Part shown: positions 1-64,000 of the stretch, piece after piece
Layout of the letters: the number at the start of each line of letters is the position of its first letter
Position numbering within the stretch: position 1 is the first letter of the stretch
Source of the DNA: Methylosinus sp. Sm6
Lineage (GTDB): Bacteria > Pseudomonadota > Alphaproteobacteria > Rhizobiales > Beijerinckiaceae
Assembly: GCF_019802345.1 (NCBI RefSeq)
Contig: NZ_JAINDZ010000003.1
Location: 1 to 64,000 of the forward strand
Reading direction: 5' to 3'
DNA length: 64,000 nt
Notes under the pieces: model-generated
The model's database searches: none
What the model was told of the DNA's origin: nothing
The model's input: only the letters and a program-made list of their open reading frames with translations
Made by a program: the position numbers and the translations under genes

Positions 1-59
1 AAATCGCCAGCTGGCGCGAGGATTATCTCGCCATCGCCTTGGAAGCCTCAGACCGTTAA
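1..59 (+). CDS. C-terminal end of an unidentified protein (partial)
   Basis: Frame 3 is open from base 3 to a TAA at 57-59 and encodes about 18 residues ending WREDYLAIALEASDR. The composition looks coding, and the gene would start upstream of the window. Too little is present to name a family. Confidence 0.4.
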   Translation, partial: IASWREDYLAIALEASDR

Positions 60-279
60 CCCGGATTCAGAGCCCTGTCGGCCTTTCGCCGCGCATTGAC
101 GCTCCACCCGCCCTTCTGTATCGATTTTTTTACACAAGGTCGCGGTCGCGCAGCGCTCCGCGCCAGGGGATGGGGTGCCCCCTATAACCGCCGAAGAGGC
201 TGATGACTCCTGCGTGAATTCGGCGATCGATCTGACCGCCGAACGAGGGCGGTCGCGCTCTCGGAGCAGGAGGAACGTA

Positions 280-726
280 ATGAATCAGGATCTTTCGGTC
301 TTCGTCACCCCATTCGCGCTCATCATCGGATGCGCGCTGGTCGCCGGCGGCATTCTCTATTTCATCGACATCCGCTTCCTGCGCTCGCAGACGCAGGCGA
401 TCGCCTCGCTCGTCGCCGGCTTCGCGGTGCTCGGCGCGCTCGAGGTCGTGCTGGCGGGCAGCAGCGTCTCCTTCTTCAAGGCGCAGCAGGTGCAAACCTC
501 GGCCTGCGAGCTCGAAGGCGAGTCCGCTCATCCCGAGGCGCGGCTCGGCGCCGACGCGGAGGTCATCCAGAAGCATATTCGCGCCTGCATGCAGGACGCA
601 GGCTATGAATGGTCGCCCGGCCACCACAATTGCAAAGACGCGGCGGTCGCCACCAATCCCTATTGCTACCTGCCGACGGGCTCCTTCGACCGCGCCATTA
701 CTGCACTGCAGCTGAGATTCGAATAG
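280..726 (+). CDS. Small membrane protein with four-Cys C-terminal domain, paralog 1
   Basis: A 148-residue protein of unknown function. Two hydrophobic segments (about residues 8-27 and 38-57) are followed by a soluble domain with cysteines in the contexts ACELEGES, ACMQDAGYEW, HNCKDA and PYCYLPTG, which suggests two disulfides or a metal site if the domain faces the periplasm. The ATG at 280 is chosen because a perfect AGGAGG (268-273) precedes it by six bases; an in-frame ATG at 175 lacks such a site. The next gene is a clear paralog with the same spacing of cysteines. The family was not recognised. Confidence 0.8.
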   Translation: MNQDLSVFVTPFALIIGCALVAGGILYFIDIRFLRSQTQAIASLVAGFAVLGALEVVLAGSSVSFFKAQQVQTSACELEGESAHPEARLGADAEVIQKHIRACMQDAGYEWSPGHHNCKDAAVATNPYCYLPTGSFDRAITALQLRFE

Positions 727-858
727 CGAAACGGCGGCGGCGCGGCTAAGCTCGGTTTTTGGGCGCCGCGCTTGCCGTCCCTTCGGACCCGCTCCACTTT
801 ATGATGAGACGAAGAGGGGATGCGGCGCCCTGTCGGAACAGACTGGAGAAAGGCGCCG

Positions 859-1308
859 ATGAACGAGGATATTGCGGCTTTTGTCGCGCCGCTCACGCTC
901 ATCCTCGGGGGTGGGCTGCTGGCGCTCGGAGCATTGTCCTTCCTCGGGGTCGATTATTTCGAGAGCAAGTTCAAATCGCGCGTCGCCTTCGCCATCGGCC
1001 TCGCCTTCCTCGTCGCGACCGAGCTCATCTTCGTCACCTCCAGCAGCTCCGGGCGGTATTTCGCCGGCCTGAAGGTCGACGTCACCGACTGCGAGCTCGA
1101 CGGCGAGAGCAAGCTGCCCGAGGAGCGGCACAAGAACAGCAGAGTGCTGCATGATTACATCGTCGGCTGCATGCAGCGGCTCGGCTACGAGTGGAACGCC
1201 GATCACGACCATTGCAAGGAAGCGCAGATCGCGACCAACTCCTTCTGCTATCTGCCGACGCGCCCGATGGCGCGAGCGATCGTGCGCTTCCAGACGACCT
1301 TCGAATAG
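859..1308 (+). CDS. Small membrane protein with four-Cys C-terminal domain, paralog 2
   Basis: A 149-residue paralog of the preceding gene. Both begin MN-D with two hydrophobic segments (about 8-27 and 37-57) and share the four cysteine contexts, here DCELDGES, GCMQRLGYEW, DHCKEA and FCYLPTR. GGAGAAAGG at 844-852 supports the ATG at 859. The 132-base gap to paralog 1 makes a tandem duplication likely. Conservation lies in the soluble domain rather than the membrane segments, so that part probably carries the function, which is unknown. Confidence 0.8.
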   Translation: MNEDIAAFVAPLTLILGGGLLALGALSFLGVDYFESKFKSRVAFAIGLAFLVATELIFVTSSSSGRYFAGLKVDVTDCELDGESKLPEERHKNSRVLHDYIVGCMQRLGYEWNADHDHCKEAQIATNSFCYLPTRPMARAIVRFQTTFE

Positions 1309-1429
1309 GGCGTCGCTACTCGGGACTCGCCAAGGGCGGGCGCCGTCCCTATGACGGCGGAGAGCGACACCATTCGAGAGCGTCCATGAGGAGATCATCG
1401 AGAAGCGCGAGCGCGCGCCGGGGGCGCGC

Positions 1430-3907
1430 TTGACTCGCGTCTTCAGTGACCGCCTGCCGATCGACGACGTCCTGGCGCGGATCGAAACGGCCCTGGAGAC
1501 GCGCGGCAATCTGGTCGTCGTCGCGCCGCCCGGCGCCGGCAAGACGACGCGCATTCCGCTCGCCCTGCTCGGGGCTCCATGGGCGAAGGGCGGCAAGATC
1601 GTGCTGCTGGAGCCGCGCCGGCTGGCGGCGCGCGCGGCGGCGAGCCGCATGGCGGCGACGCTCGGCGAGCCCGTCGGCGAGACGATCGGTCTGCGCATGC
1701 GCCTCGAATCCAAAATTTCCGCGCGCACGCGCATCGAGGTCGTCACCGAGGGCGTGTTCGCCCGCATGATCCTCGACGATCCGATGCTCGAGGGCGTCGC
1801 GGCGGTCCTGTTCGACGAGTTCCACGAGCGTTCGCTCGACGCCGACGTCGGCCTCGCTCTGGCGCTCGACGCGCAGTCCGGCCTGCGCGAGGATCTGCGC
1901 ATCCTCGCAATGTCCGCGACGCTCGACGGCGCGCGCGTCGCGACCTTGATGCGCGGAGCCGAGATCGTCGAGAGCGAGGGCCGCGCCTTTCCGGTGGAGA
2001 CGCGCTATCTCGGCCGCGACGCCAATGAGCGCATCGAGGATGCGGTGGCGCGCGCCTTGCGCCGGGCCCTCGCCGAGGAGCGCGGCTCGCTGCTCGTCTT
2101 CCTGCCCGGCCAGGCGGAAATCCAGCGCGTCGCGGCGCTGCTCGCCGAGCGCGGCCCGCCCGGCGACGTCGACGTCGCGCCGCTCTATGGCGCAATGGAG
2201 CGCAAGGACCAGGACCTCGCCGTCGCGCCCGCCGCGCCGGGGCGGCGCAAGGTCACGCTCGCCACGTCGATCGCCGAAACCTCGCTGACCATCGAAGGCG
2301 TGCGCATCGTCGTCGATTGCGGGCTCGCCCGCGTCGCGCGCTTCGAGCCCGATCTCGGCCTCACCCGGCTCGAGACGGTGCGCGCCTCGCGCGCCTCGGT
2401 CGACCAGCGGCGGGGCAGGGCGGGTCGCACCGAGCCGGGCGTCTGCTATCGCTTGTGGGACGAGGCGGCGACGGCTTCGCTTCCCGCCTTTGCCGCCCCG
2501 GAAATTCTGGCCGCCGATCTCTCCGGCCTCGCGCTCGATCTGCGCGCCTGGGGCGTCGACGATCCGGGCAAGCTCCCTTTCCTCGATCCCCCGCCGCGTC
2601 CCGCCTGGACGGAGGCGGTCGAGCTGTTGCGGGCGCTCGGCGCGCTCGACGAGGCCGGCGCGCTGACGTCCCTCGGGCGGGCGATGCGCGCTCTGCCGCT
2701 CGCGCCGCGGCTCGCGCGCATGGCGCTCGCGGCGGCGCGCCATGGCGAGGCGGAGCGCGCCGCCGATCTCGCCCTGCTGCTCTCCGAGCGCGGCCTCGGC
2801 GGCAATTCCTGCGATCTCTCCGAAAGGCTGGAGCGCTTCCGCTCCGACGGCTCGCGCCGCGCCCGCGACGCGCGGCGGCTGTCGGCGTCATGGGCGAAGC
2901 AGGCGCGCGCGGCGGCCGCTGGCGGCGCGCCCGCCGATCTTTCGGACGGCGCGCTGATCGCCATGGCCTTTCCCGATCGCATCGCCAAGGCGCGCGGCTC
3001 CGGCGGCGAATTTCTGATGGCGAGCGGGCGCGCCGCGTCCGTGGCGCCGCAGGAGCCGCTCGCCGGCGCGCCTTTCCTCGCGATCGCCGAGGTCGCCGGC
3101 CGCGCCGCCCAGGCCCGTGTGCTCGCCGCCTGCGCGCTCGGCGCCGAGGAGGTCGAGCGTCTCGGCGGCGAGCGGATCGAGACGCGCGACGAGACCCTGT
3201 TCGATCCGGCGAGCGGCGCCTTGCGGCGGCGGCGCTTTCGCCGGCTCGGCGCCATTCGATTGGCCGAGCAGAATCTGCCGCCGGAGCCGAATGAGGAGAG
3301 CGCGGCGATCCTCGCGCGCGGCGCCGCGACGCTCGGGATCGGACGGCTGCCGTGGAGCAAGGCGCAGATGCAGCTGCGCGACCGGCTCGCCTTCCTGCGC
3401 CGCGCGGACGGCGACATCTGGCCGGATGTCTCCGACGAGGGGCTCGCCGCGCGCGCCGAGGACTGGCTCGCGCCCTTTGTCATCGGCCGCGCGAGCCTCG
3501 CCGCCATCACGGCGGAGGATCTCGAGGCCGCGCTCTCCGCTCTCGCGCCTTATGAGCTCACGCGCCGGCTCGATCGCGAGGCGCCGGCTTTTTTCGAGAC
3601 GCCGGCCGGCTCACGCCATGCGCTCGATTATGCCGCGGCAAACGGGCCGCTGCTCTCGGTGCGAGTGCAGGAGCTGTTCGGCCTCTCGGTCCACCCGACC
3701 CTGGCGGGCGGGCGGGCGCCGTTGACGCTCGAGCTGCTGTCGCCGGCGCATCGCCCGATCCAGACGACGCGCGATCTGCCCGGATTCTGGGCCGGCTCCT
3801 GGGCGGAGGTGAAGCGCGAGATGAAAGGCCGCTATCCGCGCCATCTCTGGCCCGACGATCCGGCCAAGGCCGCGCCGACCACGAGGGCGAAGCCGCGCGG
3901 AACGTGA
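1430..3907 (+). CDS. hrpB: ATP-dependent helicase HrpB
   Basis: An 825-residue DExH-box helicase of the DEAH/RHA type, the usual HrpB length. Walker A GAGKT is at about 35-39, the DEFH box at about 129-132 and SAT at about 162-164. Motif VI is seen as QRRGRAGR near residue 325, and the HrpB-specific C-terminal region ends in PGFWAGSWAEVKREMKGRYPRHLWP. The start is a TTG at 1430; I see no ATG in frame nearby with a better ribosome site. HrpB is widespread in bacteria, but its RNA substrate is poorly defined. Confidence 0.95.
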   Translation: MTRVFSDRLPIDDVLARIETALETRGNLVVVAPPGAGKTTRIPLALLGAPWAKGGKIVLLEPRRLAARAAASRMAATLGEPVGETIGLRMRLESKISARTRIEVVTEGVFARMILDDPMLEGVAAVLFDEFHERSLDADVGLALALDAQSGLREDLRILAMSATLDGARVATLMRGAEIVESEGRAFPVETRYLGRDANERIEDAVARALRRALAEERGSLLVFLPGQAEIQRVAALLAERGPPGDVDVAPLYGAMERKDQDLAVAPAAPGRRKVTLATSIAETSLTIEGVRIVVDCGLARVARFEPDLGLTRLETVRASRASVDQRRGRAGRTEPGVCYRLWDEAATASLPAFAAPEILAADLSGLALDLRAWGVDDPGKLPFLDPPPRPAWTEAVELLRALGALDEAGALTSLGRAMRALPLAPRLARMALAAARHGEAERAADLALLLSERGLGGNSCDLSERLERFRSDGSRRARDARRLSASWAKQARAAAAGGAPADLSDGALIAMAFPDRIAKARGSGGEFLMASGRAASVAPQEPLAGAPFLAIAEVAGRAAQARVLAACALGAEEVERLGGERIETRDETLFDPASGALRRRRFRRLGAIRLAEQNLPPEPNEESAAILARGAATLGIGRLPWSKAQMQLRDRLAFLRRADGDIWPDVSDEGLAARAEDWLAPFVIGRASLAAITAEDLEAALSALAPYELTRRLDREAPAFFETPAGSRHALDYAAANGPLLSVRVQELFGLSVHPTLAGGRAPLTLELLSPAHRPIQTTRDLPGFWAGSWAEVKREMKGRYPRHLWPDDPAKAAPTTRAKPRGT

Positions 3908-3918
3908 AGGAGGAATTG

Positions 3919-3946
3919 CCCTTCTCCCGCCGAAGCGGGAGAAGGG
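3919..3946. terminator. Hairpin between convergent hrpB and degP
   Basis: A perfect 12-bp stem (3919-3930 with 3935-3946) closed by a CGAA loop lies 11 bases after the hrpB stop. It is GC-rich with no T-tract on either strand. It may end hrpB transcription or be a copy of the common CTTCTCCCGC intergenic palindrome. Confidence 0.5.
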
Positions 3947-3956
3947 GGCCTGCGCC

Positions 3957-4053
3957 AGCGTTATCCGATCCAATTGGATCGGATAACGCTCCAGCCTTCT
4001 TTCTTTCGAGCGAATTCTGATCGATCGAACGATTCCGTTCGATCGGACGCTCT
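3957..4053 (+). repeat. Family-1 palindromic repeat, copy A
   Basis: Two hairpins. The first is a perfect 34-bp palindrome (3957-3990) centred on CCAATTGG. The second pairs CGATCGAACG (4022-4031) with CGTTCGATCG (4036-4045) across an ATTC loop. The linker carries CCTTCTTTCTTTCGAGCGAATTC. It sits between convergent hrpB and degP. Related copies are at 16851, 32874, 42654 (inverted) and 61187, with a fragment at 13374. Confidence 0.9.
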
Positions 4054-4059
4054 ACGGCG

Positions 4060-5577
4060 TCAGTCGATGCTCAGCGCGACGAAATGCGTGTCGCCCTGGC
4101 CATTCGCGACGATCAGCAGCGCCGATTTCTTGCCGCCGTCCTTGAGCGCCTTGACCTTCTTGACCGCATCGGCCGGATCGGCGACCGGCTCCTGATTGAT
4201 CTCGAGCAGGATCTCGCCCGGCTGCAGCCGCTTGTCGGCCGCGTCGGAGCGCGGATCGACGCCGGTGATGAGCACGCCGGCCTTGACCGCGTCCTTGATC
4301 TGGAAGCGGTTGCGCAGCTCGTCCGAGAGGCTCGACAGCTCGAGGCCGAGAGCCTTCTGCGACGAGGGCTTGTCGGTGGAGCCGCCCTCCGGCGCGCCGT
4401 TCGAGGCGACTTTCTCCCCATCCTCGAGCCGGCCGAGCTTGATCGTCTTGGCCAGCTCCTTGCCGCCGCGGATGATGACGACCTCGACCTCCTTGCCGAC
4501 CGGCGTCGCCGCGACGAGCTTGGGGAGATCGCGCGACTCCTTGATCGGCTTGCCGTCGAATTTGACGATCACGTCGCCGGCCTTGAGGCCCGCGGATTTC
4601 GAGGGCCCCTTGTCGTCGATGCCGGCCACCAGCGCGCCGCGCGGCTGGCCGAGCGCGAGATTTTCGGCGATCGCGTCGTCGACCTTCTGAATGCGCACGC
4701 CGAGCCAGCCGCGGCGCGTCTCGCCGAATTTCTGCAGCTGCTCGATGACCGGCTGCACGGTGTTGGACGGCGTCGCGAAGCCGATGCCGACCGAGCCGCC
4801 CGAGGGCGACAGGATCGCCGTGTTGATGCCGATCACCTCGCCGTCCATGTTGAACAGCGGGCCGCCGGAATTGCCCTTGTTGATGGAGGCGTCGGTCTGG
4901 ATGTAGTTGTCGTAGGGACCGCTGTCGATGTTGCGGTTGCGGGCCGAGACGATGCCGGCCGTGACCGAGCCGCCGAGCCCGAACGGATTGCCGACCGCGA
5001 GCACCCAGTCGCCGACGCGCGCCTTGTCGCTGTCGGCGAATTTGACCGACTTCAGAGGCTTGTCGGGCTTCACCTTCAGCACGGCCACATCGACCTTCTG
5101 ATCCTTGCCGAGGACCTCGGCCTTGAGCTTCTGGCCGTCGGTGAAGATCACCGTCACCTCATTGGCGTCGGCGACGACGTGATTATTGGTGATGATGATG
5201 CCGGCCGGATCGATGACGAAGCCCGAGCCGAGCGAGCTCGACTTGCGTGGGCGCGGCAGCTCGGGGACGCTCTGGCCCTGCTGGCGGCGGCGGAAGAATT
5301 CCTCGAACAGATCGTCGAAGGGCGTGCCGGGCGGCCCGCCAGGGCCGGCGTCGGGTCCGCCCTTCTGCGTGGATTTGGGGTCGACCGTCTGCGTCGCGGA
5401 GATATTGACCACCGCGTCCTGCACGGTGACCGCGAGATCGGCGAGCGAGTCCGGGCCCTTGGCCGCCGCGGGCGCGATCGCCGGCAGGCCGGCGAGGACG
5501 GGGACGAGCAGCAATGCGGCGAGCGCGCGCCGCGCTCGTCGCGCCGAGAGGAACCAAACGCTGGCGGCTGATGTCAT
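4060..5577 (-). CDS. degP: DegP/DegQ-type periplasmic serine protease (Do family)
   Basis: A 505-residue HtrA-family protease/chaperone for misfolded envelope proteins. The order is signal peptide (about 1-39), trypsin-like domain with catalytic His133 (NNHVVAD), Asp163 (KVDVAVL) and Ser237 (GNSGGP), then two PDZ domains (about 290-375 and 410-500). The start at 5577 places GGAGAG upstream and gives a good signal sequence; longer in-frame starts add a non-secretory tail. It lies downstream of hflK-hflC in the common alphaproteobacterial order, separated from hflC by 203 bases that could hold its own promoter. Confidence 0.95.
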   Translation of the reverse strand: MTSAASVWFLSARRARRALAALLLVPVLAGLPAIAPAAAKGPDSLADLAVTVQDAVVNISATQTVDPKSTQKGGPDAGPGGPPGTPFDDLFEEFFRRRQQGQSVPELPRPRKSSSLGSGFVIDPAGIIITNNHVVADANEVTVIFTDGQKLKAEVLGKDQKVDVAVLKVKPDKPLKSVKFADSDKARVGDWVLAVGNPFGLGGSVTAGIVSARNRNIDSGPYDNYIQTDASINKGNSGGPLFNMDGEVIGINTAILSPSGGSVGIGFATPSNTVQPVIEQLQKFGETRRGWLGVRIQKVDDAIAENLALGQPRGALVAGIDDKGPSKSAGLKAGDVIVKFDGKPIKESRDLPKLVAATPVGKEVEVVIIRGGKELAKTIKLGRLEDGEKVASNGAPEGGSTDKPSSQKALGLELSSLSDELRNRFQIKDAVKAGVLITGVDPRSDAADKRLQPGEILLEINQEPVADPADAVKKVKALKDGGKKSALLIVANGQGDTHFVALSID

Positions 5578-5780
5578 AACTCTTGCTCTCCTGAGGCGCG
5601 TTTCGTGTTCGGGCGCGTGCAATTCGATCGGCGCTCCATGTCCGCGCGGCGGCCGGGGAAGAGGCCGGGTACATTCGGGCGGGGGTCCGGATCGCCGCGC
5701 CAACGGCACTCTGCCAGCAAAACGGCGAGAGTTAGGCGTATTCGGTTCTTTACCTTACCTTTTCGATCGGTGACCCGAAA

Positions 5781-6686
5781 TTACTTCTTGGACGGCGTCG
5801 GCTCTTCGCCGCTTTTGCCGCCCGCCGCGCCGAAATAACGGAAGAATTCGGAGCGCGGGCTGATCAGAAAGCGCGTGTCGCCGGTCTTGAGCGCGGTCTC
5901 ATAAGCCTGCATCGAGCGGTAGAAAGAGAAGAAATCCGCATCCTTGCCGAAAGCGTCGGCGAAGATATGGTTGCGCTCGGCGTCGCCCTCGCCCTTGAGG
6001 CGGTCGGCCTCGCGCTGCGCCTCGGCTTTCAGCACGATCACGTCGCGGTCGGCCTTGGCGGTGATCTTCTGCGCCTGCTCGGCGCCCTGGGCGCGATATT
6101 CGGCCGCCTCCCGCGCCCGCTCGGTCTGCATCCGCCCATAAACCTTCTCGGAAATCTGCTGCGGCAGATCGACCCGGCGAATGCGCGCGTCGACGACCGT
6201 CACGCCGAATTTGCGCGCCTCGAGATTGGCCTGCTCCTTGATGCGCACCATCAGGGCGGCGCGCTCGTCGCGCACGATCTCGCGCTGATTGGCCTCGCTC
6301 AGCACGCGGCGCACCGCCGAGTTCAGCACCGAGGCGAGCTGGTTGTTGGCGCCGGCGATGCCGCCCACCGATTGGTAGAAGCGCAGCGGATCGACGATGC
6401 GATAGCGGATGAAGCTGTCGACCTCGAGCCGCTGATTGTCCGAGGCGAGCACCTCGAGGCCCGGGCTCTCCACATCGAGGATGCGATTGTCCAGGTAGAT
6501 CACATTCTCGACGATCGGGAATTTATAGTGCAGGCCGGGCTGGGTCACGAGGCCGCGGCCGGCGACCGGCTCGCCGAAGCGCAGCACCAGCGCCTGCTCG
6601 GTCTGGCTGACGGTGAACAGCGCGCCGCTGGCGGCGATCAGTCCCGCGAGGACCAACAGCGCGAGAAGGAAGGACACGCCTCTCAC
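5781..6686 (-). CDS. hflC: HflC, SPFH-domain modulator of FtsH
   Basis: A 301-residue inner-membrane protein with one N-terminal membrane segment (about 4-23), an SPFH/band 7 domain (about 25-210) and an Ala/Glu/Arg-rich coiled coil. With HflK it forms a large periplasmic assembly around the FtsH protease and controls its access to membrane substrates (family knowledge). Its ATG overlaps the hflK stop in an ATGA arrangement, so the two are probably translationally coupled. Confidence 0.95.
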   Translation of the reverse strand: MRGVSFLLALLVLAGLIAASGALFTVSQTEQALVLRFGEPVAGRGLVTQPGLHYKFPIVENVIYLDNRILDVESPGLEVLASDNQRLEVDSFIRYRIVDPLRFYQSVGGIAGANNQLASVLNSAVRRVLSEANQREIVRDERAALMVRIKEQANLEARKFGVTVVDARIRRVDLPQQISEKVYGRMQTERAREAAEYRAQGAEQAQKITAKADRDVIVLKAEAQREADRLKGEGDAERNHIFADAFGKDADFFSFYRSMQAYETALKTGDTRFLISPRSEFFRYFGAAGGKSGEEPTPSKK

Positions 6687-7798
6687 TTTCTGCCTCCCTG
6701 GGTCGTGAAGCCGGGCAGCGGCAGATAAGGAACCACCCCGGAGCCGCCGCCGCCGGACGCGGCTTCATCGACAATCACCTTATCGGCTCCGCCGAGCACG
6801 CGCTCCATTGTCTCGAGATAGAGGCGCTGGCGCGTCACGGCCGGCGCCTTCCTGTATTCGTCGTAGATCTGGTCGAAGCGCGCCGCCTGGCCGCGCGCTT
6901 CGGCGACGACCTGCTCGCGATAGGCCTCGGCCTCCTGCAGAATGCGCGCCGCCGCGCCGCGCGCCTCCGGCACCACCCGGTTGGCGTAGGCCTCGGCCTC
7001 GTTGCCGAGGCGCTGCAAATCCTGCTGGGCGGCGGTCACGTCGCGGAAGGCGGCGATCACCGAGGCCGGCGGGTCGACCGACAGCAGCAGCACCTGCAGC
7101 ACCAGCACGCCGCTGTGATAATCGTCCAGCACCTTCTGCATCAGCTGCTGGCTCGCCGGCTCGATCAGCTTGCGGTCGGCGGTGAGAATCTTCTGGATCT
7201 GCGATTGGCCGACGATCTCGCGCATGGCGCTCTCGGCCACCGCCTTCACGGTCGCCGGCGGATCGGCGACATTGAAGGCGAATTCCTCGGGCTTGGCCGG
7301 ATCGATCTGCCAGAACACGCGGAACTTCACATCGGCGATATTCTCGTCGCCGGTGAGCATCAGGCTCTCTTCCGGCGCTTCGGGGCTCTGGACCCCGCCG
7401 CGGCGCGTCGCGGGCTGCTCGCGGAAGCCGATATCGATGACATTGCGGTCGGTCACGGCGAGCTTGACGACGGAGCCGACCGGCGACGGCAGATTATAGT
7501 TGAGGCCAGCCTGGGTCTTCCCCCGATATTTGCCGAAGATCATATTGAGCCCGACTTCGTTCGGGCCGATCGTATAGAAACCGCTGGCGAGCCAAGCGAG
7601 CAGGGTCAACAGCGTGAGAATTGCAATTCCGCGGCCGCCGAATCCGGACGGCAGGATCTGCCGCAGCCCCTCCTGGCTGCGCCGCAGCAGCTCCTCCAGA
7701 TCCGGGGGTCCGCCGCCGGGGGAGCCCCACGGATTCTGCTGTCCCCAAGGACTATTGTCGTTGGGCTTGCGCGGACCGCCTTGATTGCTCCAGGGCAT
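6683..7798 (-). CDS. hflK: HflK, SPFH-domain modulator of FtsH
   Basis: A 371-residue partner of HflC. A Gly/Pro/Asn-rich N-terminus (1-50) with NPWG motifs typical of HflK leads to one membrane segment (about 57-74), then the SPFH domain beginning YTIGPNEVGL and a coiled-coil tail. It is the first gene of hflK-hflC-degP, transcribed leftward, and overlaps hflC by four bases. Confidence 0.95.
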   Translation of the reverse strand: MPWSNQGGPRKPNDNSPWGQQNPWGSPGGGPPDLEELLRRSQEGLRQILPSGFGGRGIAILTLLTLLAWLASGFYTIGPNEVGLNMIFGKYRGKTQAGLNYNLPSPVGSVVKLAVTDRNVIDIGFREQPATRRGGVQSPEAPEESLMLTGDENIADVKFRVFWQIDPAKPEEFAFNVADPPATVKAVAESAMREIVGQSQIQKILTADRKLIEPASQQLMQKVLDDYHSGVLVLQVLLLSVDPPASVIAAFRDVTAAQQDLQRLGNEAEAYANRVVPEARGAAARILQEAEAYREQVVAEARGQAARFDQIYDEYRKAPAVTRQRLYLETMERVLGGADKVIVDEAASGGGGSGVVPYLPLPGFTTQGGRK

Positions 7799-7914
7799 GT
7801 CGATATCTTCGGCTGGCGGGACATGAAGCGCGCCGCCTCGGCGGAACGCTGGGAATTTATAGGCGCTCGCGGGAGAGACGGCAATCGCTCCACACGGACG
7901 GCGAGGAGATATCC

Positions 7915-9225
7915 TCAGTGAGCGGGCCGCGTCAGCAGATCGAGGGCGGAAAAACCGAAATCGACGCCGACGCGCAATCCGTGCATTGCGGTCTTGGTGC
8001 AGACCTCCGCCGGAATCGGCGAGGCGGTGGTCATATAGGTCGGATTTGTGTGCTGGAGCCGAATATAGAGATATTCGGCGCGCAGCGAGAGGCCCGGCGC
8101 GAGGGCGAATTGCACGCCGCCGCCGATCGTCCAGCCCGGCACGAATTCATGGCTCTGGCTGGTTCCATAAGTCGGGAAGGAATTGATCACGCCGGCGCCG
8201 GAGAAGCTTCGCGGCGCCAATATGTGGCCATAGGCGAGGCCGCCGGTCCCGTAGACCAGCCAGCGCTCGAAGACATAGCCGAGCCGGCCGCGAAACGTGC
8301 CGAGATAGCCGCCGCGAACGCCCGAGATCGTTCCATGGCCGTTGCTGCCGCCGCCGAGATCGCTGCGATATTGCGCATCCGTCTCGAAACCGACGAGAAT
8401 GTCCGGGGTCGGCTGGAAGTCGTAGCCGAGGCGCAGGCCGCCGAGGAAGCCGGCGCCGTTCATCGGCACCGGATCGGCGAATTCGCCGTCGCCGATCGCC
8501 GAGCCGACCGTGAAGCCGAAGGACGGTCCGCCGAAGCCGAAGGAGGGCGGGGCCGGCGGCTCGTCGCCGGAAGGCCCGCCCGGACCCATGGGCGGCGCCC
8601 CGGCCGGCGGAGAATTGTCGCCGCGGCGGCCCGGGACGCGGCAGGTCGAGTCGAAGGTCCAGTCGTTCTTGCCGACCCCCTTGGGCTGCGTGACGCCGGA
8701 GCGGGAAACGGTGACGAAGGTGCAGGCCGCGTCGAGCGTACGGCATTGTCCGGTCGCGCGGCTGCAGACTTCGATGACGCCGGAATAGAGCAGGGCGTCG
8801 GTGCGGCCGCCGATCACGCGGACGGCGAAGCCCGTGCCGCGCACGCCGATCGTCGCCGTGGGCGTGCGGACATTATAGTCCTTGTGTCCGGCCGGCGCGC
8901 TGACGAAGCGAAAGGCGCCCTTGGCCGCGTCGAACACGACGCCCTTGTTTCCCGAATAGACGAAGCTGTCGAGCTTTACCCGCGAGGACGGGGCCATTTG
9001 CAGATCGGTGCGATCGTCGAAGACGAATTTGCCGCGGCTCGCCGCCGCCGTGGTCAGCACCTCGTCGGCATAGACCGCATCGCCCACGCCGAGCTTCTGC
9101 GCGCCGGCGCCCGTGTCTCCGCGCACGTCCTTCTCGATCGATGTCGCGCCGCCGATCTTCGTCGCGGCAAGGGCGGGCGACGCCAGCGCCAAGCAGAGAA
9201 AAAGCATCGTCGCCAATCGGATCAT
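7915..9225 (-). CDS. FecR-domain protein fused to an outer-membrane beta-barrel
   Basis: A 436-residue secreted protein. A signal peptide (1-20, ending SPALA) is followed by a FecR-like beta domain (about 25-185; core VFDDRTDLQMAPSSRVKLDSF, then TPTATIGVRGTGFAV) and a Pro/Gly-rich linker (about 205-235). The C-terminus resembles an 8-stranded Omp25/OmpA-type barrel, with AGFLGGLRLGYDFQ, FRGRLGYVF, GTGGLAYG and LSLRAEYLYI. The ATG at 9225 is preferred to a TTG at 9252 because it begins directly at the signal peptide. No FecI-type sigma factor or TonB receptor is adjacent, so FecR-like signalling is not indicated. Function unknown. Confidence 0.8.
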   Translation of the reverse strand: MIRLATMLFLCLALASPALAATKIGGATSIEKDVRGDTGAGAQKLGVGDAVYADEVLTTAAASRGKFVFDDRTDLQMAPSSRVKLDSFVYSGNKGVVFDAAKGAFRFVSAPAGHKDYNVRTPTATIGVRGTGFAVRVIGGRTDALLYSGVIEVCSRATGQCRTLDAACTFVTVSRSGVTQPKGVGKNDWTFDSTCRVPGRRGDNSPPAGAPPMGPGGPSGDEPPAPPSFGFGGPSFGFTVGSAIGDGEFADPVPMNGAGFLGGLRLGYDFQPTPDILVGFETDAQYRSDLGGGSNGHGTISGVRGGYLGTFRGRLGYVFERWLVYGTGGLAYGHILAPRSFSGAGVINSFPTYGTSQSHEFVPGWTIGGGVQFALAPGLSLRAEYLYIRLQHTNPTYMTTASPIPAEVCTKTAMHGLRVGVDFGFSALDLLTRPAH

Positions 9226-9496
9226 GAGCGCCCCGAGCCGTCGTCGCAACAAATCAGCCGTACGGATTCGCTCCGACCTTAGCTCGACCGGAGCGGCATG
9301 CGCAACAGCCGTGCGGCGTCCTCCCGTCGCCGGCGCCAGAAAACAGCGACGGCCGGGCGCGGCGTTGACGGAAAATCGACGGACGACGTCCTATATCCGC
9401 GTTCCGAGGCGCATCATCCCGCCGGAATGTCTGGCCTGTGTCTTGCTTGACAGGGGCTCGGCGATGGGAGCGGGGGCAATTCCAGGAGACTGCGCG

Positions 9497-9829
9497 ATGA
9501 ATTCGATCGTCCATCTGGACCGCCCGAGCGGCAAGGCGCAGGGCGCCATTCACGACAATGTCGAGCTCGATCGTTTCGAGCTGGACTTCGACGAAGGAAC
9601 GGCGGTCGCCTATTATCGGCTGACGCCGGACTCGGTCGTCTTCGTCCACACCTACACGCCGGAGCCGCTGCGCGGACGCGGCGCCGCCTCGCAGCTCATT
9701 CGCGGCGCGCTGGATTGGGCGCGGGCGCGCGGGCTGAAGGTCGTGCCCGAATGTCCCTTCGTGGCCGAGCTCATCGTCCGCAATCCGCAATACGCCGATC
9801 TGCTGGCGGCGCCGCGCGCCTCAGCCTGA
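9497..9829 (+). CDS. Short GNAT-like N-acetyltransferase (COG2388 type)
   Basis: A 110-residue protein with the minimal acetyltransferase fold of the YjdJ/COG2388 group. FELDFDEGTAVAYYRL leads to the acetyl-CoA loop LRGRGAASQLIRGALDWARARGLKVVPECPFV. GGAGA at 9485-9489 supports the ATG at 9497. Its last nine bases overlap the convergent ABC-F gene. Substrate unknown. Confidence 0.85.
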   Translation: MNSIVHLDRPSGKAQGAIHDNVELDRFELDFDEGTAVAYYRLTPDSVVFVHTYTPEPLRGRGAASQLIRGALDWARARGLKVVPECPFVAELIVRNPQYADLLAAPRASA

Positions 9830-11686
9830 GGCGCGCTCGACCTCGTCGGCGAGCGCGAGCCATTGCTCCTCGGCTCCGGCGAGCGCTTCGGCGAGCTCGG
9901 CGCGCTGCTGCGAGAGACGGCTCGCCTCCTGCGGATTGCGCGAGAACGCCTGCGGATCCGCGAGCGCCGCGTCGACGCGCGCCAACAGCACGCCGAGCTT
10001 CTGCATCCGCTCCTCCGCGGCCGCGAGCCGACGGCGCGCCTGTCCGGCGTCCTTGCGCGCGGGCTTCCCTCGCTTCTCAGGCGCGTCCTCGCGCGTCTCG
10101 CGCTCCTTGCGACCCTCTCCGCCGGAGCGGCCGAGCACCATCCGCGCATAATCGTCGACGTCGCCGTCGAAGGCGCGCACCGTTCCTCCGTCGACGAGCC
10201 ATAAGCGGTCCGCGCAGGCCTCGAGCAGGTAACGGTCATGCGAGACGAGCACGATCGCGCCTTCATGCGCGTTGATCGCCTCGACGAGCGCCGCTCGGCT
10301 GTCGATGTCGAGATGATTGGTCGGCTCGTCGAGAATGAGCAGATGCGGCCCATGGAACGAGGCGACGCCGAGCAGCAGCCGCGCCTTCTCGCCGCCGGAG
10401 AGATGCTCGACCTTCGTATCGGCGCGCGCGCCGGAAAAGCCGGTCTGCGCCGCCCGCGCGCGGATGCGCGCCTCGGGCGCGGCGGGCATCAGGGCCGCGA
10501 ACACGGAGTAGGGCGTATCCCTTTCGTTCAGATCGTCGATCTGATGCTGGGCGAAAAAGCCGGCCTCGAGCTTCGGCGCGCGCACGACATGCCCGCTCGC
10601 CGCCTCGAGCCGGCCGGCGAGCAACTTGGCGAATGTCGATTTGCCATTGCCGTTCGAGCCGAGCAGGCCGATGCGGTCATCATTCGACAGGCTGAGCGTG
10701 AGGCGAGAAAGCACGATGCGCTCGCCATAGCCGACCGAGACCTGGTCGAGCGTGATGATCGGCGGCGACAGCGGCTTCTCGGGCGAGGGCAGGTAGATCG
10801 GCAGCGACTCGTCGTCGACGATCGCGGCGACCGGCTCCAATCTGGCGAGCATCTTGAGGCGCGACTGCGCCTGACGCGCCTTGGTCGCCTTGGCGCGGAA
10901 GCGGTCGACGAAGGCCTGCAGCTCGCGGCGGCGCTCCTCCTGCTTCCTGCCGGCCTTGGCGGCGAGGGCCTGGGCTTCGCGCCGCTGCGTCTCGAAGGAG
11001 CTGTAATTGCCCTTATACAGCGTGAGCTTGCCGCGCTCCAAATGCAGGATATGGGTGGCGACGGCGTCGAGCAGGTCGCGGTCGTGGCTGATGACGACGA
11101 CGCTGGCCGGATAGCGCGAGAGATAATCGACGAGCCAGAGCGCGCCCTCGAAGTCGAGATAATTGGTCGGCTCGTCGAGCAGCAGCAGTTCCGGCTCCGC
11201 GAACAGCACCGCGGCGAGCGCGACGCGCATGCGCCAGCCGCCCGAGAACTCCGAGAGCGGGCGCTTCTGCGCCTCGGAGTCGAATCCGAGGCCGGAGAGG
11301 ATCGCGCCGGCGCGGGCCGGCGCGGCATGGGCGTCGATGTCGACGAGGCGGGTCTGGATCTCGGCGATCTCGTGTGGATCGGTCGCCGAGGTTTCGCGTG
11401 CGAGCAGCTCGGCCCGCTCCGCGTCGGCGGCGAGCACGAAGTCGATGAGCGCCGTCGGCCCTCCCGGCGCCTCCTGCTCGACGCGGCCGAGCTTCAGCCG
11501 CGCAGGCAGGGAAATGCTTCCGCTCTCGGGCGCGATCTCTCCGCAGACGAGCCGGAACAAGGTCGTCTTGCCCGCGCCATTGCGGCCGACGAAGCCCGCG
11601 CGGGCCCGCGGCGGCAGGAAGACGCCGGCCTTGTCGAACAAGACTCGGGCGCCCAGTCGATAGGTGAGATCGTCGATCGAGAGCAT
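9821..11686 (-). CDS. ABC-F family ATPase (Uup/YheS-like)
   Basis: A 621-residue soluble protein with two ABC domains. Walker A GRNGAGKTT, signature SEFSGGW and Walker B LLLLDEPTNYLD form the first; GSNGNGKST, EHLSGGEK and LLILDEPTNHLD form the second, followed by a coiled-coil tail. ABC-F proteins act on ribosomes rather than membranes, rescuing or regulating translation. The ATG at 11686 starts directly at the first domain (MLSIDDLTY); longer starts add a low-complexity extension. It could be Uup or YheS; length and tail do not settle this. Confidence 0.9.
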   Translation of the reverse strand: MLSIDDLTYRLGARVLFDKAGVFLPPRARAGFVGRNGAGKTTLFRLVCGEIAPESGSISLPARLKLGRVEQEAPGGPTALIDFVLAADAERAELLARETSATDPHEIAEIQTRLVDIDAHAAPARAGAILSGLGFDSEAQKRPLSEFSGGWRMRVALAAVLFAEPELLLLDEPTNYLDFEGALWLVDYLSRYPASVVVISHDRDLLDAVATHILHLERGKLTLYKGNYSSFETQRREAQALAAKAGRKQEERRRELQAFVDRFRAKATKARQAQSRLKMLARLEPVAAIVDDESLPIYLPSPEKPLSPPIITLDQVSVGYGERIVLSRLTLSLSNDDRIGLLGSNGNGKSTFAKLLAGRLEAASGHVVRAPKLEAGFFAQHQIDDLNERDTPYSVFAALMPAAPEARIRARAAQTGFSGARADTKVEHLSGGEKARLLLGVASFHGPHLLILDEPTNHLDIDSRAALVEAINAHEGAIVLVSHDRYLLEACADRLWLVDGGTVRAFDGDVDDYARMVLGRSGGEGRKERETREDAPEKRGKPARKDAGQARRRLAAAEERMQKLGVLLARVDAALADPQAFSRNPQEASRLSQQRAELAEALAGAEEQWLALADEVERASG

Positions 11687-11809
11687 GGGCGCTCGTGTAG
11701 GGCATTTCGCAGGGCCGGCGCAATCGTCCGCGCGCCGCCTCATGTCCCGCTGTCGGACGGGAGCGCCGCCGACCCGCGCGACCGATCAGCGCGAGCCCCA
11801 CCAGTCCGG

Positions 11810-11842
11810 CAGGGCAATCGGGTGAACGAGAATTGTTGCTGG
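11810..11842 (+). repeat. Family-2 repeat head, copy 1
   Basis: CAGGGCAATCGGGTGAACGA followed by GAATTGTTGCTGG matches 28978-29010 at most positions. Similarity extends left to GATCAGCGC in both places. It is the 5' part of the element completed at 28417-28497. Confidence 0.6.
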
Positions 11843-11972
11843 ATGCCGTAACGCTGAGGTTTTCTGAAATTTTAGGCACGGCGACGACGTTGCGGGGACA
11901 GGCTCCGCGACTTGCCGCAACATACGAAATCCGCAGATCGCGGGCGCTTTCCCGAGCTGTTTCCGCGGCTTG

Positions 11973-12006
11973 GCGTGGATGGTCGGGACAAGCCCGGCCA
12001 TGACGG
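11973..12006. repeat. GGTCGGGACAAGCCCGGCCATGACG intergenic repeat
   Basis: This segment forms a GGTCGGG/CCCGGCC hairpin. Very similar sequence is scattered between genes in many Rhizobiales genomes and produces spurious peptides reading MAGLVPTIHA (recalled from general experience). Only one copy was noticed here. Confidence 0.6.
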
Positions 12007-12221
12007 CGCTGTGCATTTCGAGATGTGTGCATGTGGTAGCCCCTAAAGGGGATACGCCTTTTCCTGCGTTCACCCGATTGCTTCGACCAGCCCGGCATAA
12101 GTCATTGACATCGCCGGGCGCCGCGGAAACAATGCCGTAAACCAAGGCGAAGGCCTTCTCTCGCCGGCGCCGAAACGGCCGCACTGCGGCTCGGCTATTT
12201 CATCGTGGCTCATTATCTGAG

Positions 12222-13376
12222 ATGGAACAGTCGAACTTCGCGACGCTATCGCCTCGGCTGCTGTCCGATCTCATCGGATCGATCTATGATTGCGCGCTCG
12301 ATCCGTCCCGATGGGAAACGACGCTTCTGGCCCTCGCTCGGGAATTCGAATGCGAGAAGGCGATAGTATCGCTGAACGATCTTCGTTACGACCGAGCGGT
12401 CATCTATAAGACCATGGGTTGGGAGCCCGATTGGCTGAAGGAGCGGACAAAGCACCTTCCCGAAATCCATGCGCGATTGCATGAATGGTTCGCGCGAGAT
12501 CCTCGGTCGAACGAGCCTTTCGTCGCATCTCGGATTCTTCCCCGCGAATACGTCGAAGCCTCTCGCTACGTGCGGGACTGCCTGGCCCCGCAAGGCCTCG
12601 TCGACATGGCGCATTTGATTCTCATGAGACAGTCGGCTCATTTCTCCGAGTTGGTGCTCGCCCGGCACGAGCGTCGAGGCGTCTTCGCCGATCGCGAGTT
12701 CGAGCTCTCCGCGCTGCTGCTTCCGCATCTTCGGCGCGCGATCACGATCAGCAATGTGTTGGACGCGCGAACGATCGAGCGGGCTCGAATGACCGAGGCG
12801 CTGGACGCGTTGAGGTGCGGCGTGATCCTGACCAATGAGCGCGCGGCGGTGCTGCATGTCAATCGCGCGGCGGAAAAAATGCTGCAACGCGACGGCTGTC
12901 TCGAATGCGTCCGCGGCATTCTGCGCGCAAAGCGCTCTCCCGCCCGCGAGGAGATGAAGACTGCGATCGCGGTCGCCGCCCGCGACGAGGCTGGAATAGG
13001 GCAGGCTGGAGTGGCGATTCATCTCACCGCCCCGGAATGCTCTCCGGTCTTCGCTCACATTCTTCCTCTGATCGGCAGCGAGTTGCGCACGCGATTGAAG
13101 CCGGAGGCGACGGCGGCCGTGTTCATCGGCTCGCCGGCGCAAGACGATGACGGCGCGGATCTCCTGCGTCAGGCTTTCGATCTGACGCGGGGAGAGACGA
13201 GAGTGGTCGCCAGCCTGCTCGCGGGTCGAACGCTGAACGAGACGGCGGCCGAGCTCGGCATTGCGCAGACGACGGTCAAGACGCATCTCAAGGCGATATT
13301 CGCAAAAACCGGCGTCGGGCGTCAGGCCGATCTCATACGACTGGCCTCGCGACTTGTCCCCCCGATCGGCGGCTAG
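12222..13376 (+). CDS. LuxR-type HTH transcriptional regulator
   Basis: A 384-residue regulator with a C-terminal LuxR/GerE helix-turn-helix (about 318-375). LTRGETRVVASLLAGRTLNE leads to the recognition helix in AQTTVKTHLKAIFAKTG. The long N-terminal part has no signature I recognise; a PAS-like sensing role is possible, and no autoinducer-binding motif is evident. It stands alone, so its targets cannot be inferred. The TAG stop lies inside a fragment of the Family-1 repeat. Confidence 0.88.
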   Translation: MEQSNFATLSPRLLSDLIGSIYDCALDPSRWETTLLALAREFECEKAIVSLNDLRYDRAVIYKTMGWEPDWLKERTKHLPEIHARLHEWFARDPRSNEPFVASRILPREYVEASRYVRDCLAPQGLVDMAHLILMRQSAHFSELVLARHERRGVFADREFELSALLLPHLRRAITISNVLDARTIERARMTEALDALRCGVILTNERAAVLHVNRAAEKMLQRDGCLECVRGILRAKRSPAREEMKTAIAVAARDEAGIGQAGVAIHLTAPECSPVFAHILPLIGSELRTRLKPEATAAVFIGSPAQDDDGADLLRQAFDLTRGETRVVASLLAGRTLNETAAELGIAQTTVKTHLKAIFAKTGVGRQADLIRLASRLVPPIGG

Positions 13377-13395
13377 AGCGCTTTCCGATCGATCG
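13374..13395 (-). repeat. Family-1 repeat fragment, copy F
   Basis: TAGAGCGCTTTCCGATCGAT with two more bases is the reverse complement of the 3' end of the Family-1 element. It begins at the luxR stop codon, so the repeat may have supplied the stop. Confidence 0.6.
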
Positions 13396-13417
13396 CGCGG
13401 GCGGTCGCCGAGGCCAT

Positions 13418-14554
13418 CTACGCCGGGCTGATCGACGTCTGAGCCGCGCTCTCCTCCAGATAGGAGCCGGAGCGCATCTCGATCAACCGCGACGCGGCGC
13501 GGGCGAATTCCTGCGCCTCATGGCCCGTCGGCGCGGCGTAGAGAGCGTCGGCCTCCGCTTCGGCCGAGACAATGAGCCGCGTCTTCTTCTCGTAGAGAAT
13601 GTCGACGAGCGTGATGAAGCGCTTCGCTTCGTTGCGGCGGTCGAGCGTCATGGCGGGAACATTCTCGACGATGATCACGTCGAAGCTTTCGGCCAAGGTG
13701 AGATAATCGGCGGCGCCGAGCGGTCGCGAGCAGAGATCCGTAAAGTCGAAGCGGGCGACGCCATTCGCCGCTTCGGGGATCTCGACGTCGCGGCCGCCGA
13801 CTCGAAGGCGCGTCGAAACGCCTTTCGCGGCGCCGGCGAGCTCGGCGAACAGCGCGTCGACGGCCGCATGCGCGCGCGCGTCGGCCGGCGTGAAGAAGAC
13901 CTCGCCGAGCGCCGGCTTCTCCAGCCGAAAATCGGCGCGCGCGTCGAGCCGCAGCACGTCGAGCCGCGACTCGACGAGCGCGATGAAGGGCAGGAACAGA
14001 TCGCGATTGCGTCCGCCCTCATAGAGCCGGCGCGGCTCGACATTGGAGGTCGCGACAATGATGACGCGCTGCGCCAGCAGCGCGGTGAAGAGGCGCGAGA
14101 GAATCGTCGCGTCGGCGATGTCGGTCACCGAGAATTCGTCGAAGCACAAAACCCGCGCCTCGCCGGCGATATCGCGGGCGACGCGCGCCAGCGGATCGCT
14201 CTCGCCGGCGCGGCGCGCGCGCAGAAGGCGCGCGTGGACCTCGCCCATGAAGGCGTGAAAATGCACGCGGCGCTTGGGCTCGACGGCGACCGCGTCGAAG
14301 AACAGATCCATCAGCGTCGTCTTGCCGCGCCCGACGAGCCCATGAATATAGAGCCCGCGCGGCGCCTCGCGCGCGCCGCCCGGCAGCAGGGCGCGCAGCC
14401 GCGCGCCGATCCCGCCCGGCTCGGGCTCGGAGAGGCGCAGCGCCAGCGCTTCGAGCCGCGCCAGCGCTTCGAGCTGAGCGGGATCGCGCTCGAGCGCGCC
14501 GTTCGCGATGAGAGCCTCATAGCGGGCGAGGAGGGGATGCCGCCTCCCTCTCAC
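13418..14554 (-). CDS. zapE: ZapE/AFG1-family cell-division ATPase
   Basis: A 378-residue P-loop ATPase of the AFG1 family; in E. coli ZapE binds the Z ring and destabilises FtsZ polymers. Walker A GLVGRGKTT is at about 72-80, Walker B VLCFDEF at about 135-141 and a sensor region VIIVATSN at about 165. The start is a GTG at 14554 that overlaps the upstream acetyltransferase stop as GTGA, implying coupled translation. Longer readings upstream are the wrong frame of that gene. Confidence 0.92.
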   Translation of the reverse strand: MRGRRHPLLARYEALIANGALERDPAQLEALARLEALALRLSEPEPGGIGARLRALLPGGAREAPRGLYIHGLVGRGKTTLMDLFFDAVAVEPKRRVHFHAFMGEVHARLLRARRAGESDPLARVARDIAGEARVLCFDEFSVTDIADATILSRLFTALLAQRVIIVATSNVEPRRLYEGGRNRDLFLPFIALVESRLDVLRLDARADFRLEKPALGEVFFTPADARAHAAVDALFAELAGAAKGVSTRLRVGGRDVEIPEAANGVARFDFTDLCSRPLGAADYLTLAESFDVIIVENVPAMTLDRRNEAKRFITLVDILYEKKTRLIVSAEAEADALYAAPTGHEAQEFARAASRLIEMRSGSYLEESAAQTSISPA

Positions 14555-15048
14555 AGCCGCCGCATCCGGCCGTGCGCCGCCGCAAAGGCGCCTTCGCAGA
14601 GCTCGCAATAGAGCAGCCGTTCGGGATCGACGGGGCCGGGCATGATGATCTTGCCCCGCGGCACGCGGGCGAAGCCGAGGCGCGCGTAATAGTCGAGATC
14701 GCCGACCAGAAGGACGAGCCCATGGCCGGCTTCCCGCGCCGCGTCGAGCGACTTCTTGACCAGCGCCTCGCCGAGGCCCTGCGAGCGGAAGGCGGGCTCG
14801 ACCGTCAGCGGGCCGAGCAGCAGGGCCGGGGAGGAATCGATCAGAATCCTGGTCATGCGGTTGGCGCCGACCAGCAGCGTTCCGACATGGGCGACGAAGG
14901 AGAGCGCGAGATCGGCCTCGACGCCCTCCCGCAGACGATAGGCCGTGCGCGCGTAGCGTCCCGGACCGAAGGCCCGCTCCTCGAGCTTTTCGATGGCGGG
15001 CGCGTCGGCCGGCGTCTGCGGCGAGAAGCGAATGACGAGATCGATCAT
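14551..15048 (-). CDS. GNAT N-acetyltransferase (YhbS-like)
   Basis: A 165-residue acetyltransferase. The acetyl-CoA loop is SQGLGEALVKKSLDAAREAG, with LLLGPLTVEPAFR before it and a YYARLGFARV strand characteristic of COG3153 proteins after it. The C-terminus contains CELCEG. Start uncertain: ATG at 15048 or GTG at 15066. It is coupled to zapE through a four-base overlap. Substrate unknown. Confidence 0.88.
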   Translation of the reverse strand: MIDLVIRFSPQTPADAPAIEKLEERAFGPGRYARTAYRLREGVEADLALSFVAHVGTLLVGANRMTRILIDSSPALLLGPLTVEPAFRSQGLGEALVKKSLDAAREAGHGLVLLVGDLDYYARLGFARVPRGKIIMPGPVDPERLLYCELCEGAFAAAHGRMRRL

Positions 15049-15122
15049 GACGAGCGCGCATAACACGCGGCCCGGCTGTGAGAAAAGAGCGCGGCTGGCC
15101 TCGGTCTTGCTGAAAGGCCGTC

Positions 15123-15686
15123 ATGAGCGAGCTCGAGATCAGACCGGCGACATCCGCCGACGCCGATGCGATCGCGACCCTGCATGTGGCGAGCTGGGCG
15201 GAGAGCTATGCGAGCCTCGCGCCGGCGGAGGTTCTCGCCGATTACACGCTCGAGACGCGGCTCGCCCAATGGCGCGAGACGCTCGGCGCCGCGGACGCGG
15301 GACGGCCGGCGCCGAGCGTGTTTCTGGCGCTGCGCGCGGACGGCGTCCCGGTCGGCTTCTGCGCCTGCGGCGGGCAGCAGAACGACGTCTTGGGCGAACG
15401 TGGCTATGCCGGCGAGTTCCAGGCGATCTATCTGCTGAAGGAGGCGCAGCGCCGCGGGCTCGGGCGGCGGCTCATGCGGCGCATGGCGGAAGATTTGCGC
15501 GCGCGAGGGATCGAATGGGCGAGCCTGTGGGTGTTGCGCCATAATTTTTCGGCGCGGCGCTTCTATGAGAAGATCGGCGGCCGCAAGATCGCCGTCGAAG
15601 GAGCTTGGCGCGGCGTGCCGGAGGTCGCCTATGGCTGGCGCGACCTCGGCCTTTTGATCGATCCGCCGCCGGCGAGACCCTGGTGA
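15123..15686 (+). CDS. GNAT N-acetyltransferase, tandem copy 1
   Basis: A 187-residue acetyltransferase. The N-terminus EIRPATSADADAIATLHVASW and the acetyl-CoA loop QRRGLGRRLMRRMAEDLRARG are typical of RimI-like GNATs, with a C-terminal RRFYEKIGG strand. The following gene is a close paralog whose GTG start overlaps this TGA (GTGA), so they are translationally coupled. Substrate unknown. Confidence 0.9.
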   Translation: MSELEIRPATSADADAIATLHVASWAESYASLAPAEVLADYTLETRLAQWRETLGAADAGRPAPSVFLALRADGVPVGFCACGGQQNDVLGERGYAGEFQAIYLLKEAQRRGLGRRLMRRMAEDLRARGIEWASLWVLRHNFSARRFYEKIGGRKIAVEGAWRGVPEVAYGWRDLGLLIDPPPARPW

Positions 15687-16225
15687 GCGGCTCTCGCATC
15701 CGCGCCGCCGGCGCCGCGGACGCCGAGAGCATCGCCGCGCTGAACCTCGCCTGCTGGCGCGAGACCTATTCCGGCCTTCTCCCCGCCGAGACGATGGCGG
15801 AGCTCACATCGGCGGAGCGCCTCCATCACTGGCGAGCGGCCTTCGCCGCGGACACGGCGAATGTTCTGCTCACGATCGACGACGACGGCGTCGCCGTGGG
15901 CTTTTCGGAGTGGCGGCCGCATCAATTCGCCTTTCGCGGGCGGATCGGCCGTGGGGCCGAGATTTCGGCGATTTATCTGCTGCGCTCGGCGCAACGCCGC
16001 GGCCTCGGCCGCGCGCTGATGCGGCGCATGGCGCAGGAGATGCGCGCCGACGGGCTGAAATGGGCGGGCCTCGTCGTGCTCCGCGACAATCTCCCGGCCC
16101 GTCGTTTCTATGAAGCGCTGGGCGGGCGCCGCTTCGGCCGCGAGACGGTTCGGCGCGGCGCTCCGCAGCTCGCCTATGGCTGGCGCGATCTGGCGCGGCT
16201 CGCGGGCGACGGCGACCTTGGTTGA
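15683..16225 (+). CDS. GNAT N-acetyltransferase, tandem copy 2
   Basis: A 180-residue paralog of the preceding gene. Both share QRRGLGR-LMRRMA, W-LVVLRDN-ARRFYE--GG and a YGWRDL C-terminus. The GTG at 15683 is chosen because it overlaps the upstream stop; earlier in-frame codons lie inside the first copy. The pair probably arose by local duplication and may differ in substrate. Confidence 0.88.
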   Translation: MSGSRIRAAGAADAESIAALNLACWRETYSGLLPAETMAELTSAERLHHWRAAFAADTANVLLTIDDDGVAVGFSEWRPHQFAFRGRIGRGAEISAIYLLRSAQRRGLGRALMRRMAQEMRADGLKWAGLVVLRDNLPARRFYEALGGRRFGRETVRRGAPQLAYGWRDLARLAGDGDLG

Positions 16226-16285
16226 GAAGCGGGCCTTCTCGCGGGGAGACAGCGCCTCTTCGAAATGCGCGCCCTCCCGGCCCGC

Positions 16286-16804
16286 CTACCAATAAGGCGA
16301 GGCCGCGCCGGCCACCAAAACCTCTTCCAGCCGCTCGCGCGTCGCGCGCGTGGTCGTCTCGGGCAATGCGCCGAGCGCGAAGAAGCCCGCCTCGGCGATC
16401 TCATAATCGGGGGTGCGCGGCGCCGTCTGGCGGAAGGCGCGCACCACGAACAGCGCGACATGGTCGCGCCGCGAGACGTTGCGGTTGAGATAGATTCCGC
16501 GCAGCTCGGCCGGACCTTCGAGCTCGATGTTGCCTTCTTCCGACAATTCGCGCGCCAGCGCCTGCTCCAGCGTCTCGCCCGGCTCGACGCCGCCGCCGGG
16601 CAGGTAATAGCCGGAGACGTAAGTGTGCCGCACCAGCAGAACGCGGCCGTCCGGGTCGACGACGAGACCGCGCACGCCGAGCGTCAGCGGCCGCGCCGCC
16701 AAGGCGCCATAGGTGATGAGCCGGGTCGTGAGCCGGCTCAGCAAGCCGCCGTCGCGGGCGTCGCGCATCGCTGCGCTCTTTTCTGGCGTTTCGGTCTCGC
16801 GCAT
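16286..16804 (-). CDS. NUDIX hydrolase
   Basis: A 172-residue NUDIX pyrophosphohydrolase. The NUDIX box starts at GGGVEPGETLEQALARELSE and continues EGN, close to GX5EX7REUXEEXGU. A membrane-compatible N-terminal helix (about 18-35) precedes it. The ATG at 16804 is chosen because longer readings run into the Family-1 repeat at 16851. Substrate not predictable. Confidence 0.88.
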   Translation of the reverse strand: MRETETPEKSAAMRDARDGGLLSRLTTRLITYGALAARPLTLGVRGLVVDPDGRVLLVRHTYVSGYYLPGGGVEPGETLEQALARELSEEGNIELEGPAELRGIYLNRNVSRRDHVALFVVRAFRQTAPRTPDYEIAEAGFFALGALPETTTRATRERLEEVLVAGAASPYW

Positions 16805-16850
16805 CTTAAGAAGACGTCCAATCTCGTCGCGTCGTCCGACGCCTGCCTGC

Positions 16851-16952
16851 AGCGTTATCCGACCCAGAATGGATCGGATAACGCTGCAGCATTCTTTAAT
16901 TTGAGCGAATTCTGATCGATCGAGCGATTCCGTTCGATCGGAAAGCGCTCTA
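16851..16952 (+). repeat. Family-1 palindromic repeat, copy B
   Basis: The first hairpin (16851-16885) keeps the AGCGTTATCC/GGATAACGCT arms with a degenerate centre; the second is CGATCGAGCG/CGTTCGATCG at 16917-16940. It fills the region between the divergent NUDIX gene and mbfA and ends 38 bases before mbfA. Confidence 0.9.
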
Positions 16953-16989
16953 GCCCTGATCCGGCGTCGTCCGCAAGGAGCCACACCGT

Positions 16990-17961
16990 TTGAAATCGCT
17001 TTCAGACCTCTCCGAGCGCGAGATTCTGGCGGTGGCGATCGCCTCCGAGGAGGAGGACGGCCGCATCTATCTCAGCTTCGCCGAGGATCTCGCCGAGCGC
17101 TATCCGTCCTCGGCGAAAGTCTTCGAGGAGATGGCGGAGCAGGAGGCCGCGCATCGCCACGCTCTGCTCGGCCTCTATCAGAAGCGCTTCGGCCCCCATC
17201 TGCCGCCGATCCGCCGCGAGGACGTGAAGGGCTTCCTGCGCCGCCGGCCCGTCTGGCTCACGCGCAACCTCCCGCTCGACACGATCCGCAAGGAAGCGGA
17301 GGTGATGGAATATGAGAGCGCGCGCTTTTATCAAAAGGCGGCGGAACGGGCGACGGACGTCGGCGTGCGCAAGCTGCTCGGCGATCTCGCCGCGGCCGAG
17401 CAGGGCCACGAGACGCTCGCGGTGCGGCTCGGCTCGACCATCCTCACGCCCGGCGCGCGCGGCGACGAGGATGTCGCCTATCGGCGCTTCTTCATCCTGC
17501 AATATGTGCAGCCGGGGCTCGCCGGGCTCATGGACGGCTCGGTCTCGACGCTCGCGCCTCTGTTCGCCGCCGCCTTCGCCACGCAGAACAATTGGGAGAC
17601 CTTTCTCGTCGGCCTCGCGGCCTCGATCGGCGCCGGAATCAGCATGGGCTTCGCCGAAGCTCTGTCGGACGACGGCTCGCTCACCGGACGCGGCTCGCCG
17701 CTGCTGCGCGGCGGCGTCAGCGGGCTGATGACCGCGCTCGGCGGCCTCGGCCACACGCTGCCCTATCTCGTGCCGGATTCGATCCCCGATCACTTCAGGA
17801 TCGCCACTGCCATCGCCGCCGCGGTGGTGTTCGTCGAGCTCTGGACCATCGCCTACATTCGCGCACGCTATATGGACACGCCTTTCCTGCAGGCCGTGTT
17901 CCAGATCGTGCTCGGCGGGGCGATCGTGCTCGCCGCCGGCGTCATCATCGGCGGCGCTTGA
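16990..17961 (+). CDS. mbfA: MbfA-like membrane-bound ferritin / CCC1-VIT1 iron exporter
   Basis: A 323-residue fusion of a cytoplasmic rubrerythrin/ferritin-like domain (about 1-150) with a CCC1/VIT1-type membrane domain (about 165-323). The former has iron-ligand Glu/His patterns in ASEEEDGRIY, EEMAEQEAAHRH, EAEVMEYES and AAAEQGHE. In Bradyrhizobium and Agrobacterium, MbfA exports iron and is repressed by Irr at low iron. The start is TTG at 16990 with AAGGAG at 16976-16981. No iron-control element was recognised upstream, where Family-1 repeat sequence lies. Confidence 0.9.
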   Translation: MKSLSDLSEREILAVAIASEEEDGRIYLSFAEDLAERYPSSAKVFEEMAEQEAAHRHALLGLYQKRFGPHLPPIRREDVKGFLRRRPVWLTRNLPLDTIRKEAEVMEYESARFYQKAAERATDVGVRKLLGDLAAAEQGHETLAVRLGSTILTPGARGDEDVAYRRFFILQYVQPGLAGLMDGSVSTLAPLFAAAFATQNNWETFLVGLAASIGAGISMGFAEALSDDGSLTGRGSPLLRGGVSGLMTALGGLGHTLPYLVPDSIPDHFRIATAIAAAVVFVELWTIAYIRARYMDTPFLQAVFQIVLGGAIVLAAGVIIGGA

Positions 17962-17971
17962 GAATTCGCCA

Positions 17972-18868
17972 ATGGCCTTCGTCCTCGCGCATCTCTCCGA
18001 CGCCCATATCGGTCCCATTCCGCGGCCGAGCCTGCGTGAGCTCGCGTCCAAGCGGATCACCGGCTACGCCAATTGGCTGCACAAGCGCGCGCAGTTCCAC
18101 GACATGGGCGTGCTCGCGCGCATCGTCGCCGACATAGCGGCGCAAAAGCCCGACCATATCGCGATGACCGGGGACATTGTGAACGTCGGGCTCGACGCCG
18201 AGATCGAGGCTGCGCGGGGCTGGCTGATGACGCTCGGCGGGCCGGAGCAGGTGAGCTTCACCCCCGGAAACCACGACGCCTATGTGCGCGCTTCGGTCGC
18301 GCGGGTCGCCGAGACTTTCGCGCCATGGACCAGCTCGGAATGGACGAGCGCAGGGCAGGGCGAGGGATTCCCGTATTTGCGCCGGCGTGACGGCGTCGCG
18401 CTCATCGGCCTCGATTCGGCCGTGCCGACGGCGCCCTTCGTCGCCTCCGGCCGGCTCGGTTCGGCGCAGCTGGAGCGGCTGGGGATGCTGCTCGATCAGA
18501 CCCGGGCCGAAGGGCTCGCGCGCGTGGTGCTGCTGCATCATCCGCCGTATCGGGGCGGGGCCAAGCCGCTGCGCGGGCTCGACGACGCGGCCGAATTCGA
18601 AGCGGCGATCGCCCGCCACGGCGCCGAGCTGGTGCTGCATGGGCACAATCACGCGATCAGCGTGCATCGCCTCGCGGGCCGCGACGGCCCGACGCCGGTG
18701 GTCGGGACGGCGTCCGCCTCGGCGCGGCCGGGGGCGCATTATCGGGCCGCAGCTTATAATCTCTATGAGATCGAGCGTGGCGGGGAGGGCGTCGTCGTCA
18801 CCGGACGCTCGCGCGGGATCGACGAGGGCCGCGAGACGGTGGAGGATCTGGGGCCGCTGGCGCTCTAG
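17972..18868 (+). CDS. Calcineurin-like metallophosphoesterase
   Basis: A 298-residue phosphoesterase with all binuclear-metal motifs: LSDAHIG (D9, H11), MTGDIVN, TPGNHD, LLHHPP and HGHNH. This fits the class III phosphodiesterase/CpdA-like group, but the nucleotide or other substrate cannot be read from sequence. The gene starts ten bases after mbfA and may be co-transcribed with it. Confidence 0.9.
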   Translation: MAFVLAHLSDAHIGPIPRPSLRELASKRITGYANWLHKRAQFHDMGVLARIVADIAAQKPDHIAMTGDIVNVGLDAEIEAARGWLMTLGGPEQVSFTPGNHDAYVRASVARVAETFAPWTSSEWTSAGQGEGFPYLRRRDGVALIGLDSAVPTAPFVASGRLGSAQLERLGMLLDQTRAEGLARVVLLHHPPYRGGAKPLRGLDDAAEFEAAIARHGAELVLHGHNHAISVHRLAGRDGPTPVVGTASASARPGAHYRAAAYNLYEIERGGEGVVVTGRSRGIDEGRETVEDLGPLAL

Positions 18869-18881
18869 CAGCTCTATCAGA

Positions 18882-19622
18882 TCAGCGCAGCCAATGCGTC
18901 GCGAGCAGCCATGCGAGGCCGAAGAAGGCCGCTGCGCCGGCGCCCTGGGCGACGAACAACGCCGCCGAATAGGCCGATTCGCGCAGGCCGGCGGCGCGGC
19001 GCGGCAGGGCGGAGCGCGGGGCGCGCGCCTCGGCGGCGAAGGCGCGGGCGCCGCCCTGTCCGGCGAAATCAAAGGCGAGGGCGCGCTCGCGCTCGACCAG
19101 CCGATGGGCGATGTATTCGGTGATCGCGTCGACCACGGTCGCGACATTCTCGCTCTCGCCGATGGTGACGCGGCCGTGGCGCGTGTCCTGAAGAAAGCGA
19201 TAGACGCGGCGGTCGCGTCCCATCTCGACGAAGCCGACGTGATCGACGAAGAGGCGCGGGCGCTCGCCATGGGTGACGCCGACGTCGAACAGATCGCAGT
19301 CTTTCGGCACCTGCGCGAGCACCGGCGCGAGATGATCGCGCAAAATCTCCAGCCGGGCGACCTCGGCTTCGCGCAGATCGGCGATCACGTCCGAACGCTC
19401 CGCATTGGCGAGGCGGGCGCGCCGCAGCGCGCTGGTCAGATTGGCGACGCGCGCCTCCTTGGTCTCGGGGGGCGCGGGCTCGGCGCGCGCTCCATTGGCG
19501 ATGCGGGCCCGCGGAACGCGCCGCTCCGCGACGGCCGCCGCGGCGGGAAAGTCGCCGATCGCGGCTCCCGGGCCGCGCCGTTGGGATTCGTCCATCTCAC
19601 TCATTCGCACGAAGGGCCGCAT
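18882..19622 (-). CDS. Conserved hypothetical protein with C-terminal membrane anchor
   Basis: A protein of up to 246 residues. An Arg/Ala-rich N-terminus and an alpha-helical segment (about 58-100) precede a compact region with CDLFDVGVTHGERPRLFVDH and FVEMGRDRRVYRFLQDTRHG, then a C-terminal hydrophobic helix (about 222-241). The topology suggests a tail-anchored cytoplasmic domain. The start could also be at 19604 or 19595; none has a clear ribosome site. Family not recognised. Confidence 0.7.
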   Translation of the reverse strand: MRPFVRMSEMDESQRRGPGAAIGDFPAAAAVAERRVPRARIANGARAEPAPPETKEARVANLTSALRRARLANAERSDVIADLREAEVARLEILRDHLAPVLAQVPKDCDLFDVGVTHGERPRLFVDHVGFVEMGRDRRVYRFLQDTRHGRVTIGESENVATVVDAITEYIAHRLVERERALAFDFAGQGGARAFAAEARAPRSALPRRAAGLRESAYSAALFVAQGAGAAAFFGLAWLLATHWLR

Positions 19623-19951
19623 GGCGCATTGCGGACATTATAGCCTGCCGCGCTCGGCTGGCGACCGGAAAGCGTCGCCGCGGGCCGGCGCCGCGCGATC
19701 GCGGGCATGGCTCAGGATCGCGAATGATTCTTGCGTTTTCTGATCGAGATAGCGGAGAAAGCAAGGCAATCGGCGCGCGCGAGGGCGCGCGGCCTCGGTG
19801 AAAACGCTTATTGCGCCGTCCGACTCTCGCCCGCCGGCGGAGAGGGTCGACTTTTGCCGCTCCATCCGGCAAGTCTTCCGAGAGGCTCGTCGGCTCGATT
19901 CCGGGCCTGGCGCGCCGGTCGCCGGCCGGTGCGCAAGTTGGAGGTTTCTCG
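19623..19951. other. 329-base gap between divergent genes
   Basis: This lies between the tail-anchored hypothetical (leftward) and the GH94 gene (rightward) and presumably carries both promoters. No repeat, RNA gene or convincing small ORF was seen. Confidence 0.5.
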
Positions 19952-22900
19952 ATGGCGGCATCCGATGTCGGCCTGTCCTTCGCGATCGGGCGCTTCGAGC
20001 GCCTCGTCGCCGGGACGCTCTGCGCCGCGACCGCGGCTTTCGAAGCAGGCGGCGGCTCCGAGCGTCTCCTCATCGCCGGCTTTTTCGCCGCGACGGCCCT
20101 CTATGTGCTGCGCCCAGCCGTCGGCCGCCTGCGCCAGGGCGTCGATTTCGCGATCGACTTCGCCGCTGTGGGCGCGCTCGCCTTCCTCTGCGATCCTGCC
20201 GGCGTCCTGTGGCGGGCGCCGCAGCGGCTCGATCAGCTGCTCGCGCTGACCCCGGTCGGAGCGACCGTCGCGGTTACGCTCTATCTCGTCGGCGTCGCCG
20301 TCGCGCCGGGAGCCTCGCGCTTCGCCATGCGCGCGGCGCTGTTCGCTCTTCCCATTCTGTTCTGCCTGTTGGCGGCGCTCGGCTCACCGGTCATCGGCGA
20401 ATTGGGCGGCGCGCTGTTTCTCGGCTTCGCCGTTCCGGAACAGGCGCGCGTGGTCGTCGGGCGGACCTTGGTGCTGTTTCTGCTGAACGAGGCGGCGATC
20501 GTCGGCGCGCCGCTGGCGCTCGGCCGCTATCTTCCGCAGCAATGGCGTCCGCATGGCGTGCTGTCCCTCGCCGCGCTCGCGGCGGCGCTCACGCCCGAGA
20601 TCGCCAGCCTCGCCTCGACGTCTTTCGTCGCGTCTCTCCCGGGCCCTGTCGCGGTCGTCGCCGCCGCGACGCTCGCCGCCGTCGCCCAGGCGGGCCTCTG
20701 GGGCGAGACCTATCTCGTTACCCAGGCGATGGCCGGGATGCTGCGCGGAACGCCCTCGCTGCCGGTCATCGTCTTCAATGATTGGCGCACAGGCGCCGCC
20801 AAGGGCGCCGTCTATGGCCTCGTCTTCATGGCGCTGCTGCTCGTCGTCGGACTCGTCGTGACCTTCCCGCCGGCGCTCGCGGTCATCGCCGCCGCGGGTC
20901 CGGTCGGCGGCGCGATCATCGGCGCGGCGGCCTATCCGCTGGCGCGCGCCATCGTCGAGAGCACGGATTCGACGCCGCCCTTCTTTGCCCGGCTCGAGCA
21001 CGAATATCGCCGCATCGAGAATTTTCCGCGGGGCGCGGTGGCCGGCGCCGCGGTCGGGCTCGCGCTGGTCTTCGGCCTGCCGGACCAGGATGGCGGCGCG
21101 CGCTTCCTGTTCGGCGCGCTCGCCGGCGCGCTCGCCTATGCCGGCGTCGACGCCGGCTTCGACCTCCATGCGCTGATGAACGACCGCCGCCAGCATTTGC
21201 GCAGCTGGCGCGTCTATGCGCTCGGGGCGCTGCTCGGCGGCCTCGTCGGCGGCGCCATCGGCTGGTATCTCGACGCCGGTCAGCTGAAGACCATCGTCGA
21301 CAAATTCTATGCCTATATCGCGCTGAGCTATTCGGCCGAGGGCCGTCCGCTCAACGCCTATGTGATCCGTCCGCTGTTCTCCAAATGGGGCGCGACCGAT
21401 CTCGGCGTCGTCGACGGCGGCGTGCGCCTCTTCTTCGACGAGTCGCTCTCGGGCGTCATTCAATGGGTGTTCGCGGCGCCCTTGTTCTCGATCAATCTGT
21501 TCTTCCTCACCGCGCTGGTGAGGCGCAGCCTCGCCCCCTTGCGTCAGCTCGCGAGCCTCGAGGGGCTCGACATGCTGATCGAGAACGCCGTGCGCGTGCT
21601 GCGCTGGGGCCTGTGGATGGCGCCGGTGATCTATTCCTTCCTGAAGGCGACGCCCGATCCGACCTGGTACAATCAGGACGGACTCATTCGCACCGGCGTC
21701 GCCGCCTGGATGGGCTATGCGCTGCCGGGCCAGGATTTCCGCGCCTGGAGCCTCGACATTTTCACCGCGCTGCTCGCCTATGACGTGGTGCGCGTCGTGA
21801 TCTGGTTCGATCACATGGGCCTGCGCGTCGCGACGCTCGTCAACCTCTCCTTCGTCGGCGGCGATATCGCCGACGAGAAGGCCGCGCGCTTCATCGGCAA
21901 GGCGCAGAAGAGCCGGGCGATCCCGGAAGGGCTGCGCCGCTTCGGCACCTGGGCGCCGCTGCTTTTGCCCTTCTACATTCCGCGCGGCGCCGAATGGGAT
22001 TCCGCCTGGAGCGCCGCCGAGCGCATGTCGACGCTGCGGCCGCCGTCCTACGCCTATCTCTTCGGCGGCTATCTCGCTTACGCCGGCCTGCTGGCGCTGG
22101 CGCTGGTCATCTTCCTGCTGGTGCAGCTCGCCCGCGCCGGCAAGCTGCCGCTGGAAGGCATCACCGGCCGCGGCGGCGCGCCGGGCTCCAAGCCCTTCGA
22201 GCTGACCAATGGCCTCGTCTCCAGCCAATGGTTCGAGGACGGGCAGGGCGCGATGCGCGTCGAAGGCGTCGCGCGCGGCGGGCCGCCGATCGATCTGACG
22301 CGCCGTCCCGAGGATCACGCCCATCCGCGCGGGCGCTTCCTGTTCTTTCGCGAGGAGGGCGGCGAGCTGTGGTCGTTCGGCTCCGCCCCGACCTGCACGC
22401 GCTGCGAAAAGATCTCGCTCGAGAGCGAGGGCTGCACCTTCCTCTACTTCTTGAGCGAGCAGAACGGCTTCGCCATGGAGGCGAAGATTTCGCTCGCTCC
22501 CGACGAGGCGGTCGAGATCACGCGGCTGCGGCTCGTCGATCTCGAGCAGCGGCCGCGCCGGCTGACGCTCGCGAGCTTGCGCGAATGGGTGCTGAACGAG
22601 ACCGGCGTCGAGCAGCGCGACGCGGCCTATAACGCCATTCACATCGGCACATGGTACATCGGCGCGCTCGATGCGATCATCGCGCAGAACCGCTTGCTGA
22701 AGGGCGGCGCGCGCCACGATGTCGACCGCCGTCTCTCGCCCGAGGTCGGCTTTCATGCGATCGGCGCCGGCGACGGGACCCATCTTCGCGTCATCGGCTA
22801 TGAGGATGTGAAGGCGCGCTTCTATGGCCTCGGGCCCGCCGGCGCGCCCGACAGCCTGCTCGACGGCGACGCGCCGCGCGACCGTTCGGACGAAGGCCTG

Positions 22901-25402
22901 CTCTATGGCTTCGAGCCGATCGCGAGCTTGCGCGCGGAGCTGGAAATTCCGCCCGGCGGTTCGGCGGAGATCGTCATCGTCGACGGCTGGGCGAAGGACA
23001 TTCGCGCTGCGGCGCGCGCGATCGAAAAGCATCTCGCGCGCACGGGCGTCGATTTCGACGCGGTGGAGACGGCGCTCGCCAGGCGCCGCGCGCTGATTCA
23101 TCCGGCGCCGCCGGCCGAGCATCGCTATCGCTTCGCCGAGGACGGCCGCAGCCTGACGCTCACGCCCGACACGCCGCGCGCCTACGCCCATGTGATCGCC
23201 AACGCCTTCGGCCAGGGCGCCGTGCTCGGCAATCACGGCGATATTTATTCCTTCCACGGCAATTCGCGGCTCAATGCGCTGACGCCCTTCCGCATGGGCG
23301 AGGGCCGCATGGCTCCGGCGGGGCAGGCGATCTATGTCTACGACCTCGCCCGCCAGGATCCGCATTCGGCGACCTTCGTGCCGCTGCGCCGGCGCGACGC
23401 GCGTTATGAGGTCGAATATGGCCTCGGCTATGCGATCTATCGCGCCCATCGCGACGGGCTCGATCTCGAGCTCACCGTCTTCGTCGCGCCGAACGAGCCG
23501 GTCGAATACCGGCTGCTGCGCATCTGCAATCGCCGCGATCACGAGCGGCTGCTGCAGATCGTGCCGATGATGGAGATGGTGCTGGCCGAGACGCCCAACG
23601 AGAGCCTCGGCCGCATCGAGGCGCTGGTCGGCGAGGACAAGCGCGCGCTCTACTTCCGCAATCCGAGCAATAATTTCGTCGACGGCTGGGCGTTCGTGTC
23701 GACCTCGCTGCCGGCGGAATTCGCCGAGACCTCGCGGCGCCGCTTCCTCGGCCATGAGAGCCGCGATCCGAAGCTTCCCTACATGGTCGAGCACGGCCAT
23801 CCCGATGCCGGCGCGCCCGAGCATGAACGCAAGGTGGCGAGCTTCGCCGGAACCATCGACGCGCCGGCGGAGGGCGAGGCGCTCGTCGTCGTCGCGCTCG
23901 GCCAGACGCGCTCGCTCGACGCCTCGAAGGCGCTGGCGCTGCGCGCGCGCGAGCCCGACTATGCGTTGCAGGAGCTCGAAGAATCCCGGCGCGCCTGGGA
24001 CGCACGGCTCGGCGTCTTGCGCATAAAAACCAATCGGCCGGACTTCGACCGCATGGTCAACGACTGGCTGCCCTATCAGCTGCTCGCCTCGCGTCTGTGG
24101 GGCCGCACCGGCCCGGCGCAGCGCTCCGGCGCCACCGGCTATCGCGACCAATTGCAGGACGTGCTGCCGCTCATCCATCTCGCGCCGGAGCTGGCGCGGG
24201 CGCAGATTTTAAAACATGCGGCGCATCAGTTCATCGAGGGCGATGCGGTCAAATGGTGGCATGACGCGCCGGGCGGCGGCTGCGGGATCGCCGATCGCAC
24301 CCACGCCTCGGACCCGCATCTGTGGCTGCCTTATCTCACCATCCGCTATGTCGCGGGGACCGGAGACGTCGCCATTCTCGATGCGGTCGAGCCCTTCCTC
24401 GAGGCGGAGCTGACGCCGCCCGATCGAGAAGGCCATGCGAGCGTGCCGCTGACCTCGCGCGACAAGGACGATCTCCTCGGGCATTGCGCGCGCGCGATTG
24501 ATTTCACGCTCGATCGTTTCGGCGCCCATGGGCTGCCGCTGATGGGCGCGGGCGATTGGGACGACGGCCTCAATCTCCTCGGCGCGCAGGGGCGCGGCGA
24601 GAGCGTCTGGGTCGGCTTCTTCCTGCACGGCATTCTCGCCGACATCGCGCCTCTGTTCGAGCTGCGCGGGCAGACCGAGCGGGCGGCGCGCTATCGCGAA
24701 CGCGCGCAGGCGCTGCGCGCGGCGCTGGACGCCTGCTGGCGCGGCGACCGTTTTTTGCGCGCCTATGCGGATGATGGGCGCGAGGTCGCGCCGATGAGCG
24801 CGATGACCGCCTCCTGGCCAGTGCTGTCCGGCGCCGTCGATTTCGCCCGCGGCAAGGAAGCGCTCGACGCGGCGCTGGCGCAGCTCGCGCGGCCGGACCG
24901 CATCTTGCTGGTGACGCCGCCCTTCGACGAGCATTCGAGCCCCTATCCTGGCCGCAGCGCCGAATATCCGCCCGGCGTGCGCGAGAACGGCGGCCAATAT
25001 TCGCATGGCGTCTCCTGGCTGGTCGACGCGCTGACACGCCTCGCCGTCGACGCCGCGTCGCGCGGCGACACAGTCGAGGCGCAAGCCCTGTTCGCGCGCG
25101 CTTTCGACTCCTGGACAGCGATCTCGCCGCTCTCCAAGCTCGCGACCCCCGCGCAGGCCGACATCTACGGCCTGCCGCCGCATCAGCAGCCGGCCGATGT
25201 CTATGAGGGGCCGGGCTATGAGGGGCGCGGCGGCTGGGCCTGGTATTCGGGCGCCGCGGCGCGCATGCTCTCGGCCGCCTATGCGCTGCTCGGGATCGAA
25301 ATGGTCGACGGCGCGCTGCGGTTGCGGGCGGATGCGTTCGAGGCGAAGGGCGAGCTGCGGTTGGAGCGGGTGGATTTCAAGGGCGAGAGGTTTACCGTGT
25401 AG
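19952..25402 (+). CDS. Large polytopic membrane protein with C-terminal GH94 (glycosyltransferase-36-like) module
   Basis: A 1816-residue protein. Residues 1 to about 730 hold many hydrophobic segments (at least ten). Two beta-sandwich units typical of this family follow (about 745-1000 and 1070-1250), then an (alpha/alpha)6 barrel with TGYRDQLQDVLP, DRTHASDPHLWLPY and GAGDWDDGLN at about 1530. In GH94 enzymes the Asp of GDW(N/D)DG is the general acid. The C-terminal half resembles that of cyclic beta-1,2-glucan synthase (NdvB/Cgs), but that family is about 2800 residues and has a GT84 synthase domain, which I do not see. A glucan phosphorylase or trimming enzyme at the membrane is possible. 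The ATG at 19952 has GGAGG 11-15 bases upstream. Confidence 0.85.
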   Translation: MAASDVGLSFAIGRFERLVAGTLCAATAAFEAGGGSERLLIAGFFAATALYVLRPAVGRLRQGVDFAIDFAAVGALAFLCDPAGVLWRAPQRLDQLLALTPVGATVAVTLYLVGVAVAPGASRFAMRAALFALPILFCLLAALGSPVIGELGGALFLGFAVPEQARVVVGRTLVLFLLNEAAIVGAPLALGRYLPQQWRPHGVLSLAALAAALTPEIASLASTSFVASLPGPVAVVAAATLAAVAQAGLWGETYLVTQAMAGMLRGTPSLPVIVFNDWRTGAAKGAVYGLVFMALLLVVGLVVTFPPALAVIAAAGPVGGAIIGAAAYPLARAIVESTDSTPPFFARLEHEYRRIENFPRGAVAGAAVGLALVFGLPDQDGGARFLFGALAGALAYAGVDAGFDLHALMNDRRQHLRSWRVYALGALLGGLVGGAIGWYLDAGQLKTIVDKFYAYIALSYSAEGRPLNAYVIRPLFSKWGATDLGVVDGGVRLFFDESLSGVIQWVFAAPLFSINLFFLTALVRRSLAPLRQLASLEGLDMLIENAVRVLRWGLWMAPVIYSFLKATPDPTWYNQDGLIRTGVAAWMGYALPGQDFRAWSLDIFTALLAYDVVRVVIWFDHMGLRVATLVNLSFVGGDIADEKAARFIGKAQKSRAIPEGLRRFGTWAPLLLPFYIPRGAEWDSAWSAAERMSTLRPPSYAYLFGGYLAYAGLLALALVIFLLVQLARAGKLPLEGITGRGGAPGSKPFELTNGLVSSQWFEDGQGAMRVEGVARGGPPIDLTRRPEDHAHPRGRFLFFREEGGELWSFGSAPTCTRCEKISLESEGCTFLYFLSEQNGFAMEAKISLAPDEAVEITRLRLVDLEQRPRRLTLASLREWVLNETGVEQRDAAYNAIHIGTWYIGALDAIIAQNRLLKGGARHDVDRRLSPEVGFHAIGAGDGTHLRVIGYEDVKARFYGLGPAGAPDSLLDGDAPRDRSDEGLLYGFEPIASLRAELEIPPGGSAEIVIVDGWAKDIRAAARAIEKHLARTGVDFDAVETALARRRALIHPAPPAEHRYRFAEDGRSLTLTPDTPRAYAHVIANAFGQGAVLGNHGDIYSFHGNSRLNALTPFRMGEGRMAPAGQAIYVYDLARQDPHSATFVPLRRRDARYEVEYGLGYAIYRAHRDGLDLELTVFVAPNEPVEYRLLRICNRRDHERLLQIVPMMEMVLAETPNESLGRIEALVGEDKRALYFRNPSNNFVDGWAFVSTSLPAEFAETSRRRFLGHESRDPKLPYMVEHGHPDAGAPEHERKVASFAGTIDAPAEGEALVVVALGQTRSLDASKALALRAREPDYALQELEESRRAWDARLGVLRIKTNRPDFDRMVNDWLPYQLLASRLWGRTGPAQRSGATGYRDQLQDVLPLIHLAPELARAQILKHAAHQFIEGDAVKWWHDAPGGGCGIADRTHASDPHLWLPYLTIRYVAGTGDVAILDAVEPFLEAELTPPDREGHASVPLTSRDKDDLLGHCARAIDFTLDRFGAHGLPLMGAGDWDDGLNLLGAQGRGESVWVGFFLHGILADIAPLFELRGQTERAARYRERAQALRAALDACWRGDRFLRAYADDGREVAPMSAMTASWPVLSGAVDFARGKEALDAALAQLARPDRILLVTPPFDEHSSPYPGRSAEYPPGVRENGGQYSHGVSWLVDALTRLAVDAASRGDTVEAQALFARAFDSWTAISPLSKLATPAQADIYGLPPHQQPADVYEGPGYEGRGGWAWYSGAAARMLSAAYALLGIEMVDGALRLRADAFEAKGELRLERVDFKGERFTV

Positions 25403-25751
25403 CGCAATTGCGCCTTGCGGTGGCGGTTGTTTGGAGTCGACCGCTCATGACCCTTCGCATCCACCCACCAGATGTAGTTCGTTCTCGACCGCGCGGGGCT
25501 GGCGTTTCCGAAGTCGCTTCCCGCGGATTCCAGCAGCTTTTCCCGAACGACGCCGGATGCGCGAGCTAGCTCGAATAGGCCGGCCGGGCCAAGTGTTTCA
25601 CCTGCCCTCGTCGCGGGTAGCTCAACCGGATGGACACGCAATGAATGAGGAAGGCGTTGCATCGGCAGGCAGCGATTTTTTCTTAAAATCTCTTGCGTAG
25701 CCTCCACGAGAACAATCGATGTTCAGCAATGCAGCATAGCGTCCGCCCTGC
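25403..25751. other. 349-base gap, possible decayed coding sequence
   Basis: Base composition drops here relative to the GH94 gene. A minus-strand frame is open across 25403-25707 and continues antisense into GH94. Its peptide (REKLLESAGSDFGNASPARS and TNYIWWVDAKGHERS) is not one I recognise. It may be a gene remnant at the left edge of a lower-GC segment. Confidence 0.4.
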
Positions 25752-26300
25752 TCAATCTCCGTAAATTTCGGGCAGCGACGCCCGAAGGAAGTTAAGGCTC
25801 AGGAGTTCGCCGTCATGGCATTCGTAGATGGACGCTCCCGGTGATTTTGTAAATGGCTTCTCGAGAATGGCCACCGGTGGAACAATGCCAGCGGCAATCT
25901 TGCCTTTAGCGATGACCTCACCGCAGCGTTGCCTCTCCTCTTCACAAGTGGAATTTACTCCCATACGATCGAACCGAAAGCCCAATCTCTCGCTTCTTTT
26001 GCAGAGAGCGTCTAGCAATTTGCAGTGTTCATCGTCGGGAAGCTTTGAGTAAAAGCCATCTCGCGCGCCCTGAAGATATTCCGATCCTCGCCGGCTGAGA
26101 AACAACCATCCTGCAGTCGCCCGATCCATATCTGGTTGCTGCACGAGCCAGGTCAGAAAACCGTGCTTATCGCCAAGGTAAAGAAAGACGGCGATTGCGG
26201 CTTCGTGCCAGATAGCGGGATCGTTGCTCGCCCTTACCCATTTATCCTGTTCCGCGTCGGCCATATCGATTTGGTCAGGCAAGCCGGCATGTATATCCAT
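25752..26300 (-). CDS. Hypothetical protein, possibly DUF4274-like
   Basis: A 182-residue soluble protein. The segment WHEAAIAVFLYLGDKHGFLT, then WLVQQPDMDRATAGWLFLSRRG, recalls DUF4274 proteins, but this is from memory and weak. The ATG at 26300 (MDIHAGLP) is preferred over one at 26372. Codon use is less GC-biased than in flanking genes, suggesting recent acquisition. No function can be given. Confidence 0.6.
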   Translation of the reverse strand: MDIHAGLPDQIDMADAEQDKWVRASNDPAIWHEAAIAVFLYLGDKHGFLTWLVQQPDMDRATAGWLFLSRRGSEYLQGARDGFYSKLPDDEHCKLLDALCKRSERLGFRFDRMGVNSTCEEERQRCGEVIAKGKIAAGIVPPVAILEKPFTKSPGASIYECHDGELLSLNFLRASLPEIYGD

Positions 26301-26471
26301 GGCGTTAAATCTCGGTCTCGATAGTTTGGTCGATATTACAGATTTCCAGTTAAGATTCGCATAACCCGCCACTATGGAGCTGCGCGGGAAGGCTCGCTTT
26401 TGGCGCAGCGCCAGCCGGTCAATCCGAGCCGCTGCCCGCCGCAGGGCTCCGAATCCGGGTTAATGATCGAT

Positions 26472-27176
26472 TCAATTCCCGGCCGGGTCGCTCGCCAGGA
26501 GGCGTCCAACCAAATGATCGACGGCCACTTCCGCCGCTGCGATCGAAGCCATCAAGCGTCCATCGGCGAACTCGTCATATTCGATTGCCACGGTATTGGT
26601 GTCGTGGAGCCCTATATAGGCCATCGGAATCTTCAAGCCCGCTTCGACGAGATTCATCCCAGCCAGTCGGCCCCCATGATCGTAGCCGAAATCGCCGCGC
26701 GCCGTCAGAATGACCAACCGCTTGCCCAGAGGCAACATTGGCCAATAGGGCTCGCCCGAGCGCGACCGGTCGAAGCCGAAGGTAACGCCGACGCGCACGA
26801 TATTGTCGATCCATGCCTTGAGTTGCGCCGGCAAGCCGAAATTATACATCGGCGCGCCAATGACGATGAGATCGGCCGCCACTAGCTCAGCCGTCAGTTG
26901 GTCACTTTCCGCCAGCACAGCCTGCTGGGCTTCCTTACGGCAATCCGGCGGGCAGAATGCGGCTGCGATCCAGTCCTCGCTGACAGGTTTGGGTGGCGCG
27001 CTTCCGACGTCCCGATACGTGACCACGTCCATCGGCCGAGCTTCCAACCAGCGCTCAATAAAGCGTTGGCTCAGGCGCCGAGTGTGCGAGCCATGGCGAT
27101 CGCGGCCCGATATGCCGGTTCGGGCGCTGGCGTCGATATGGAGAAGGCGGATCGAGTGAGACTCATCGGGCGGCAT
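26472..27176 (-). CDS. azoR: FMN-dependent NADH-azoreductase / quinone reductase (AzoR-like)
   Basis: A 234-residue flavodoxin-fold oxidoreductase. The N-terminal IDASAR with a following SHTRRLSQRF phosphate-binding region and the PMYNFGLPAQLKAWIDNIVR segment are diagnostic of AzoR, which reduces quinones and azo compounds with NAD(P)H. It is divergent from a LysR regulator 69 bases away, the usual arrangement for a regulated detoxification reductase. Confidence 0.88.
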   Translation of the reverse strand: MPPDESHSIRLLHIDASARTGISGRDRHGSHTRRLSQRFIERWLEARPMDVVTYRDVGSAPPKPVSEDWIAAAFCPPDCRKEAQQAVLAESDQLTAELVAADLIVIGAPMYNFGLPAQLKAWIDNIVRVGVTFGFDRSRSGEPYWPMLPLGKRLVILTARGDFGYDHGGRLAGMNLVEAGLKIPMAYIGLHDTNTVAIEYDEFADGRLMASIAAAEVAVDHLVGRLLASDPAGN

Positions 27177-27221
27177 AGAGAAATCCCTTCATCTGTTATA
27201 ATTGTTCTGCGTATGCGATTA

Positions 27222-27235
27222 CCATTGAACAATGG
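27222..27235. promoter_or_regulatory. Palindromic operator candidate between azoR-like and lysR genes
   Basis: CCATTGAACAATGG is a perfect inverted repeat (CCATTG / CAATGG, two-base centre) in an AT-rich 69-base divergent intergenic region. Position suggests a binding site for the adjacent LysR-type protein; the classical T-N11-A spacing was not demonstrated. Confidence 0.4.
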
Positions 27236-27245
27236 CATATAACGA

Positions 27246-28175
27246 ATGCAAATCGCTCATCTGATAAGTGAGATGAACTCATCTCTATCCCGTCATCGAC
27301 GGCTGCCGCCGCTCGCAACTCTGCGCGCCTTCGAGGCCGCCGCCCGTCATCTCAGCTTCCGAAGAGCAGCCGATGAGCTGCTCGTGACGCCGACCGCAAT
27401 CAGTCACCAGATCAGACTTCTGGAAGAAGCGCTGGGAATGGCGTTGTTCGTCCGTCAGGTTCGACGTGTTGCGCTGACCGAGGCGGGTCAGCGCCTCTAT
27501 CCAACCCTTCGCGACGGCTTCGACGCCTTTGAGCGCGCAATCGCGGACCTTGCGCCACAGCACCGGCGCAAGGCAGTGACGCTGGCGGCGACGACCTTGT
27601 TCACGGCCCGACGACTACTTCCCGCGCTAGGATCATTTCGATCAGACCACCCCGAATTCGATCTGCGGCTGCACGCCTCCGACGAATTGGTCGATTTGGT
27701 CTCGGGTGTCGCGGATATTGCCGTTCGCTATGGAGCCGGACCGTTCGATGGACTGGTGGCGGAGCCGCTTCTATCTGAACGATTCGGAGTTCTGTGCAGC
27801 CCAAGCCTTCGCCTTTCCAGCCCGGACGACCTCAGGCGCGCCACGCTGCTGCATGTCGAATGGAAGCAGCCGAGTATAGCGCCCGACTGGCGGAGATGGG
27901 CGAGATTGGCGGGCGTCACCGACCTGGCCGTTGAAGAGGGCCCGCGCCTTTCGGAGGATGGCCACGCCCTCCAAGCGGCTATCGCCGGGCATGGCGTCGC
28001 GATAGCCAGTCTCGTACTCGCGCAGCCGGAAATCGGGGCTCGGGCGCTTGTCCATCCATTCGGGCCTGTGATCGAGGGCGAGACGTATCATGTCGTTGCG
28101 ACGCTGCAGAAGATGGCATGCAACGATGTGCGGGCTGTGCGCGATTGGTTGAAGACGGCCGTCGCAACTGGGTGA
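27246..28175 (+). CDS. LysR-family regulator (GcvA-like)
   Basis: A 309-residue regulator. The N-terminal winged HTH (LRAFEAAARHLSFRRAADEL and TPTAISHQIRLLEEALG) is followed by an effector domain (about 100-300) with the GcvA-like YGAGPFDGL region. The start may instead be at 27273 (MNSSLSRHRR), just after AAGTGAG. It probably controls the divergent azoR-like gene and itself. Composition is lower in GC than the surrounding DNA. Confidence 0.88.
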   Translation: MQIAHLISEMNSSLSRHRRLPPLATLRAFEAAARHLSFRRAADELLVTPTAISHQIRLLEEALGMALFVRQVRRVALTEAGQRLYPTLRDGFDAFERAIADLAPQHRRKAVTLAATTLFTARRLLPALGSFRSDHPEFDLRLHASDELVDLVSGVADIAVRYGAGPFDGLVAEPLLSERFGVLCSPSLRLSSPDDLRRATLLHVEWKQPSIAPDWRRWARLAGVTDLAVEEGPRLSEDGHALQAAIAGHGVAIASLVLAQPEIGARALVHPFGPVIEGETYHVVATLQKMACNDVRAVRDWLKTAVATG

Positions 28176-28416
28176 ACTGAAGCACGATCGGAAAAGTGCT
28201 GAGAGGCTTCAAGCTAAAGTACAGGATCGAGACGGCCCCCCGTACCGTTTGGAGCCATACGGCAGAAAATGGCGGGTCTCGCGGGATTCGACCTTGTTAC
28301 CGCGAATCCAGCGCCGCGAACGTCCGCGAGATCAGAGGAAAGTCGACCTACGGTTCCGGCAGGTCGAATATCCACTCCTGGCGCGGAGCCGCCAATCCAG
28401 CCGAGCCGCAGCCCCG

Positions 28417-28497
28417 CCCCAGGGCAATCAGGTGAAGGATAAAAATCCCTACCCCCTCGTCCTGAGGAGCCGCCGTAGGCGGCGTCTCGAAGGACGG
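28417..28497 (+). repeat. Family-2 repeat, copy 2 (left arm of inverted pair)
   Basis: It begins CAGGGCAATCAGGTGAAGGA and ends with the core CTCGTCCTGAGGAGCCGCCG (from 28456) plus GTCTCGAAGGACGG. An inverted copy starts 33 bases downstream, so the pair can form a long hairpin. Confidence 0.8.
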
Positions 28498-28530
28498 CCG
28501 CAGGGCGAAACCGAAGGTTCCCCCCCATTG

Positions 28531-28613
28531 CCGTCCTTCGAGACGCCCGCTTCGCGGGCTCCTCAGGACGAGGGTGATGGGGCTATAGTCCTTCTCACGA
28601 TTGCCCTGAGCCC
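28531..28613 (-). repeat. Family-2 repeat, copy 3 (right arm of inverted pair)
   Basis: An inverted copy of 28417-28497. Its core at 28531-28572 pairs over about 42 bases with 28456-28497, and similarity continues outward through GATTGCCCTGAG. The internal GC-rich hairpin differs (CGCCCGCTTCGCGGG here). Confidence 0.8.
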
Positions 28614-28656
28614 CGCCCCCCTGTCGATTGATTCCGGCCTTGCCTGCGCCTATCCT

Positions 28657-28902
28657 ATGCGCATGACCTCGCCCGCCATCACCTTCGATCGGCTCGCCTA
28701 TATCGGCAGGCTGAAAGAGGCCGGCTTCGACGACAAGCAGGCGCGCGCCCAGGCGGATGCGCTTGACGCGGCGTTGCGCGACTCGGTGGCGACGAAGGCC
28801 GATCTGCGCGAGTCCGAGCTGCGGCTCGAGGCCAAGATCGAGACCACGGCGGCTCATCGCGATCGGCGGCCTCATTCTCGAGCCGTCAAATTCATGAAAT
28901 AA
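28657..28902 (+). pseudogene. DUF1640/CCDC90-like coiled-coil protein, C-terminally truncated
   Basis: The first 60 residues (ITFDRLAYIGRLKEAGFDDK, ATKADLRESELRLEAKIET) match the N-terminal signature of bacterial DUF1640 proteins. These normally continue the coiled coil and end in a membrane helix. Here the frame turns into a short Arg/His-rich tail and stops at residue 81, so a deletion or frameshift has probably removed the anchor. It is embedded in repeats. A short functional variant is not excluded. Confidence 0.65.
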
Positions 28903-28977
28903 CGTCGCGCAGGGCGGACGCTGCTCCAATATATTGGTTTGGCGCCGATCGCGATCAGCGCTGCCGCCATGAGCCCG

Positions 28978-29010
28978 CAGGGCGATCGGGCGAACGAGAA
29001 TCATAGCTGG
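28978..29010 (+). repeat. Family-2 repeat head, copy 4
   Basis: CAGGGCGATCGGGCGAACGA followed by GAATCATAGCTGG, close to 11810-11842; the core CTCGTCCTGAGGAG is absent. Confidence 0.6.
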
Positions 29011-29071
29011 AAAGGGCGTTCCCACCTCCCCCGCGAGGGGAGGCCCTGCGCCGAAGGCGCTCGGGAGGGGG

Positions 29072-29144
29072 TAATTGGGTGAAGGATAAAATTCCCCAAC
29101 CCTCGTCCTGAGGAGCCGCCGCAGGCGGCGTCTCGAAGGACGGC
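29072..29144 (+). repeat. Family-2 repeat, copy 5
   Basis: TAATTGGGTGAAGGATAAAA followed by the core CTCGTCCTGAGGAGCCGCCG and GTCTCGAAGGACGGCC, in the same orientation as copy 2. Confidence 0.8.
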
Positions 29145-29297
29145 CACTCTTCGAGGTCCGAACCTCCCCCTAAAAGGCAGGGTAAAACGCCATCTCCGTC
29201 CTTCACACGCCACTTGCCCGCGAATCCGTTTCGCAATAGCGTGGTCGCAGCTGTATCTTCTAGCCTTTCGTTTTCAGTCGTTTTCGTGCGTGGTTCC

Positions 29298-30164
29298 ATG
29301 CGTGGGTGGGCGGACCCTCGGCTTTATGGATTGCTCGCGTCGATTTCTTTCACGACGCCCGGCGCCGCCGGAGCCTTTCTGCAACCTGTGGGCGAGGGCG
29401 TCGCCATCCTCACCACGAGCTTCGCGGATGCGCATAAGGCCTATGACTCTCTCGGCCGACTCGTCGCGGCGCCCTCCTATCACAAGCTCGAGACGCAGCT
29501 CTACGCCGAATATGGACTCCTCGACGAGCTGACGCTCGTCGCCGAGACCAATTATCTGCGCTTTCGCGGCTCCGACGCGCAGAAGCAGGCCGCGCAGCTC
29601 GCCGTCCTGATCGAGCAGGCGAAGTCCCGCACGCCGCTCCATCTGCCGCCGGGCGTCGGCGAGGGGGCGCGCTACGCCGGCCCAGGCTCGCAATCGCTCG
29701 GCGCGCGTGTAAAACTGCTGCAGCTCGGGCCGGCGATCGTCTCGGCGCAGGCGAGCCTGCGCGCCGCGGTCGGCGAGGGGCGCAAGTTTCTCGACATGAG
29801 CGAGCATGTTCAGGGGGATGGCCGCCTGCAGATCGGCTGGCCGGTCGAGCTGCTCGGCATGCCGGGATTCTCCGAAATCGTGGTCGGCTATCGCTCGGCG
29901 GGACAGAACGGCGCCGAGGTCCGCGCCGAGGCCACCGCCGGCCTGCGGCCGCTGGACAGCGTGCTGCTGCTGGCGCAGGGCTTCGCCTATTTCACGCCCT
30001 GGGCTTCGGGCTCCGCCTTCACCGCCTCGCATCGCCTGCAGCTCAGCGCCGTCTATGATGTGACCCGCGAGGTCGCCGTGCAGATCGGCGCGCGCGCGGC
30101 TTTGCGCGGCGTCAATGATTCCTCGGAGCGCGGCCTCATCGGCGCCCTATGGTATAGATTCTGA
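29298..30164 (+). CDS. Outer-membrane protein, predicted beta-barrel (XagA-like?)
   Basis: A 288-residue secreted protein. A signal-like N-terminus (LYGLLASISFTTPGAAGAF) is followed by alternating amphipathic strands and a C-terminal aromatic residue (GALWYRF), as in outer-membrane barrels. The first part (LETQLYAEYGLLDELTLVAE) resembles proteins annotated XagA in Rhizobiales, a name I recall without certainty. The ATG at 29298 is chosen to place the signal sequence at the start. Role unknown; it lies just upstream of mobA. Confidence 0.7.
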   Translation: MRGWADPRLYGLLASISFTTPGAAGAFLQPVGEGVAILTTSFADAHKAYDSLGRLVAAPSYHKLETQLYAEYGLLDELTLVAETNYLRFRGSDAQKQAAQLAVLIEQAKSRTPLHLPPGVGEGARYAGPGSQSLGARVKLLQLGPAIVSAQASLRAAVGEGRKFLDMSEHVQGDGRLQIGWPVELLGMPGFSEIVVGYRSAGQNGAEVRAEATAGLRPLDSVLLLAQGFAYFTPWASGSAFTASHRLQLSAVYDVTREVAVQIGARAALRGVNDSSERGLIGALWYRF

Positions 30165-30189
30165 GAGCAGCCGGCCGGCGGGGAGTCGA

Positions 30190-30810
30190 ATGACGCAGTG
30201 CTTCGGGATCATTCTCGCGGGAGGGCAGGCGCGGCGCATGGGCGGAGCCGACAAGCCGCTGATCGAGATCGGCGGCGCTTCGATCCTCGAGCACGTCATC
30301 CGCCGGCTCGCGCCGCAATGCGTCGGCCTCGCGCTCAACGCCAATGGCGAGCCCCAGCGTTTCGCGGCTTTCGGCCTGCCGATCCTCGCCGACGGCGTTC
30401 CGGGCTTTGCGGGGCCGCTCGCCGGCGTTCTCGCTGGTCTCGACCATGTCGCCGCCGCGCATCCCGACGTCGGTTTGGCGCTGAGCGTTCCGGCCGACAC
30501 GCCTTTCGTTCCGCCCGATCTCGTCGCACGTCTCGCCGCCGCGCGCGCTGCGGCAGGCGCGGCGATCGCGGTCGCCTCCTCCGGCGAGCGCGTGCATCAT
30601 GCCGTCGCGCTCTGGCCAGTCGCTCTGCGCGAGGAGCTGCGCCATGCGCTGGTGCAGGAGGATCTGCGCAAGGTGAGCGCCTTCATCGAGCGCTATCCCA
30701 ATGTGACCGCGGAATGGCCAGTTTCGCCTTTCGACCCGTTCTTCAATGTGAACCGGCCGGAGGACGTCGACATGGCCGAGGCGATCGAGACATTGGCGCA
30801 CGCACCGTGA
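30190..30810 (+). CDS. mobA: Molybdenum cofactor guanylyltransferase MobA
   Basis: A 206-residue nucleotidyltransferase that links GMP to molybdopterin to form the MGD cofactor. The GTP-binding signature LAGGQARRMGGADKPL is at residues 9-24, and a SVPADTPF metal-site motif is near residue 100. It matches the family length. The ATG at 30190 lies nine bases after GGGAG. Confidence 0.92.
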   Translation: MTQCFGIILAGGQARRMGGADKPLIEIGGASILEHVIRRLAPQCVGLALNANGEPQRFAAFGLPILADGVPGFAGPLAGVLAGLDHVAAAHPDVGLALSVPADTPFVPPDLVARLAAARAAAGAAIAVASSGERVHHAVALWPVALREELRHALVQEDLRKVSAFIERYPNVTAEWPVSPFDPFFNVNRPEDVDMAEAIETLAHAP

Positions 30811-30820
30811 GTCGGGCGCG

Positions 30821-31852
30821 CTACACGTATCCCGGGTCGATCTTGCCGGCGCGCTCGAGCCAGCGCGGCGTCGGCAGGTTCAGGCCGCGCAAGAATTCGA
30901 GATTATAGAGCTTGGAGGCGTAGCGCGTGCCGAGATCGGCGAGAATGGTCACGATGGTATGGCCGGGGCCGAGCTCCTTGGCGAGCCGGATCGCTCCCGC
31001 CACATTGACGCCGGACGAGCCGCCGAGCAGCAGCCCCTCGTTCTCGGCGAGATCGAACAGGATCGGCAGCGCTTCCTGATCGGCGATCTGAAAAGCGAGA
31101 TCAATGGGCGCGCCCTCGAGATTGGCGGTGATGCGGCCCTGGCCGATGCCTTCGGTGATCGACGAGCCGGAGGACTTCAATTCTCCAGTCTGGTAATAGG
31201 AATAGAGCGCCGCGCCCATCGGATCGGCGATGGCGATCGCAACCGAGGGCTTGCGCTCCTTGAGCGCCATGCCGATGCCGGCGAGCGTGCCGCCGGTGCC
31301 CACCGCGCAGACGAAGCCGTCGATCTCGCCATTGGCGTCGGCGAAGATTTCCGGCCCGGTCGTCTGCACATGCGCGTCGCGATTGGCGACATTGTCGAAT
31401 TGATTGGCCCAGATCGCCCCTTCGGGACGCTCGGCGGCGAGACGCTCGGCGAGACGGCCGGAGAGCTTCACATAATTGTTGGGATTGGCGTAGGGGACGG
31501 CGGGAACCTCGACCAGCTCGGCGCCTTGCAGGCGCAGCGTGTCCTTCTTCTCCTGGCTCTGCGTCTCCGGAATCACGATCACCGTGCGGAAGCCGAGCGC
31601 ATTGGCGACGAGCGCGAGGCCGATGCCGGTGTTGCCGGCGGTGCCTTCGACGATGACGCCGCCCGGCTTCAGCGTTCCGCGGGCGATGGCGTCCTGCACG
31701 ATCGACAGAGCGGCGCGGTCCTTCACCGAACCGCCCGGGTTCATGAACTCCGCCTTGCCGAGAATGCGGCAGCCGGTCGCCTTCGAGGCCGCCCTCAGCT
31801 CGATGAGCGGTGTGTTGCCGATCGCTTCGATGACATTTCCGGCGAATTTCAT
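30821..31852 (-). CDS. cysK: Cysteine synthase A
   Basis: A 343-residue PLP enzyme that makes cysteine from O-acetylserine and sulfide. The PLP lysine is in NPGGSVKDRAA (about residue 44), the substrate loop is EGTAGNTGIG and the phosphate-binding loop is VGTGGTLAG. It is slightly longer than E. coli CysK because of a C-terminal segment ending PRWLERAGKIDPGYV, which is common in alphaproteobacteria. It converges with mobA. Confidence 0.93.
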   Translation of the reverse strand: MKFAGNVIEAIGNTPLIELRAASKATGCRILGKAEFMNPGGSVKDRAALSIVQDAIARGTLKPGGVIVEGTAGNTGIGLALVANALGFRTVIVIPETQSQEKKDTLRLQGAELVEVPAVPYANPNNYVKLSGRLAERLAAERPEGAIWANQFDNVANRDAHVQTTGPEIFADANGEIDGFVCAVGTGGTLAGIGMALKERKPSVAIAIADPMGAALYSYYQTGELKSSGSSITEGIGQGRITANLEGAPIDLAFQIADQEALPILFDLAENEGLLLGGSSGVNVAGAIRLAKELGPGHTIVTILADLGTRYASKLYNLEFLRGLNLPTPRWLERAGKIDPGYV

Positions 31853-31913
31853 GGAGCTTTTCCTCTGCGCGGGATGGCGCCGCGCTATCCTATCGGCTCA
31901 GTAGAAGCAAGGA

Positions 31914-32804
31914 TTATTCCGCTGCTCCCGGGGCGCCTGTCTCGAGGCGGAATGTCGCGCGATGGCTCGCGCTCGCGCCGGGGTCGAGGATGCGCATCGA
32001 CGGCTTCTCATAGAGATCGCCGCGGAAATCCTCGGGATCGCCATGGCCGGTCCACGCCTCGATGCAGAGGAAGGGCGCCGGCGGCGCCGACCACAAGGCG
32101 ATATGAGGAAAATCATCGAGCTCGACATGGAGGCGCAGGCCGGCGCCATTGTCATAGGCGAGGCGCCGGCTCGCGGCGTCGAGGAAGCACAGCGCCTCGC
32201 GCGCCATCAGCTCGCGCGTCAGCGGCAGGACGGCGCCGTCGAGCGGAATGCTCCGGCGGCGCTCCGAGAACAGCCCGCCCGGCGCGATGACCGGAACCTC
32301 GGGCCGCTCTGCTCGCTCGAAGCGAATCGTGTGATCGGCGCGGGAGCCCGCCAGCGGCCAGCGGAAGCCGGGGTGCAGGCCGGCGGCATAGGGCAGGGGC
32401 TGCTCGTCGCGATTGGTCGCGAGCAGCGTGATCTCGAGCTCTCCCGGGCGCAGCGCGAAGCGCGCCTCGAGCCGGAAAGCGAAGGGGTAGAGGGTCAGCG
32501 TTTCCTCATCCGCCTCGAGGACGAAGCGCGCGGCCGCCTGCGACCGCTCCACGAGCGAAAAGCGCTTGCGCCGCGCGAAGCCGTGCAGGCCGAGCGTGAA
32601 CTCCCGATCGGCGACGCGCGTCGTTCCATTGCGCGTCCAGCCGACGACCGGGAAGAGCAGCGGCGCCGTCTCGCTCCAGACGGCGGCGTCGGGCGACCAG
32701 AGCAGTTCGATCGCCTGCGCGCGCCAGGACAGCAATTGCGCGCCGAGAGGCGAGACGGAGGCCCGGTCGTCGGCGCCGGCGCAAAGGAGAATCGGTTCGC
32801 TCAT
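31914..32804 (-). CDS. Aldose 1-epimerase family protein
   Basis: A 296-residue galactose-mutarotase-like protein. PLGAQLLSWR near the N-terminus, LLFPVVGW, LGLHGFAR and AGLHPGFRWPL carry the catalytic His positions of the family, with CIEAWTGHGDP near the C-terminus. It is likely to be a sugar epimerase of the LacX/YeaD type; the sugar is unknown. It is 61 bases upstream of cysK on the same strand. Confidence 0.88.
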   Translation of the reverse strand: MSEPILLCAGADDRASVSPLGAQLLSWRAQAIELLWSPDAAVWSETAPLLFPVVGWTRNGTTRVADREFTLGLHGFARRKRFSLVERSQAAARFVLEADEETLTLYPFAFRLEARFALRPGELEITLLATNRDEQPLPYAAGLHPGFRWPLAGSRADHTIRFERAERPEVPVIAPGGLFSERRRSIPLDGAVLPLTRELMAREALCFLDAASRRLAYDNGAGLRLHVELDDFPHIALWSAPPAPFLCIEAWTGHGDPEDFRGDLYEKPSMRILDPGASASHRATFRLETGAPGAAE

Positions 32805-32873
32805 GGCGTGAGCGTGCCTGTTCGGCGCCGCAACGCAAGGGCGTTCGCCGGCGCCGATGCTGCGGCAAGTCGC

Positions 32874-32978
32874 TAGAGCGTCATCCGATCCAATTGGATC
32901 GAGATGACGCTCTAGCCTTCTTTCTTTTGAGCGAATTCTGATCGATCGAACGATTCCGTTCGATCGGAAAGCGCTCTA
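32874..32978 (+). repeat. Family-1 palindromic repeat, copy C
   Basis: The first hairpin spans 32874-32914 (TAGAGCGTCATC / GATGACGCTCTA with the conserved CCAATTGG centre). The second is the CGATCGAACG / CGTTCGATCG pair near 32943-32966. The arms of the first hairpin differ from copy A by a compensated change (GTTATC to GTCATC with GATAAC to GATGAC), so pairing is preserved. Confidence 0.9.
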
Positions 32979-33059
32979 AGCACTTTTACGCTTCGTAAAT
33001 CCCATGCGGACAAATTGCCCTGTGGAGCATCGAGGCGGCGGAGCATCGAGGAGGGGCGG

Positions 33060-33356
33060 ATGGACGCGCGAAGGATTACCGAGGGGACGAGTCGCCGGCC
33101 GGTCGCGCGCATACGGGAAATGACGCGCCAAGCTCGGCGCGAGAGCGCCGCACGCACGCCGCTTCGCGCCCAGCGCGCCACGCTCTCGACCGCGCAGATC
33201 ATGCGGGCGGCTCTGCTGCTGGCGGCGGGCCTCGTTTGCGCGGCGGGCGTCCATGTGGGCGCGGCCAAAGCGCAGGCGGCCCGCAGCGCCGAGACGCCGG
33301 GCGCTTGCCTCGTTGGTAAATCTCAACCGATAAAATCTGAAAGTTCACCGGCCTAG
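33060..33356 (+). pseudogene. Short secreted-type ORF, probably a truncated remnant
   Basis: The frame encodes 98 residues. An Arg-rich start is followed by a signal-peptide-like stretch (MRAALLLAAGLVCAAGVHVG) and AAKAQAARSAETPGACLV, then an unrelated Ser-rich tail at a composition change near 33315. It reads like the start of an exported protein cut off by other DNA. No family was recognised. Confidence 0.35.
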
Positions 33357-33480
33357 CAGCGTTGCCTCGACCATAGTCCCGAGTTGGCGCAGGCGTTTCG
33401 CCACGCGCAGCCCGACCCGGAGCCGGCCGTCTGCTTCGGCCTTACGCGGCCAGAGCGCGGCATTACGTACGGAATCAAAG
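33345..33480 (-). pseudogene. Possible C-terminal gene remnant
   Basis: On the minus strand an open frame without a credible start encodes FDSVRNAALWPRKAEADGRL and VGLRVAKRLRQLGTMVEATLLGR before a TGA at 33345-33347. It has a coding-like composition, but no family was recognised. It abuts the truncated ORF at 33060-33356, so this may be a deletion or insertion scar. Confidence 0.3.
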
Positions 33481-33598
33481 ATTAAGGTTAAGCAAAACCT
33501 AATAAGGCGCGCCCGGCGAAATTGCGATACATAGGTAGCCGATCGGACCGCGGATGGTGAGACTCCGCGGCGTAGCGAAGCGTTCGAGAGCGTGTCAA

Positions 33599-34135
33599 AT
33601 GGCGCAAGCGTCGGATTTGGTCGAAAGCGTGCAGCCTCCCGTGTCCTTCGCGGAGAAGCTCGCAGGTTCGGAGGCGTTCGGCGCCCTGTTCCGGGAGGGC
33701 ATGGCGCTGGTCGAGGAGGCGGCCGCCTATCTCGACGGTTCTGGCCGGGAGGACGCCAAATCGCTGCCGCGTCCAGAGGCCCTTGCTTACGCGGCCGAGA
33801 GCATGCGGCTGACGACCCGCCTCATGCAGATCGCCTCGTGGCTGCTGCTGCAGCGCGCCGTCAATCAAGGGGAGATCACTCGGGCGCAGGCCGCGAGCGA
33901 CAAGCACAAGGTGAGGCTGTCTCAGCAGGAGCTCGCATCCAATCCGGAGATTTTCTCGCATCTGCCGGAGAAGCTGCGCGACATCGCCATCCACTCGCTG
34001 CGCCTGCAGGCGCGCGTCATCCATCTCGATCAGCTGATCTATGGCGCGACCGCGCTTCCGGCGACAAGCGCCTCGCCGAGTCCGGTCGAGGCGCAGCTGC
34101 AGACGCTACGCAACGCCTTCGCGACCGGCAAGTGA
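33599..34135 (+). CDS. rcdA: RcdA (DUF1465), ClpXP adaptor for cell-cycle proteolysis
   Basis: A 178-residue all-helical protein. SFAEKLAGSEAFGALFREGM, LTTRLMQIASWLLLQRAV and a disordered Pro/Ser C-terminus match the DUF1465 family that contains Caulobacter RcdA. RcdA delivers CtrA and other substrates to ClpXP together with CpdR, which is encoded 550 bases away on the other strand. The ATG at 33599 removes an Arg-rich extension present from 33554. An AT-rich segment with TTAAGGTTAAG lies about 115 bases upstream. Confidence 0.85.
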   Translation: MAQASDLVESVQPPVSFAEKLAGSEAFGALFREGMALVEEAAAYLDGSGREDAKSLPRPEALAYAAESMRLTTRLMQIASWLLLQRAVNQGEITRAQAASDKHKVRLSQQELASNPEIFSHLPEKLRDIAIHSLRLQARVIHLDQLIYGATALPATSASPSPVEAQLQTLRNAFATGK

Positions 34136-34270
34136 GAGCAACAGAAATGGGAGAGCCGCGCGCGGCTCCCGCTCCAATGGCTCCGATCGATCACTGCGCC
34201 TCGCGGCAAAATCGAAACTGAGTCGCTTTCTGCGCTGAGCAAGAAACGCTCCGGGAGGCGCGACAGCGCG

Positions 34271-34319
34271 CCCCGCCCCTCGGAGACGCCCGCTGCGCGG
34301 GCGTCTCCGAGGGGCGGGG
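34271..34319. terminator. Perfect 22-bp hairpin between rcdA and rpmE
   Basis: The left arm 34271-34292 and right arm 34298-34319 are exact reverse complements with a five-base loop. It lies between the convergent rcdA and rpmE ends. It lacks a T-tract, so it may be a bidirectional terminator of the GC-hairpin kind or an intergenic repeat unit. Confidence 0.6.
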
Positions 34320-34368
34320 GGGACCGGCGGTCTCGACGCGGCCGCTGTCCGATCAGCCGGAAATCAGA

Positions 34369-34599
34369 TCACTTCTTGCCGAAAGACATATTCCCGAAGC
34401 GCGAGTTGAAGCGCGACAGGCGGCCGCCGCGGTCGAGCAGCTGCTGCGAGCCGCCGGTCCAGGCCGGATGAGTCTTGGGGTCGATGTCGAGGTTCAGGAT
34501 GTCCCCCTCCGAGCCCCAGGTCGAGCGGGTGAAATATTCCGACCCGTCGGTCATGACGACCTTGATCGTATGATAATCGGGGTGGATTTCCTTCTTCAT
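34369..34599 (-). CDS. rpmE: 50S ribosomal protein L31, zinc-free form
   Basis: A 76-residue L31. [21 protein letters not shown] and TRSTWG are typical of the protein. It contains no cysteine, so it is the C- form that does not bind zinc, as usual for Rhizobiales primary L31. It is transcribed leftward between rcdA and cpdR. Confidence 0.95.
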
Positions 34600-34686
34600 A
34601 TCTCTTTCCTCGACATCCGCAGATTGGGCGCGCTCTTAGCGCAATGCGCGGCAAGGAGCAAGCGCGCGTCTCGTTGCGGAGCCGCG

Positions 34687-35061
34687 TCAGGCGGCGAGCA
34701 GACGCTGCACCTCGTTGACGAGGTCTCGAAGATGGAAGGGCTTGGAGAGAATCTTGGCCTGGCGCGGAGCCTGATTGTCCGGATTGAGCGCGACCGCGGC
34801 GAAGCCGGTGATGAACATCACCTTGATCTCGGGGTCGAGCTCGGTCGCGCGCCGGGCGAGCTCTATGCCGTCCATCTCCGGCATCACGATATCTGTGAGC
34901 AGCAGCTCGAACGGCTCGACTCTCAGCTGATCATAGGCGGCGAGCCCGTTGTCGAACGATTTGACGGCGAATCCCGCCGTCTGCAGCGCTCTCACCAGAA
35001 AGCGCCGCATGTCGTTGTCGTCCTCCGCCAGCAGGATTTTCGCGGAAATCTTCTCGGTCAT
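34687..35061 (-). CDS. cpdR: CpdR-like response regulator receiver
   Basis: A 124-residue stand-alone receiver domain. Acidic pocket AEDDND, phospho-acceptor Asp in LLTDIVMPEMDG, Thr in MFITGFAAVAL and Lys in SKPFHLRDLV match CpdR, which when unphosphorylated primes ClpXP to degrade cell-cycle substrates. The ATG at 35061 begins at the receiver; longer starts add basic sequence. Genomic closeness to rcdA supports the call. Confidence 0.88.
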   Translation of the reverse strand: MTEKISAKILLAEDDNDMRRFLVRALQTAGFAVKSFDNGLAAYDQLRVEPFELLLTDIVMPEMDGIELARRATELDPEIKVMFITGFAAVALNPDNQAPRQAKILSKPFHLRDLVNEVQRLLAA

Positions 35062-35254
35062 ATCGCTCCTCGCTTTTCGAAGCATAAGGGCGCAGTTTGG
35101 TAAAAATCGGGTGAAATGGCGAGCGCGCGGCGGCGCTCGAGCCGCCATGCCGTGGCCCTTGTTTCGCATATCGATAAAAAATCGGGAATCCCGCAGCCGA
35201 TCGGTCTATGGTGATGGATCGGATCGTTCGCGAAGAGATCGAGGGCCCCAGTCG

Positions 35255-36202
35255 ATGAGTTCCGAGCCGAGGAAGGAAGACGAGCGTGGCGAGGGGACGC
35301 AGGCCGTGACGCCGCCGGATCCCGAGCTCGCTTTTCCCTTCGAGGTGCTCGAGCCCGAGGAGCTCGCCTCTCCGCTCGTCTTCTCCTCGCCTCATTCCGG
35401 CGACCTCTATCCGGCCGGCTTTCTCGCGAGCTCGCGGCTCGACATTGCGAGCCTGCGCCGGTCGGAGGATGCGCATGTGCATGCGCTGTTCGCTCTCGCG
35501 CCGGCGACCGGCGCGCCGCTCATCAAGGCGCATTTCCCGCGCGCCTATCTCGATCTCAATCGCGAGCCTTACGAGCTCGATCCCCGCATGTTCGAGGACC
35601 CGCTGCCGGAATTCGCCAATACGCGCTCGCTGAGGGTCGCCGCGGGCCTCGGCACCATTCCGCGCGTCGTCGCCGACGCCCGCGAGATCTACGCCACGCG
35701 GCTTCGCGTCGGCGAGGCGCTGCGCCGCATCGAAAAGCTGCACAAGCCCTATCACGCGGCGCTGCGCGAGCTGATGGAGCGGGCGCGGCGTCGCTTCGGC
35801 GTCGCTCTGCTCGTCGACTGCCATTCGATGCCGTCCAATGTCGCCAAGGAGAGCCCGACGCCGCGCGGCGATCGGCGCAAGCCCGATTTCGTGCTCGGCG
35901 ACCGTTTCGGCGCCAGCTGCTCCGCGGAGATCGTCGAGACGATCGAGACGCGGCTCGAGCAATGGGGCTATCACGTGCAGCGCAACCGGCCCTATGCGGG
36001 CGGCTATATCACCGAGCATTACGGCAGGCCGTCCGCCGGGTCGCATGCGGTGCAGATCGAGATCGCGCGCAACCTCTACATGGACGAGGGCGATCTCGCG
36101 CGCAATGACGCGTTCGATCTGCTCGTCGCGCGGCTCGGCGAGCTGGCGCGACTGCTGGCGCAGACCGTCGGACCGCGCGAGCAGCGCGCCGCCGCCGAAT
36201 AG
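35255..36202 (+). CDS. N-formylglutamate amidohydrolase family protein
   Basis: A 315-residue zinc hydrolase. VFSSPHSGDLYP, SEDAHVHALF, PRAYLDLNREPYELDP, LLVDCHSMPS and an ITEHYGRP region are those of the HutG2/N-formylglutamate amidohydrolase family. Linkage of this gene to cpdR recurs in Rhizobiales (recalled). No other hut genes are nearby, so histidine degradation is not implied. The ATG at 35255 was taken because the frame upstream is antisense to cpdR. Confidence 0.88.
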   Translation: MSSEPRKEDERGEGTQAVTPPDPELAFPFEVLEPEELASPLVFSSPHSGDLYPAGFLASSRLDIASLRRSEDAHVHALFALAPATGAPLIKAHFPRAYLDLNREPYELDPRMFEDPLPEFANTRSLRVAAGLGTIPRVVADAREIYATRLRVGEALRRIEKLHKPYHAALRELMERARRRFGVALLVDCHSMPSNVAKESPTPRGDRRKPDFVLGDRFGASCSAEIVETIETRLEQWGYHVQRNRPYAGGYITEHYGRPSAGSHAVQIEIARNLYMDEGDLARNDAFDLLVARLGELARLLAQTVGPREQRAAAE

Positions 36203-36222
36203 GCCGCGCGAGGAGCGAACGC

Positions 36223-37053
36223 ATGACCGCCGTCGATTTCGAGAAATTCGTCGAGCGTCTCGCCGACGCTTCGGGCGAGGCGATTCTGCCGTTCTTCCGC
36301 ACGAGCCTGGCGGCCGAGGACAAGGCCCATGGCGGCGCCTTCGATCCGGTGACCGAGGCCGACCGCGCCGCCGAGCTCGCCATGCGCCGGCTGATCGAGG
36401 GCGCCTTTCCGAGCCATGGGATCATCGGCGAGGAGTTCGGCAATCTGCGCGAGGACGCCGAATATGTCTGGGTGCTCGATCCGATCGACGGCACCAAGAG
36501 CTTCATCTGCGGGCTTCCGCTGTGGGGCACGTTGATCGGCCTCACCCATCGCGGGCGTCCCTGCTACGGGCTGATGCATCAGCCCTTCACGCGCGAGCGC
36601 TTTTCCGGGGACGGGGAGGCGGCTTTTTGGCGCGGCCCGGCGCGACGCCCAGCGGAGCCGGCGCGGAAGGCGCAGCAGCCCGCGGCCGAGGAGCGCCGCC
36701 GGCTGCGCGTGCGCGCCTGCGCGGACCTCGCCGAGGCAACCTTGATGACGACGTCGCCCAAGCTGATCGACGAGCAGCTGCGCGACGCCTTCTTCCGCGT
36801 GGAGGCGACGACGCGTCTCTCGCGCTATGGCGGCGACTGCTATGCCTATTGCGCGCTCGCCGCGGGGCATGTCGATCTCGTCATCGAGACCAATCTCAAT
36901 TCTTACGACATTGTCGCGCTGATCCCGATCGTGGAAGGCGCGGGCGGGATCGTCACCACCTGGGACGGCGGCTCCGCCGCGCAGGGAGGCGCGATCATCG
37001 CGGCCGGCGACCGCCGCCTGCACGAGGCGGCGATGCGGATGCTCGCGGGCTGA
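36223..37053 (+). CDS. hisN: Histidinol-phosphatase of the inositol-monophosphatase family
   Basis: A 276-residue Mg-dependent phosphatase. IGEEFG, WVLDPIDGTKSFICG and the C-terminal YGGDCYAYCALAAGHVDLVIE motifs carry the metal ligands. The IDGTKSF-I-G variant is typical of HisN, which dephosphorylates histidinol phosphate. It lies 20 bases after the amidohydrolase on the same strand, a probable two-gene operon. An inositol-phosphatase role is the alternative. Confidence 0.88.
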   Translation: MTAVDFEKFVERLADASGEAILPFFRTSLAAEDKAHGGAFDPVTEADRAAELAMRRLIEGAFPSHGIIGEEFGNLREDAEYVWVLDPIDGTKSFICGLPLWGTLIGLTHRGRPCYGLMHQPFTRERFSGDGEAAFWRGPARRPAEPARKAQQPAAEERRRLRVRACADLAEATLMTTSPKLIDEQLRDAFFRVEATTRLSRYGGDCYAYCALAAGHVDLVIETNLNSYDIVALIPIVEGAGGIVTTWDGGSAAQGGAIIAAGDRRLHEAAMRMLAG

Positions 37054-37100
37054 GCGCGCCGCGCGATCGCTCTATGCAAATGCGCGCGGCGCGGGCGCGG

Positions 37101-38762
37101 TCACGGTACGGGAGTGAATGGCCTCTTGTCGTAGAGCCGGACGTAGTTGACATGCATGAGGAGCGGGAAGGGCGTCGTCGCGTCGGGACGCAAATATATG
37201 TTGGACTCCATCCAGTTCGAGTCCGCGGCGTAGTTCAACATCGGGCTCAGCGACAGGCCACGATAGGCGATGGCGAGCGACGGCGGCGCCGAATAGACCA
37301 GATGATAGTCGACATAAAAATCGATATAATCGGACGTCCAGTCGACGCCATAGGTGTGAAAGTTCCCATCGATATAGGCTGCATGCTCTCCGACGCTGGT
37401 TCCGACGTTGTTGTTGTCTATGCCGGAATATATCGTCGTGTAGAACACGTCGGAATGCCCGAAGAATTCGACCAGATCGATTTCCGCGCGCGGCCTGCCG
37501 GGGTTTTGCCCCGGCGTCGAATAGAACCAGAGCGCCGCAGCCATTCCTCGCCCGCCATTCGGAAAGGCGGCGCGAAATTCAAAATAGCCATAGGTGAATC
37601 CGGGAAAGACCGCCGGATTGGTCTGGAGATGTCCGCCGATGTAGGACGGGACCAGTCCGCCGTTTCCCTGCGCCGTCATCTCCGCCTGGATCGCCGACAC
37701 GAGATTGCTCGGCGTCGGGCGCGCGGAAATGGTCAGATAGCCGTTCCCCTGGCTGAACGGGCTCACGCCGAGCATGGTCGGATCATTAGGATTGATGTCG
37801 AAAGTGCCGCCGGCGCGGGTGCAGACGCCGGAGGCGACATCGGCCGCGGCGCAAGGCTGCACGGCGAAATCGACATAGCCCTGCACGGGCGACTGCCAGG
37901 TCATGTCGTTCGGCATCCACACGCCCGCGGTCGGGTTCGCGCCGGTCCGCAAGGTCAGCGGCGTGACGCTGAAGTCCTGCTGCCAAACCAGAGCCGCCCC
38001 ATTGCCGGTGAGCGGCGGCGGGCTGGTCGAGGGATTGGCGCCGACGGCGACTGTCGACAGCACGGGCGACCGCGCGATGTCGGTCCATGGATTGTTATAA
38101 GCGATCCCGATCGTCCCCGTATAGGTCGTGAGCTCGGCGTCGGCCGGAATGTCGACCGTCAAATTCTTCGTATTGACGCCGGCGTTGATCGTCATGGGCA
38201 GGCATTTCCAGAATGCATATTGATCTGGCGCCACGAATCCGACGCAGACCGAATCGGAGGTTGTCGCCGTCGAGGCGTTGAAAACGGCGGTCACGTTCAA
38301 CTGCCCGCCTCTCACTGCGGCTCCGGTGTAATTGAGCGAAGAAAATGTGAAGAGCACAGCCGGCGAGAATTGGGAGACCGTCAATGTCGCCAGGGTCGGC
38401 GAGTGAGCGAGCTCGGTCCATGGATTGTTGTTGTTGACGGTGATAAATCCGTTGTAGCTGGTGATTTCGGAGTTGGCGGGTATGGTCAGGTCGAAATCGA
38501 TCGTGTTGACGCCGGCGGCGAGCGACACCGGGCGACAGCTCCAGAAATTATACTGGTCCGCGGCGACGAAAGTCACACACACTGAATTCGAGTTGATCGC
38601 CGCCGACGAGGTCAGCGTGGCGACGACATTCATCTGGCCGCCGCGCTGGAAGTTTCCTGAATAGGTCAGCGAGGTGAACGAGTAGCTCGCAGACCGCGCC
38701 GGCTGCGTGGCGAGAGTGGACAGCGCCGTGACGACGAGCGCCAGGATCAGATGCAGCTTCAT
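37101..38762 (-). CDS. Secreted GH16 glycosidase with two N-terminal Ig-like repeats
   Basis: A 553-residue exported protein. A signal peptide (about 1-24) and two homologous modules of about 105 residues (each with a SVCV-FVA-DQY-FWKC-like core containing a Cys pair and ending NNPWT-(L/I)A-SP-L) precede a GH16 beta-jelly-roll with the catalytic EIDLVE and WTSDYIDFYVDYHLVY. The two Glu of E-I-D-x-x-E are nucleophile and acid/base. A laminarinase/lichenase-like activity on beta-glucan is plausible but not specific. Base composition is clearly less GC-rich than in flanking genes, suggesting acquisition. The start at 38762 gives the best signal peptide. Confidence 0.88.
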   Translation of the reverse strand: MKLHLILALVVTALSTLATQPARSASYSFTSLTYSGNFQRGGQMNVVATLTSSAAINSNSVCVTFVAADQYNFWSCRPVSLAAGVNTIDFDLTIPANSEITSYNGFITVNNNNPWTELAHSPTLATLTVSQFSPAVLFTFSSLNYTGAAVRGGQLNVTAVFNASTATTSDSVCVGFVAPDQYAFWKCLPMTINAGVNTKNLTVDIPADAELTTYTGTIGIAYNNPWTDIARSPVLSTVAVGANPSTSPPPLTGNGAALVWQQDFSVTPLTLRTGANPTAGVWMPNDMTWQSPVQGYVDFAVQPCAAADVASGVCTRAGGTFDINPNDPTMLGVSPFSQGNGYLTISARPTPSNLVSAIQAEMTAQGNGGLVPSYIGGHLQTNPAVFPGFTYGYFEFRAAFPNGGRGMAAALWFYSTPGQNPGRPRAEIDLVEFFGHSDVFYTTIYSGIDNNNVGTSVGEHAAYIDGNFHTYGVDWTSDYIDFYVDYHLVYSAPPSLAIAYRGLSLSPMLNYAADSNWMESNIYLRPDATTPFPLLMHVNYVRLYDKRPFTPVP

Positions 38763-38968
38763 CGTGAAAATTCCCCGCATGAGCAGAAATTGAAAAAACG
38801 GACGCCCTCGAGCGCCAGCTAGAGCTTCACGCGAAGAATGCCCTGACGTCATGTTTTTGGCAAGGACGACAAAAGATCACGACTCGAACGTGCTCGCCCG
38901 CGCGGAGGCGACGCTGCGCCCAGCGGCGGCGCCTCGCGTCTCTCGCGCGCGCCGAGCGCGGCGGCTGG

Positions 38969-39406
38969 TCAGCTCGACACTCTCTGGCATTCGTCCGCGC
39001 AGGCCTTGCACGCATCGCCGCAATTCTTGCATTCCACATATTGCGGGAAGCGGTCGCATTCCTTCTTGCAGGCCATGCAGACGTCATAGACGGTCTTCGC
39101 CAGCGCCGGCGTCGCGGGCGAATTGACCGCGGACAGCGTCTCCAGCGCCGCGCAGGCGGCGACGAGATCGTAGGACGCCTTGGTGCAATCGGCCATGCTG
39201 GCGTCGTTCATCGACAGCATGCCGAAGCAATGGCGCAGGCATTCATTGCCCGTGGACACGCATTTGGCGCTCGTCTCCATCAGCGTGCGGAATTTTGCCG
39301 GATGGTGATGGACAGGCGCGCCCGGCGCGGTCGCCTGAGCAAAAGCCCGGGCCGACGTCGCCGCGGCGGCGGCGCCGATGGCGGCGACGAATTGACGGCG
39401 TTCCAT
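38969..39406 (-). CDS. csp1: Tat-exported copper storage protein, Csp1-like
   Basis: A 145-residue four-helix-bundle protein. The twin-arginine signal MERRQFVAAIGAAAAATSAR ends near AFA-QA (residue 23), and the mature part contains 13 cysteines, the number reported for Methylosinus Csp1. Their contexts include KCVSTGNECLRHCFGM, NDASMADC, VCMACKKECDRFP and ECKNCGDACKACADECQ. Csp1 binds many Cu(I) ions inside the bundle and stores copper for methane monooxygenase. HHH near residue 33 may aid loading. GGGAGGAAC supports the ATG at 39406. The nearest divergent gene is a small hypothetical. Confidence 0.93.
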   Translation of the reverse strand: MERRQFVAAIGAAAAATSARAFAQATAPGAPVHHHPAKFRTLMETSAKCVSTGNECLRHCFGMLSMNDASMADCTKASYDLVAACAALETLSAVNSPATPALAKTVYDVCMACKKECDRFPQYVECKNCGDACKACADECQRVSS

Positions 39407-39542
39407 TTGTCGTTCCTCCCTCGTTCGGGAAAAGTTTTTTCCCATTTGGAGCGCATTTGCGATGGATCAATGCTTTGCCCGCTCGGCTCGTTGCGTACAC
39501 ATGGCGCCGACGCCATTTGTTCTATTTCTCGAGGAGGGGAAG

Positions 39543-39773
39543 ATGGAACAGACCGTCGTGCTCACGCTCGCGCGCAGCGACGTGGAAGCGCTCGTCGGCA
39601 CGCTGCGACGGCGGGCGGAGCGTCTGTGCGATATTCGACGCGAGCTTTGCGAGCCCGATGGCGCGGACGAGCTGGAACGGCAAGAGCGCGCTTATTTCGA
39701 ACAGGAGAGCGCCGCCGTCGAGCGCATTCTCGCCGCTCTCGATTCCGTGCTCTCCGCGCCGGCCAGCGCCTAG
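39543..39773 (+). CDS. Small hypothetical protein divergent from csp1
   Basis: A 76-residue, acidic, mainly helical protein (VVLTLARSDVEALVGTLRRR, then two predicted helices). GAGGAGGGGAAG precedes the ATG at 39543, a strong ribosome site. It shares a 136-base intergenic region with csp1, so common copper control is possible but unproven. It has a single Cys pair (LCDIRRELC) and no recognised domain. Confidence 0.75.
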   Translation: MEQTVVLTLARSDVEALVGTLRRRAERLCDIRRELCEPDGADELERQERAYFEQESAAVERILAALDSVLSAPASA

Positions 39774-39858
39774 TGGCGTGATTCAGCCGAGTTGACAGGG
39801 GTGAAAGGGCGAGCCTGAAGGCTTCGCTCTCGAGGCTGCAGAATGGCCGAAGCGCCGC

Positions 39859-40161
39859 CTATAGCCCGAGGCGCGCCGCTGCGCTATCGTCCCAGGCCGG
39901 CAGCCGGCGCATCTCGGCGCGCGCCTCAGGGCATTTGACGAGCAGCAGTCGCAAGACGATCGCGAGATCCGCGGCGACATCGGGCAAGCCGAGATCGGCG
40001 AAGCCGCGAATGTCGGCGAGGATGATGTCGCGAACCGCCGCCGCGCCGCGATGGCGGTTGAGCAGATAGCTGTTCAGCCTGCGTTGATGCGCGTCGGACG
40101 GAGCCGACTGCGGGACGCAGGGCAGGCCGAAGGGCTCGAGCGATTCCGTCAGGAAGGTCAT
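39859..40161 (-). CDS. Small hypothetical protein
   Basis: A 100-residue protein. FGLPCVPQSAPSDAHQRRLN, SYLLNRHRGAAAVRDIILAD and RLLLVKCPEARAEMRRLPAW suggest a compact helical fold. The codon pattern fits the window. A perfect hairpin at 40171-40190 sits just before the ribosome site. Not recognised. Confidence 0.65.
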   Translation of the reverse strand: MTFLTESLEPFGLPCVPQSAPSDAHQRRLNSYLLNRHRGAAAVRDIILADIRGFADLGLPDVAADLAIVLRLLLVKCPEARAEMRRLPAWDDSAAARLGL

Positions 40162-40169
40162 TATCGGCT

Positions 40170-40191
40170 CCGTCGACTTTCGAGTCGACGG
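40170..40191 (-). promoter_or_regulatory. 5' leader hairpin next to a start codon
   Basis: CCGTCGACT and AGTCGACGG are exact complements around a four-base loop, ending nine bases before the ATG at 40161 and touching the GGAG ribosome site. It may be a translational control element or the terminator of transcription coming from 40242. Confidence 0.4.
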
Positions 40192-40241
40192 GGGCTCTAA
40201 CGGTCTCAGACTGACCTTTCGTGACGCCGCGCCTGTGGAGA

Positions 40242-40460
40242 TTACTGAAGCTGCGTCGCCTCGGCCGTGGAGGCGGCCTCCCCGCCGAGCAAACGCTCGG
40301 CCGTGTGGGCGACTTTGAGCCACACCTCGTGACCCTCGTCGTCGCCGGCGCGCTGCAGATCCATCGCGTGTTCCCGCGCTTTGGCGGGCGCTTCGCGCGC
40401 CAGCCGATGCGTGAGCACGCGGGCGTGGATCTCCACGGCCTGGTCCAGAGAAACTTCCAT
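40242..40460 (-). CDS. Conserved small helical protein of Rhizobiales
   Basis: A 72-residue protein. MEVSLDQAVEIHARVLTHRL followed by AREHAMDLQRAGDDEGHEVW resembles a short hypothetical common in Bradyrhizobium-like genomes (recalled, not searched). GGAG lies nine bases before the ATG at 40460; an alternative start is 40475. Function unknown. Confidence 0.75.
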   Translation of the reverse strand: MEVSLDQAVEIHARVLTHRLAREAPAKAREHAMDLQRAGDDEGHEVWLKVAHTAERLLGGEAASTAEATQLQ

Positions 40461-40571
40461 TTGCGTCGACTCCATCGGCCCTCGCAGGCGCGCTTCGTGG
40501 CCGCGCCAAGTCTGTCCCACGGCGCTCGTACGACTCCGATGTGGCGGATCGTCGCAGGCCGCGCCCCGGGG

Positions 40572-41648
40572 TCAGAGCCTCGCCTCGATCGTCGCCGCCA
40601 CGCGCCGGCGCTCGACGGCCCCGGCGAGCCGGCGCAGGCAATCGACCGACAGCGGCCAATCGAGGCAGCCGTCGGTGACGCTCTGGCCGTAGACGAGCGG
40701 GCGTCCGGCGACGAGGTCCTGGCGGCCTCCGACGAGATGGCTCTCGATCATCACGCCGATGACGCTGCGCTCGCCGGCTTCGATGCGTTGCGCCAGCTCC
40801 TCGATCACGAGAGGCTGGTTCTCCGGCTTCTTGCCGCTGTTGGCGTGCGAGGCGTCGACCATGACGAAAGGCGAGACGCCGGATTTCCCCGCCTCGGCGC
40901 AGGCGGCGGCGACGCTGGCGGCGTCGAAGTTCGGCGTCTTGCCGCCGCGCAGGATGAGGTGGCAATCCTCATTGCCGCTGGTCGCGGCGATGGCGCAGCG
41001 CCCATCCTTGGTGACGGCGAGGAAATGATGCGGCTGCGCGGCCGACAGCGCCGCGTCGACGGCGATGCGCACATTGCCGTCGGTTCCGTTCTTGAAGCCG
41101 ATCGGGCAGGAGAGGCCGGAGGCCAGCTCGCGATGGACCTGGCTCTCCGTGGTGCGCGCGCCGATCGCGCCCCAGCCCACGAGATCGGCGATATATTGCG
41201 GCGTCGTCATGTCGAGGAACTCGCAGCCGGCGGGCAGGCCGAGCTCATTCACCTCGAGCAGCAGGCGCCGCGCGAGGCGCAGCCCCGTCTCGATGTCGAA
41301 GCTGCCGTCGAGGCGCGGATCGTTGATGAGGCCTTTCCAGCCGACCGTCGTGCGCGGCTTCTCGAAATAGACGCGCATGATGATCAGGAGCCGGTCGGAG
41401 AGCTCGTCGCGCGCCCGCGCGAGCTTGCGCGCATAATCGAGGGCGGCGTCCGGATCATGGATGGAGCAGGGGCCGATGACGACGGCGAGACGATCGTCGC
41501 GGCCGCGCAGAACCTCCCGCAATTCGGCGCGGGCGGATGCGACGACGTGGCTCGCATGCTCGCTGCGCGGCAATTCGCGCATGATCGTCGCGGGTGGAGT
41601 CAGCTCTTTGATCTTGACGATGCGCAGATCGTCGGTTTCGGTCGGCAC
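40572..41648 (-). CDS. aroG: 3-deoxy-7-phosphoheptulonate (DAHP) synthase, type I
   Basis: A 358-residue enzyme for the first step of aromatic amino acid synthesis (phosphoenolpyruvate plus erythrose 4-phosphate). VIGPCSIHDP, MRVYFEKPRTTVGWKG, VGWGAIGARTTESQVHRE, GFKNGTDGN, LRGGKTPNFD and MVDASHANSGK are the AroF/G/H signatures. The start is a GTG at 41648 with AAGGAG upstream. A leader peptide and terminator just upstream indicate attenuation by aromatic amino acids. Which of AroF, G or H feedback types it is cannot be decided. Confidence 0.93.
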   Translation of the reverse strand: MPTETDDLRIVKIKELTPPATIMRELPRSEHASHVVASARAELREVLRGRDDRLAVVIGPCSIHDPDAALDYARKLARARDELSDRLLIIMRVYFEKPRTTVGWKGLINDPRLDGSFDIETGLRLARRLLLEVNELGLPAGCEFLDMTTPQYIADLVGWGAIGARTTESQVHRELASGLSCPIGFKNGTDGNVRIAVDAALSAAQPHHFLAVTKDGRCAIAATSGNEDCHLILRGGKTPNFDAASVAAACAEAGKSGVSPFVMVDASHANSGKKPENQPLVIEELAQRIEAGERSVIGVMIESHLVGGRQDLVAGRPLVYGQSVTDGCLDWPLSVDCLRRLAGAVERRRVAATIEARL

Positions 41649-41684
41649 GGCGCGGCTCCTTGCGGTGAATGAGGCCGGCGACGC

Positions 41685-41713
41685 AAAAAAAGCCGCCAGC
41701 GGGTCTGGCGGCT
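41685..41713 (-). terminator. Attenuator terminator upstream of DAHP synthase gene
   Basis: On the minus strand AGCCGCCAG, a five-base loop and CTGGCGGCT are followed immediately by a run of T. It is a textbook intrinsic terminator placed between the leader peptide stop and the synthase start. Confidence 0.85.
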
Positions 41714-41737
41714 CCAGGGGTTTCGCGGGTCTGACGG

Positions 41738-41824
41738 TCAGGTGTCGACCGCCCGCATGCCCTTCGCCGCCGGCGCGGGATAGCCGAAATACCAATAGAA
41801 GGGCGCGGCGGGCACGAAGGTCAT
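41738..41824 (-). CDS. Aromatic-residue-rich leader peptide of DAHP synthase
   Basis: A 28-residue ORF (ATG at 41824, TGA at 41738-41740). Its core PFYWYFGYP has seven aromatic residues in nine positions, including Phe, Tyr and Trp. The stop lies about 25 bases before the terminator hairpin. This is the layout of a ribosome-mediated attenuator: stalling on scarce aromatic amino acids would prevent terminator formation. The antiterminator pairing was not worked out. Confidence 0.85.
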   Translation of the reverse strand: MTFVPAAPFYWYFGYPAPAAKGMRAVDT

Positions 41825-41880
41825 GGGACTGGAGTTAAATCGGCGCGCGGGATCGTGTCAAGCCGCGGCTCGGCGGCGGA

Positions 41881-42639
41881 TCATCGGCAGGCTTGCGCGA
41901 TGGCCAGAAAATCCTTCGCCGTCAGCGAGGCGCCGCCGACGAGCGCGCCGTCGACATGCTCGGCGCCGAGCAGCTCTCGCGCATTGGACGGCTTGACCGA
42001 TCCGCCGTAGAGGATGCGCGCTGGCGCGCTCGCCCCGGCGCCGAAGCGAGCGTCGAGATGCGCGCGGATCGCCGCGTGCATGCCGGCGACGTCGGCGGTC
42101 GTCGGCGTCAGTCCCGTGCCGATCGCCCAGACCGGCTCATAGGCGACGACGAGCCGCTCCGCCGCGACATCGTCCGGGAGAGAGCCGGCGAGCTGCCGCT
42201 CGACGATCTCGACGGCGCGCCCCGCATCGCGTTCGGCGCGCGTCTCGCCGACGCAGACGATCGGCGTCAGGCCGGCGCGCAGCGCGGCGCTGGCCTTGGC
42301 GCGCACGAGCGCGTCGCTCTCGCCGTGATCGGCGCGCCGCTCGCTGTGCCCGACGATTACATAAGAGGCGCCGGCGTCGGCCAGCATTGCGGCGGAGATA
42401 TCGCCCGTATGCGCGCCCGACGCTTCGGCGTGGCAATCCTGTCCGCCGAGCCCGAGGCCATAGCGCGTCGCGAGGCCGGCCGCCGCCGCGAGCAGCGTCG
42501 CGGGCGGGCACACGACCAGCTCCACGCGCGGGCGGAGGGCGTCATAGCCGGCGGCGATCGCCTCGATTTCGCCGAGCGCGGCCTTCAGCCCGTGCATTTT
42601 CCAGTTTCCGGCGACGAGCGGACGCGGATCGGAAGCCAT
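41881..42639 (-). CDS. tpiA: Triosephosphate isomerase
   Basis: A 252-residue TIM barrel interconverting dihydroxyacetone phosphate and glyceraldehyde 3-phosphate. AGNWKMHG (Asn12, Lys14), VIVGHSERR (catalytic His), [13 protein letters not shown] (catalytic Glu) and [11 protein letters not shown] (phosphate loop) are all intact. A Family-1 repeat begins 15 bases upstream of its start. Confidence 0.96.
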
Positions 42640-42653
42640 GGCGAGCCTTCCCT

Positions 42654-42762
42654 CTAGAGCGCGTTCCGATCGAACGGAATCGTTCGATCGATCAGAATTC
42701 GCTCCAAATTAAACAAGACCTGGAGCCGTTTTCGATCCATTCGGAACGAAAACTGCTCTAGA
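42654..42762 (-). repeat. Family-1 palindromic repeat, copy D (inverted)
   Basis: This is the reverse complement of copies A-C. The CGAACGGAATCGTTCGATCG hairpin now comes first, then GAATTCGCTC, then a diverged outer hairpin (GAGCCGTTTTCGATCCATTC). It lies directly upstream of tpiA, so the tpiA transcript start is probably within or close to it. Confidence 0.88.
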
Positions 42763-42966
42763 ATCGGAGCGGACGCGAGAGCGAGGCCATATCAGCGGCC
42801 CCGCGCTTCCGCAATTCGCGCGGGGAGGCGAAGGTTCCGCGCGCGAGGCTTCGGCTGGCCTCAGGCGCTGCGCGCGACAATTCGCGCGGGGCGGGTTGCC
42901 GCGTCCCCGGCCGCTCGCTATAAGCGCCGCGCTTCTTCAATTCCGAACGAACGAGACGACGCGCGC

Positions 42967-43389
42967 ATGGCGATCGAACGCACTTTCTCCATCATCAAGC
43001 CGGACGCCACCAAGCGGAACCTGACCGGCAAGATCAACGCCCTCATCGAGGACGCGGGCCTGCGCATCGTCGCGCAGAAGCGCATCCGCATGACGCGCGA
43101 GCAGGCCGAGACCTTCTATGGCGTCCATAAGGAGCGCCCCTTCTTCGGCGAGCTGATCGAGAGCATCACCTCCGGCCCGGTGGTCGTGCAGGTTCTGGAG
43201 GGCGAGGGCGCGATCGCCAAATATCGCGCCGTGATGGGCGCGACCAATCCGGCGAGCGCCGATCCGGGCACGATCCGCAAGGAATTCGCGGTGTCGATCG
43301 GCGAGAATTCGGTGCATGGCTCCGATGCGCCGGAGACCGCCGCGATCGAGATTCCGCAGTTCTTCTCCGGCAACGAGATCGTCGGCTGA
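42967..43389 (+). CDS. ndk: Nucleoside diphosphate kinase
   Basis: A 140-residue kinase that equilibrates nucleoside di- and triphosphates. [13 protein letters not shown] at the N-terminus and the phosphorylated His117 in [10 protein letters not shown] are conserved, and length is standard. Confidence 0.96.
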
Positions 43390-43405
43390 TCGCGACGCGC
43401 GCGCG

Positions 43406-44113
43406 TCAGGCGGCGTATTTCTGGAAATAGGCCGAGAGCATGCGGTCGCGATAGGCGACCAGATTGGCGTTCGCCAAAGTCGCGGCGCGCAAGGGCGAAT
43501 CGAGCTCGGGAGCAAGACTCTCCGCGACGAAGGCGAAGGCAGTCGCATCCGCGCCGCAGGCCGCGTCGCCGAAGAGAAAGCGCTTGTCGCCCATAAGGGT
43601 GGCGAGCGCCTCAATGTCGCGCCGGCCGAGCTCGGCGATCTCTTCGCGCGAATGCCGGCCCATCCCTTGCGCCCTCAGGCTCGTGGCGATCTTCCGGCGC
43701 ACGATCGCCTCGACCAGCCGTCGCAACGGCGCCGGAACCGCGGCGAAGAATTGCGCCGCGCTCGCCGCGAAATTGGCGTCGTCGACCCAGCGCGTGTGGA
43801 CGAGAGCCCAATAATAGTGATCCTCCAGCATCTTCTCGATCGCCCAGCCGCTCGCGCGCTGTTCGGCCGAAAGGCCCTGGTCGAAATCGACGCCGTATTT
43901 TCGTTCGATATGGAAGCGGATGAAGGCCGAATCGGCGATGATCGTCCCCTCGTCGTCGATATAGGGCAGCTTCCCCTTCGGCGCGCGCGAATAGCCGCCG
44001 TGATCCTCGACGTAGCGCAGGCCTGCGAGCTTCAACAAGGTCATGGCCTTGAGCACGAAGGGACTGGCGTCGGGCAGGCCGAAGAATGGTCCGAACGAAT
44101 AAAGGGTAATCAT
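43406..44113 (-). CDS. Glutathione S-transferase-like protein (FAX/metaxin type)
   Basis: A 235-residue thioredoxin-fold protein. The N-terminal domain TLYSFGPFFGLPDASPFVLK, LPYIDDEGTIIADSAFIRFH and a helical C-terminal domain with WALVHTRWVD resemble the failed-axon/metaxin subgroup (COG0625-related) rather than catalytic GSTs. No catalytic Ser/Cys in the usual place is evident. Substrate and role unknown. Confidence 0.82.
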   Translation of the reverse strand: MITLYSFGPFFGLPDASPFVLKAMTLLKLAGLRYVEDHGGYSRAPKGKLPYIDDEGTIIADSAFIRFHIERKYGVDFDQGLSAEQRASGWAIEKMLEDHYYWALVHTRWVDDANFAASAAQFFAAVPAPLRRLVEAIVRRKIATSLRAQGMGRHSREEIAELGRRDIEALATLMGDKRFLFGDAACGADATAFAFVAESLAPELDSPLRAATLANANLVAYRDRMLSAYFQKYAA

Positions 44114-44452
44114 GACAATCGACCCTCGGATGTTGCGCGGTGATCGCGTGATTCGTGCGGATAAACGAACAAAACAAGAACGTCAAGCTGTTTTGCGACC
44201 TAGCGGCAGGACAGTTTGGAAAATCACGGCGTGCGCTCTACAGGACTGGCGAAGAGGCAACCGGGCGGAGGCGATGATGGCTCGAGGCGGATGGATCTGG
44301 CGTATCGCGGGCCTTTCGGGGCTCGCCGCCGTTGTGTTCGCGGCGCCGTCCGACGGCGCGATCGTTCTCGCCAAATTGCTGGCGCTCTGCGCTTATTTTT
44401 TCGCCTTCGTCGCGCGCAGCCCATGCCGCAGCGGCGCGGCCTATCCCTTCGC

Positions 44453-45139
44453 TCACGGATTTCGCGACGGCGCCTCCTGCTCCGCCGCGTCCGCCGCCGA
44501 AGAGGGAACCGCCAGCGTCCCAGGGGCGACGGCACCCGCGCCCAGCACGCGATTGCCCTCGACGCGAACCGCGTCGGAGGCGATGAGCCGCAGCGCGCGC
44601 GGATAGAGCAGATGCTCTTGCGTGAGCACGCGGGAGGCGAGCGTCTCCTCCGTGTCCGCGTCCAGCACGGGCACGGCGGCCTGGGCGACGATCGGCCCTT
44701 CATCCATCTCCGGCACGACGAAATGCACCGTGCAGCCGTGGATTTTCGCGCCGTCGGCGAGAGCGCGGCGATGCGTGTGCAGCCCGCGATAGGCAGGCAG
44801 CAGGGCAGGGTGGACGTTCAGCATGCGCCCGCGCCATTGCTCGACGAACCAGGGCGTCAGCAGCCGCATGAAGCCGGCGAGGCAGATGAGCTCGATGCGA
44901 TGGGTCGAGAGGATGATCTGCAGCGAGCGCTCGAACTCCTCGCGCCCGGCGTAGATCTTGTGGTCGACCGCGGCGACGGCGATTCCCTGCGCCTTGGCGC
45001 GCGCCAGCCCGGCGGCGTCCGGCTTGTTGGAGGCGACGAGCGCGATCTCCGCCGGAAAATCTGGGGCGCGCGCAGCCTCGATCAGCGCATCCATATTGGA
45101 GCCGCGTCCCGAGATCAGGATCGCCGTACGCCGCCTCAT
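44453..45139 (-). CDS. purN: Phosphoribosylglycinamide formyltransferase PurN
   Basis: A 228-residue folate-dependent GAR transformylase of purine synthesis. [40 protein letters not shown] and the catalytic Asp in [11 protein letters not shown] are present. The C-terminal 25 residues are Ala-rich and longer than usual. Its ATG overlaps the purM stop as ATGA, so the two are translationally coupled. Confidence 0.95.
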
Positions 45140-46194
45140 AAGCGAAGCGTCCCGCGCGTCGTGACGCGGGGGCCGTCGCCCGCGTCGACGATCTCGCCGA
45201 TCGCGATCGGCGCTTCGCCGGCCGCGCGCAGCGCCGCCAGCGCATCCTCGGTGCCCCCGCGCGCGGCGACGACCACCATGCCGATTCCGCAGTTGAAGGT
45301 TCGCAGCATTTCGGCCTGCTCCACGCCGCCCTGCTGCGCCAGCCAGGCGAACACGGGCGGAGCGGCGAAAGCCGAAAGATCGAGCGTGGCGCCGAGGCCC
45401 TTCGGCAGGACGCGCGGCAGATTGTCGGGGAAGCCGCCGCCGGTGATATGCGCGAGCGCCAGAATGGCGTCGCTCGCCTTCAGCGCGGCGAGCAGCGGCT
45501 TCACGTAAATCCGCGTCGGCGTCAGCAGCGCGCGGGCGAGGCTCGCGCCCGGCGCAAAAGGCGCGGGCGCGTCGAAGGCGAGGCCCGAGAGCGCGACGAT
45601 GCGACGAATCAACGAGAAGCCGTTGGAATGGGCGCCGGAAGAGGGCAGGCCGAGCAAAATATCGCCTGCCTTCACAGCGCGCGGCAGCAGGCGCGACCGC
45701 TCGGCGGCGCCGACGGCGAAGCCGGCGAGGTCATAATCGTCCCGCGCGTAGAGGCCCGGCATTTCCGCCGTCTCGCCGCCGAGCAGCGCGCAGCCGGCTT
45801 CGACGCAGCCGGCCGCAATGCCCGATACGACCGCTGCCGCGGCCTCGGGCGCGAGCTTCCCGGTCGCATAATAGTCGAGGAAGAAGAGCGGCTCGGCGCC
45901 CTGGACGACGAGATCGTTCACGCACATGGCGACGAGATCGATCCCGATCGTGTCGTGAATGCCGGATTCGATCGCGATCTTGATCTTGGTGCCGACGCCG
46001 TCATTGGCCGCGACCAGCACGGGATCGGCAAATCCCGCCGCCTTCAGGTCGAACAGGCCGCCGAAGCCGCCGATCTCGCCGTCCGCGCCCGGCCGGCGGG
46101 TCGCGCGAACCGCGGGGCGGATGAGGTCCACCAGACGATTGCCGGCGTCGATGTCGACCCCGGCCTGCGCATAAGTGAGGCCCTTTTCCGCCAT
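45136..46194 (-). CDS. purM: Phosphoribosylformylglycinamidine cyclo-ligase PurM (AIR synthetase)
   Basis: A 352-residue enzyme that closes the imidazole ring using ATP. The N-terminal [21 protein letters not shown] and [11 protein letters not shown], and [16 protein letters not shown] are family motifs. It is the first gene of purM-purN. A strong inverted repeat at 46279-46336 separates it from sufA upstream. Confidence 0.95.
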
Positions 46195-46278
46195 GCCCTG
46201 TCCCGCGATGATTTCGAGCCAGCGGCCTAACGCCTTACGCGCGCCGGCGCAATCGGTTTCGCGGGGCGGCGGAGAGAT

Positions 46279-46336
46279 GCGAGCCTGAAGGCTCGCGGTC
46301 CGAACTTCGCCCTGGACCGCGAGCCTTCAGGCTCGC
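46279..46336. terminator. 23-bp inverted repeat after the suf operon
   Basis: The arms 46279-46301 and 46314-46336 are perfect reverse complements (GCGAGCCTGAAGGCTCGCGG and three more bases) around a 12-base loop. Each arm contains a smaller palindrome (GCGAGCC/GGCTCGC). It lies between sufA and purM on the same strand and probably separates the two transcripts. No T-tract follows. Confidence 0.55.
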
Positions 46337-46366
46337 TGATTTTTGCAGATCGAAGACGCCTCGTTC

Positions 46367-46735
46367 TCAGCCGTGCAGCTGCTTCTCGGCCTCGCCCTGA
46401 TCGGCCGGATGCAGCTCCACGCTCTCGCCGCAGCCGCAAGCCGAGGTCTGGTTGGGATTCTGGAACACGAAGCTCGACGAGAACATCGAGGTCTCGACGT
46501 CCATGCGCGTTCCGAGCAGATAGAGCACTGCGGCTCCGTCGACGATGACGCGCGCGCCCTTCTCCTCGATCACCTCGTCGCCGGGCGCCGGCGCGGCCAG
46601 CTCCATCTTATAAGCCATGCCGGCGCAGCCGCTCTTTTCGAGCGAGATGCGCAGCCCGGCGCTGGGGTTCTCGTGCCCGGCGAGCAGGCCGCGCACGCGT
46701 TCGGCAGCGGCGTCGCTGAGGGTCATGACCGTCAT
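46367..46735 (-). CDS. sufA: Fe-S assembly A-type carrier (SufA/IscA family)
   Basis: A 122-residue HesB-type protein with the three conserved cysteines: Cys37 in KSGCAGMAYK and the CGC pair in TSACGCGESV. It carries nascent Fe-S clusters from the SufBCD scaffold to apo-targets. It is the last gene of the leftward suf operon; translation could also start at the second ATG, three codons later. Confidence 0.93.
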   Translation of the reverse strand: MTVMTLSDAAAERVRGLLAGHENPSAGLRISLEKSGCAGMAYKMELAAPAPGDEVIEEKGARVIVDGAAVLYLLGTRMDVETSMFSSSFVFQNPNQTSACGCGESVELHPADQGEAEKQLHG

Positions 46736-46777
46736 TGTTCTCTCCTTAGGTCCATTCGTCCGCAGCGCTCGGCGCGC

Positions 46778-47203
46778 TCAGTAATTCGCCCAAAGGCCCG
46801 GCGAGGCGATCTCGACGAGATTGCCGTCGGGGTCGCGGAAATAGAGGCTCCGCCCGCCGCGCGGCCATTCCATCCGCGCCTCGATCGCGACTCCCGTCTC
46901 GCCGAGGCGCCGCTCCCAACGCTCCATATCTTCGGCCGGCGTAGCCAGAGCAAAATGCATCCTGCCGAAACCGTCGTGCGGCGGAATCTCGCCGCCGGGC
47001 AATCTCACCGTCTCGGTTGTCGCCCCGCGCAAGAACAGCAGCAGCACGCTGCGCGGACCGCAATCATAGGCGACGAGCCGCTCGTCCGAAAACATGGGCG
47101 AGAGGCCGAGCGTCGTCTCGTAGAACCGGGCCGCCCGCGCCAGATCGTCGACATAAATCGCCGTCTCGAGACAGCCGTCGATTCTCGGCGCGGGAGCGTT
47201 CAT
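46778..47203 (-). CDS. VOC (glyoxalase/bleomycin-resistance fold) protein
   Basis: A 141-residue VOC protein. LETAIYVDDLARAARFYETT, HFALATP and LYFRDPDGNLVEIASPG show the metal-binding His/Glu pattern. It lies between sufT and sufA on the same strand with gaps of 15 and 42 bases, so it is part of the operon transcript. A role in Fe-S assembly is not known; the placement may be incidental. Confidence 0.85.
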   Translation of the reverse strand: MNAPAPRIDGCLETAIYVDDLARAARFYETTLGLSPMFSDERLVAYDCGPRSVLLLFLRGATTETVRLPGGEIPPHDGFGRMHFALATPAEDMERWERRLGETGVAIEARMEWPRGGRSLYFRDPDGNLVEIASPGLWANY

Positions 47204-47218
47204 TCGGCCCCTCCGATC

Positions 47219-47623
47219 TCACCACATGTCGAGCGTCATGCGCGCTTCGTCCGACATGCGGCTCTGATCCCATGGCGGATCGAAGACGAGCTTCACCACC
47301 ACCGCCAGAACGCCCGGCACGAGGCTCACCGAGCTCTGCACCTGCTCGACGATCTGGCCGGCGACCGGGCAGCCCGGCGCGGTCAGGGTCATCTCGATAT
47401 GGACCACATCCTCCGGCGAGATGTCGATCTGATAGACGAGGCCGAGCTCGAAAATATCGGCCGGAATCTCCGGGTCCTGCACGGTCTTCAGCGCAGCGAT
47501 GATGTTTTGCGTCAGCTGCTCCACCTGCTCCTTGGTGCGGCCGTGTGGCAGGGGGGCTTCGGCCGAGAGGCCGGCATCGCCGACGATTTCCTGCGGCTCC
47601 ACCGCATCATCCGTCTTGGTCAC
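47219..47623 (-). CDS. sufT: SufT, DUF59/MIP18-family Fe-S assembly factor
   Basis: A 134-residue DUF59 protein. VQDPEIPADIFELGLVYQID and TLTAPGCPVAG with its conserved cysteine are typical. SufT-type proteins help Fe-S maturation, mostly under high demand. It lies 15 bases after sufS in the operon. Confidence 0.92.
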   Translation of the reverse strand: MTKTDDAVEPQEIVGDAGLSAEAPLPHGRTKEQVEQLTQNIIAALKTVQDPEIPADIFELGLVYQIDISPEDVVHIEMTLTAPGCPVAGQIVEQVQSSVSLVPGVLAVVVKLVFDPPWDQSRMSDEARMTLDMW

Positions 47624-47638
47624 GCTCGTCGCTCCTTT

Positions 47639-48889
47639 TTAGGAAAACAGCGCCTTGGCCTTCAACAGCGCTTCCGCCAAGCGGTCCACCTCGCCGCGCG
47701 TATTATACATGGCGAACGAAGCGCGGCAGGTGGAGGTGACGTTGAAACGCTGCAGCAGCGGCATGGCGCAATGGGTGCCGGCGCGCACGGCGACGCCGGA
47801 GCGGTCGATGATGGTCGCAATGTCGTGGGCGTGCGCCTCCGGCATGTCGAAAGCGACGATCGGGCCCTTGTCCTTGGCGTGGCCGAAGATGCGCAGCCCC
47901 GGCACGTCGGCGAGCCGCTCATGCGCATAGGCCGTGACATCGGCTTCATGCGCGCGGATCGCCGGACGGCCGATCTTCTGCATATAGTCGAGCGCCGCGC
48001 CGAGCCCCGCCGCCTGCACGATCGGCGGCGTGCCCGCCTCGAAGCGATGCGGCGGCGTGTTGTAGGTGACGGTGTCGCGCGTGACCATCTCGATCATCTC
48101 GCCGCCGCCGGCGAAGGGCGGCAGGCTCTCCAGCCATTTCTTCTTGCCATAGACCGCGCCGATGCCGGTCGGCCCATAGAGCTTGTGGCCGGTGACGACG
48201 TAGAAATCGACGTCCAGCGCGCGCACGTCGACGTCGAGATGCACGGCGCCCTGCGAGCCGTCGACCAGCACCGGCACGCCATGGGCGTGAGCGATGCGCA
48301 CGACATCGGCGACCGGCGTCGGCGCCGCCAGCACATTGGACATATGCGTCAGCGCGACGATCTTGGTCTTCGGCGTGATCAGCCTCTCGAAATCCTCGAG
48401 CGAGAACACGCCGTCATCGTCGGTCTCGATCCATTTCAGCACCGCGCCCTTGCGCTCGCGCAGAAAGTGCCAGGGCACGATGTTGGAGTGGTGCTCCATG
48501 ATCGAGAGGATGATCTCGTCGCCCTCGCCGATATGGGCGAGGCCATAGGACGAGGCGACGAGATTGATGGCTTCGGTGGCGCCGCGGGTGAAGATGATCT
48601 CTTCGCGCGACTCGGCGTTGAGAAAGCGGCGCAAGGTCTCGCGCGCGCCCTCGTAGGCGTCGGTCGCCGCATTGGCGAGATAATGCAGGCCGCGATGCAC
48701 ATTGGCGTATTCGTGCTCGTAGACCTGGGAGATGCGCTCGATCACCTGTTTCGGCTTCTGCGCCGAAGCGGCGTTGTCGAGATAGACGAGATCCTTGCCA
48801 TAGGGCTTTTCCGAGAGGATCGGAAAATCGCGACGGATCGCCTCGACGTCATAGGCCGCGGTCGCTTCCTTCAAGAGCGGCTGGTTCAC
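47639..48889 (-). CDS. sufS: SufS cysteine desulfurase
   Basis: A 416-residue group II desulfurase that takes sulfur from cysteine as an enzyme persulfide. The PLP lysine is in VTGHKLYGPTGIG, and the catalytic Cys is in RAGTHCAMPL. The start is a GTG at 48889 overlapping the sufD stop (GTGA); earlier readings are the wrong frame of sufD. Confidence 0.95.
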   Translation of the reverse strand: MNQPLLKEATAAYDVEAIRRDFPILSEKPYGKDLVYLDNAASAQKPKQVIERISQVYEHEYANVHRGLHYLANAATDAYEGARETLRRFLNAESREEIIFTRGATEAINLVASSYGLAHIGEGDEIILSIMEHHSNIVPWHFLRERKGAVLKWIETDDDGVFSLEDFERLITPKTKIVALTHMSNVLAAPTPVADVVRIAHAHGVPVLVDGSQGAVHLDVDVRALDVDFYVVTGHKLYGPTGIGAVYGKKKWLESLPPFAGGGEMIEMVTRDTVTYNTPPHRFEAGTPPIVQAAGLGAALDYMQKIGRPAIRAHEADVTAYAHERLADVPGLRIFGHAKDKGPIVAFDMPEAHAHDIATIIDRSGVAVRAGTHCAMPLLQRFNVTSTCRASFAMYNTRGEVDRLAEALLKAKALFS

Positions 48890-50190
48890 TTGCCGTCCTC
48901 CCGTCTGCCGAGCCAGGAGCGAATGCGCGCGAAATAGGATTCGCGTGTCGCCTCCTCGGAGACCGCGTCGACGATCTCGCCGGCGAAGCCTTCGATCAGC
49001 AGCGCCTCGGCCTCGCGCTTGGGCAGGCCGCGCGCCTCGAGATAGAACAGCTGGTCGGCGTCGAGGCGGCCGCAAGTGGCGCCATGGCCGCAAACGACGT
49101 CGTCGGCGAAGATCTCGAGCTCCGGCTTGTTGTTCATCGTGGCGTTCTCGCTGAGGAGAAGCGCCCGCGACTGCATCGAGCCATCGGTCTTCTGCGCGCC
49201 GGGACGCACCACGACCTTGCCTTGGAACACGCCGGTCGACTGGCCGTCGAGCACGCTGCGGAAGCGCTCGCGGCTCTGGCAATGCGGCGCCGCATGCTCG
49301 ACGACGAGCGTCGTGTCGGCGTGATCCTTGCCGCCGAGCAGGGCGACGCCATCGAGCGAGAGGCTCGCCTGCTCACCGGCGAGACGCGCGAAGATTTGCC
49401 GGCGCACGAGGCCGCCGCCTTCGACGAATCCGAGCGATTTGAACGAGGCCTTGGTCTGCGCCGTCACCATCAGGCTGAACAGGCGGATCGCCGCTTCCGA
49501 CTGCGGGCCGATGTCGGCGATATGCTCGACCTCGGCGCCCGCGCCGATCGAAAAGGCGAGCACATGGTTCTCCTGCACGCCGGCAGGCGCGAGCGCGACG
49601 GAGGTTTCGACGATCTTGGCCTTGGCGCCGTCGCCGACGACGACGAGCGAGCGCGTGAAGGCCGAGCGCGCGGCGTCGCCCGAGGATAGCAGCAGAATCT
49701 CGATCGTCTTCGCCACCTCGGTCGCCGGGGCGATGCGCAGCACCACGCCGTCCTGCATCAGCGCGGCGTTGAGCGCGACGACCGCGTCGGCGCCGGCGTT
49801 CTCGGGTAGGCCGAGCGCGGTCAGAACAGCGGAATCGTCCTTTGCCAGCGCATCGGCGAGCGAAGACAGCTCGACGCCGGCCGGCAGAGCGGCGACGTCT
49901 GACAGATCCGGACGAAACGCGCCATCGGCGACGACGAGGCGCACGCGCCCGTCCGCCGCAGCCGGAACGGCGACCGTTCCCGGCGCGCCGAGCGGCGCCA
50001 CGCTGCGCAGCGCCGCGCGCAGATCGGTGTAATGCCACGCCTCGACGCGCCGCGTCGGCAGGCCTTTGCGCGCGAAGAATTCCCAAGAGGCCTGGCGCAG
50101 CGCCGCGGCGCCCTTGCCCTTCATCGCCTCGAAGGCGCCAGCGAGCGCCGTCTCGGCTTCGCTCTTCTTGTCGATCGCCTGCACGGTCAT
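48886..50190 (-). CDS. sufD: SufD, Fe-S scaffold subunit
   Basis: A 434-residue beta-helix protein that pairs with SufB and SufC. The C-terminal core contains VCGHGATCGRLDADQLFYLEARGLP in overlapping segments, with the conserved His and Cys used in the SufB-SufD interface. It follows sufC by nine bases and overlaps sufS by four. Confidence 0.95.
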   Translation of the reverse strand: MTVQAIDKKSEAETALAGAFEAMKGKGAAALRQASWEFFARKGLPTRRVEAWHYTDLRAALRSVAPLGAPGTVAVPAAADGRVRLVVADGAFRPDLSDVAALPAGVELSSLADALAKDDSAVLTALGLPENAGADAVVALNAALMQDGVVLRIAPATEVAKTIEILLLSSGDAARSAFTRSLVVVGDGAKAKIVETSVALAPAGVQENHVLAFSIGAGAEVEHIADIGPQSEAAIRLFSLMVTAQTKASFKSLGFVEGGGLVRRQIFARLAGEQASLSLDGVALLGGKDHADTTLVVEHAAPHCQSRERFRSVLDGQSTGVFQGKVVVRPGAQKTDGSMQSRALLLSENATMNNKPELEIFADDVVCGHGATCGRLDADQLFYLEARGLPKREAEALLIEGFAGEIVDAVSEEATRESYFARIRSWLGRREDGK

Positions 50191-50199
50191 GGCTTCACC

Positions 50200-50949
50200 T
50201 CACGCCGCTTCGCCGACATAATCGCGATAGCCGCTCTTCTCGAGCTCCAGCGCGAGCTCCGGACCGCCTGTCTTCTGGATCTTGCCCTTGGCCATCACAT
50301 GCACGGTGTCCGGCTTGATGTAGTCGAGCAGGCGCTGATAGTGGGTGATCACGAGGAAGCCGCGGCTCGGCGAGCGCAGCGCGTTGACGCCCTCGGAGAC
50401 GATGCGCAGCGCGTCGATGTCGAGACCGGAGTCGGTCTCGTCGAGAATGCCGAACTTCGGCTCCAGCAGGCTCATCTGCAGAATGTCCATGCGCTTCTTC
50501 TCGCCGCCGGAGAAGCCGACGTTGAGCGGACGCTTCAGCATGTCCATATTGATGCCGAGCTTGCTCGACGCCTCGCGCACCATCTTCATGAAGTCCGGCG
50601 TCTGCAGCTCCTCCTCGCCGCGAGAGCGGCGCTGCGCGTTCACCGCGGCCTTGAGGAAGGTCATCGTCGCGACGCCCGGAATCTCGACCGGATATTGGAA
50701 GGCGAGAAACACGCCCTTGGCGGCGCGCTCATGCGGCTCGAGACCGAGAATATTCTCGCCGTCGAGCAGCACCTCGCCCTCGGTCACGTCATAACCTTCG
50801 CGTCCCGAGATCACGTAAGAGAGCGTCGATTTGCCGGTGCCGTTCGGACCCATGATGGCGGCGACCTCGCCGTCCTTCACCGTCAGGTTCAGCCCGTCGA
50901 GAATTTTGCGTTCTCCGATGGAGACGTGGAGATTCTTGATTTCGATCAT
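50200..50949 (-). CDS. sufC: SufC, ATPase of the Fe-S scaffold
   Basis: A 249-residue ABC-type ATPase. Walker [11 protein letters not shown], signature [14 protein letters not shown] and Walker [16 protein letters not shown] (an Asp-Glu-Thr variant typical of SufC). It drives conformational change in SufB-SufD. The gap to parE upstream is 53 bases. Confidence 0.96.
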
Positions 50950-51002
50950 TTGCTCTGGTTCCTCTCGACGACGTTCCGTCTGGCGTTACGCTGTGACCGC
51001 AA

Positions 51003-51290
51003 TTACCGTGCCGCGCCTTCGAGGCTCCGTCTCATGTGGATGTAGCGAACCAGTTCCACGTGATCGGCCTCGATCCGATACAGCAGCAAGTAAGACCCGC
51101 ACACGGTGCTTCGCACTCCGACCGCTATGTCATTCCTCTCGCGCCCTATCTTCGGATTCTCGCCGAGCAGTCTGGTTTTTCTCTCCAAACGATCGAGCAG
51201 GCGATCCGCGGCGCTTTCGTCGTCCCGGGCCACATAGGCCCAAATTTCGATCAAATCCTCTTCTGCGCGTGCTGATCGAACAATGCGCAC
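51003..51290 (-). CDS. parE: ParE/RelE-family toxin
   Basis: A 95-residue toxin of the type II RelE/ParE superfamily. RSARAEEDLIEIWAYVARDD, LGENPKIGRERND and the C-terminal YLLLYRIEADHVELVRYIH are ParE features; ParE toxins poison gyrase. Its GTG start follows the parD TGA directly (TGAGTG), so translation is coupled. It is placed inside the suf operon between sufB and sufC. Confidence 0.9.
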   Translation of the reverse strand: MRIVRSARAEEDLIEIWAYVARDDESAADRLLDRLERKTRLLGENPKIGRERNDIAVGVRSTVCGSYLLLYRIEADHVELVRYIHMRRSLEGAAR

Positions 51291-51560
51291 TCAGCTTCTC
51301 GTGAGAGACGTTCGGCGGCGCGCTTCCGCTTTGATTTCATCGATCGACCATGACCGACCCGCGCCGCTCTCGACGCCCTCTTGCCAGAGACGACGCAGCT
51401 CCTCGAGCCCCATCGCCTCCGCCAATCTCTGCGCTCGCCACTCGGCGACAGCATCGCGAAGGACATCTTCTTCAGATGCATATTCGCCTGTCGCGACGGC
51501 CGAGGCGACTTCCGCCTCGAGATCGCCCGGCAAAACGAGATGCATCTTTCGAGCTGTCAT
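51291..51560 (-). CDS. parD: ParD-like antitoxin
   Basis: An 89-residue antitoxin. The N-terminal [20 protein letters not shown] is a ribbon-helix-helix DNA-binding segment with [11 protein letters not shown] following, and the C-terminal helix binds the toxin. Its ATG overlaps the sufB stop as ATGA (51557-51560), so the antitoxin would be translated from the suf mRNA. Autorepression through a private promoter inside sufB is possible but not visible. Confidence 0.88.
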
Positions 51561-53026
51561 CCCACGCTGCCTTCGAGGCTCACCGCGATCAGCTTCTGTG
51601 CTTCGACTGCGAATTCCATGGGCAGCTTCTGCAGCACATCGCGCACGAAACCATTGACGATGAGCGCCGTCGCTTCTTCTTCCGAGAGGCCGCGCTGCAT
51701 GCAATAGAACAGCTGGTCTTCGGAAATCTTCGACGTCGTCGCCTCATGCTCGAAGACAGCCGAGGCGTTCTTCGATTCGAGATAGGGCACCGTATGCGCG
51801 CCGCATTTGTCGCCGATCAGCAGGCTGTCGCAGTTGGTGAAATTGCGGGCGCCTTCCGCCTTGCGATGCGCCGACACCTGTCCGCGATAGGTGTTCTGCG
51901 AATTGCCGGCGGAGATGCCCTTGGAGATGATGCGGCTCTTGGTGTTCTTGCCGAGATGGATCATCTTCGTGCCGCTGTCGACCTGCTGATAGCCGTTCGA
52001 CACTGCGATCGAATAGAACTCGCCCTGCGAATTGTCGCCGCGCAGAATGCAGGATGGATATTTCCACGTCACCGCGGAGCCCGTCTCCACCTGCGTCCAG
52101 GAGATATGCGAGTTCTTGCCGCGGCAATCGCCACGCTTCGTCACGAAATTATAGATGCCGCCCTTGCCCTCGCTGTCGCCGGGATACCAGTTCTGCACCG
52201 TCGAATATTTGATCTCGGCGTCGTCGAGAGCGACGAGCTCGACCACCGCGGCGTGCAGCTGGTTCTCGTCGCGCTTGGGGGCCGTGCAGCCTTCGAGATA
52301 AGAGACGTAAGAGCCGGCGTCGGCGATGATGAGCGTGCGCTCGAACTGTCCCGTATTCTTCTCATTGATGCGGAAATAGGTCGAGAGCTCCATCGGGCAG
52401 CGCACGCCCGGCGGGATGTAGACGAAGGACCCGTCCGAGAACACGGCCGAGTTCAGCGTCGCATAGAAATTATCGGTCACCGGAACGACCGAGCCGAGAT
52501 ATTTGCGAACGAGCTCGGGATGCTCGCGCACCGCTTCCGAGATCGGGCAGAAGATCACGCCCGCCTTGGACAACTCCTCCTTGAAGGTCGTCGCCACCGA
52601 GACCGAGTCGAACACCGCGTCGACGGCGATCTTGCGCTGTTCGACGCCGGCGAGGATCTCCTGCTCGCGCAGCGGAATGCCGAGCTTCTCATAGGTGCGC
52701 AGCAGCTCCGGATCGACGTCCTCGATCGAGGTCGGCCCGGGCGTCGATTTCGGCGCGGAGTAATAATAGAGGTCCTGATAGTCGATCGGCGGATAGTCGA
52801 CCCGAGCCCATTTGGGCTCCTCCATCGTCAGCCAGCGCCGATAGGCCTCGAGGCGCCACTCGGTCAGCCATTCGGGCTCGTTCTTCTTCGCCGAAATGAA
52901 GCGGACGATATCTTCGCTGAGGCCCTTGGGGGCCTTTTCCGATTCGATATCGGTCGTGAAGCCGTATTTATACGCGTCGACGTCGATTTCCTCGACGCGC
53001 GCCACCGTCTCCTGGCGAGCCGCCAT
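51557..53026 (-). CDS. sufB: SufB, Fe-S scaffold subunit
   Basis: A 489-residue scaffold protein on which Fe-S clusters are built. [40 protein letters not shown] and [20 protein letters not shown] are intact, including the conserved cysteine at the cluster site. It lies 69 bases after the nifS-like gene, with the order sufB-parD-parE-sufC downstream. Confidence 0.96.
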
Positions 53027-53095
53027 GTGTCCTCTCCTCGTCTCGACGGGTTCAAGGCCCGCCGGCCGAAATTTCGGGCCGCCGGGGCGGCCTTT

Positions 53096-54247
53096 TCAGG
53101 CGGCCGTCCGCCGCGCCCTGATCCTCTTCGCGATCCGTGCAAAAGCGATACCAAACAAATCTACATGCTCTCGGGTCGTCGACCAACCGAGACTCGCCCG
53201 CAAAGCTTCCGTTTCCTCGAGCCCCATGGCGGCGAGCACATGCGAGCGCCGCACCTTGCCCGAGGAACAGGCGGAGCCCGTGGAGAGGGCGATCCCTTCC
53301 ATGTCGAGCGCCATCAGCAGCGTATGCGCTTTTCCGCCCGGCGTCTGAAAGGCCGACGTGTTGGGCAGACGCGGAGCTCCGGCGCTCAAAAACACCGCTT
53401 CCGGCCAGCTTTCCTTTACTTTTTCCTCGAGCAGGCCGCGCAGCCCGGAGAGCCGCTCGGCTTCCTCGGCGAGCGTTTCTTTCGCGACTGCGAAAGCCGC
53501 GGCGAAGCCGAGGATGGCGGCGAGGTTTTCGGTTCCCGCGCGCCGGCCGCTCTCCTGCCCGCCGCCGCGCAGAAGCGCCTCCCTGATATGGAGAGCGTCG
53601 TCGGCGAGCGCCAGTGCGCCGGCGCCGGCGGGTCCCCCGAGCTTGTGTGAGGAAAAGAACAATGCATCGGCACCGGTCGAGGCGAATGTCGTCTCGATGC
53701 GTCCGACCGCCTGCGTCGCATCGCAGATCAGGAGCCCGCCCGCCGCATGGATCAGATCGGCCGCGGCGCGCGTCGGCTGCACCGCGCCGGTCTCGTTGTT
53801 GGCGGCCTGTAGGGCGACGAGAATGCGGCGTTCTTTGTTGCGCTGCAGCAAGCCGGACAGGGCGTCGAGCGCGACGATCCCGTCGGCGGTCAGCGCAACG
53901 CTTTCCACATTCCCCGGGGGGAAGCGGCGGCCTTGGAGGACGGCGGCATGCTCGCCGGCGCCGGCCAGCAGCAGATCGAAGGTGGCTTCGTCGTGGCCGC
54001 GTTGTAAGAAAGGCGTCAAAATCAGATTGGCGGCCTCGGTCGCGCCCGAGGTGAAGACGAGATTTTTAGTGGCTGTCCCGACGCCGGCGGCAATCTCTGC
54101 TCGCGCGCCTTCCACGGCGGCTCGGGCGGCGCGGCCCTCGGCATGGACGGAAGACGGGTTGCCGACCATGTCCAGCGCCGCGAGCATGGCCGCGCGGGCC
54201 TGGGGCCGCAGCGGCGTCGTGGCGTTGTGATCGAGATAGGCGCGCAT
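53096..54247 (-). CDS. NifS/IscS-like cysteine desulfurase
   Basis: A 383-residue group I desulfurase. MRAYLDHNATTPLR at the N-terminus, PLP lysine in SSHKLGGPAG, and the catalytic Cys in STGSACSSGKV. As the first gene of the suf operon it gives the operon two desulfurases (with SufS), an arrangement common in Rhizobiales. No iscR-like regulator precedes it here. The ATG at 54247 was chosen because longer readings extend into the promoter region. Confidence 0.93.
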   Translation of the reverse strand: MRAYLDHNATTPLRPQARAAMLAALDMVGNPSSVHAEGRAARAAVEGARAEIAAGVGTATKNLVFTSGATEAANLILTPFLQRGHDEATFDLLLAGAGEHAAVLQGRRFPPGNVESVALTADGIVALDALSGLLQRNKERRILVALQAANNETGAVQPTRAAADLIHAAGGLLICDATQAVGRIETTFASTGADALFFSSHKLGGPAGAGALALADDALHIREALLRGGGQESGRRAGTENLAAILGFAAAFAVAKETLAEEAERLSGLRGLLEEKVKESWPEAVFLSAGAPRLPNTSAFQTPGGKAHTLLMALDMEGIALSTGSACSSGKVRRSHVLAAMGLEETEALRASLGWSTTREHVDLFGIAFARIAKRIRARRTAA

Positions 54248-54497
54248 CGAACCCGGCGGGCTCCCGTTCGGCGCCGGGCCGATGTCATGGCGCGACGGGA
54301 GCTTCAAAACTCTTGCCTATCGCCCCGGCGTACATGCTAGAAGGCCCGCTCGGCCGGACAGGCTGCGGGAGCCCGGGCGCGTCGGAGCGTGGCGCCCCGC
54401 CGGGACTGGCCCGTCCGGATCATAACGCATTTTCGGCGTCGGCGGAAACCGTCCCGACCGAAAATGACGTTCTCGCGTCGGCACGACGAGGAGTTCC

Positions 54498-55172
54498 ATG
54501 CCCGAAGTCATTTTCACCGGCCCCGCAGGCCGGCTCGAAGGCCGCTTCCATCAGTCGGCGCAGCGCGGCGCGCCGATCGCCATCGTGCTGCATCCGCATC
54601 CGCAGTTCGGCGGCACGATGAACAATCAGATCGTCTACCACCTCTATTACGCCTTCGCCGAACGCGGCTTCTCGGTGCTGCGCTTCAACTTCCGCGGCGT
54701 CGGCCGCAGCCAGGGCGCTTTCGATCACGGCGCGGGCGAGCTTTCCGACGCGGCCGCCGCGCTCGACTGGGCCCAGGCCGTGAACCCGGAAGCGCGCGCC
54801 TGCTGGATCGCCGGCGTCTCCTTCGGCTCCTGGATCGGCATGCAATTGCTGATGCGCCGGCCCGAGATCGAGGGCTTCGTCTCGATCGCGCCGCCGGCCA
54901 ATCGCTTCGATTTTTCCTTCCTGGCGCCGTGCCCGTCCTCGGGCCTCTTTATCCACGGCGATCTCGACCGCGTCGCGCCGCTGAAGGAAGTCACCGGGCT
55001 CATCGAGAAGCTCAAGACGCAGAAGGGCATCGTCATCGAGCATGCGGTGGTCCAGGGCGCCAACCACTTCTTCGAGAACCGCATCGAGCCGCTGATCTCG
55101 GAGGTCGACGCCTATCTCGACCGCCGGCTCGGCAATCCGCCGCGCATCGCCATTCCGGCGCGGGGCGATTGA
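54498..55172 (+). CDS. Alpha/beta hydrolase (COG2945 type)
   Basis: A 224-residue hydrolase. LHPHPQFGGTMNNQIVYHLY is the N-terminal family motif; the nucleophile Ser is in AGVSFGSWIG, the Asp in HGDLDRVAP and the His in QGANHFFENR. It is divergent from the suf operon, with 250 bases between the starts, an arrangement I recall from other Rhizobiales. Substrate unknown. Confidence 0.92.
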   Translation: MPEVIFTGPAGRLEGRFHQSAQRGAPIAIVLHPHPQFGGTMNNQIVYHLYYAFAERGFSVLRFNFRGVGRSQGAFDHGAGELSDAAAALDWAQAVNPEARACWIAGVSFGSWIGMQLLMRRPEIEGFVSIAPPANRFDFSFLAPCPSSGLFIHGDLDRVAPLKEVTGLIEKLKTQKGIVIEHAVVQGANHFFENRIEPLISEVDAYLDRRLGNPPRIAIPARGD

Positions 55173-55174
55173 GG

Positions 55175-55195
55175 CTGCGAGCCTCGAGCTCGCAG
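55175..55195. terminator. Hairpin between convergent hydrolase and DUF1348 genes
   Basis: CTGCGAGC and GCTCGCAG are perfect complements around CTCGA, two bases after the hydrolase stop. The GCGAGCCT arm resembles the large inverted repeat at 46279. Confidence 0.5.
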
Positions 55196-55208
55196 TTCGA
55201 ACCCTCCG

Positions 55209-55676
55209 TTACAAGTCGAGATCGCTCAAGCCCGGATGATCGTCGGGCCGGCGGCCGAGCGGCCAATGGAACATGCGCCGCTCCGGTGCGATCGGCAAAT
55301 CATTGATGCTGGCGTAGCGACGCCGCATCAGGCCGTTCGCGTCGAACTCCCAATTCTCGTTGCCATAGCTTCGAAACCAATGGCCGGAGTCGTCGCGCCA
55401 CTCATAGGCGAAGCGCACCGCGAGGCGATCGCCCGTGAAGGCGAAAAGCTCCTTGATGAGGCGATAGTCGAGCTCGCGCGCCCATTTGCGCTCGAGAAAG
55501 GCCCGTGCGGCGTCGCGACCCTCGAGAAACTCCGCCCGATTCCGCCACTTCGTATCCGGCGCGTAGACCCCGGCGACGCGGGCCGGGTCGCGAGAGTTCC
55601 AGGCGTCCTCGGCCGCGCGCACCTTCTGACGAGCGGTCTCTTCGGTAAATGGAGGAAGCGGCGGTCTTTGTTCCAT
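55209..55676 (-). CDS. DUF1348 protein (NTF2-like fold)
   Basis: A 155-residue protein. [60 protein letters not shown] and the terminal YASINDLPI are typical of the DUF1348/SnoaL-like family. The biochemical role is unknown. It is divergent from a tetR gene with palindromic sites between them, so it is probably the regulator's target. Confidence 0.88.
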
Positions 55677-55693
55677 CGGCGGGCGCTCCGGGC

Positions 55694-55717
55694 GACGTAG
55701 ACAGATCTGTCTACGTC
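55694..55717. promoter_or_regulatory. Perfect 24-bp palindrome, TetR operator candidate
   Basis: The sequence reads GACGTAGACAGA on each strand (exact 12+12 symmetry). It lies between the divergent DUF1348 gene (start 55676) and the tetR gene (start 55760). Confidence 0.7.
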
Positions 55718-55733
55718 GTCTGCCTAGCCCAGG

Positions 55734-55749
55734 TGGACAGAGTTGTCTA
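55734..55749. promoter_or_regulatory. Second, imperfect TetR operator candidate
   Basis: TGGACAGAGTTGTCTA shares the GACA/TGTC arms of the palindrome at 55694-55717 and lies 11 bases before the tetR start codon, fitting autorepression. Confidence 0.5.
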
Positions 55750-55759
55750 TAGCTCGGTC

Positions 55760-56377
55760 ATGACCCGCGAGACCAAATCCGCCCGCGATCGCATCCTCGA
55801 GACGGCGCATGATCTCTTCTATCGCGACGGCGTGCGTGCGACAGGAGTCGACCGCCTGATCGCCGAAGCGGGAGTGACCAAGGTCACGTTCTATCGTCAC
55901 TTCCCATCGAAGGACGATCTCATCCGCGCTTTTCTCGAGCATCGGCACGAGCGCTGGATGCGCTGGTTCGAAGCGGCGCTCGCGCGTCACGCGGAAGGGC
56001 AGAGCGAGGCCGAGCGTCGACAGGAACCGCTCGCGCCGCTCGTCCTCGCGCTCGCGGATTGGTTCGCGCAGCCGTCCTATCGAGGCTGCGCCTTCATCAA
56101 TTCCGTCGCGGAGATCGGCGACGCCTTGCCCGACGTCGCCAAGATCGCATCGAGGCACAAGGGCGCGCTGACGAAGGCCATTCTGTCGCTGCTTCCCGAC
56201 GATGCGCCGGACCGGATGGTCGTCGCCTATGCAGCCAGGCTCGCCGCGGACGGCGCGATCGTCGGCGCTCAGGCCGAAAATCGAGAGAGCGACGAGATCA
56301 TTGCCGCGCTGCGCCTCGTGTCGAGGGCGCTGACGTCGGCTCGATCGGAACCGCTCGGCGGCCGCTCTCGAGATTGA
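55760..56377 (+). CDS. TetR-family transcriptional repressor
   Basis: A 205-residue regulator. The N-terminal HTH (ILETAHDLFYRDGVRATGVD, AEAGVTKVTFYRHFPSKDDL) is followed by a ligand domain with RGCAFINSVAEIGD. The start at 55760 (MTRETKSARDRI) puts the two candidate operators upstream rather than inside the gene. It likely represses itself and the DUF1348 gene. Confidence 0.9.
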   Translation: MTRETKSARDRILETAHDLFYRDGVRATGVDRLIAEAGVTKVTFYRHFPSKDDLIRAFLEHRHERWMRWFEAALARHAEGQSEAERRQEPLAPLVLALADWFAQPSYRGCAFINSVAEIGDALPDVAKIASRHKGALTKAILSLLPDDAPDRMVVAYAARLAADGAIVGAQAENRESDEIIAALRLVSRALTSARSEPLGGRSRD

Positions 56378-56399
56378 AGAGAGCGGCCGCCGACCAGCG

Positions 56400-57233
56400 T
56401 CAGTATTTGACCGCGGAGGGCGCCGCGTCGAAGAAGTTGAAGTGATAGTTCACGCCAGCGCGGACGACATGGCCGTCGAAGCGGGAGGTCGACTGCGCCC
56501 AGGAGTTCTGCGCGCCGGCGGCGTCCGCATAAGCGAAGGACGCGCCCGAGGTCGTCGCCTTGCCGAGATCATAGTAGAGATATTCGGCCTTGGCGCTCCA
56601 ATGCGGCAGGAACAGCCATTCGAGGCCGCCGCCGACCGAATAGCCGACGCGCGTGTCGGAGAAGGAGTCGGAGCCGGTCGCGGTTCCGTAATAGGTCGCG
56701 CTCTGATTGGTCTGGCCATAGGCGAGGCCGCCGGTCGCATAGGCGAGCAGGGTCGGCGTCACCAGATAGCCGACGCGGCCGCGCACGGTGCCGAGATAAT
56801 CGAGGCCGCGCGAAATCGAGGCCGAGGCGGTCGGACCGGTATAGGTCGTCGACTGGCGATCGGAGGCGACGCCTTGAATGTCGGCCTCGAGGCCCAGCAC
56901 GAAGCTGTTGTAGACCTGCGCATTATAGCCGATCTGGCCGCCGCCGATGAAGCCCTCGTTCTTGACCGAGGGGGCGAAGGGGAAATTGCCGGCGAGCGCC
57001 TGCGCGCCGAAGCCGGCGGAGCCGGTGTCATAATAGGACTGGGTGACCGTATCGGTGTTCGACCAGCCATAGCCGGCGTTGAGGCCCAAATAAAAGCCGG
57101 TCCACATCGGCGGCGGCGGCGGCGGCGGCAGAAAGGCCGGGGCGTCTTTGCGCGACGGAAGGTCGGCGGCCGACGCCGAGCCCATCCCGACAGCCAAGGC
57201 GAGCATGCTCGCGGCGACGACATATTTCTTCAT
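56400..57233 (-). CDS. Outer-membrane porin-like protein (Omp25/RopB family)
   Basis: A 277-residue secreted beta-barrel. A signal peptide (1-22) leads to ADLPSRKDAP and a Pro stretch, then WTGFYLGLNAGYGW, FIGGGQIGYN, GTVRGRVGYL, YATGGLAYG, SAKAEYLYYDL and the C-terminal VRAGVNYHF. The pattern matches 8-stranded Omp25/Omp31-type surface proteins of Rhizobiales. It shares barrel motifs with the C-terminal half of the protein at 7915-9225. Confidence 0.92.
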   Translation of the reverse strand: MKKYVVAASMLALAVGMGSASAADLPSRKDAPAFLPPPPPPPMWTGFYLGLNAGYGWSNTDTVTQSYYDTGSAGFGAQALAGNFPFAPSVKNEGFIGGGQIGYNAQVYNSFVLGLEADIQGVASDRQSTTYTGPTASASISRGLDYLGTVRGRVGYLVTPTLLAYATGGLAYGQTNQSATYYGTATGSDSFSDTRVGYSVGGGLEWLFLPHWSAKAEYLYYDLGKATTSGASFAYADAAGAQNSWAQSTSRFDGHVVRAGVNYHFNFFDAAPSAVKY

Positions 57234-57569
57234 GATCCAGTCCTCTCGATACCGTTTTTTCGCTCTGTCCGGACGCGCTGGAGCGTCGACGCCGCAGGCT
57301 CGCGGCGAGCCGCGTTGAACCGCGACGACGAGCGTCGGTAGAGAAGCTGTAGCTCTGGCGGATGAAATTCAAGTTAATTTTTTTACATCTTGCCGTCGTT
57401 AACATCATAGAAATGATGTTTTTGTCCTTTTGCAGGAAGGCCGCAGACAAATACTCGTTTCTCCACAGTTTCGCCTTCTTTTTTCGTCGTCGGCGTCAGG
57501 TTGTAATCCTGCCAGAATGCTTTTCGAGATGCGATGCTTTACGCTCGATGTTCTCGATCCGCGTCGAGG
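57234..57569. other. 336-base promoter-side gap, AT-rich centre
   Basis: Upstream of the leftward porin gene and downstream of the leftward thioredoxin-like gene. The middle (57360-57430) is clearly AT-rich (TTAATTTTTTTACATCTTGC) and likely contains the porin promoter or a UP-like region. No gene or RNA was recognised. Confidence 0.5.
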
Positions 57570-58130
57570 TCAGCCGGCTTTGCTCAACGCCGGCAGCAGC
57601 CGCGCCGCCAGGATTTGCGGGTCGAGAGGACCGTGCAGCGCGAGCTCGATCGACGGCCCGGGGCCGATGACGAAAGTCGTCGGAACCCCGCGGGCGCCGA
57701 GCGCGCGCTGCAGCAGGGCGCGGCTGTCGAGGCCGACGGCGGCATAGGGATTGCCGTGCTGCGCGAGATAGTCGCGCACATGGTCCGGGGCGTCGCGCAC
57801 GGCGGCGCCATAGACCGGGACCGGACAAAGGCGGGCGAATTCGACGAGCAGCTGATGCTCCTCCCGGCAGGACGGGCACCAGGACGCCCAGAAATTGAGG
57901 ACCGATCGCCGGCCGGCGAGATCGGTGGAGGAAAGGCCGGCGAGCGGCCGGCCCGCGGCGTCGAGGAGTCCGGGGGAGGGGCCGAGCTCGAAGCTGTCGA
58001 GAGACAACGGGTTGAACAGGCGCGAGGCCACATCAGCGCGGATTGCGGCCACCGCAGCGAGGCCTGCCCCGGCGGCAAGCAGAAAGCCCCGCCGGCCGAC
58101 CGAGGCTTCTCTCCCATTCTCGTCAGTCAT
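57570..58130 (-). CDS. TlpA/ResA-like thioredoxin-fold protein, exported
   Basis: A 186-residue protein. A twin-arginine-like signal (VGRRGFLLAAGAGLAAVAAI) leads to a periplasmic thioredoxin domain with the redox motif WCPSC (NFWASWCPSCREEHQLL) and the cis-proline loop ARGVPTTFVIGP. CcmG/DsbE-type proteins reduce apocytochrome c; no ccm genes are adjacent, so the partner is uncertain. GGAGGTCGC before the ATG at 58130 supports the start. Confidence 0.9.
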   Translation of the reverse strand: MTDENGREASVGRRGFLLAAGAGLAAVAAIRADVASRLFNPLSLDSFELGPSPGLLDAAGRPLAGLSSTDLAGRRSVLNFWASWCPSCREEHQLLVEFARLCPVPVYGAAVRDAPDHVRDYLAQHGNPYAAVGLDSRALLQRALGARGVPTTFVIGPGPSIELALHGPLDPQILAARLLPALSKAG

Positions 58131-58178
58131 TGCGACCTCCCTCTCCCGGAAGCTTGGCCGCAAAGTCTCGAGAAGTCG

Positions 58179-59288
58179 TCAACCGGAGGCGCGCGCGAGA
58201 CGGCCGCCGGGTAGGGGCTCCGGCGCGCCGGTCGTCTTTGGAAAGGTGAGCGGCAGGCCTTTCAGCGATCGCGCGGCGAGAAAGGCGAAGGCCTGCGCTT
58301 CGATCGCTGCGCCCGCCCAGCCGATATCCTCGGCGCGCTCGACCGCGCAGGGCAAGCGCGCCGCCAGCTCGCGCATGAGCGTCGGATTGTACGCGCCGCC
58401 GCCGCAGACGATGGCGAGGCGCGGCGGCGCCGGCAGCAGCGGAAACGCCCGTCCGATCGAAGCGGCCGTGAAGGCGGTCAGCGTCGCCGCCGCGTCGGCG
58501 GTCGCGAGGCCCGCGACAGGGGCGAGCGAGAAATCGTTTCGATCGAGCGATTTCGGCGGCGGCGCCTCGAAAAAAGGATGGGCGAGAAGCCGCGCGAGCG
58601 CGTCCTCGTCCGCCCGGCCGGCCGCGGCGGCCGCGCCGTCGCGATCGAAAGCAACGCCCGTTCGCGCCAGCATCAGATCGTCGATGAGCGCATTTCCGGG
58701 ACCGGTGTCGCAGGCGACCGGCTCGGCGGCCCCGTCGACGAGAGTGACATTGGCGACGCCGCCGATATTCAGCACGGCGACCGGGCCGTCGAGTCCGCTC
58801 GCGGCGACGAGCGCGCGATGATAGGCCGGAACCAGCGGCGCGCCCTGGCCGCCGGCGGCGACATCGGCGGCGCGCAAATCATAGACGACATCGATCCCGA
58901 GCCGTCGCGCGAGGGCGGCGCCGTCGCCGATCTGCACGGTGAGGCGCCGCTCGGGACGATGCAGCACGGTCTGGCCGTGGAACCCCACGACATCGATCGC
59001 CGCCGCGTCGATCTCATTTTCGCGCAGAAACGCCTCGACCGCCTCGGCGTGCCGTTCGGTCACGACGCGCTCGGCCTCGGCGAGCGGGCCGGGTCGGGCC
59101 ATCCTGTCCTCGAGGTCGACAGCCTTCGCCAGAGCCGCCCGCAGCAGCGCCCGGTCCTCCTCGCCATAGGGCGCGGAGAGGGTCGGCCCGAAGGAGAGAA
59201 GCTGGACGCCGTCGGTTTCGAGCAGCGCCACATCCACGCCATCCATCGAGGTGCCGGACATCAGGCCGATGGCGCGGACGAGGGACAT
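58179..59288 (-). CDS. anmK: Anhydro-N-acetylmuramic acid kinase
   Basis: A 369-residue kinase of peptidoglycan recycling, converting anhydroMurNAc to MurNAc-6-phosphate. GLMSGTSMDGVDVALLE, VGFHGQTVLH, LNIGGVANVT and CDTGPGNALIDDLM are diagnostic. The ATG at 59288 has AGGAG eight bases upstream; an ATG seven codons earlier contains that site and is less likely. Confidence 0.94.
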   Translation of the reverse strand: MSLVRAIGLMSGTSMDGVDVALLETDGVQLLSFGPTLSAPYGEEDRALLRAALAKAVDLEDRMARPGPLAEAERVVTERHAEAVEAFLRENEIDAAAIDVVGFHGQTVLHRPERRLTVQIGDGAALARRLGIDVVYDLRAADVAAGGQGAPLVPAYHRALVAASGLDGPVAVLNIGGVANVTLVDGAAEPVACDTGPGNALIDDLMLARTGVAFDRDGAAAAAGRADEDALARLLAHPFFEAPPPKSLDRNDFSLAPVAGLATADAAATLTAFTAASIGRAFPLLPAPPRLAIVCGGGAYNPTLMRELAARLPCAVERAEDIGWAGAAIEAQAFAFLAARSLKGLPLTFPKTTGAPEPLPGGRLARASG

Positions 59289-59428
59289 GTCTTCATCTCC
59301 TGTCGTCATTTTTTCCCGCCTAATCGGCGCCGGCGCTTGCGCAGCTCCCGAATCCCGTTGAACGAGGATGGAAAATCGCCCAAGAGGGGGAAGCTGCGCG
59401 CAGCTTTCGTTCCGTAGGGGATTTTCTC

Positions 59429-60634
59429 ATGAACCGCCAGCGTCACCGCTTTCGTTCGACCCTGCGTCGATTCATCGACAGCGAGGCGGCGGGCGGCGTC
59501 ATCCTGATGGGCAGCGCCGCTCTGGCTCTCGTCACCGCCAACTCGCCCTACGCCGAGATTTATGCTCATACGCTCGAGACGAAGCTCGGCCCGCTCTCCG
59601 CTTTGCATTGGATCGACGACGGGCTGATGGCGATCTTTTTCCTCCTCGTGGGGCTGGAGATCAAGCGGGAATTGCTGGACGGACATCTCCGCCAGTGGTC
59701 GGCGCGGATTCTCCCCGGCCTCGGCGCGCTCGGCGGCATGCTGGCGCCCTCGCTCATTTATGCCGCGTTCAACGTGGATTCGCCGCAGACACGACGCGGC
59801 TGGGCGATTCCGTCCGCGACCGACATCGCCTTCGCGCTCGGCGTTCTGGCTCTGCTCGGCGACCGCGTGCCCGCGGCGCTGAAGGTGTTTCTGACGGCGC
59901 TCGCCATTCTCGACGATCTCGGCGCGATCCTCATCATCGCGCTGTTCTACGCCGGCGAGCCCGCGGCGGGACCGACGCTCGGCGCCGGCGTCACTCTCTT
60001 CCTCCTGCTCGGCCTCAATCTCTTCGAGGTGCGCCGGCTGACGCCCTATCTCCTGCTCGGCGCGGTCCTCTGGTATTGCGTCGAAAAAAGCGGCGTGCAT
60101 GCGACGCTCGCCGGCGTGCTGCTCGCCGCGTTCATTCCGCTGCGCCTGACCGGGCCCGATCCGCATGAGCACACGCCGCTGCATCGGCTGGAGAACCGCC
60201 TCGGGCCATTCGTCGCGCTGCTGATTCTGCCGCTGTTCGGCTTCGCCAATGCGGGCGTCACGATCGGGGAGGGCGGGGTCTCCGAAGCCGTCGGCGTGGT
60301 CTCGATGGGAGTCGCGGTGGGCTTGTTCGTCGGAAAGCAGCTCGGCGTGTTCTCGGCGCTGGCGCTCGCCATTTCCACAGGTCTCGCGGTTCGACCGACG
60401 CGGTCGAGCTGGGGCCAGCTCTATGGCGTCTCGGTCCTCTGCGGCGTCGGCTTCACCATGAGCCTGTTCATCGGCCAGATCGCCTTCGATGCCGATCCCG
60501 GCGCGCTGCGCGCGACGAAAATCGGCGTGCTCGCCGGTTCTTTGATCTCGATCGCGCTCGGCTCGGTCACGCTGTGGCTGTGCTTCGCCAAAAAGGCGCG
60601 CGCGGCGGCGTCGCCGACGGACGCGGCGGAATGA
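59429..60634 (+). CDS. nhaA: Na+/H+ antiporter NhaA
   Basis: A 401-residue inner-membrane antiporter with about 12 membrane segments. SATDIAFALGVLALLG and the ion-binding Asp pair in ALAILDDLGAILIIALFY are conserved. It exports sodium and aids pH homeostasis. The N-terminus (RQRHRFRSTLRRFIDSEAAG) is basic, as usual. Confidence 0.95.
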   Translation: MNRQRHRFRSTLRRFIDSEAAGGVILMGSAALALVTANSPYAEIYAHTLETKLGPLSALHWIDDGLMAIFFLLVGLEIKRELLDGHLRQWSARILPGLGALGGMLAPSLIYAAFNVDSPQTRRGWAIPSATDIAFALGVLALLGDRVPAALKVFLTALAILDDLGAILIIALFYAGEPAAGPTLGAGVTLFLLLGLNLFEVRRLTPYLLLGAVLWYCVEKSGVHATLAGVLLAAFIPLRLTGPDPHEHTPLHRLENRLGPFVALLILPLFGFANAGVTIGEGGVSEAVGVVSMGVAVGLFVGKQLGVFSALALAISTGLAVRPTRSSWGQLYGVSVLCGVGFTMSLFIGQIAFDADPGALRATKIGVLAGSLISIALGSVTLWLCFAKKARAAASPTDAAE

Positions 60635-60695
60635 ACATCGGATAGAACCATGCGAATATGGGCGGCTTTCCGCTCATTTTTCGTGAGGCTCCATC

Positions 60696-61034
60696 ATGCC
60701 GCTTTTCAAGCTCCCCCTTTCCGGCGACGTGACGCAAACGATCAGTCCGCTGACCGCCTTTCTCAGCCCCTACGGAAGCCAGCTCGGTCTGATCAACATC
60801 AACCTCGGCCGCTCGAGCTCCCCTCGGGTGGAAGAGGAGGTGCTGATGGACGTCGGCAGCTATGGCAGGCAGCTCGGCCGCATCGGCGACGCGCTGGCCG
60901 TTCTGCTCGCTCATTTCGAGCCGCGCCGCGAGCTCACCGCCGAGGAGCGGAAGGCGCTCGACGAGCTGCGAAAAATGCTCGCCGAGATCGATGCGGTGAA
61001 GAAGCGGTGCGAGCGGCCGGTCTGCGCGCCGTGA
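60696..61034 (+). CDS. Hypothetical protein
   Basis: A 112-residue soluble protein. A distinctive N-terminal half (LSGDVTQTISPLTAFLSPYG, QLGLININLG) precedes a helical second half with RRELTAEERKALDELRKMLA. GAGG lies eight bases before the ATG. Not recognised; codon use fits the genome. Confidence 0.75.
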   Translation: MPLFKLPLSGDVTQTISPLTAFLSPYGSQLGLININLGRSSSPRVEEEVLMDVGSYGRQLGRIGDALAVLLAHFEPRRELTAEERKALDELRKMLAEIDAVKKRCERPVCAP

Positions 61035-61070
61035 TTTCCACGGGACGCCTCGCCTCGGCCGGTATCGCGA

Positions 61071-61108
61071 TCGATTGCTTCTTCATAGCTGCGCTCCTTG
61101 CAATGACG
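61071..61108. repeat. GATTGCTTC...GCTCCTTGCAATGACG intergenic repeat
   Basis: CGATTGCTTCTTCATAGCTG followed by CGCTCCTTGCAATGACGG is of the kind scattered between alphaproteobacterial genes (general knowledge). Only one copy was noted. Confidence 0.5.
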
Positions 61109-61186
61109 GCTCTTCGGCGGAAGCGGCGCCGCATACGGCGTCCGCTCGCCCGCCTATGGCGCCTGCTTTGCCTCGCGCCGGCCTAG

Positions 61187-61250
61187 CATTCTTTAGTTTG
61201 AGCGAATTCTGATCGATCGAACGATTCCGTTCGATCGGAAAGCGCTCTAT
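61187..61250 (+). repeat. Family-1 palindromic repeat, copy E (second hairpin only)
   Basis: GCATTCTTTAGTTTGAGCGA followed by the CGATCGAACG/CGTTCGATCG hairpin and GGAAAGCGCTCTA. The first hairpin is missing. It ends 29 bases before icd. Confidence 0.88.
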
Positions 61251-61279
61251 AAGGCCGGGGCCTGACGCGGGAGAATTGG

Positions 61280-62500
61280 ATGAGCAAGATCAAGGTGGAG
61301 CAGCCGGTCGTCGAGCTGGACGGCGACGAGATGACGCGCATCATCTGGGCCTATATCAAAGACAAGCTCATCCTTCCTTATCTCGATATCGAGCTGCTCT
61401 ATTATGATCTCTCGATCCAGAATCGCGACGCCACGAACGATCAGGTGACGATCGACGCGGCCGAGGCGATCAAGCGCCATGGCGTCGGGGTCAAATGCGC
61501 GACCATCACGCCGGACGAAGCGCGCGTGAAGGAGTTCGGCCTCAAGGAAATGTGGAAGTCGCCCAACGGCACGATCCGCAACATCCTCGGCGGCGTCATC
61601 TTCCGCGAGCCGATCATCTGCAAGAATGTGCCGCGTCTCGTGCCGGGCTGGACGCAGCCGATCGTGATCGGCCGCCACGCCTTCGGCGATCAATATCGCG
61701 CCGTCGATTTCCGCACGCCCGGCAAGGGACGGCTCTCGATCAAATTCGAGGGCGAGGACGGGACGGTCATCGAGAAGGAAGTTTTCAAATACCCGGGCGC
61801 CGGCGTCGCCATGGCGATGTACAATCTCGACGATTCGATCCGCGAGTTCGCCCGCGCCTCGATGAATTATGCGCTCAATCGCAGGTTCCCGCTCTACCTC
61901 TCGACCAAGAACACGATTCTGAAGGCCTATGACGGGCGCTTCAAGGATTTGTTCCAGGAAGTGTTCGACGCCGAGTTCAAGACGAAGTTTCAGGCGCTCG
62001 GCCTCACCTATGAGCATCGCCTGATCGACGACATGGTCGCCTCGGCGCTGAAATGGTCCGGCGGCTATGTGTGGGCCTGCAAGAATTACGACGGCGACGT
62101 GCAGTCGGACACGGTGGCGCAGGGGTTCGGCTCGCTCGGGCTGATGACCAGCGTGCTGATGACGCCGGACGGAAAGACCGTCGAGGCCGAGGCCGCTCAT
62201 GGCACGGTGACGCGCCACTACCGCGAGCATCAGAAGGGGCACGAGACGTCGACCAATTCGATCGCCTCGATCTTCGCCTGGACCCGGGCGCTCGCCCATC
62301 GCGGCAAGCTCGACGGCAACGCCGCGCTGACGAATTTCGCGCAGTCGCTCGAAGACGTGTGCGTGTCGACGGTGGAGCAGGGCTTCATGACCAAGGATCT
62401 GGCCCTGCTCGTCGGCCACCGGCAGAAATGGCTGTCGACCACCGGCTTCCTCGACAAGATCGATTCCAACCTGAAAACAGCGCTCGCAGGGCGCGCTTGA
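61280..62500 (+). CDS. icd: Isocitrate dehydrogenase, NADP-dependent
   Basis: A 406-residue homodimeric-type isocitrate dehydrogenase of the TCA cycle, as in eukaryotes and rhizobia. [41 protein letters not shown] and [20 protein letters not shown] are conserved. A Family-1 repeat ends 29 bases upstream, so it is within or next to the promoter region. Confidence 0.96.
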
Positions 62501-62584
62501 GGGGCTCCGGATGGAAGTGATTGTGCTGCCAGGACGGCGCGGCTATATAGACGCCGCGTTCAGGCTGAGAGAGGATTCGAGGCC

Positions 62585-63001
62585 ATGGCGGTGGATATAG
62601 ACGAAAGCTACAAGCCGTCCGAGCAGGAAGCTTTCATGAACGAGCGGCAGCGCGAGTATTTCCGGCGCAAGCTGCTCGCGTGGAAAGAGGAAATTCTGCA
62701 GGAGAGCCGCGACACGCTGGCGACTCTGCAGAGCGAGAACGAGAATCATCCAGATCTCGCCGATCGCGCTTCATCCGAAACCGACCGGGCGATCGAGCTT
62801 CGCGCCCGCGACCGACAGCGAAAGCTCATCGCCAAGATCGAGGCGGCTCTGTCGCGGCTGGACGACGGCACCTATGGCTATTGCGAGGAGACCGGCGAGC
62901 CCATTTCTCTGAAGCGGCTCGACGCACGGCCGATCGCCACCCTGTCCATCGAGGCGCAGGAGCGTCACGAGCGCCGCGAGCGCGTCTACCGCGACGACTG
63001 A
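62585..63001 (+). CDS. dksA: DksA, RNA polymerase-binding stringent-response factor
   Basis: A 138-residue DksA. A coiled coil with DLADRASSETDRAIELRARD at its tip (the conserved Asp-x-x-Asp region) leads to the C-terminal globular part YGYCEETGEPISLKRLDARP. Only one cysteine remains, so the zinc finger is not the four-Cys type. It modifies rRNA and other promoters together with ppGpp. Confidence 0.95.
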   Translation: MAVDIDESYKPSEQEAFMNERQREYFRRKLLAWKEEILQESRDTLATLQSENENHPDLADRASSETDRAIELRARDRQRKLIAKIEAALSRLDDGTYGYCEETGEPISLKRLDARPIATLSIEAQERHERRERVYRDD

Positions 63002-63039
63002 CGCCGTTCACTCTTTTCTATTTGGGGATGGGGATCGAA

Positions 63040-63067
63040 CAGCGCCCGCGGACTTCCGCGGGCGCTG
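63040..63067. terminator. Hairpin between dksA and the FliO-like gene
   Basis: CAGCGCCCGCGGA (63040-63052) pairs perfectly with 63055-63067 over 13 bases, 38 bases after the dksA stop and before the convergent FliO-like gene. Confidence 0.65.
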
Positions 63068-63075
63068 TCGTTTCG

Positions 63076-64000
63076 TCACTTCTGTTTGGGCTCCGGCCGG
63101 CCGAGCAGCCGCGCCATTTCCGCCTCCAGCGAATCGAGCGGGTCGACCTCGGGGGCCGGCTTCGCAGGCGCCGGGGCGGGGGCCTGGGCGGCCGCCGGGG
63201 GCGGAGCGGCTTCAGGCGCCGGCGTGGCCGCGGCGGGCGGCGGGGCCGGCTGGGGCGGAAGCTCGGGGACCGGCTTTTCGGCCTGTGGCGGAGGAACCGG
63301 CGCAAGAGCCGCGCCCTCGGCGGCGCCCGGCGCGGAGGCCGGCCGCTGTGTGCGCGAGAGGAAGGGCGGCGGCGGCGGCCGCGGGGCTCTGGGAGTCGGC
63401 GTGAAGCCGGGGCGCGGCGGCGGGGTGAAGCGCGAGGTCGCCGCAGGCCGCGGCGCGGCCGCGGGCTGGCCTTCGCCGACTGCCGGCGAAGGCGGCGCGA
63501 CAGGCGGCTTGACCGACGGCGGGGGAGGCGGCGGCGGAGCGAACATATCCGAGGGCAGGGGCCCGAGACCGGCCGGCGGGGACGGCGGCGCGAGCGGCGG
63601 AACGTCGACGGGCCGCTTGCCGACCTCGGCGGCGGGCGGCGGCGGAATCGGTCCGATCGGCGGCGGCGGCGCGAGCGGCCACCCGGCGGCCGAAGGCGCC
63701 TCACGCGGCCGCGTGTCGCGCGCCTCGACCCGCGTGATCGCGCCTTCCACCAGAAGATCGTTGGGGCCGCCGATCAGCAGCAGATGTTCGACATTATCCC
63801 GCCTGACGATCACCAGCTGACGGTCTCCGTCGAGCTCGAACGTGTCGACGATGTCGAGGCGCCGCGGACGATTGCGCGGGCCGGGCGCCTTGATGCGCCG
63901 CCCGAACAACAGCCGATAGATGTAGAGCAGCAGAAGCGCCGCGAACAGGAACGCCACCACCGCAGCGAGGATCGGCAGAAGCTGGGATTGGGTGATGCTG
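63076..64000 (-). CDS. FliO-like membrane protein, Pro-rich (partial, start beyond window)
   Basis: At least 308 residues; the reading frame is open to the window edge. It begins within SITQSQLLPILAAVVAFLFA, a single membrane helix ending YIYRLLFGRR. A FliO/MopB-like domain follows (LDIVDTFELDGDRQLVIVRR and DNVEHLLLIGGPNDLLVEGA), then about 200 Pro/Ala-rich residues and a short C-terminal helix SLEAEMARLLGRPEP. FliO helps assemble the flagellar export gate, but this Pro-tailed type also occurs away from flagellar genes, and none are seen here. The GTG pair at 63955-63960 is inside the helix and is not the likely start. Confidence 0.8.
   Translation of the reverse strand, partial: SITQSQLLPILAAVVAFLFAALLLLYIYRLLFGRRIKAPGPRNRPRRLDIVDTFELDGDRQLVIVRRDNVEHLLLIGGPNDLLVEGAITRVEARDTRPREAPSAAGWPLAPPPPIGPIPPPPAAEVGKRPVDVPPLAPPSPPAGLGPLPSDMFAPPPPPPPSVKPPVAPPSPAVGEGQPAAAPRPAATSRFTPPPRPGFTPTPRAPRPPPPPFLSRTQRPASAPGAAEGAALAPVPPPQAEKPVPELPPQPAPPPAAATPAPEAAPPPAAAQAPAPAPAKPAPEVDPLDSLEAEMARLLGRPEPKQK

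What the first reader, a model, noticed from the sequence alone, without database searches (positions are those of the whole stretch)
51003..51560. ParDE toxin-antitoxin pair embedded and translationally coupled inside the suf operon
The order is sufB-parD-parE-sufC, all leftward. parD overlaps the sufB stop (ATGA) and parE abuts parD (TGAGTG), so the toxin-antitoxin pair would share the Fe-S assembly mRNA. TA modules usually have their own autoregulated promoter. If Fe-S operon transcription falls, antitoxin supply falls with it, which could link Fe-S demand to growth arrest or make deletion of the operon toxic. The functional link is inference.
Basis: partly seen in the sequence, partly recalled or inferred. 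Interest (0 to 1): 0.75.

Follow-up and report, generated by a model that had tools for sequence, protein, structure and literature searches.

The report
ParDE pair in sufB–sufC insertion slot
A small toxin–antitoxin gene pair really does sit inside the operon that builds iron–sulfur clusters in this methane-oxidising bacterium, but it is one of many short gene cargos that come and go at that same spot in related bacteria, so it looks like a passenger in a popular landing site rather than a dedicated iron–sulfur alarm.

Summary
In detail: sufB, parD, parE and sufC run leftward, parD starts on the sufB stop (ATGA), parE at TGAGTG, both frames intact. The 9 other genus genomes examined lack the pair at this junction. 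Across 158 family genomes the sufB–sufC junction is a high-turnover slot: at least 250 nt in 43, while sufC–sufD never exceeds 37 nt (0 of 146). Outside the family: 37 of 106 against 0 of 99. The 43 hold ParDE (10, one broken), an orphan ParD, MNT–HEPN pairs (4), cupins (5) and others. Unrelated cargo shares the 'start codon on the sufB stop' docking, so the overlap is a property of the slot. In two Methylocystis the toxin is broken or gone while ParD stays open. The own ParE and eight Methylocystis slot ParEs form one clade. Best reading: a mobile type II pair lodged in a permissive junction of a housekeeping operon, probably co-expressed with it; a new instance of the relA–mazEF–mazG kind. 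The order-wide slot is the more interesting part.

The parts
51557..53026 (-). sufB; its last codon and stop (GGATGA) carry the parD start
51291..51560 (-). parD antitoxin, 89 aa, ATG overlaps the sufB stop
   Evidence: PF03693 21.9 bits, cut-off 21; profile of slot ParDs matches solved antitoxins 6x0a_a and 5ceg_A
51003..51290 (-). parE toxin, 95 aa, GTG start directly after the parD stop; frame intact
   Evidence: PF05016 60.6 bits; profile of slot ParEs matches solved toxins 6x0a_A and 5ceg_B
50950..51002 (-). 53-nt parE-sufC spacer with a purine-rich stretch before the sufC ATG (likely ribosome-binding site, by eye)
50200..50949 (-). sufC
48886..50190 (-). sufD
47639..48832 (-). sufS-type cysteine desulfurase (part of a longer open frame)
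53096..54307 (-). first cysteine desulfurase (class-V aminotransferase, IscS/NifS-like but under the NCBI cut-offs), upstream of sufB

Best explanation
A genuine type II ParD-ParE pair has lodged in the sufB-sufC junction, a permissive, high-turnover insertion slot inside an otherwise tight Fe-S assembly operon of this bacterial order. The pair has no visible promoter of its own, starts on the sufB stop codon, and is therefore most likely translated by re-initiation from the suf mRNA, ParD first and then ParE. The likely benefit is to the pair itself: it sits inside the only SUF locus detected in the genome, which large deletions or silencing cannot easily remove, and toxin is made together with antitoxin. 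SUF function does not need it. Shown here: anatomy, intact frames, purifying selection in relatives, slot variability, toxin decay with retained antitoxin in two relatives. Inferred: one transcript, re-initiation, toxicity, self-serving benefit, essentiality of the operon.
For: Slot: sufB-sufC spacer >=250 nt in 43 of 158 family genomes; among the 146 with both junctions measured, 35 against 0 at sufC-sufD (max 37). Outside the family 37 of 106 against 0 of 99. 35 state changes on a FastTree sufB tree of 158. Cargo among the 43: ParD+ParE 10, ParD alone 1, MNT-HEPN 4, cupin 5, others. Docking: cargo start on the sufB stop in 27 of 43 by script, plus two (L248, L261) whose parD starts there although the script chose a longer frame, so 29; last sufB codon GGG/GGA in 32 of 43 against 24 of 115, Fisher p 9e-10; 25 tree-independent pairs: on average 14.0 with, 1.8 against, 9.2 tied, median p 0.004. 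Own ParE plus eight Methylocystis slot ParEs are one starred clade, 99/97. Of 73 ParE loci from the species collection, the five best by E-value and L210 flank sufB. Toxin decay: stop early in parE of G162; G166 keeps parD without parE. dN/dS parD 0.10, parE 0.31, sufB 0.02 in four Methylocystis. One SufB and one SufD in the own genome.
Against: No RNA data: an internal promoter in sufB cannot be excluded. Toxicity and target untested. Both genes are under purifying selection, so a host benefit is not excluded. The 7 nearest siblings carry a strong hairpin in the junction, so the junction may have a regulatory role that the pair replaced. PF01592 (NifU/IscU-type) matches exist elsewhere in the genome, one strong and one weak, so suf may not be the only Fe-S route. 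Many junctions hold short non-coding spacers, and 16 of the 43 long ones and 25 of the 37 outside were not assigned to a cargo class by the script.
Confidence: 0.75

Rival explanations
1. Functional coupling: ParDE is an Fe-S sensor; when suf transcription falls, labile ParD runs out and ParE arrests growth.
For: Embedded, overlapping frames; the parE stop overlaps the sufC start in five Methylocystis carriers and in G119, so there the chain can be coupled throughout; both genes under purifying selection.
Against: Absent at this junction from 9 of 10 genus genomes; presence changes as often as a shuffled label on the sufB and sufC trees; unrelated cargo docks in the same way; toxin broken or lost in two relatives. 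In Caulobacter this operon rises in iron starvation (PMC11475020, abstract), which would raise antitoxin supply, not cut it; this species was not examined.
Confidence: 0.08
2. Autonomous module: ParDE has its own ParD-regulated promoter inside the sufB 3' end and is merely parked in the operon, perhaps modulating sufCDS through ParD binding.
For: Autoregulated promoters are the rule for type II pairs (review PMC7167474, passages). In Caulobacter an IscR ChIP peak lies at the end of sufB, without known role (PMC11475020, passages), so binding sites inside sufB are conceivable.
Against: No sigma-70-like site in 50900-52000 (alphaproteobacterial promoters can differ). In one Methylocystis clade, carriers are no more alike in the last 163 nt of sufB than carriers and non-carriers are (0.957 against 0.958).
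Confidence: 0.12
3. Ancient resident: the pair was in the slot of the common ancestor of Methylocystis and this genus and has been lost many times.
For: One ParE clade made of slot copies only.
Against: Between own and three Methylocystis carriers parE is near-saturated at synonymous sites (0.73-0.75 different) while sufB and sufC are not (0.42-0.47) (codon bias of suf genes is a confounder). Species beside carriers have palindromic spacers at the same place, shared with deeper branches, which deletion of parDE would not recreate. In the own genome and five Methylocystis carriers parDE have lower GC3 (0.59-0.67) than sufB/sufC (0.80-0.86).
Confidence: 0.2

Closest known systems
relA-mazEF-mazG and dinB-yafNO-yafP in E. 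coli; parDE in relA-mazG of Salmonella; ccd or REP in folA-apaH (review PMC7167474, passages)
   Same: Type II pair between two genes of a housekeeping operon; absent in many strains, where the operon is undisturbed; the same site can hold another pair or REP sequences
   Different: Here the host operon is suf, the range of cargo seen is wider, and the cargo start often overlaps the upstream stop codon
[quoted passage not shown]
   Same: Extra small gene at exactly this junction of an alphaproteobacterial suf operon; tested junctions reported as co-transcribed
Muricauda olearia momL between sufB and sufC (PMC5484670, passages)
   Same: Unrelated gene inserted at the same junction and reported as co-transcribed with suf
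   Different: Different phylum (recalled), quorum-quenching lactonase
ParD-ParE of solved entries 6x0a and 5ceg
   Same: Best-scoring solved relatives of both the ParE and the ParD profile
   Different: Their genomic setting was not examined; that they come from Mesorhizobium is recalled
HEPN-MNT (MntA-HepT) toxin-antitoxin pairs
   Same: Occupy the same junction in 4 family genomes and 1 outside; NTP_transf_2 and HEPN domains
   Different: Unrelated proteins; the system name is recalled

Membership tests
ParDE type II toxin-antitoxin | ParE/RelE-family toxin domain | tested here: met
   PF05016 60.6 bits, cut-off 23; solved ParE relatives
ParDE type II toxin-antitoxin | ParD ribbon-helix-helix antitoxin | tested here: met
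   PF03693 21.9 bits, cut-off 21, marginal; profile matches solved ParD chains. Against: NCBI TIGR02606 cut-off not reached, 29 of 46.2
ParDE type II toxin-antitoxin | Antitoxin gene directly upstream of the toxin gene, frames abutting | tested here: met
   TGAGTG junction
ParDE type II toxin-antitoxin | Own autoregulated promoter | tested here: inconclusive
   No sigma-70-like site; consensus scan only
ParDE type II toxin-antitoxin | Toxicity neutralised by the cognate antitoxin | not testable with these tools
   Indirect only: parE broken or gone with parD open in G162 and G166
Toxin-antitoxin pair lodged in a housekeeping operon (relA-mazEF-mazG kind) | Operon genes adjacent without the pair in close relatives | tested here: met
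   9 of 9 other genus genomes examined
Toxin-antitoxin pair lodged in a housekeeping operon (relA-mazEF-mazG kind) | Same junction holds alternative cargo or REP-like sequences | tested here: met
Toxin-antitoxin pair lodged in a housekeeping operon (relA-mazEF-mazG kind) | Co-transcription with the host operon | not testable with these tools
   No RNA data

The most novel reading that the evidence does not exclude
The sufB-sufC junction of this order is a guided docking slot: short cargos, among them two kinds of toxin-antitoxin pair, are placed with their start codon on the sufB stop and swapped as alleles between species by recombination in the conserved flanking suf genes, so that addiction modules become tied to an essential operon they do not serve.
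Probability: 0.35. Interest if true: 0.65.

Novelty: new member of a known kind. Interest (0 to 1): 0.45.

Why it matters
Type II pairs inside housekeeping operons are often read as functional partners of the host genes. This locus offers a natural comparison: the same junction short, filled with ParDE, filled with an unrelated toxin–antitoxin pair, or filled with unrelated genes, in closely related species. That lets the question 'function or passenger?' be tested directly. It also points to one junction in an Fe-S assembly operon that accepts insertions where the next junction does not, which asks what makes an operon junction permissive.

Tried and rejected
By identity alone some non-slot loci rank above the fifth of these, several of them over short stretches. 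The query held the G066 and G119 copies, which return as L177 and L210.

Recombination in the flanks: in a 10-member Methylocystis clade (5 ParDE, 5 palindrome spacers) mean identity among carriers differs from that between carriers and non-carriers by at most 0.014 in each of nine sufB segments and the first three sufC segments; in the three sufC segments carriers are slightly more alike (0.924, 0.928, 0.968 against 0.912, 0.926, 0.954) (stopped by an error after 450 nt of sufC). No clear recent tract. In the window's own genus the sufB tree puts the genome outside its seven nearest siblings, the sufC tree pairs it with one of them, G146, both with starred support: a hint of recombination near the junction. 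In four Methylocystis, parE dS (0.095) lies below sufB dS (0.18) but parD dS (0.43) above it: mosaic, few sites.

Slot ParDE outside the family: a slot ParE profile in 397 order genomes at E <= 1e-20 gave 23 matches in 22 genomes; of the 23 loci only the window's own carries sufB in the roughly 1.5 kb held on each side. Weaker relatives and genomes not drawn would be missed.

Papers: nine full-text searches listed no title or abstract about a toxin–antitoxin pair in a suf operon. Only listings were seen, except passages of PMC5484670, PMC11475020 and PMC7167474; the three papers that hold all four terms were not opened. Subscription papers are mostly not held.

Rows not measured: of 144 family genomes with SufB 130 were taken; with 4 further genus genomes and 26 further Methylocystis (30 of its 37 with SufB in all) this makes 160, of which 2 gave no sufC before their contig ended (L057, L089). 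Outside the family 108 of 139 with SufB were taken and 106 measured; L336 ends at its contig end, L312 has no sufC in the 1500 nt held. Methylocystis is over-represented in the 158, so 43 of 158 is not a random sample; without those 26 the count was 34 of 132. From the ParE tree 11 of 108 rows were left out as duplicates of others.

Full report
What is there. On the minus strand the window reads cysteine desulfurase – sufB – parD – parE – sufC – sufD – sufS – SUF-associated protein – one further ORF – sufA-like gene. parD (51560..51291) starts with the ATG contained in GGATGA, the last codon and stop of sufB; parE (51290..51003) starts GTG directly after the parD TGA; sufC starts 53 nt after the parE stop. 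ParE is a clear PF05016 member (60.6 bits, cut-off 23); ParD passes PF03693 narrowly (21.9, cut-off 21) and does not reach NCBI's TIGR02606 (29 of 46.2). Neither matches PADLOC models at E <= 0.001. Profiles built from slot copies match solved ParE chains (7 distinct sequences, best 6x0a and 5ceg) and solved ParD chains (4, best 6x0a and 5ceg). The genome has a pmoA-type gene (PF02461); a methanotroph, probably Methylosinus, is inferred, and that genus name comes from no call. It has nine PF05016 matches, one of them at suf, and one SufB and one SufD.

Names. The genus called Methylocystis here (group g18) is identified because contigs of G161, G174 and G165 have the same lengths as the named Methylocystis records L176, L175 and L178.

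Near relatives. Ten genomes of the genus were compared. Only the window's genome has parDE at this junction. Seven siblings have a 140–141 nt spacer with a strong hairpin (-23 to -30 kcal/mol over the first 60 nt in the four folded); the other two have a 499-nt slot with a secreted-protein-like ORF (G151) and a 177-nt spacer with a palindrome (G105). On a sufB tree the window's genome branches just outside the seven; on the sufC tree it pairs with one of them, G146.

The junction is a slot. In 158 family genomes the sufB–sufC spacer has a median of 137.5 nt and is at least 250 nt in 43; sufC–sufD is at most 37 nt in all 146 measured. In 106 genomes of other families of the order, 37 are at least 250 nt; sufC–sufD is at most 113 nt in 99. 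The label 'at least 250 nt' needs 35 changes on a sufB tree of 158. By homology the 43 family slots hold ParD+ParE (10, one of them with parE broken), ParD alone (1), MNT+HEPN (4), cupin (5), a secreted CTC-motif protein (4), a small cysteine-rich protein (4, two of them beside a toxin–antitoxin pair), a small coiled protein (2, one beside a CTC protein), and 16 unassigned; the 37 outside slots hold cupin 8, MNT+HEPN 1, CTC protein 1, small coiled protein 2, and 25 unassigned (domains of twenty chosen cargo proteins, ten of which had no Pfam match). Among those the script left unassigned, a GIY-YIG nuclease, a DUF4267 protein and another cupin-like protein were seen. Many short Methylocystis spacers are palindrome pairs that look like REP elements (the name is from recall and the review).

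Docking. In 27 of 43 long slots the script found a cargo start overlapping the sufB stop (26 of them one base before it), and in two more, L248 and L261, parD starts there although the script picked a longer overlapping frame. The last sufB codon is GGG or GGA in 32 of 43 long against 24 of 115 short slots. Tree-independent pairs agree: 25 pairs, on average 14.0 with, 1.8 against, 9.2 tied, median p 0.004, range 0.00015–0.049. In five Methylocystis carriers and G119 the parE stop also overlaps the sufC start (TGATG); in the window it does not.

The ParDE lineage. In a draw of 149 family genomes the two best relatives of the window's ParE, G066 (58%) and G119 (49%), both sit next to sufB. The five best by E-value (70, 67, 66, 58 and 51% identity) and L210 (49%) have sufB next to the pair; no other of the 73 has sufB in the DNA held. 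L177 and L210 are the contigs of G066 and G119, which were in the query. In a tree of 97 ParE rows the window's ParE and eight Methylocystis slot ParEs form one starred clade with no non-slot member; L177 and L210 are unresolved (92 columns, bootstrap not settled). In four Methylocystis, dN/dS is 0.10 for parD, 0.31 for parE and 0.02 for sufB. G162 has a stop codon early in parE with parD open, and G166 has parD with no parE in its 293-nt slot. Antitoxin outliving toxin is what one expects if ParE is costly; it is not proof.

History. ParDE presence needs 10 changes on the sufB tree of 45 rows, no fewer than shuffled labels (9.3), and 9 on the sufC tree. Between the window and three Methylocystis carriers, parE synonymous sites are near-saturated (0.73–0.75 different) while those of sufB and sufC are 0.42–0.47, and parDE have lower GC3 than their neighbours. 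This leans towards repeated acquisition from a shared pool over strict vertical descent, but codon bias in suf genes could produce the same contrast, and flank identity showed no clear recent swap.

Mechanism. Most likely the pair is translated from the suf mRNA by re-initiation. No sigma-70-like promoter was found in 50900–52000. Whether this species behaves likewise is unknown. An addiction effect against loss of the operon is possible but would be redundant if the operon is essential; the benefit is more plausibly the pair's own.

Known context. The review PMC7167474 (passages) describes mazEF and yafNO inside larger operons without functional link, undisturbed operons where they are absent, and other pairs or REP sequences at such sites. 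Single cases of an extra gene between sufB and sufC are in print for Caulobacter and Muricauda (its authors call that arrangement unreported elsewhere). The nine searches named under Tried and rejected listed no toxin–antitoxin pair in a suf operon and no survey of this junction; their hits were seen as listings except the three papers named. Verdict: a true observation, a known kind of insertion, in an unusually open slot.

Noticed in passing
L041-L047 (sufB-sufC spacer, first 60 nt after the sufB stop): Seven sibling genomes share a strong inverted repeat (about GCAAAGAGGCGCTC ... GAGCGCCTCTTTGC) between sufB and sufC that the window's genome lacks; possible processing or attenuation element.
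   Followed up: partly
L050, L247, L164, L171, L326 (sufB-sufC slot): MNT-HEPN toxin-antitoxin pairs occupy the same suf junction in five genomes, in two of them (L050, L326) with MNT as the first cargo at or just after the sufB stop.
   Followed up: partly
L264-L266, L268-L272, L250, L252, L254 and L249, L251, L253 (sufB-sufC spacer): Two different REP-like palindrome families (GGCCGGGCTTGTCCCGGCC... and CATTGCGAGGAGCG...) fill the junction in Methylocystis.
   Followed up: partly
L065, L165, L247, L256 (slot): A small cysteine-rich protein (CGCFxC ... CPxCGxDSVIGD-like) recurs in the slot, twice directly before a toxin-antitoxin pair; the two copies scanned had no Pfam match.
   Followed up: no
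L257 (G166) slot: Orphan ParD with an open frame and no ParE; possible retained or anti-addiction antitoxin.
   Followed up: partly
Methylocystis genomes: 14 of 39 genomes carry a SufB copy 85-86% like the query besides one nearer to it, at another locus; its surroundings were not read.
   Followed up: no
window 46778..47203 (-): A 141-aa ORF lies between the SUF-associated gene and the sufA-like gene at the end of the suf operon; it was not searched.
   Followed up: no
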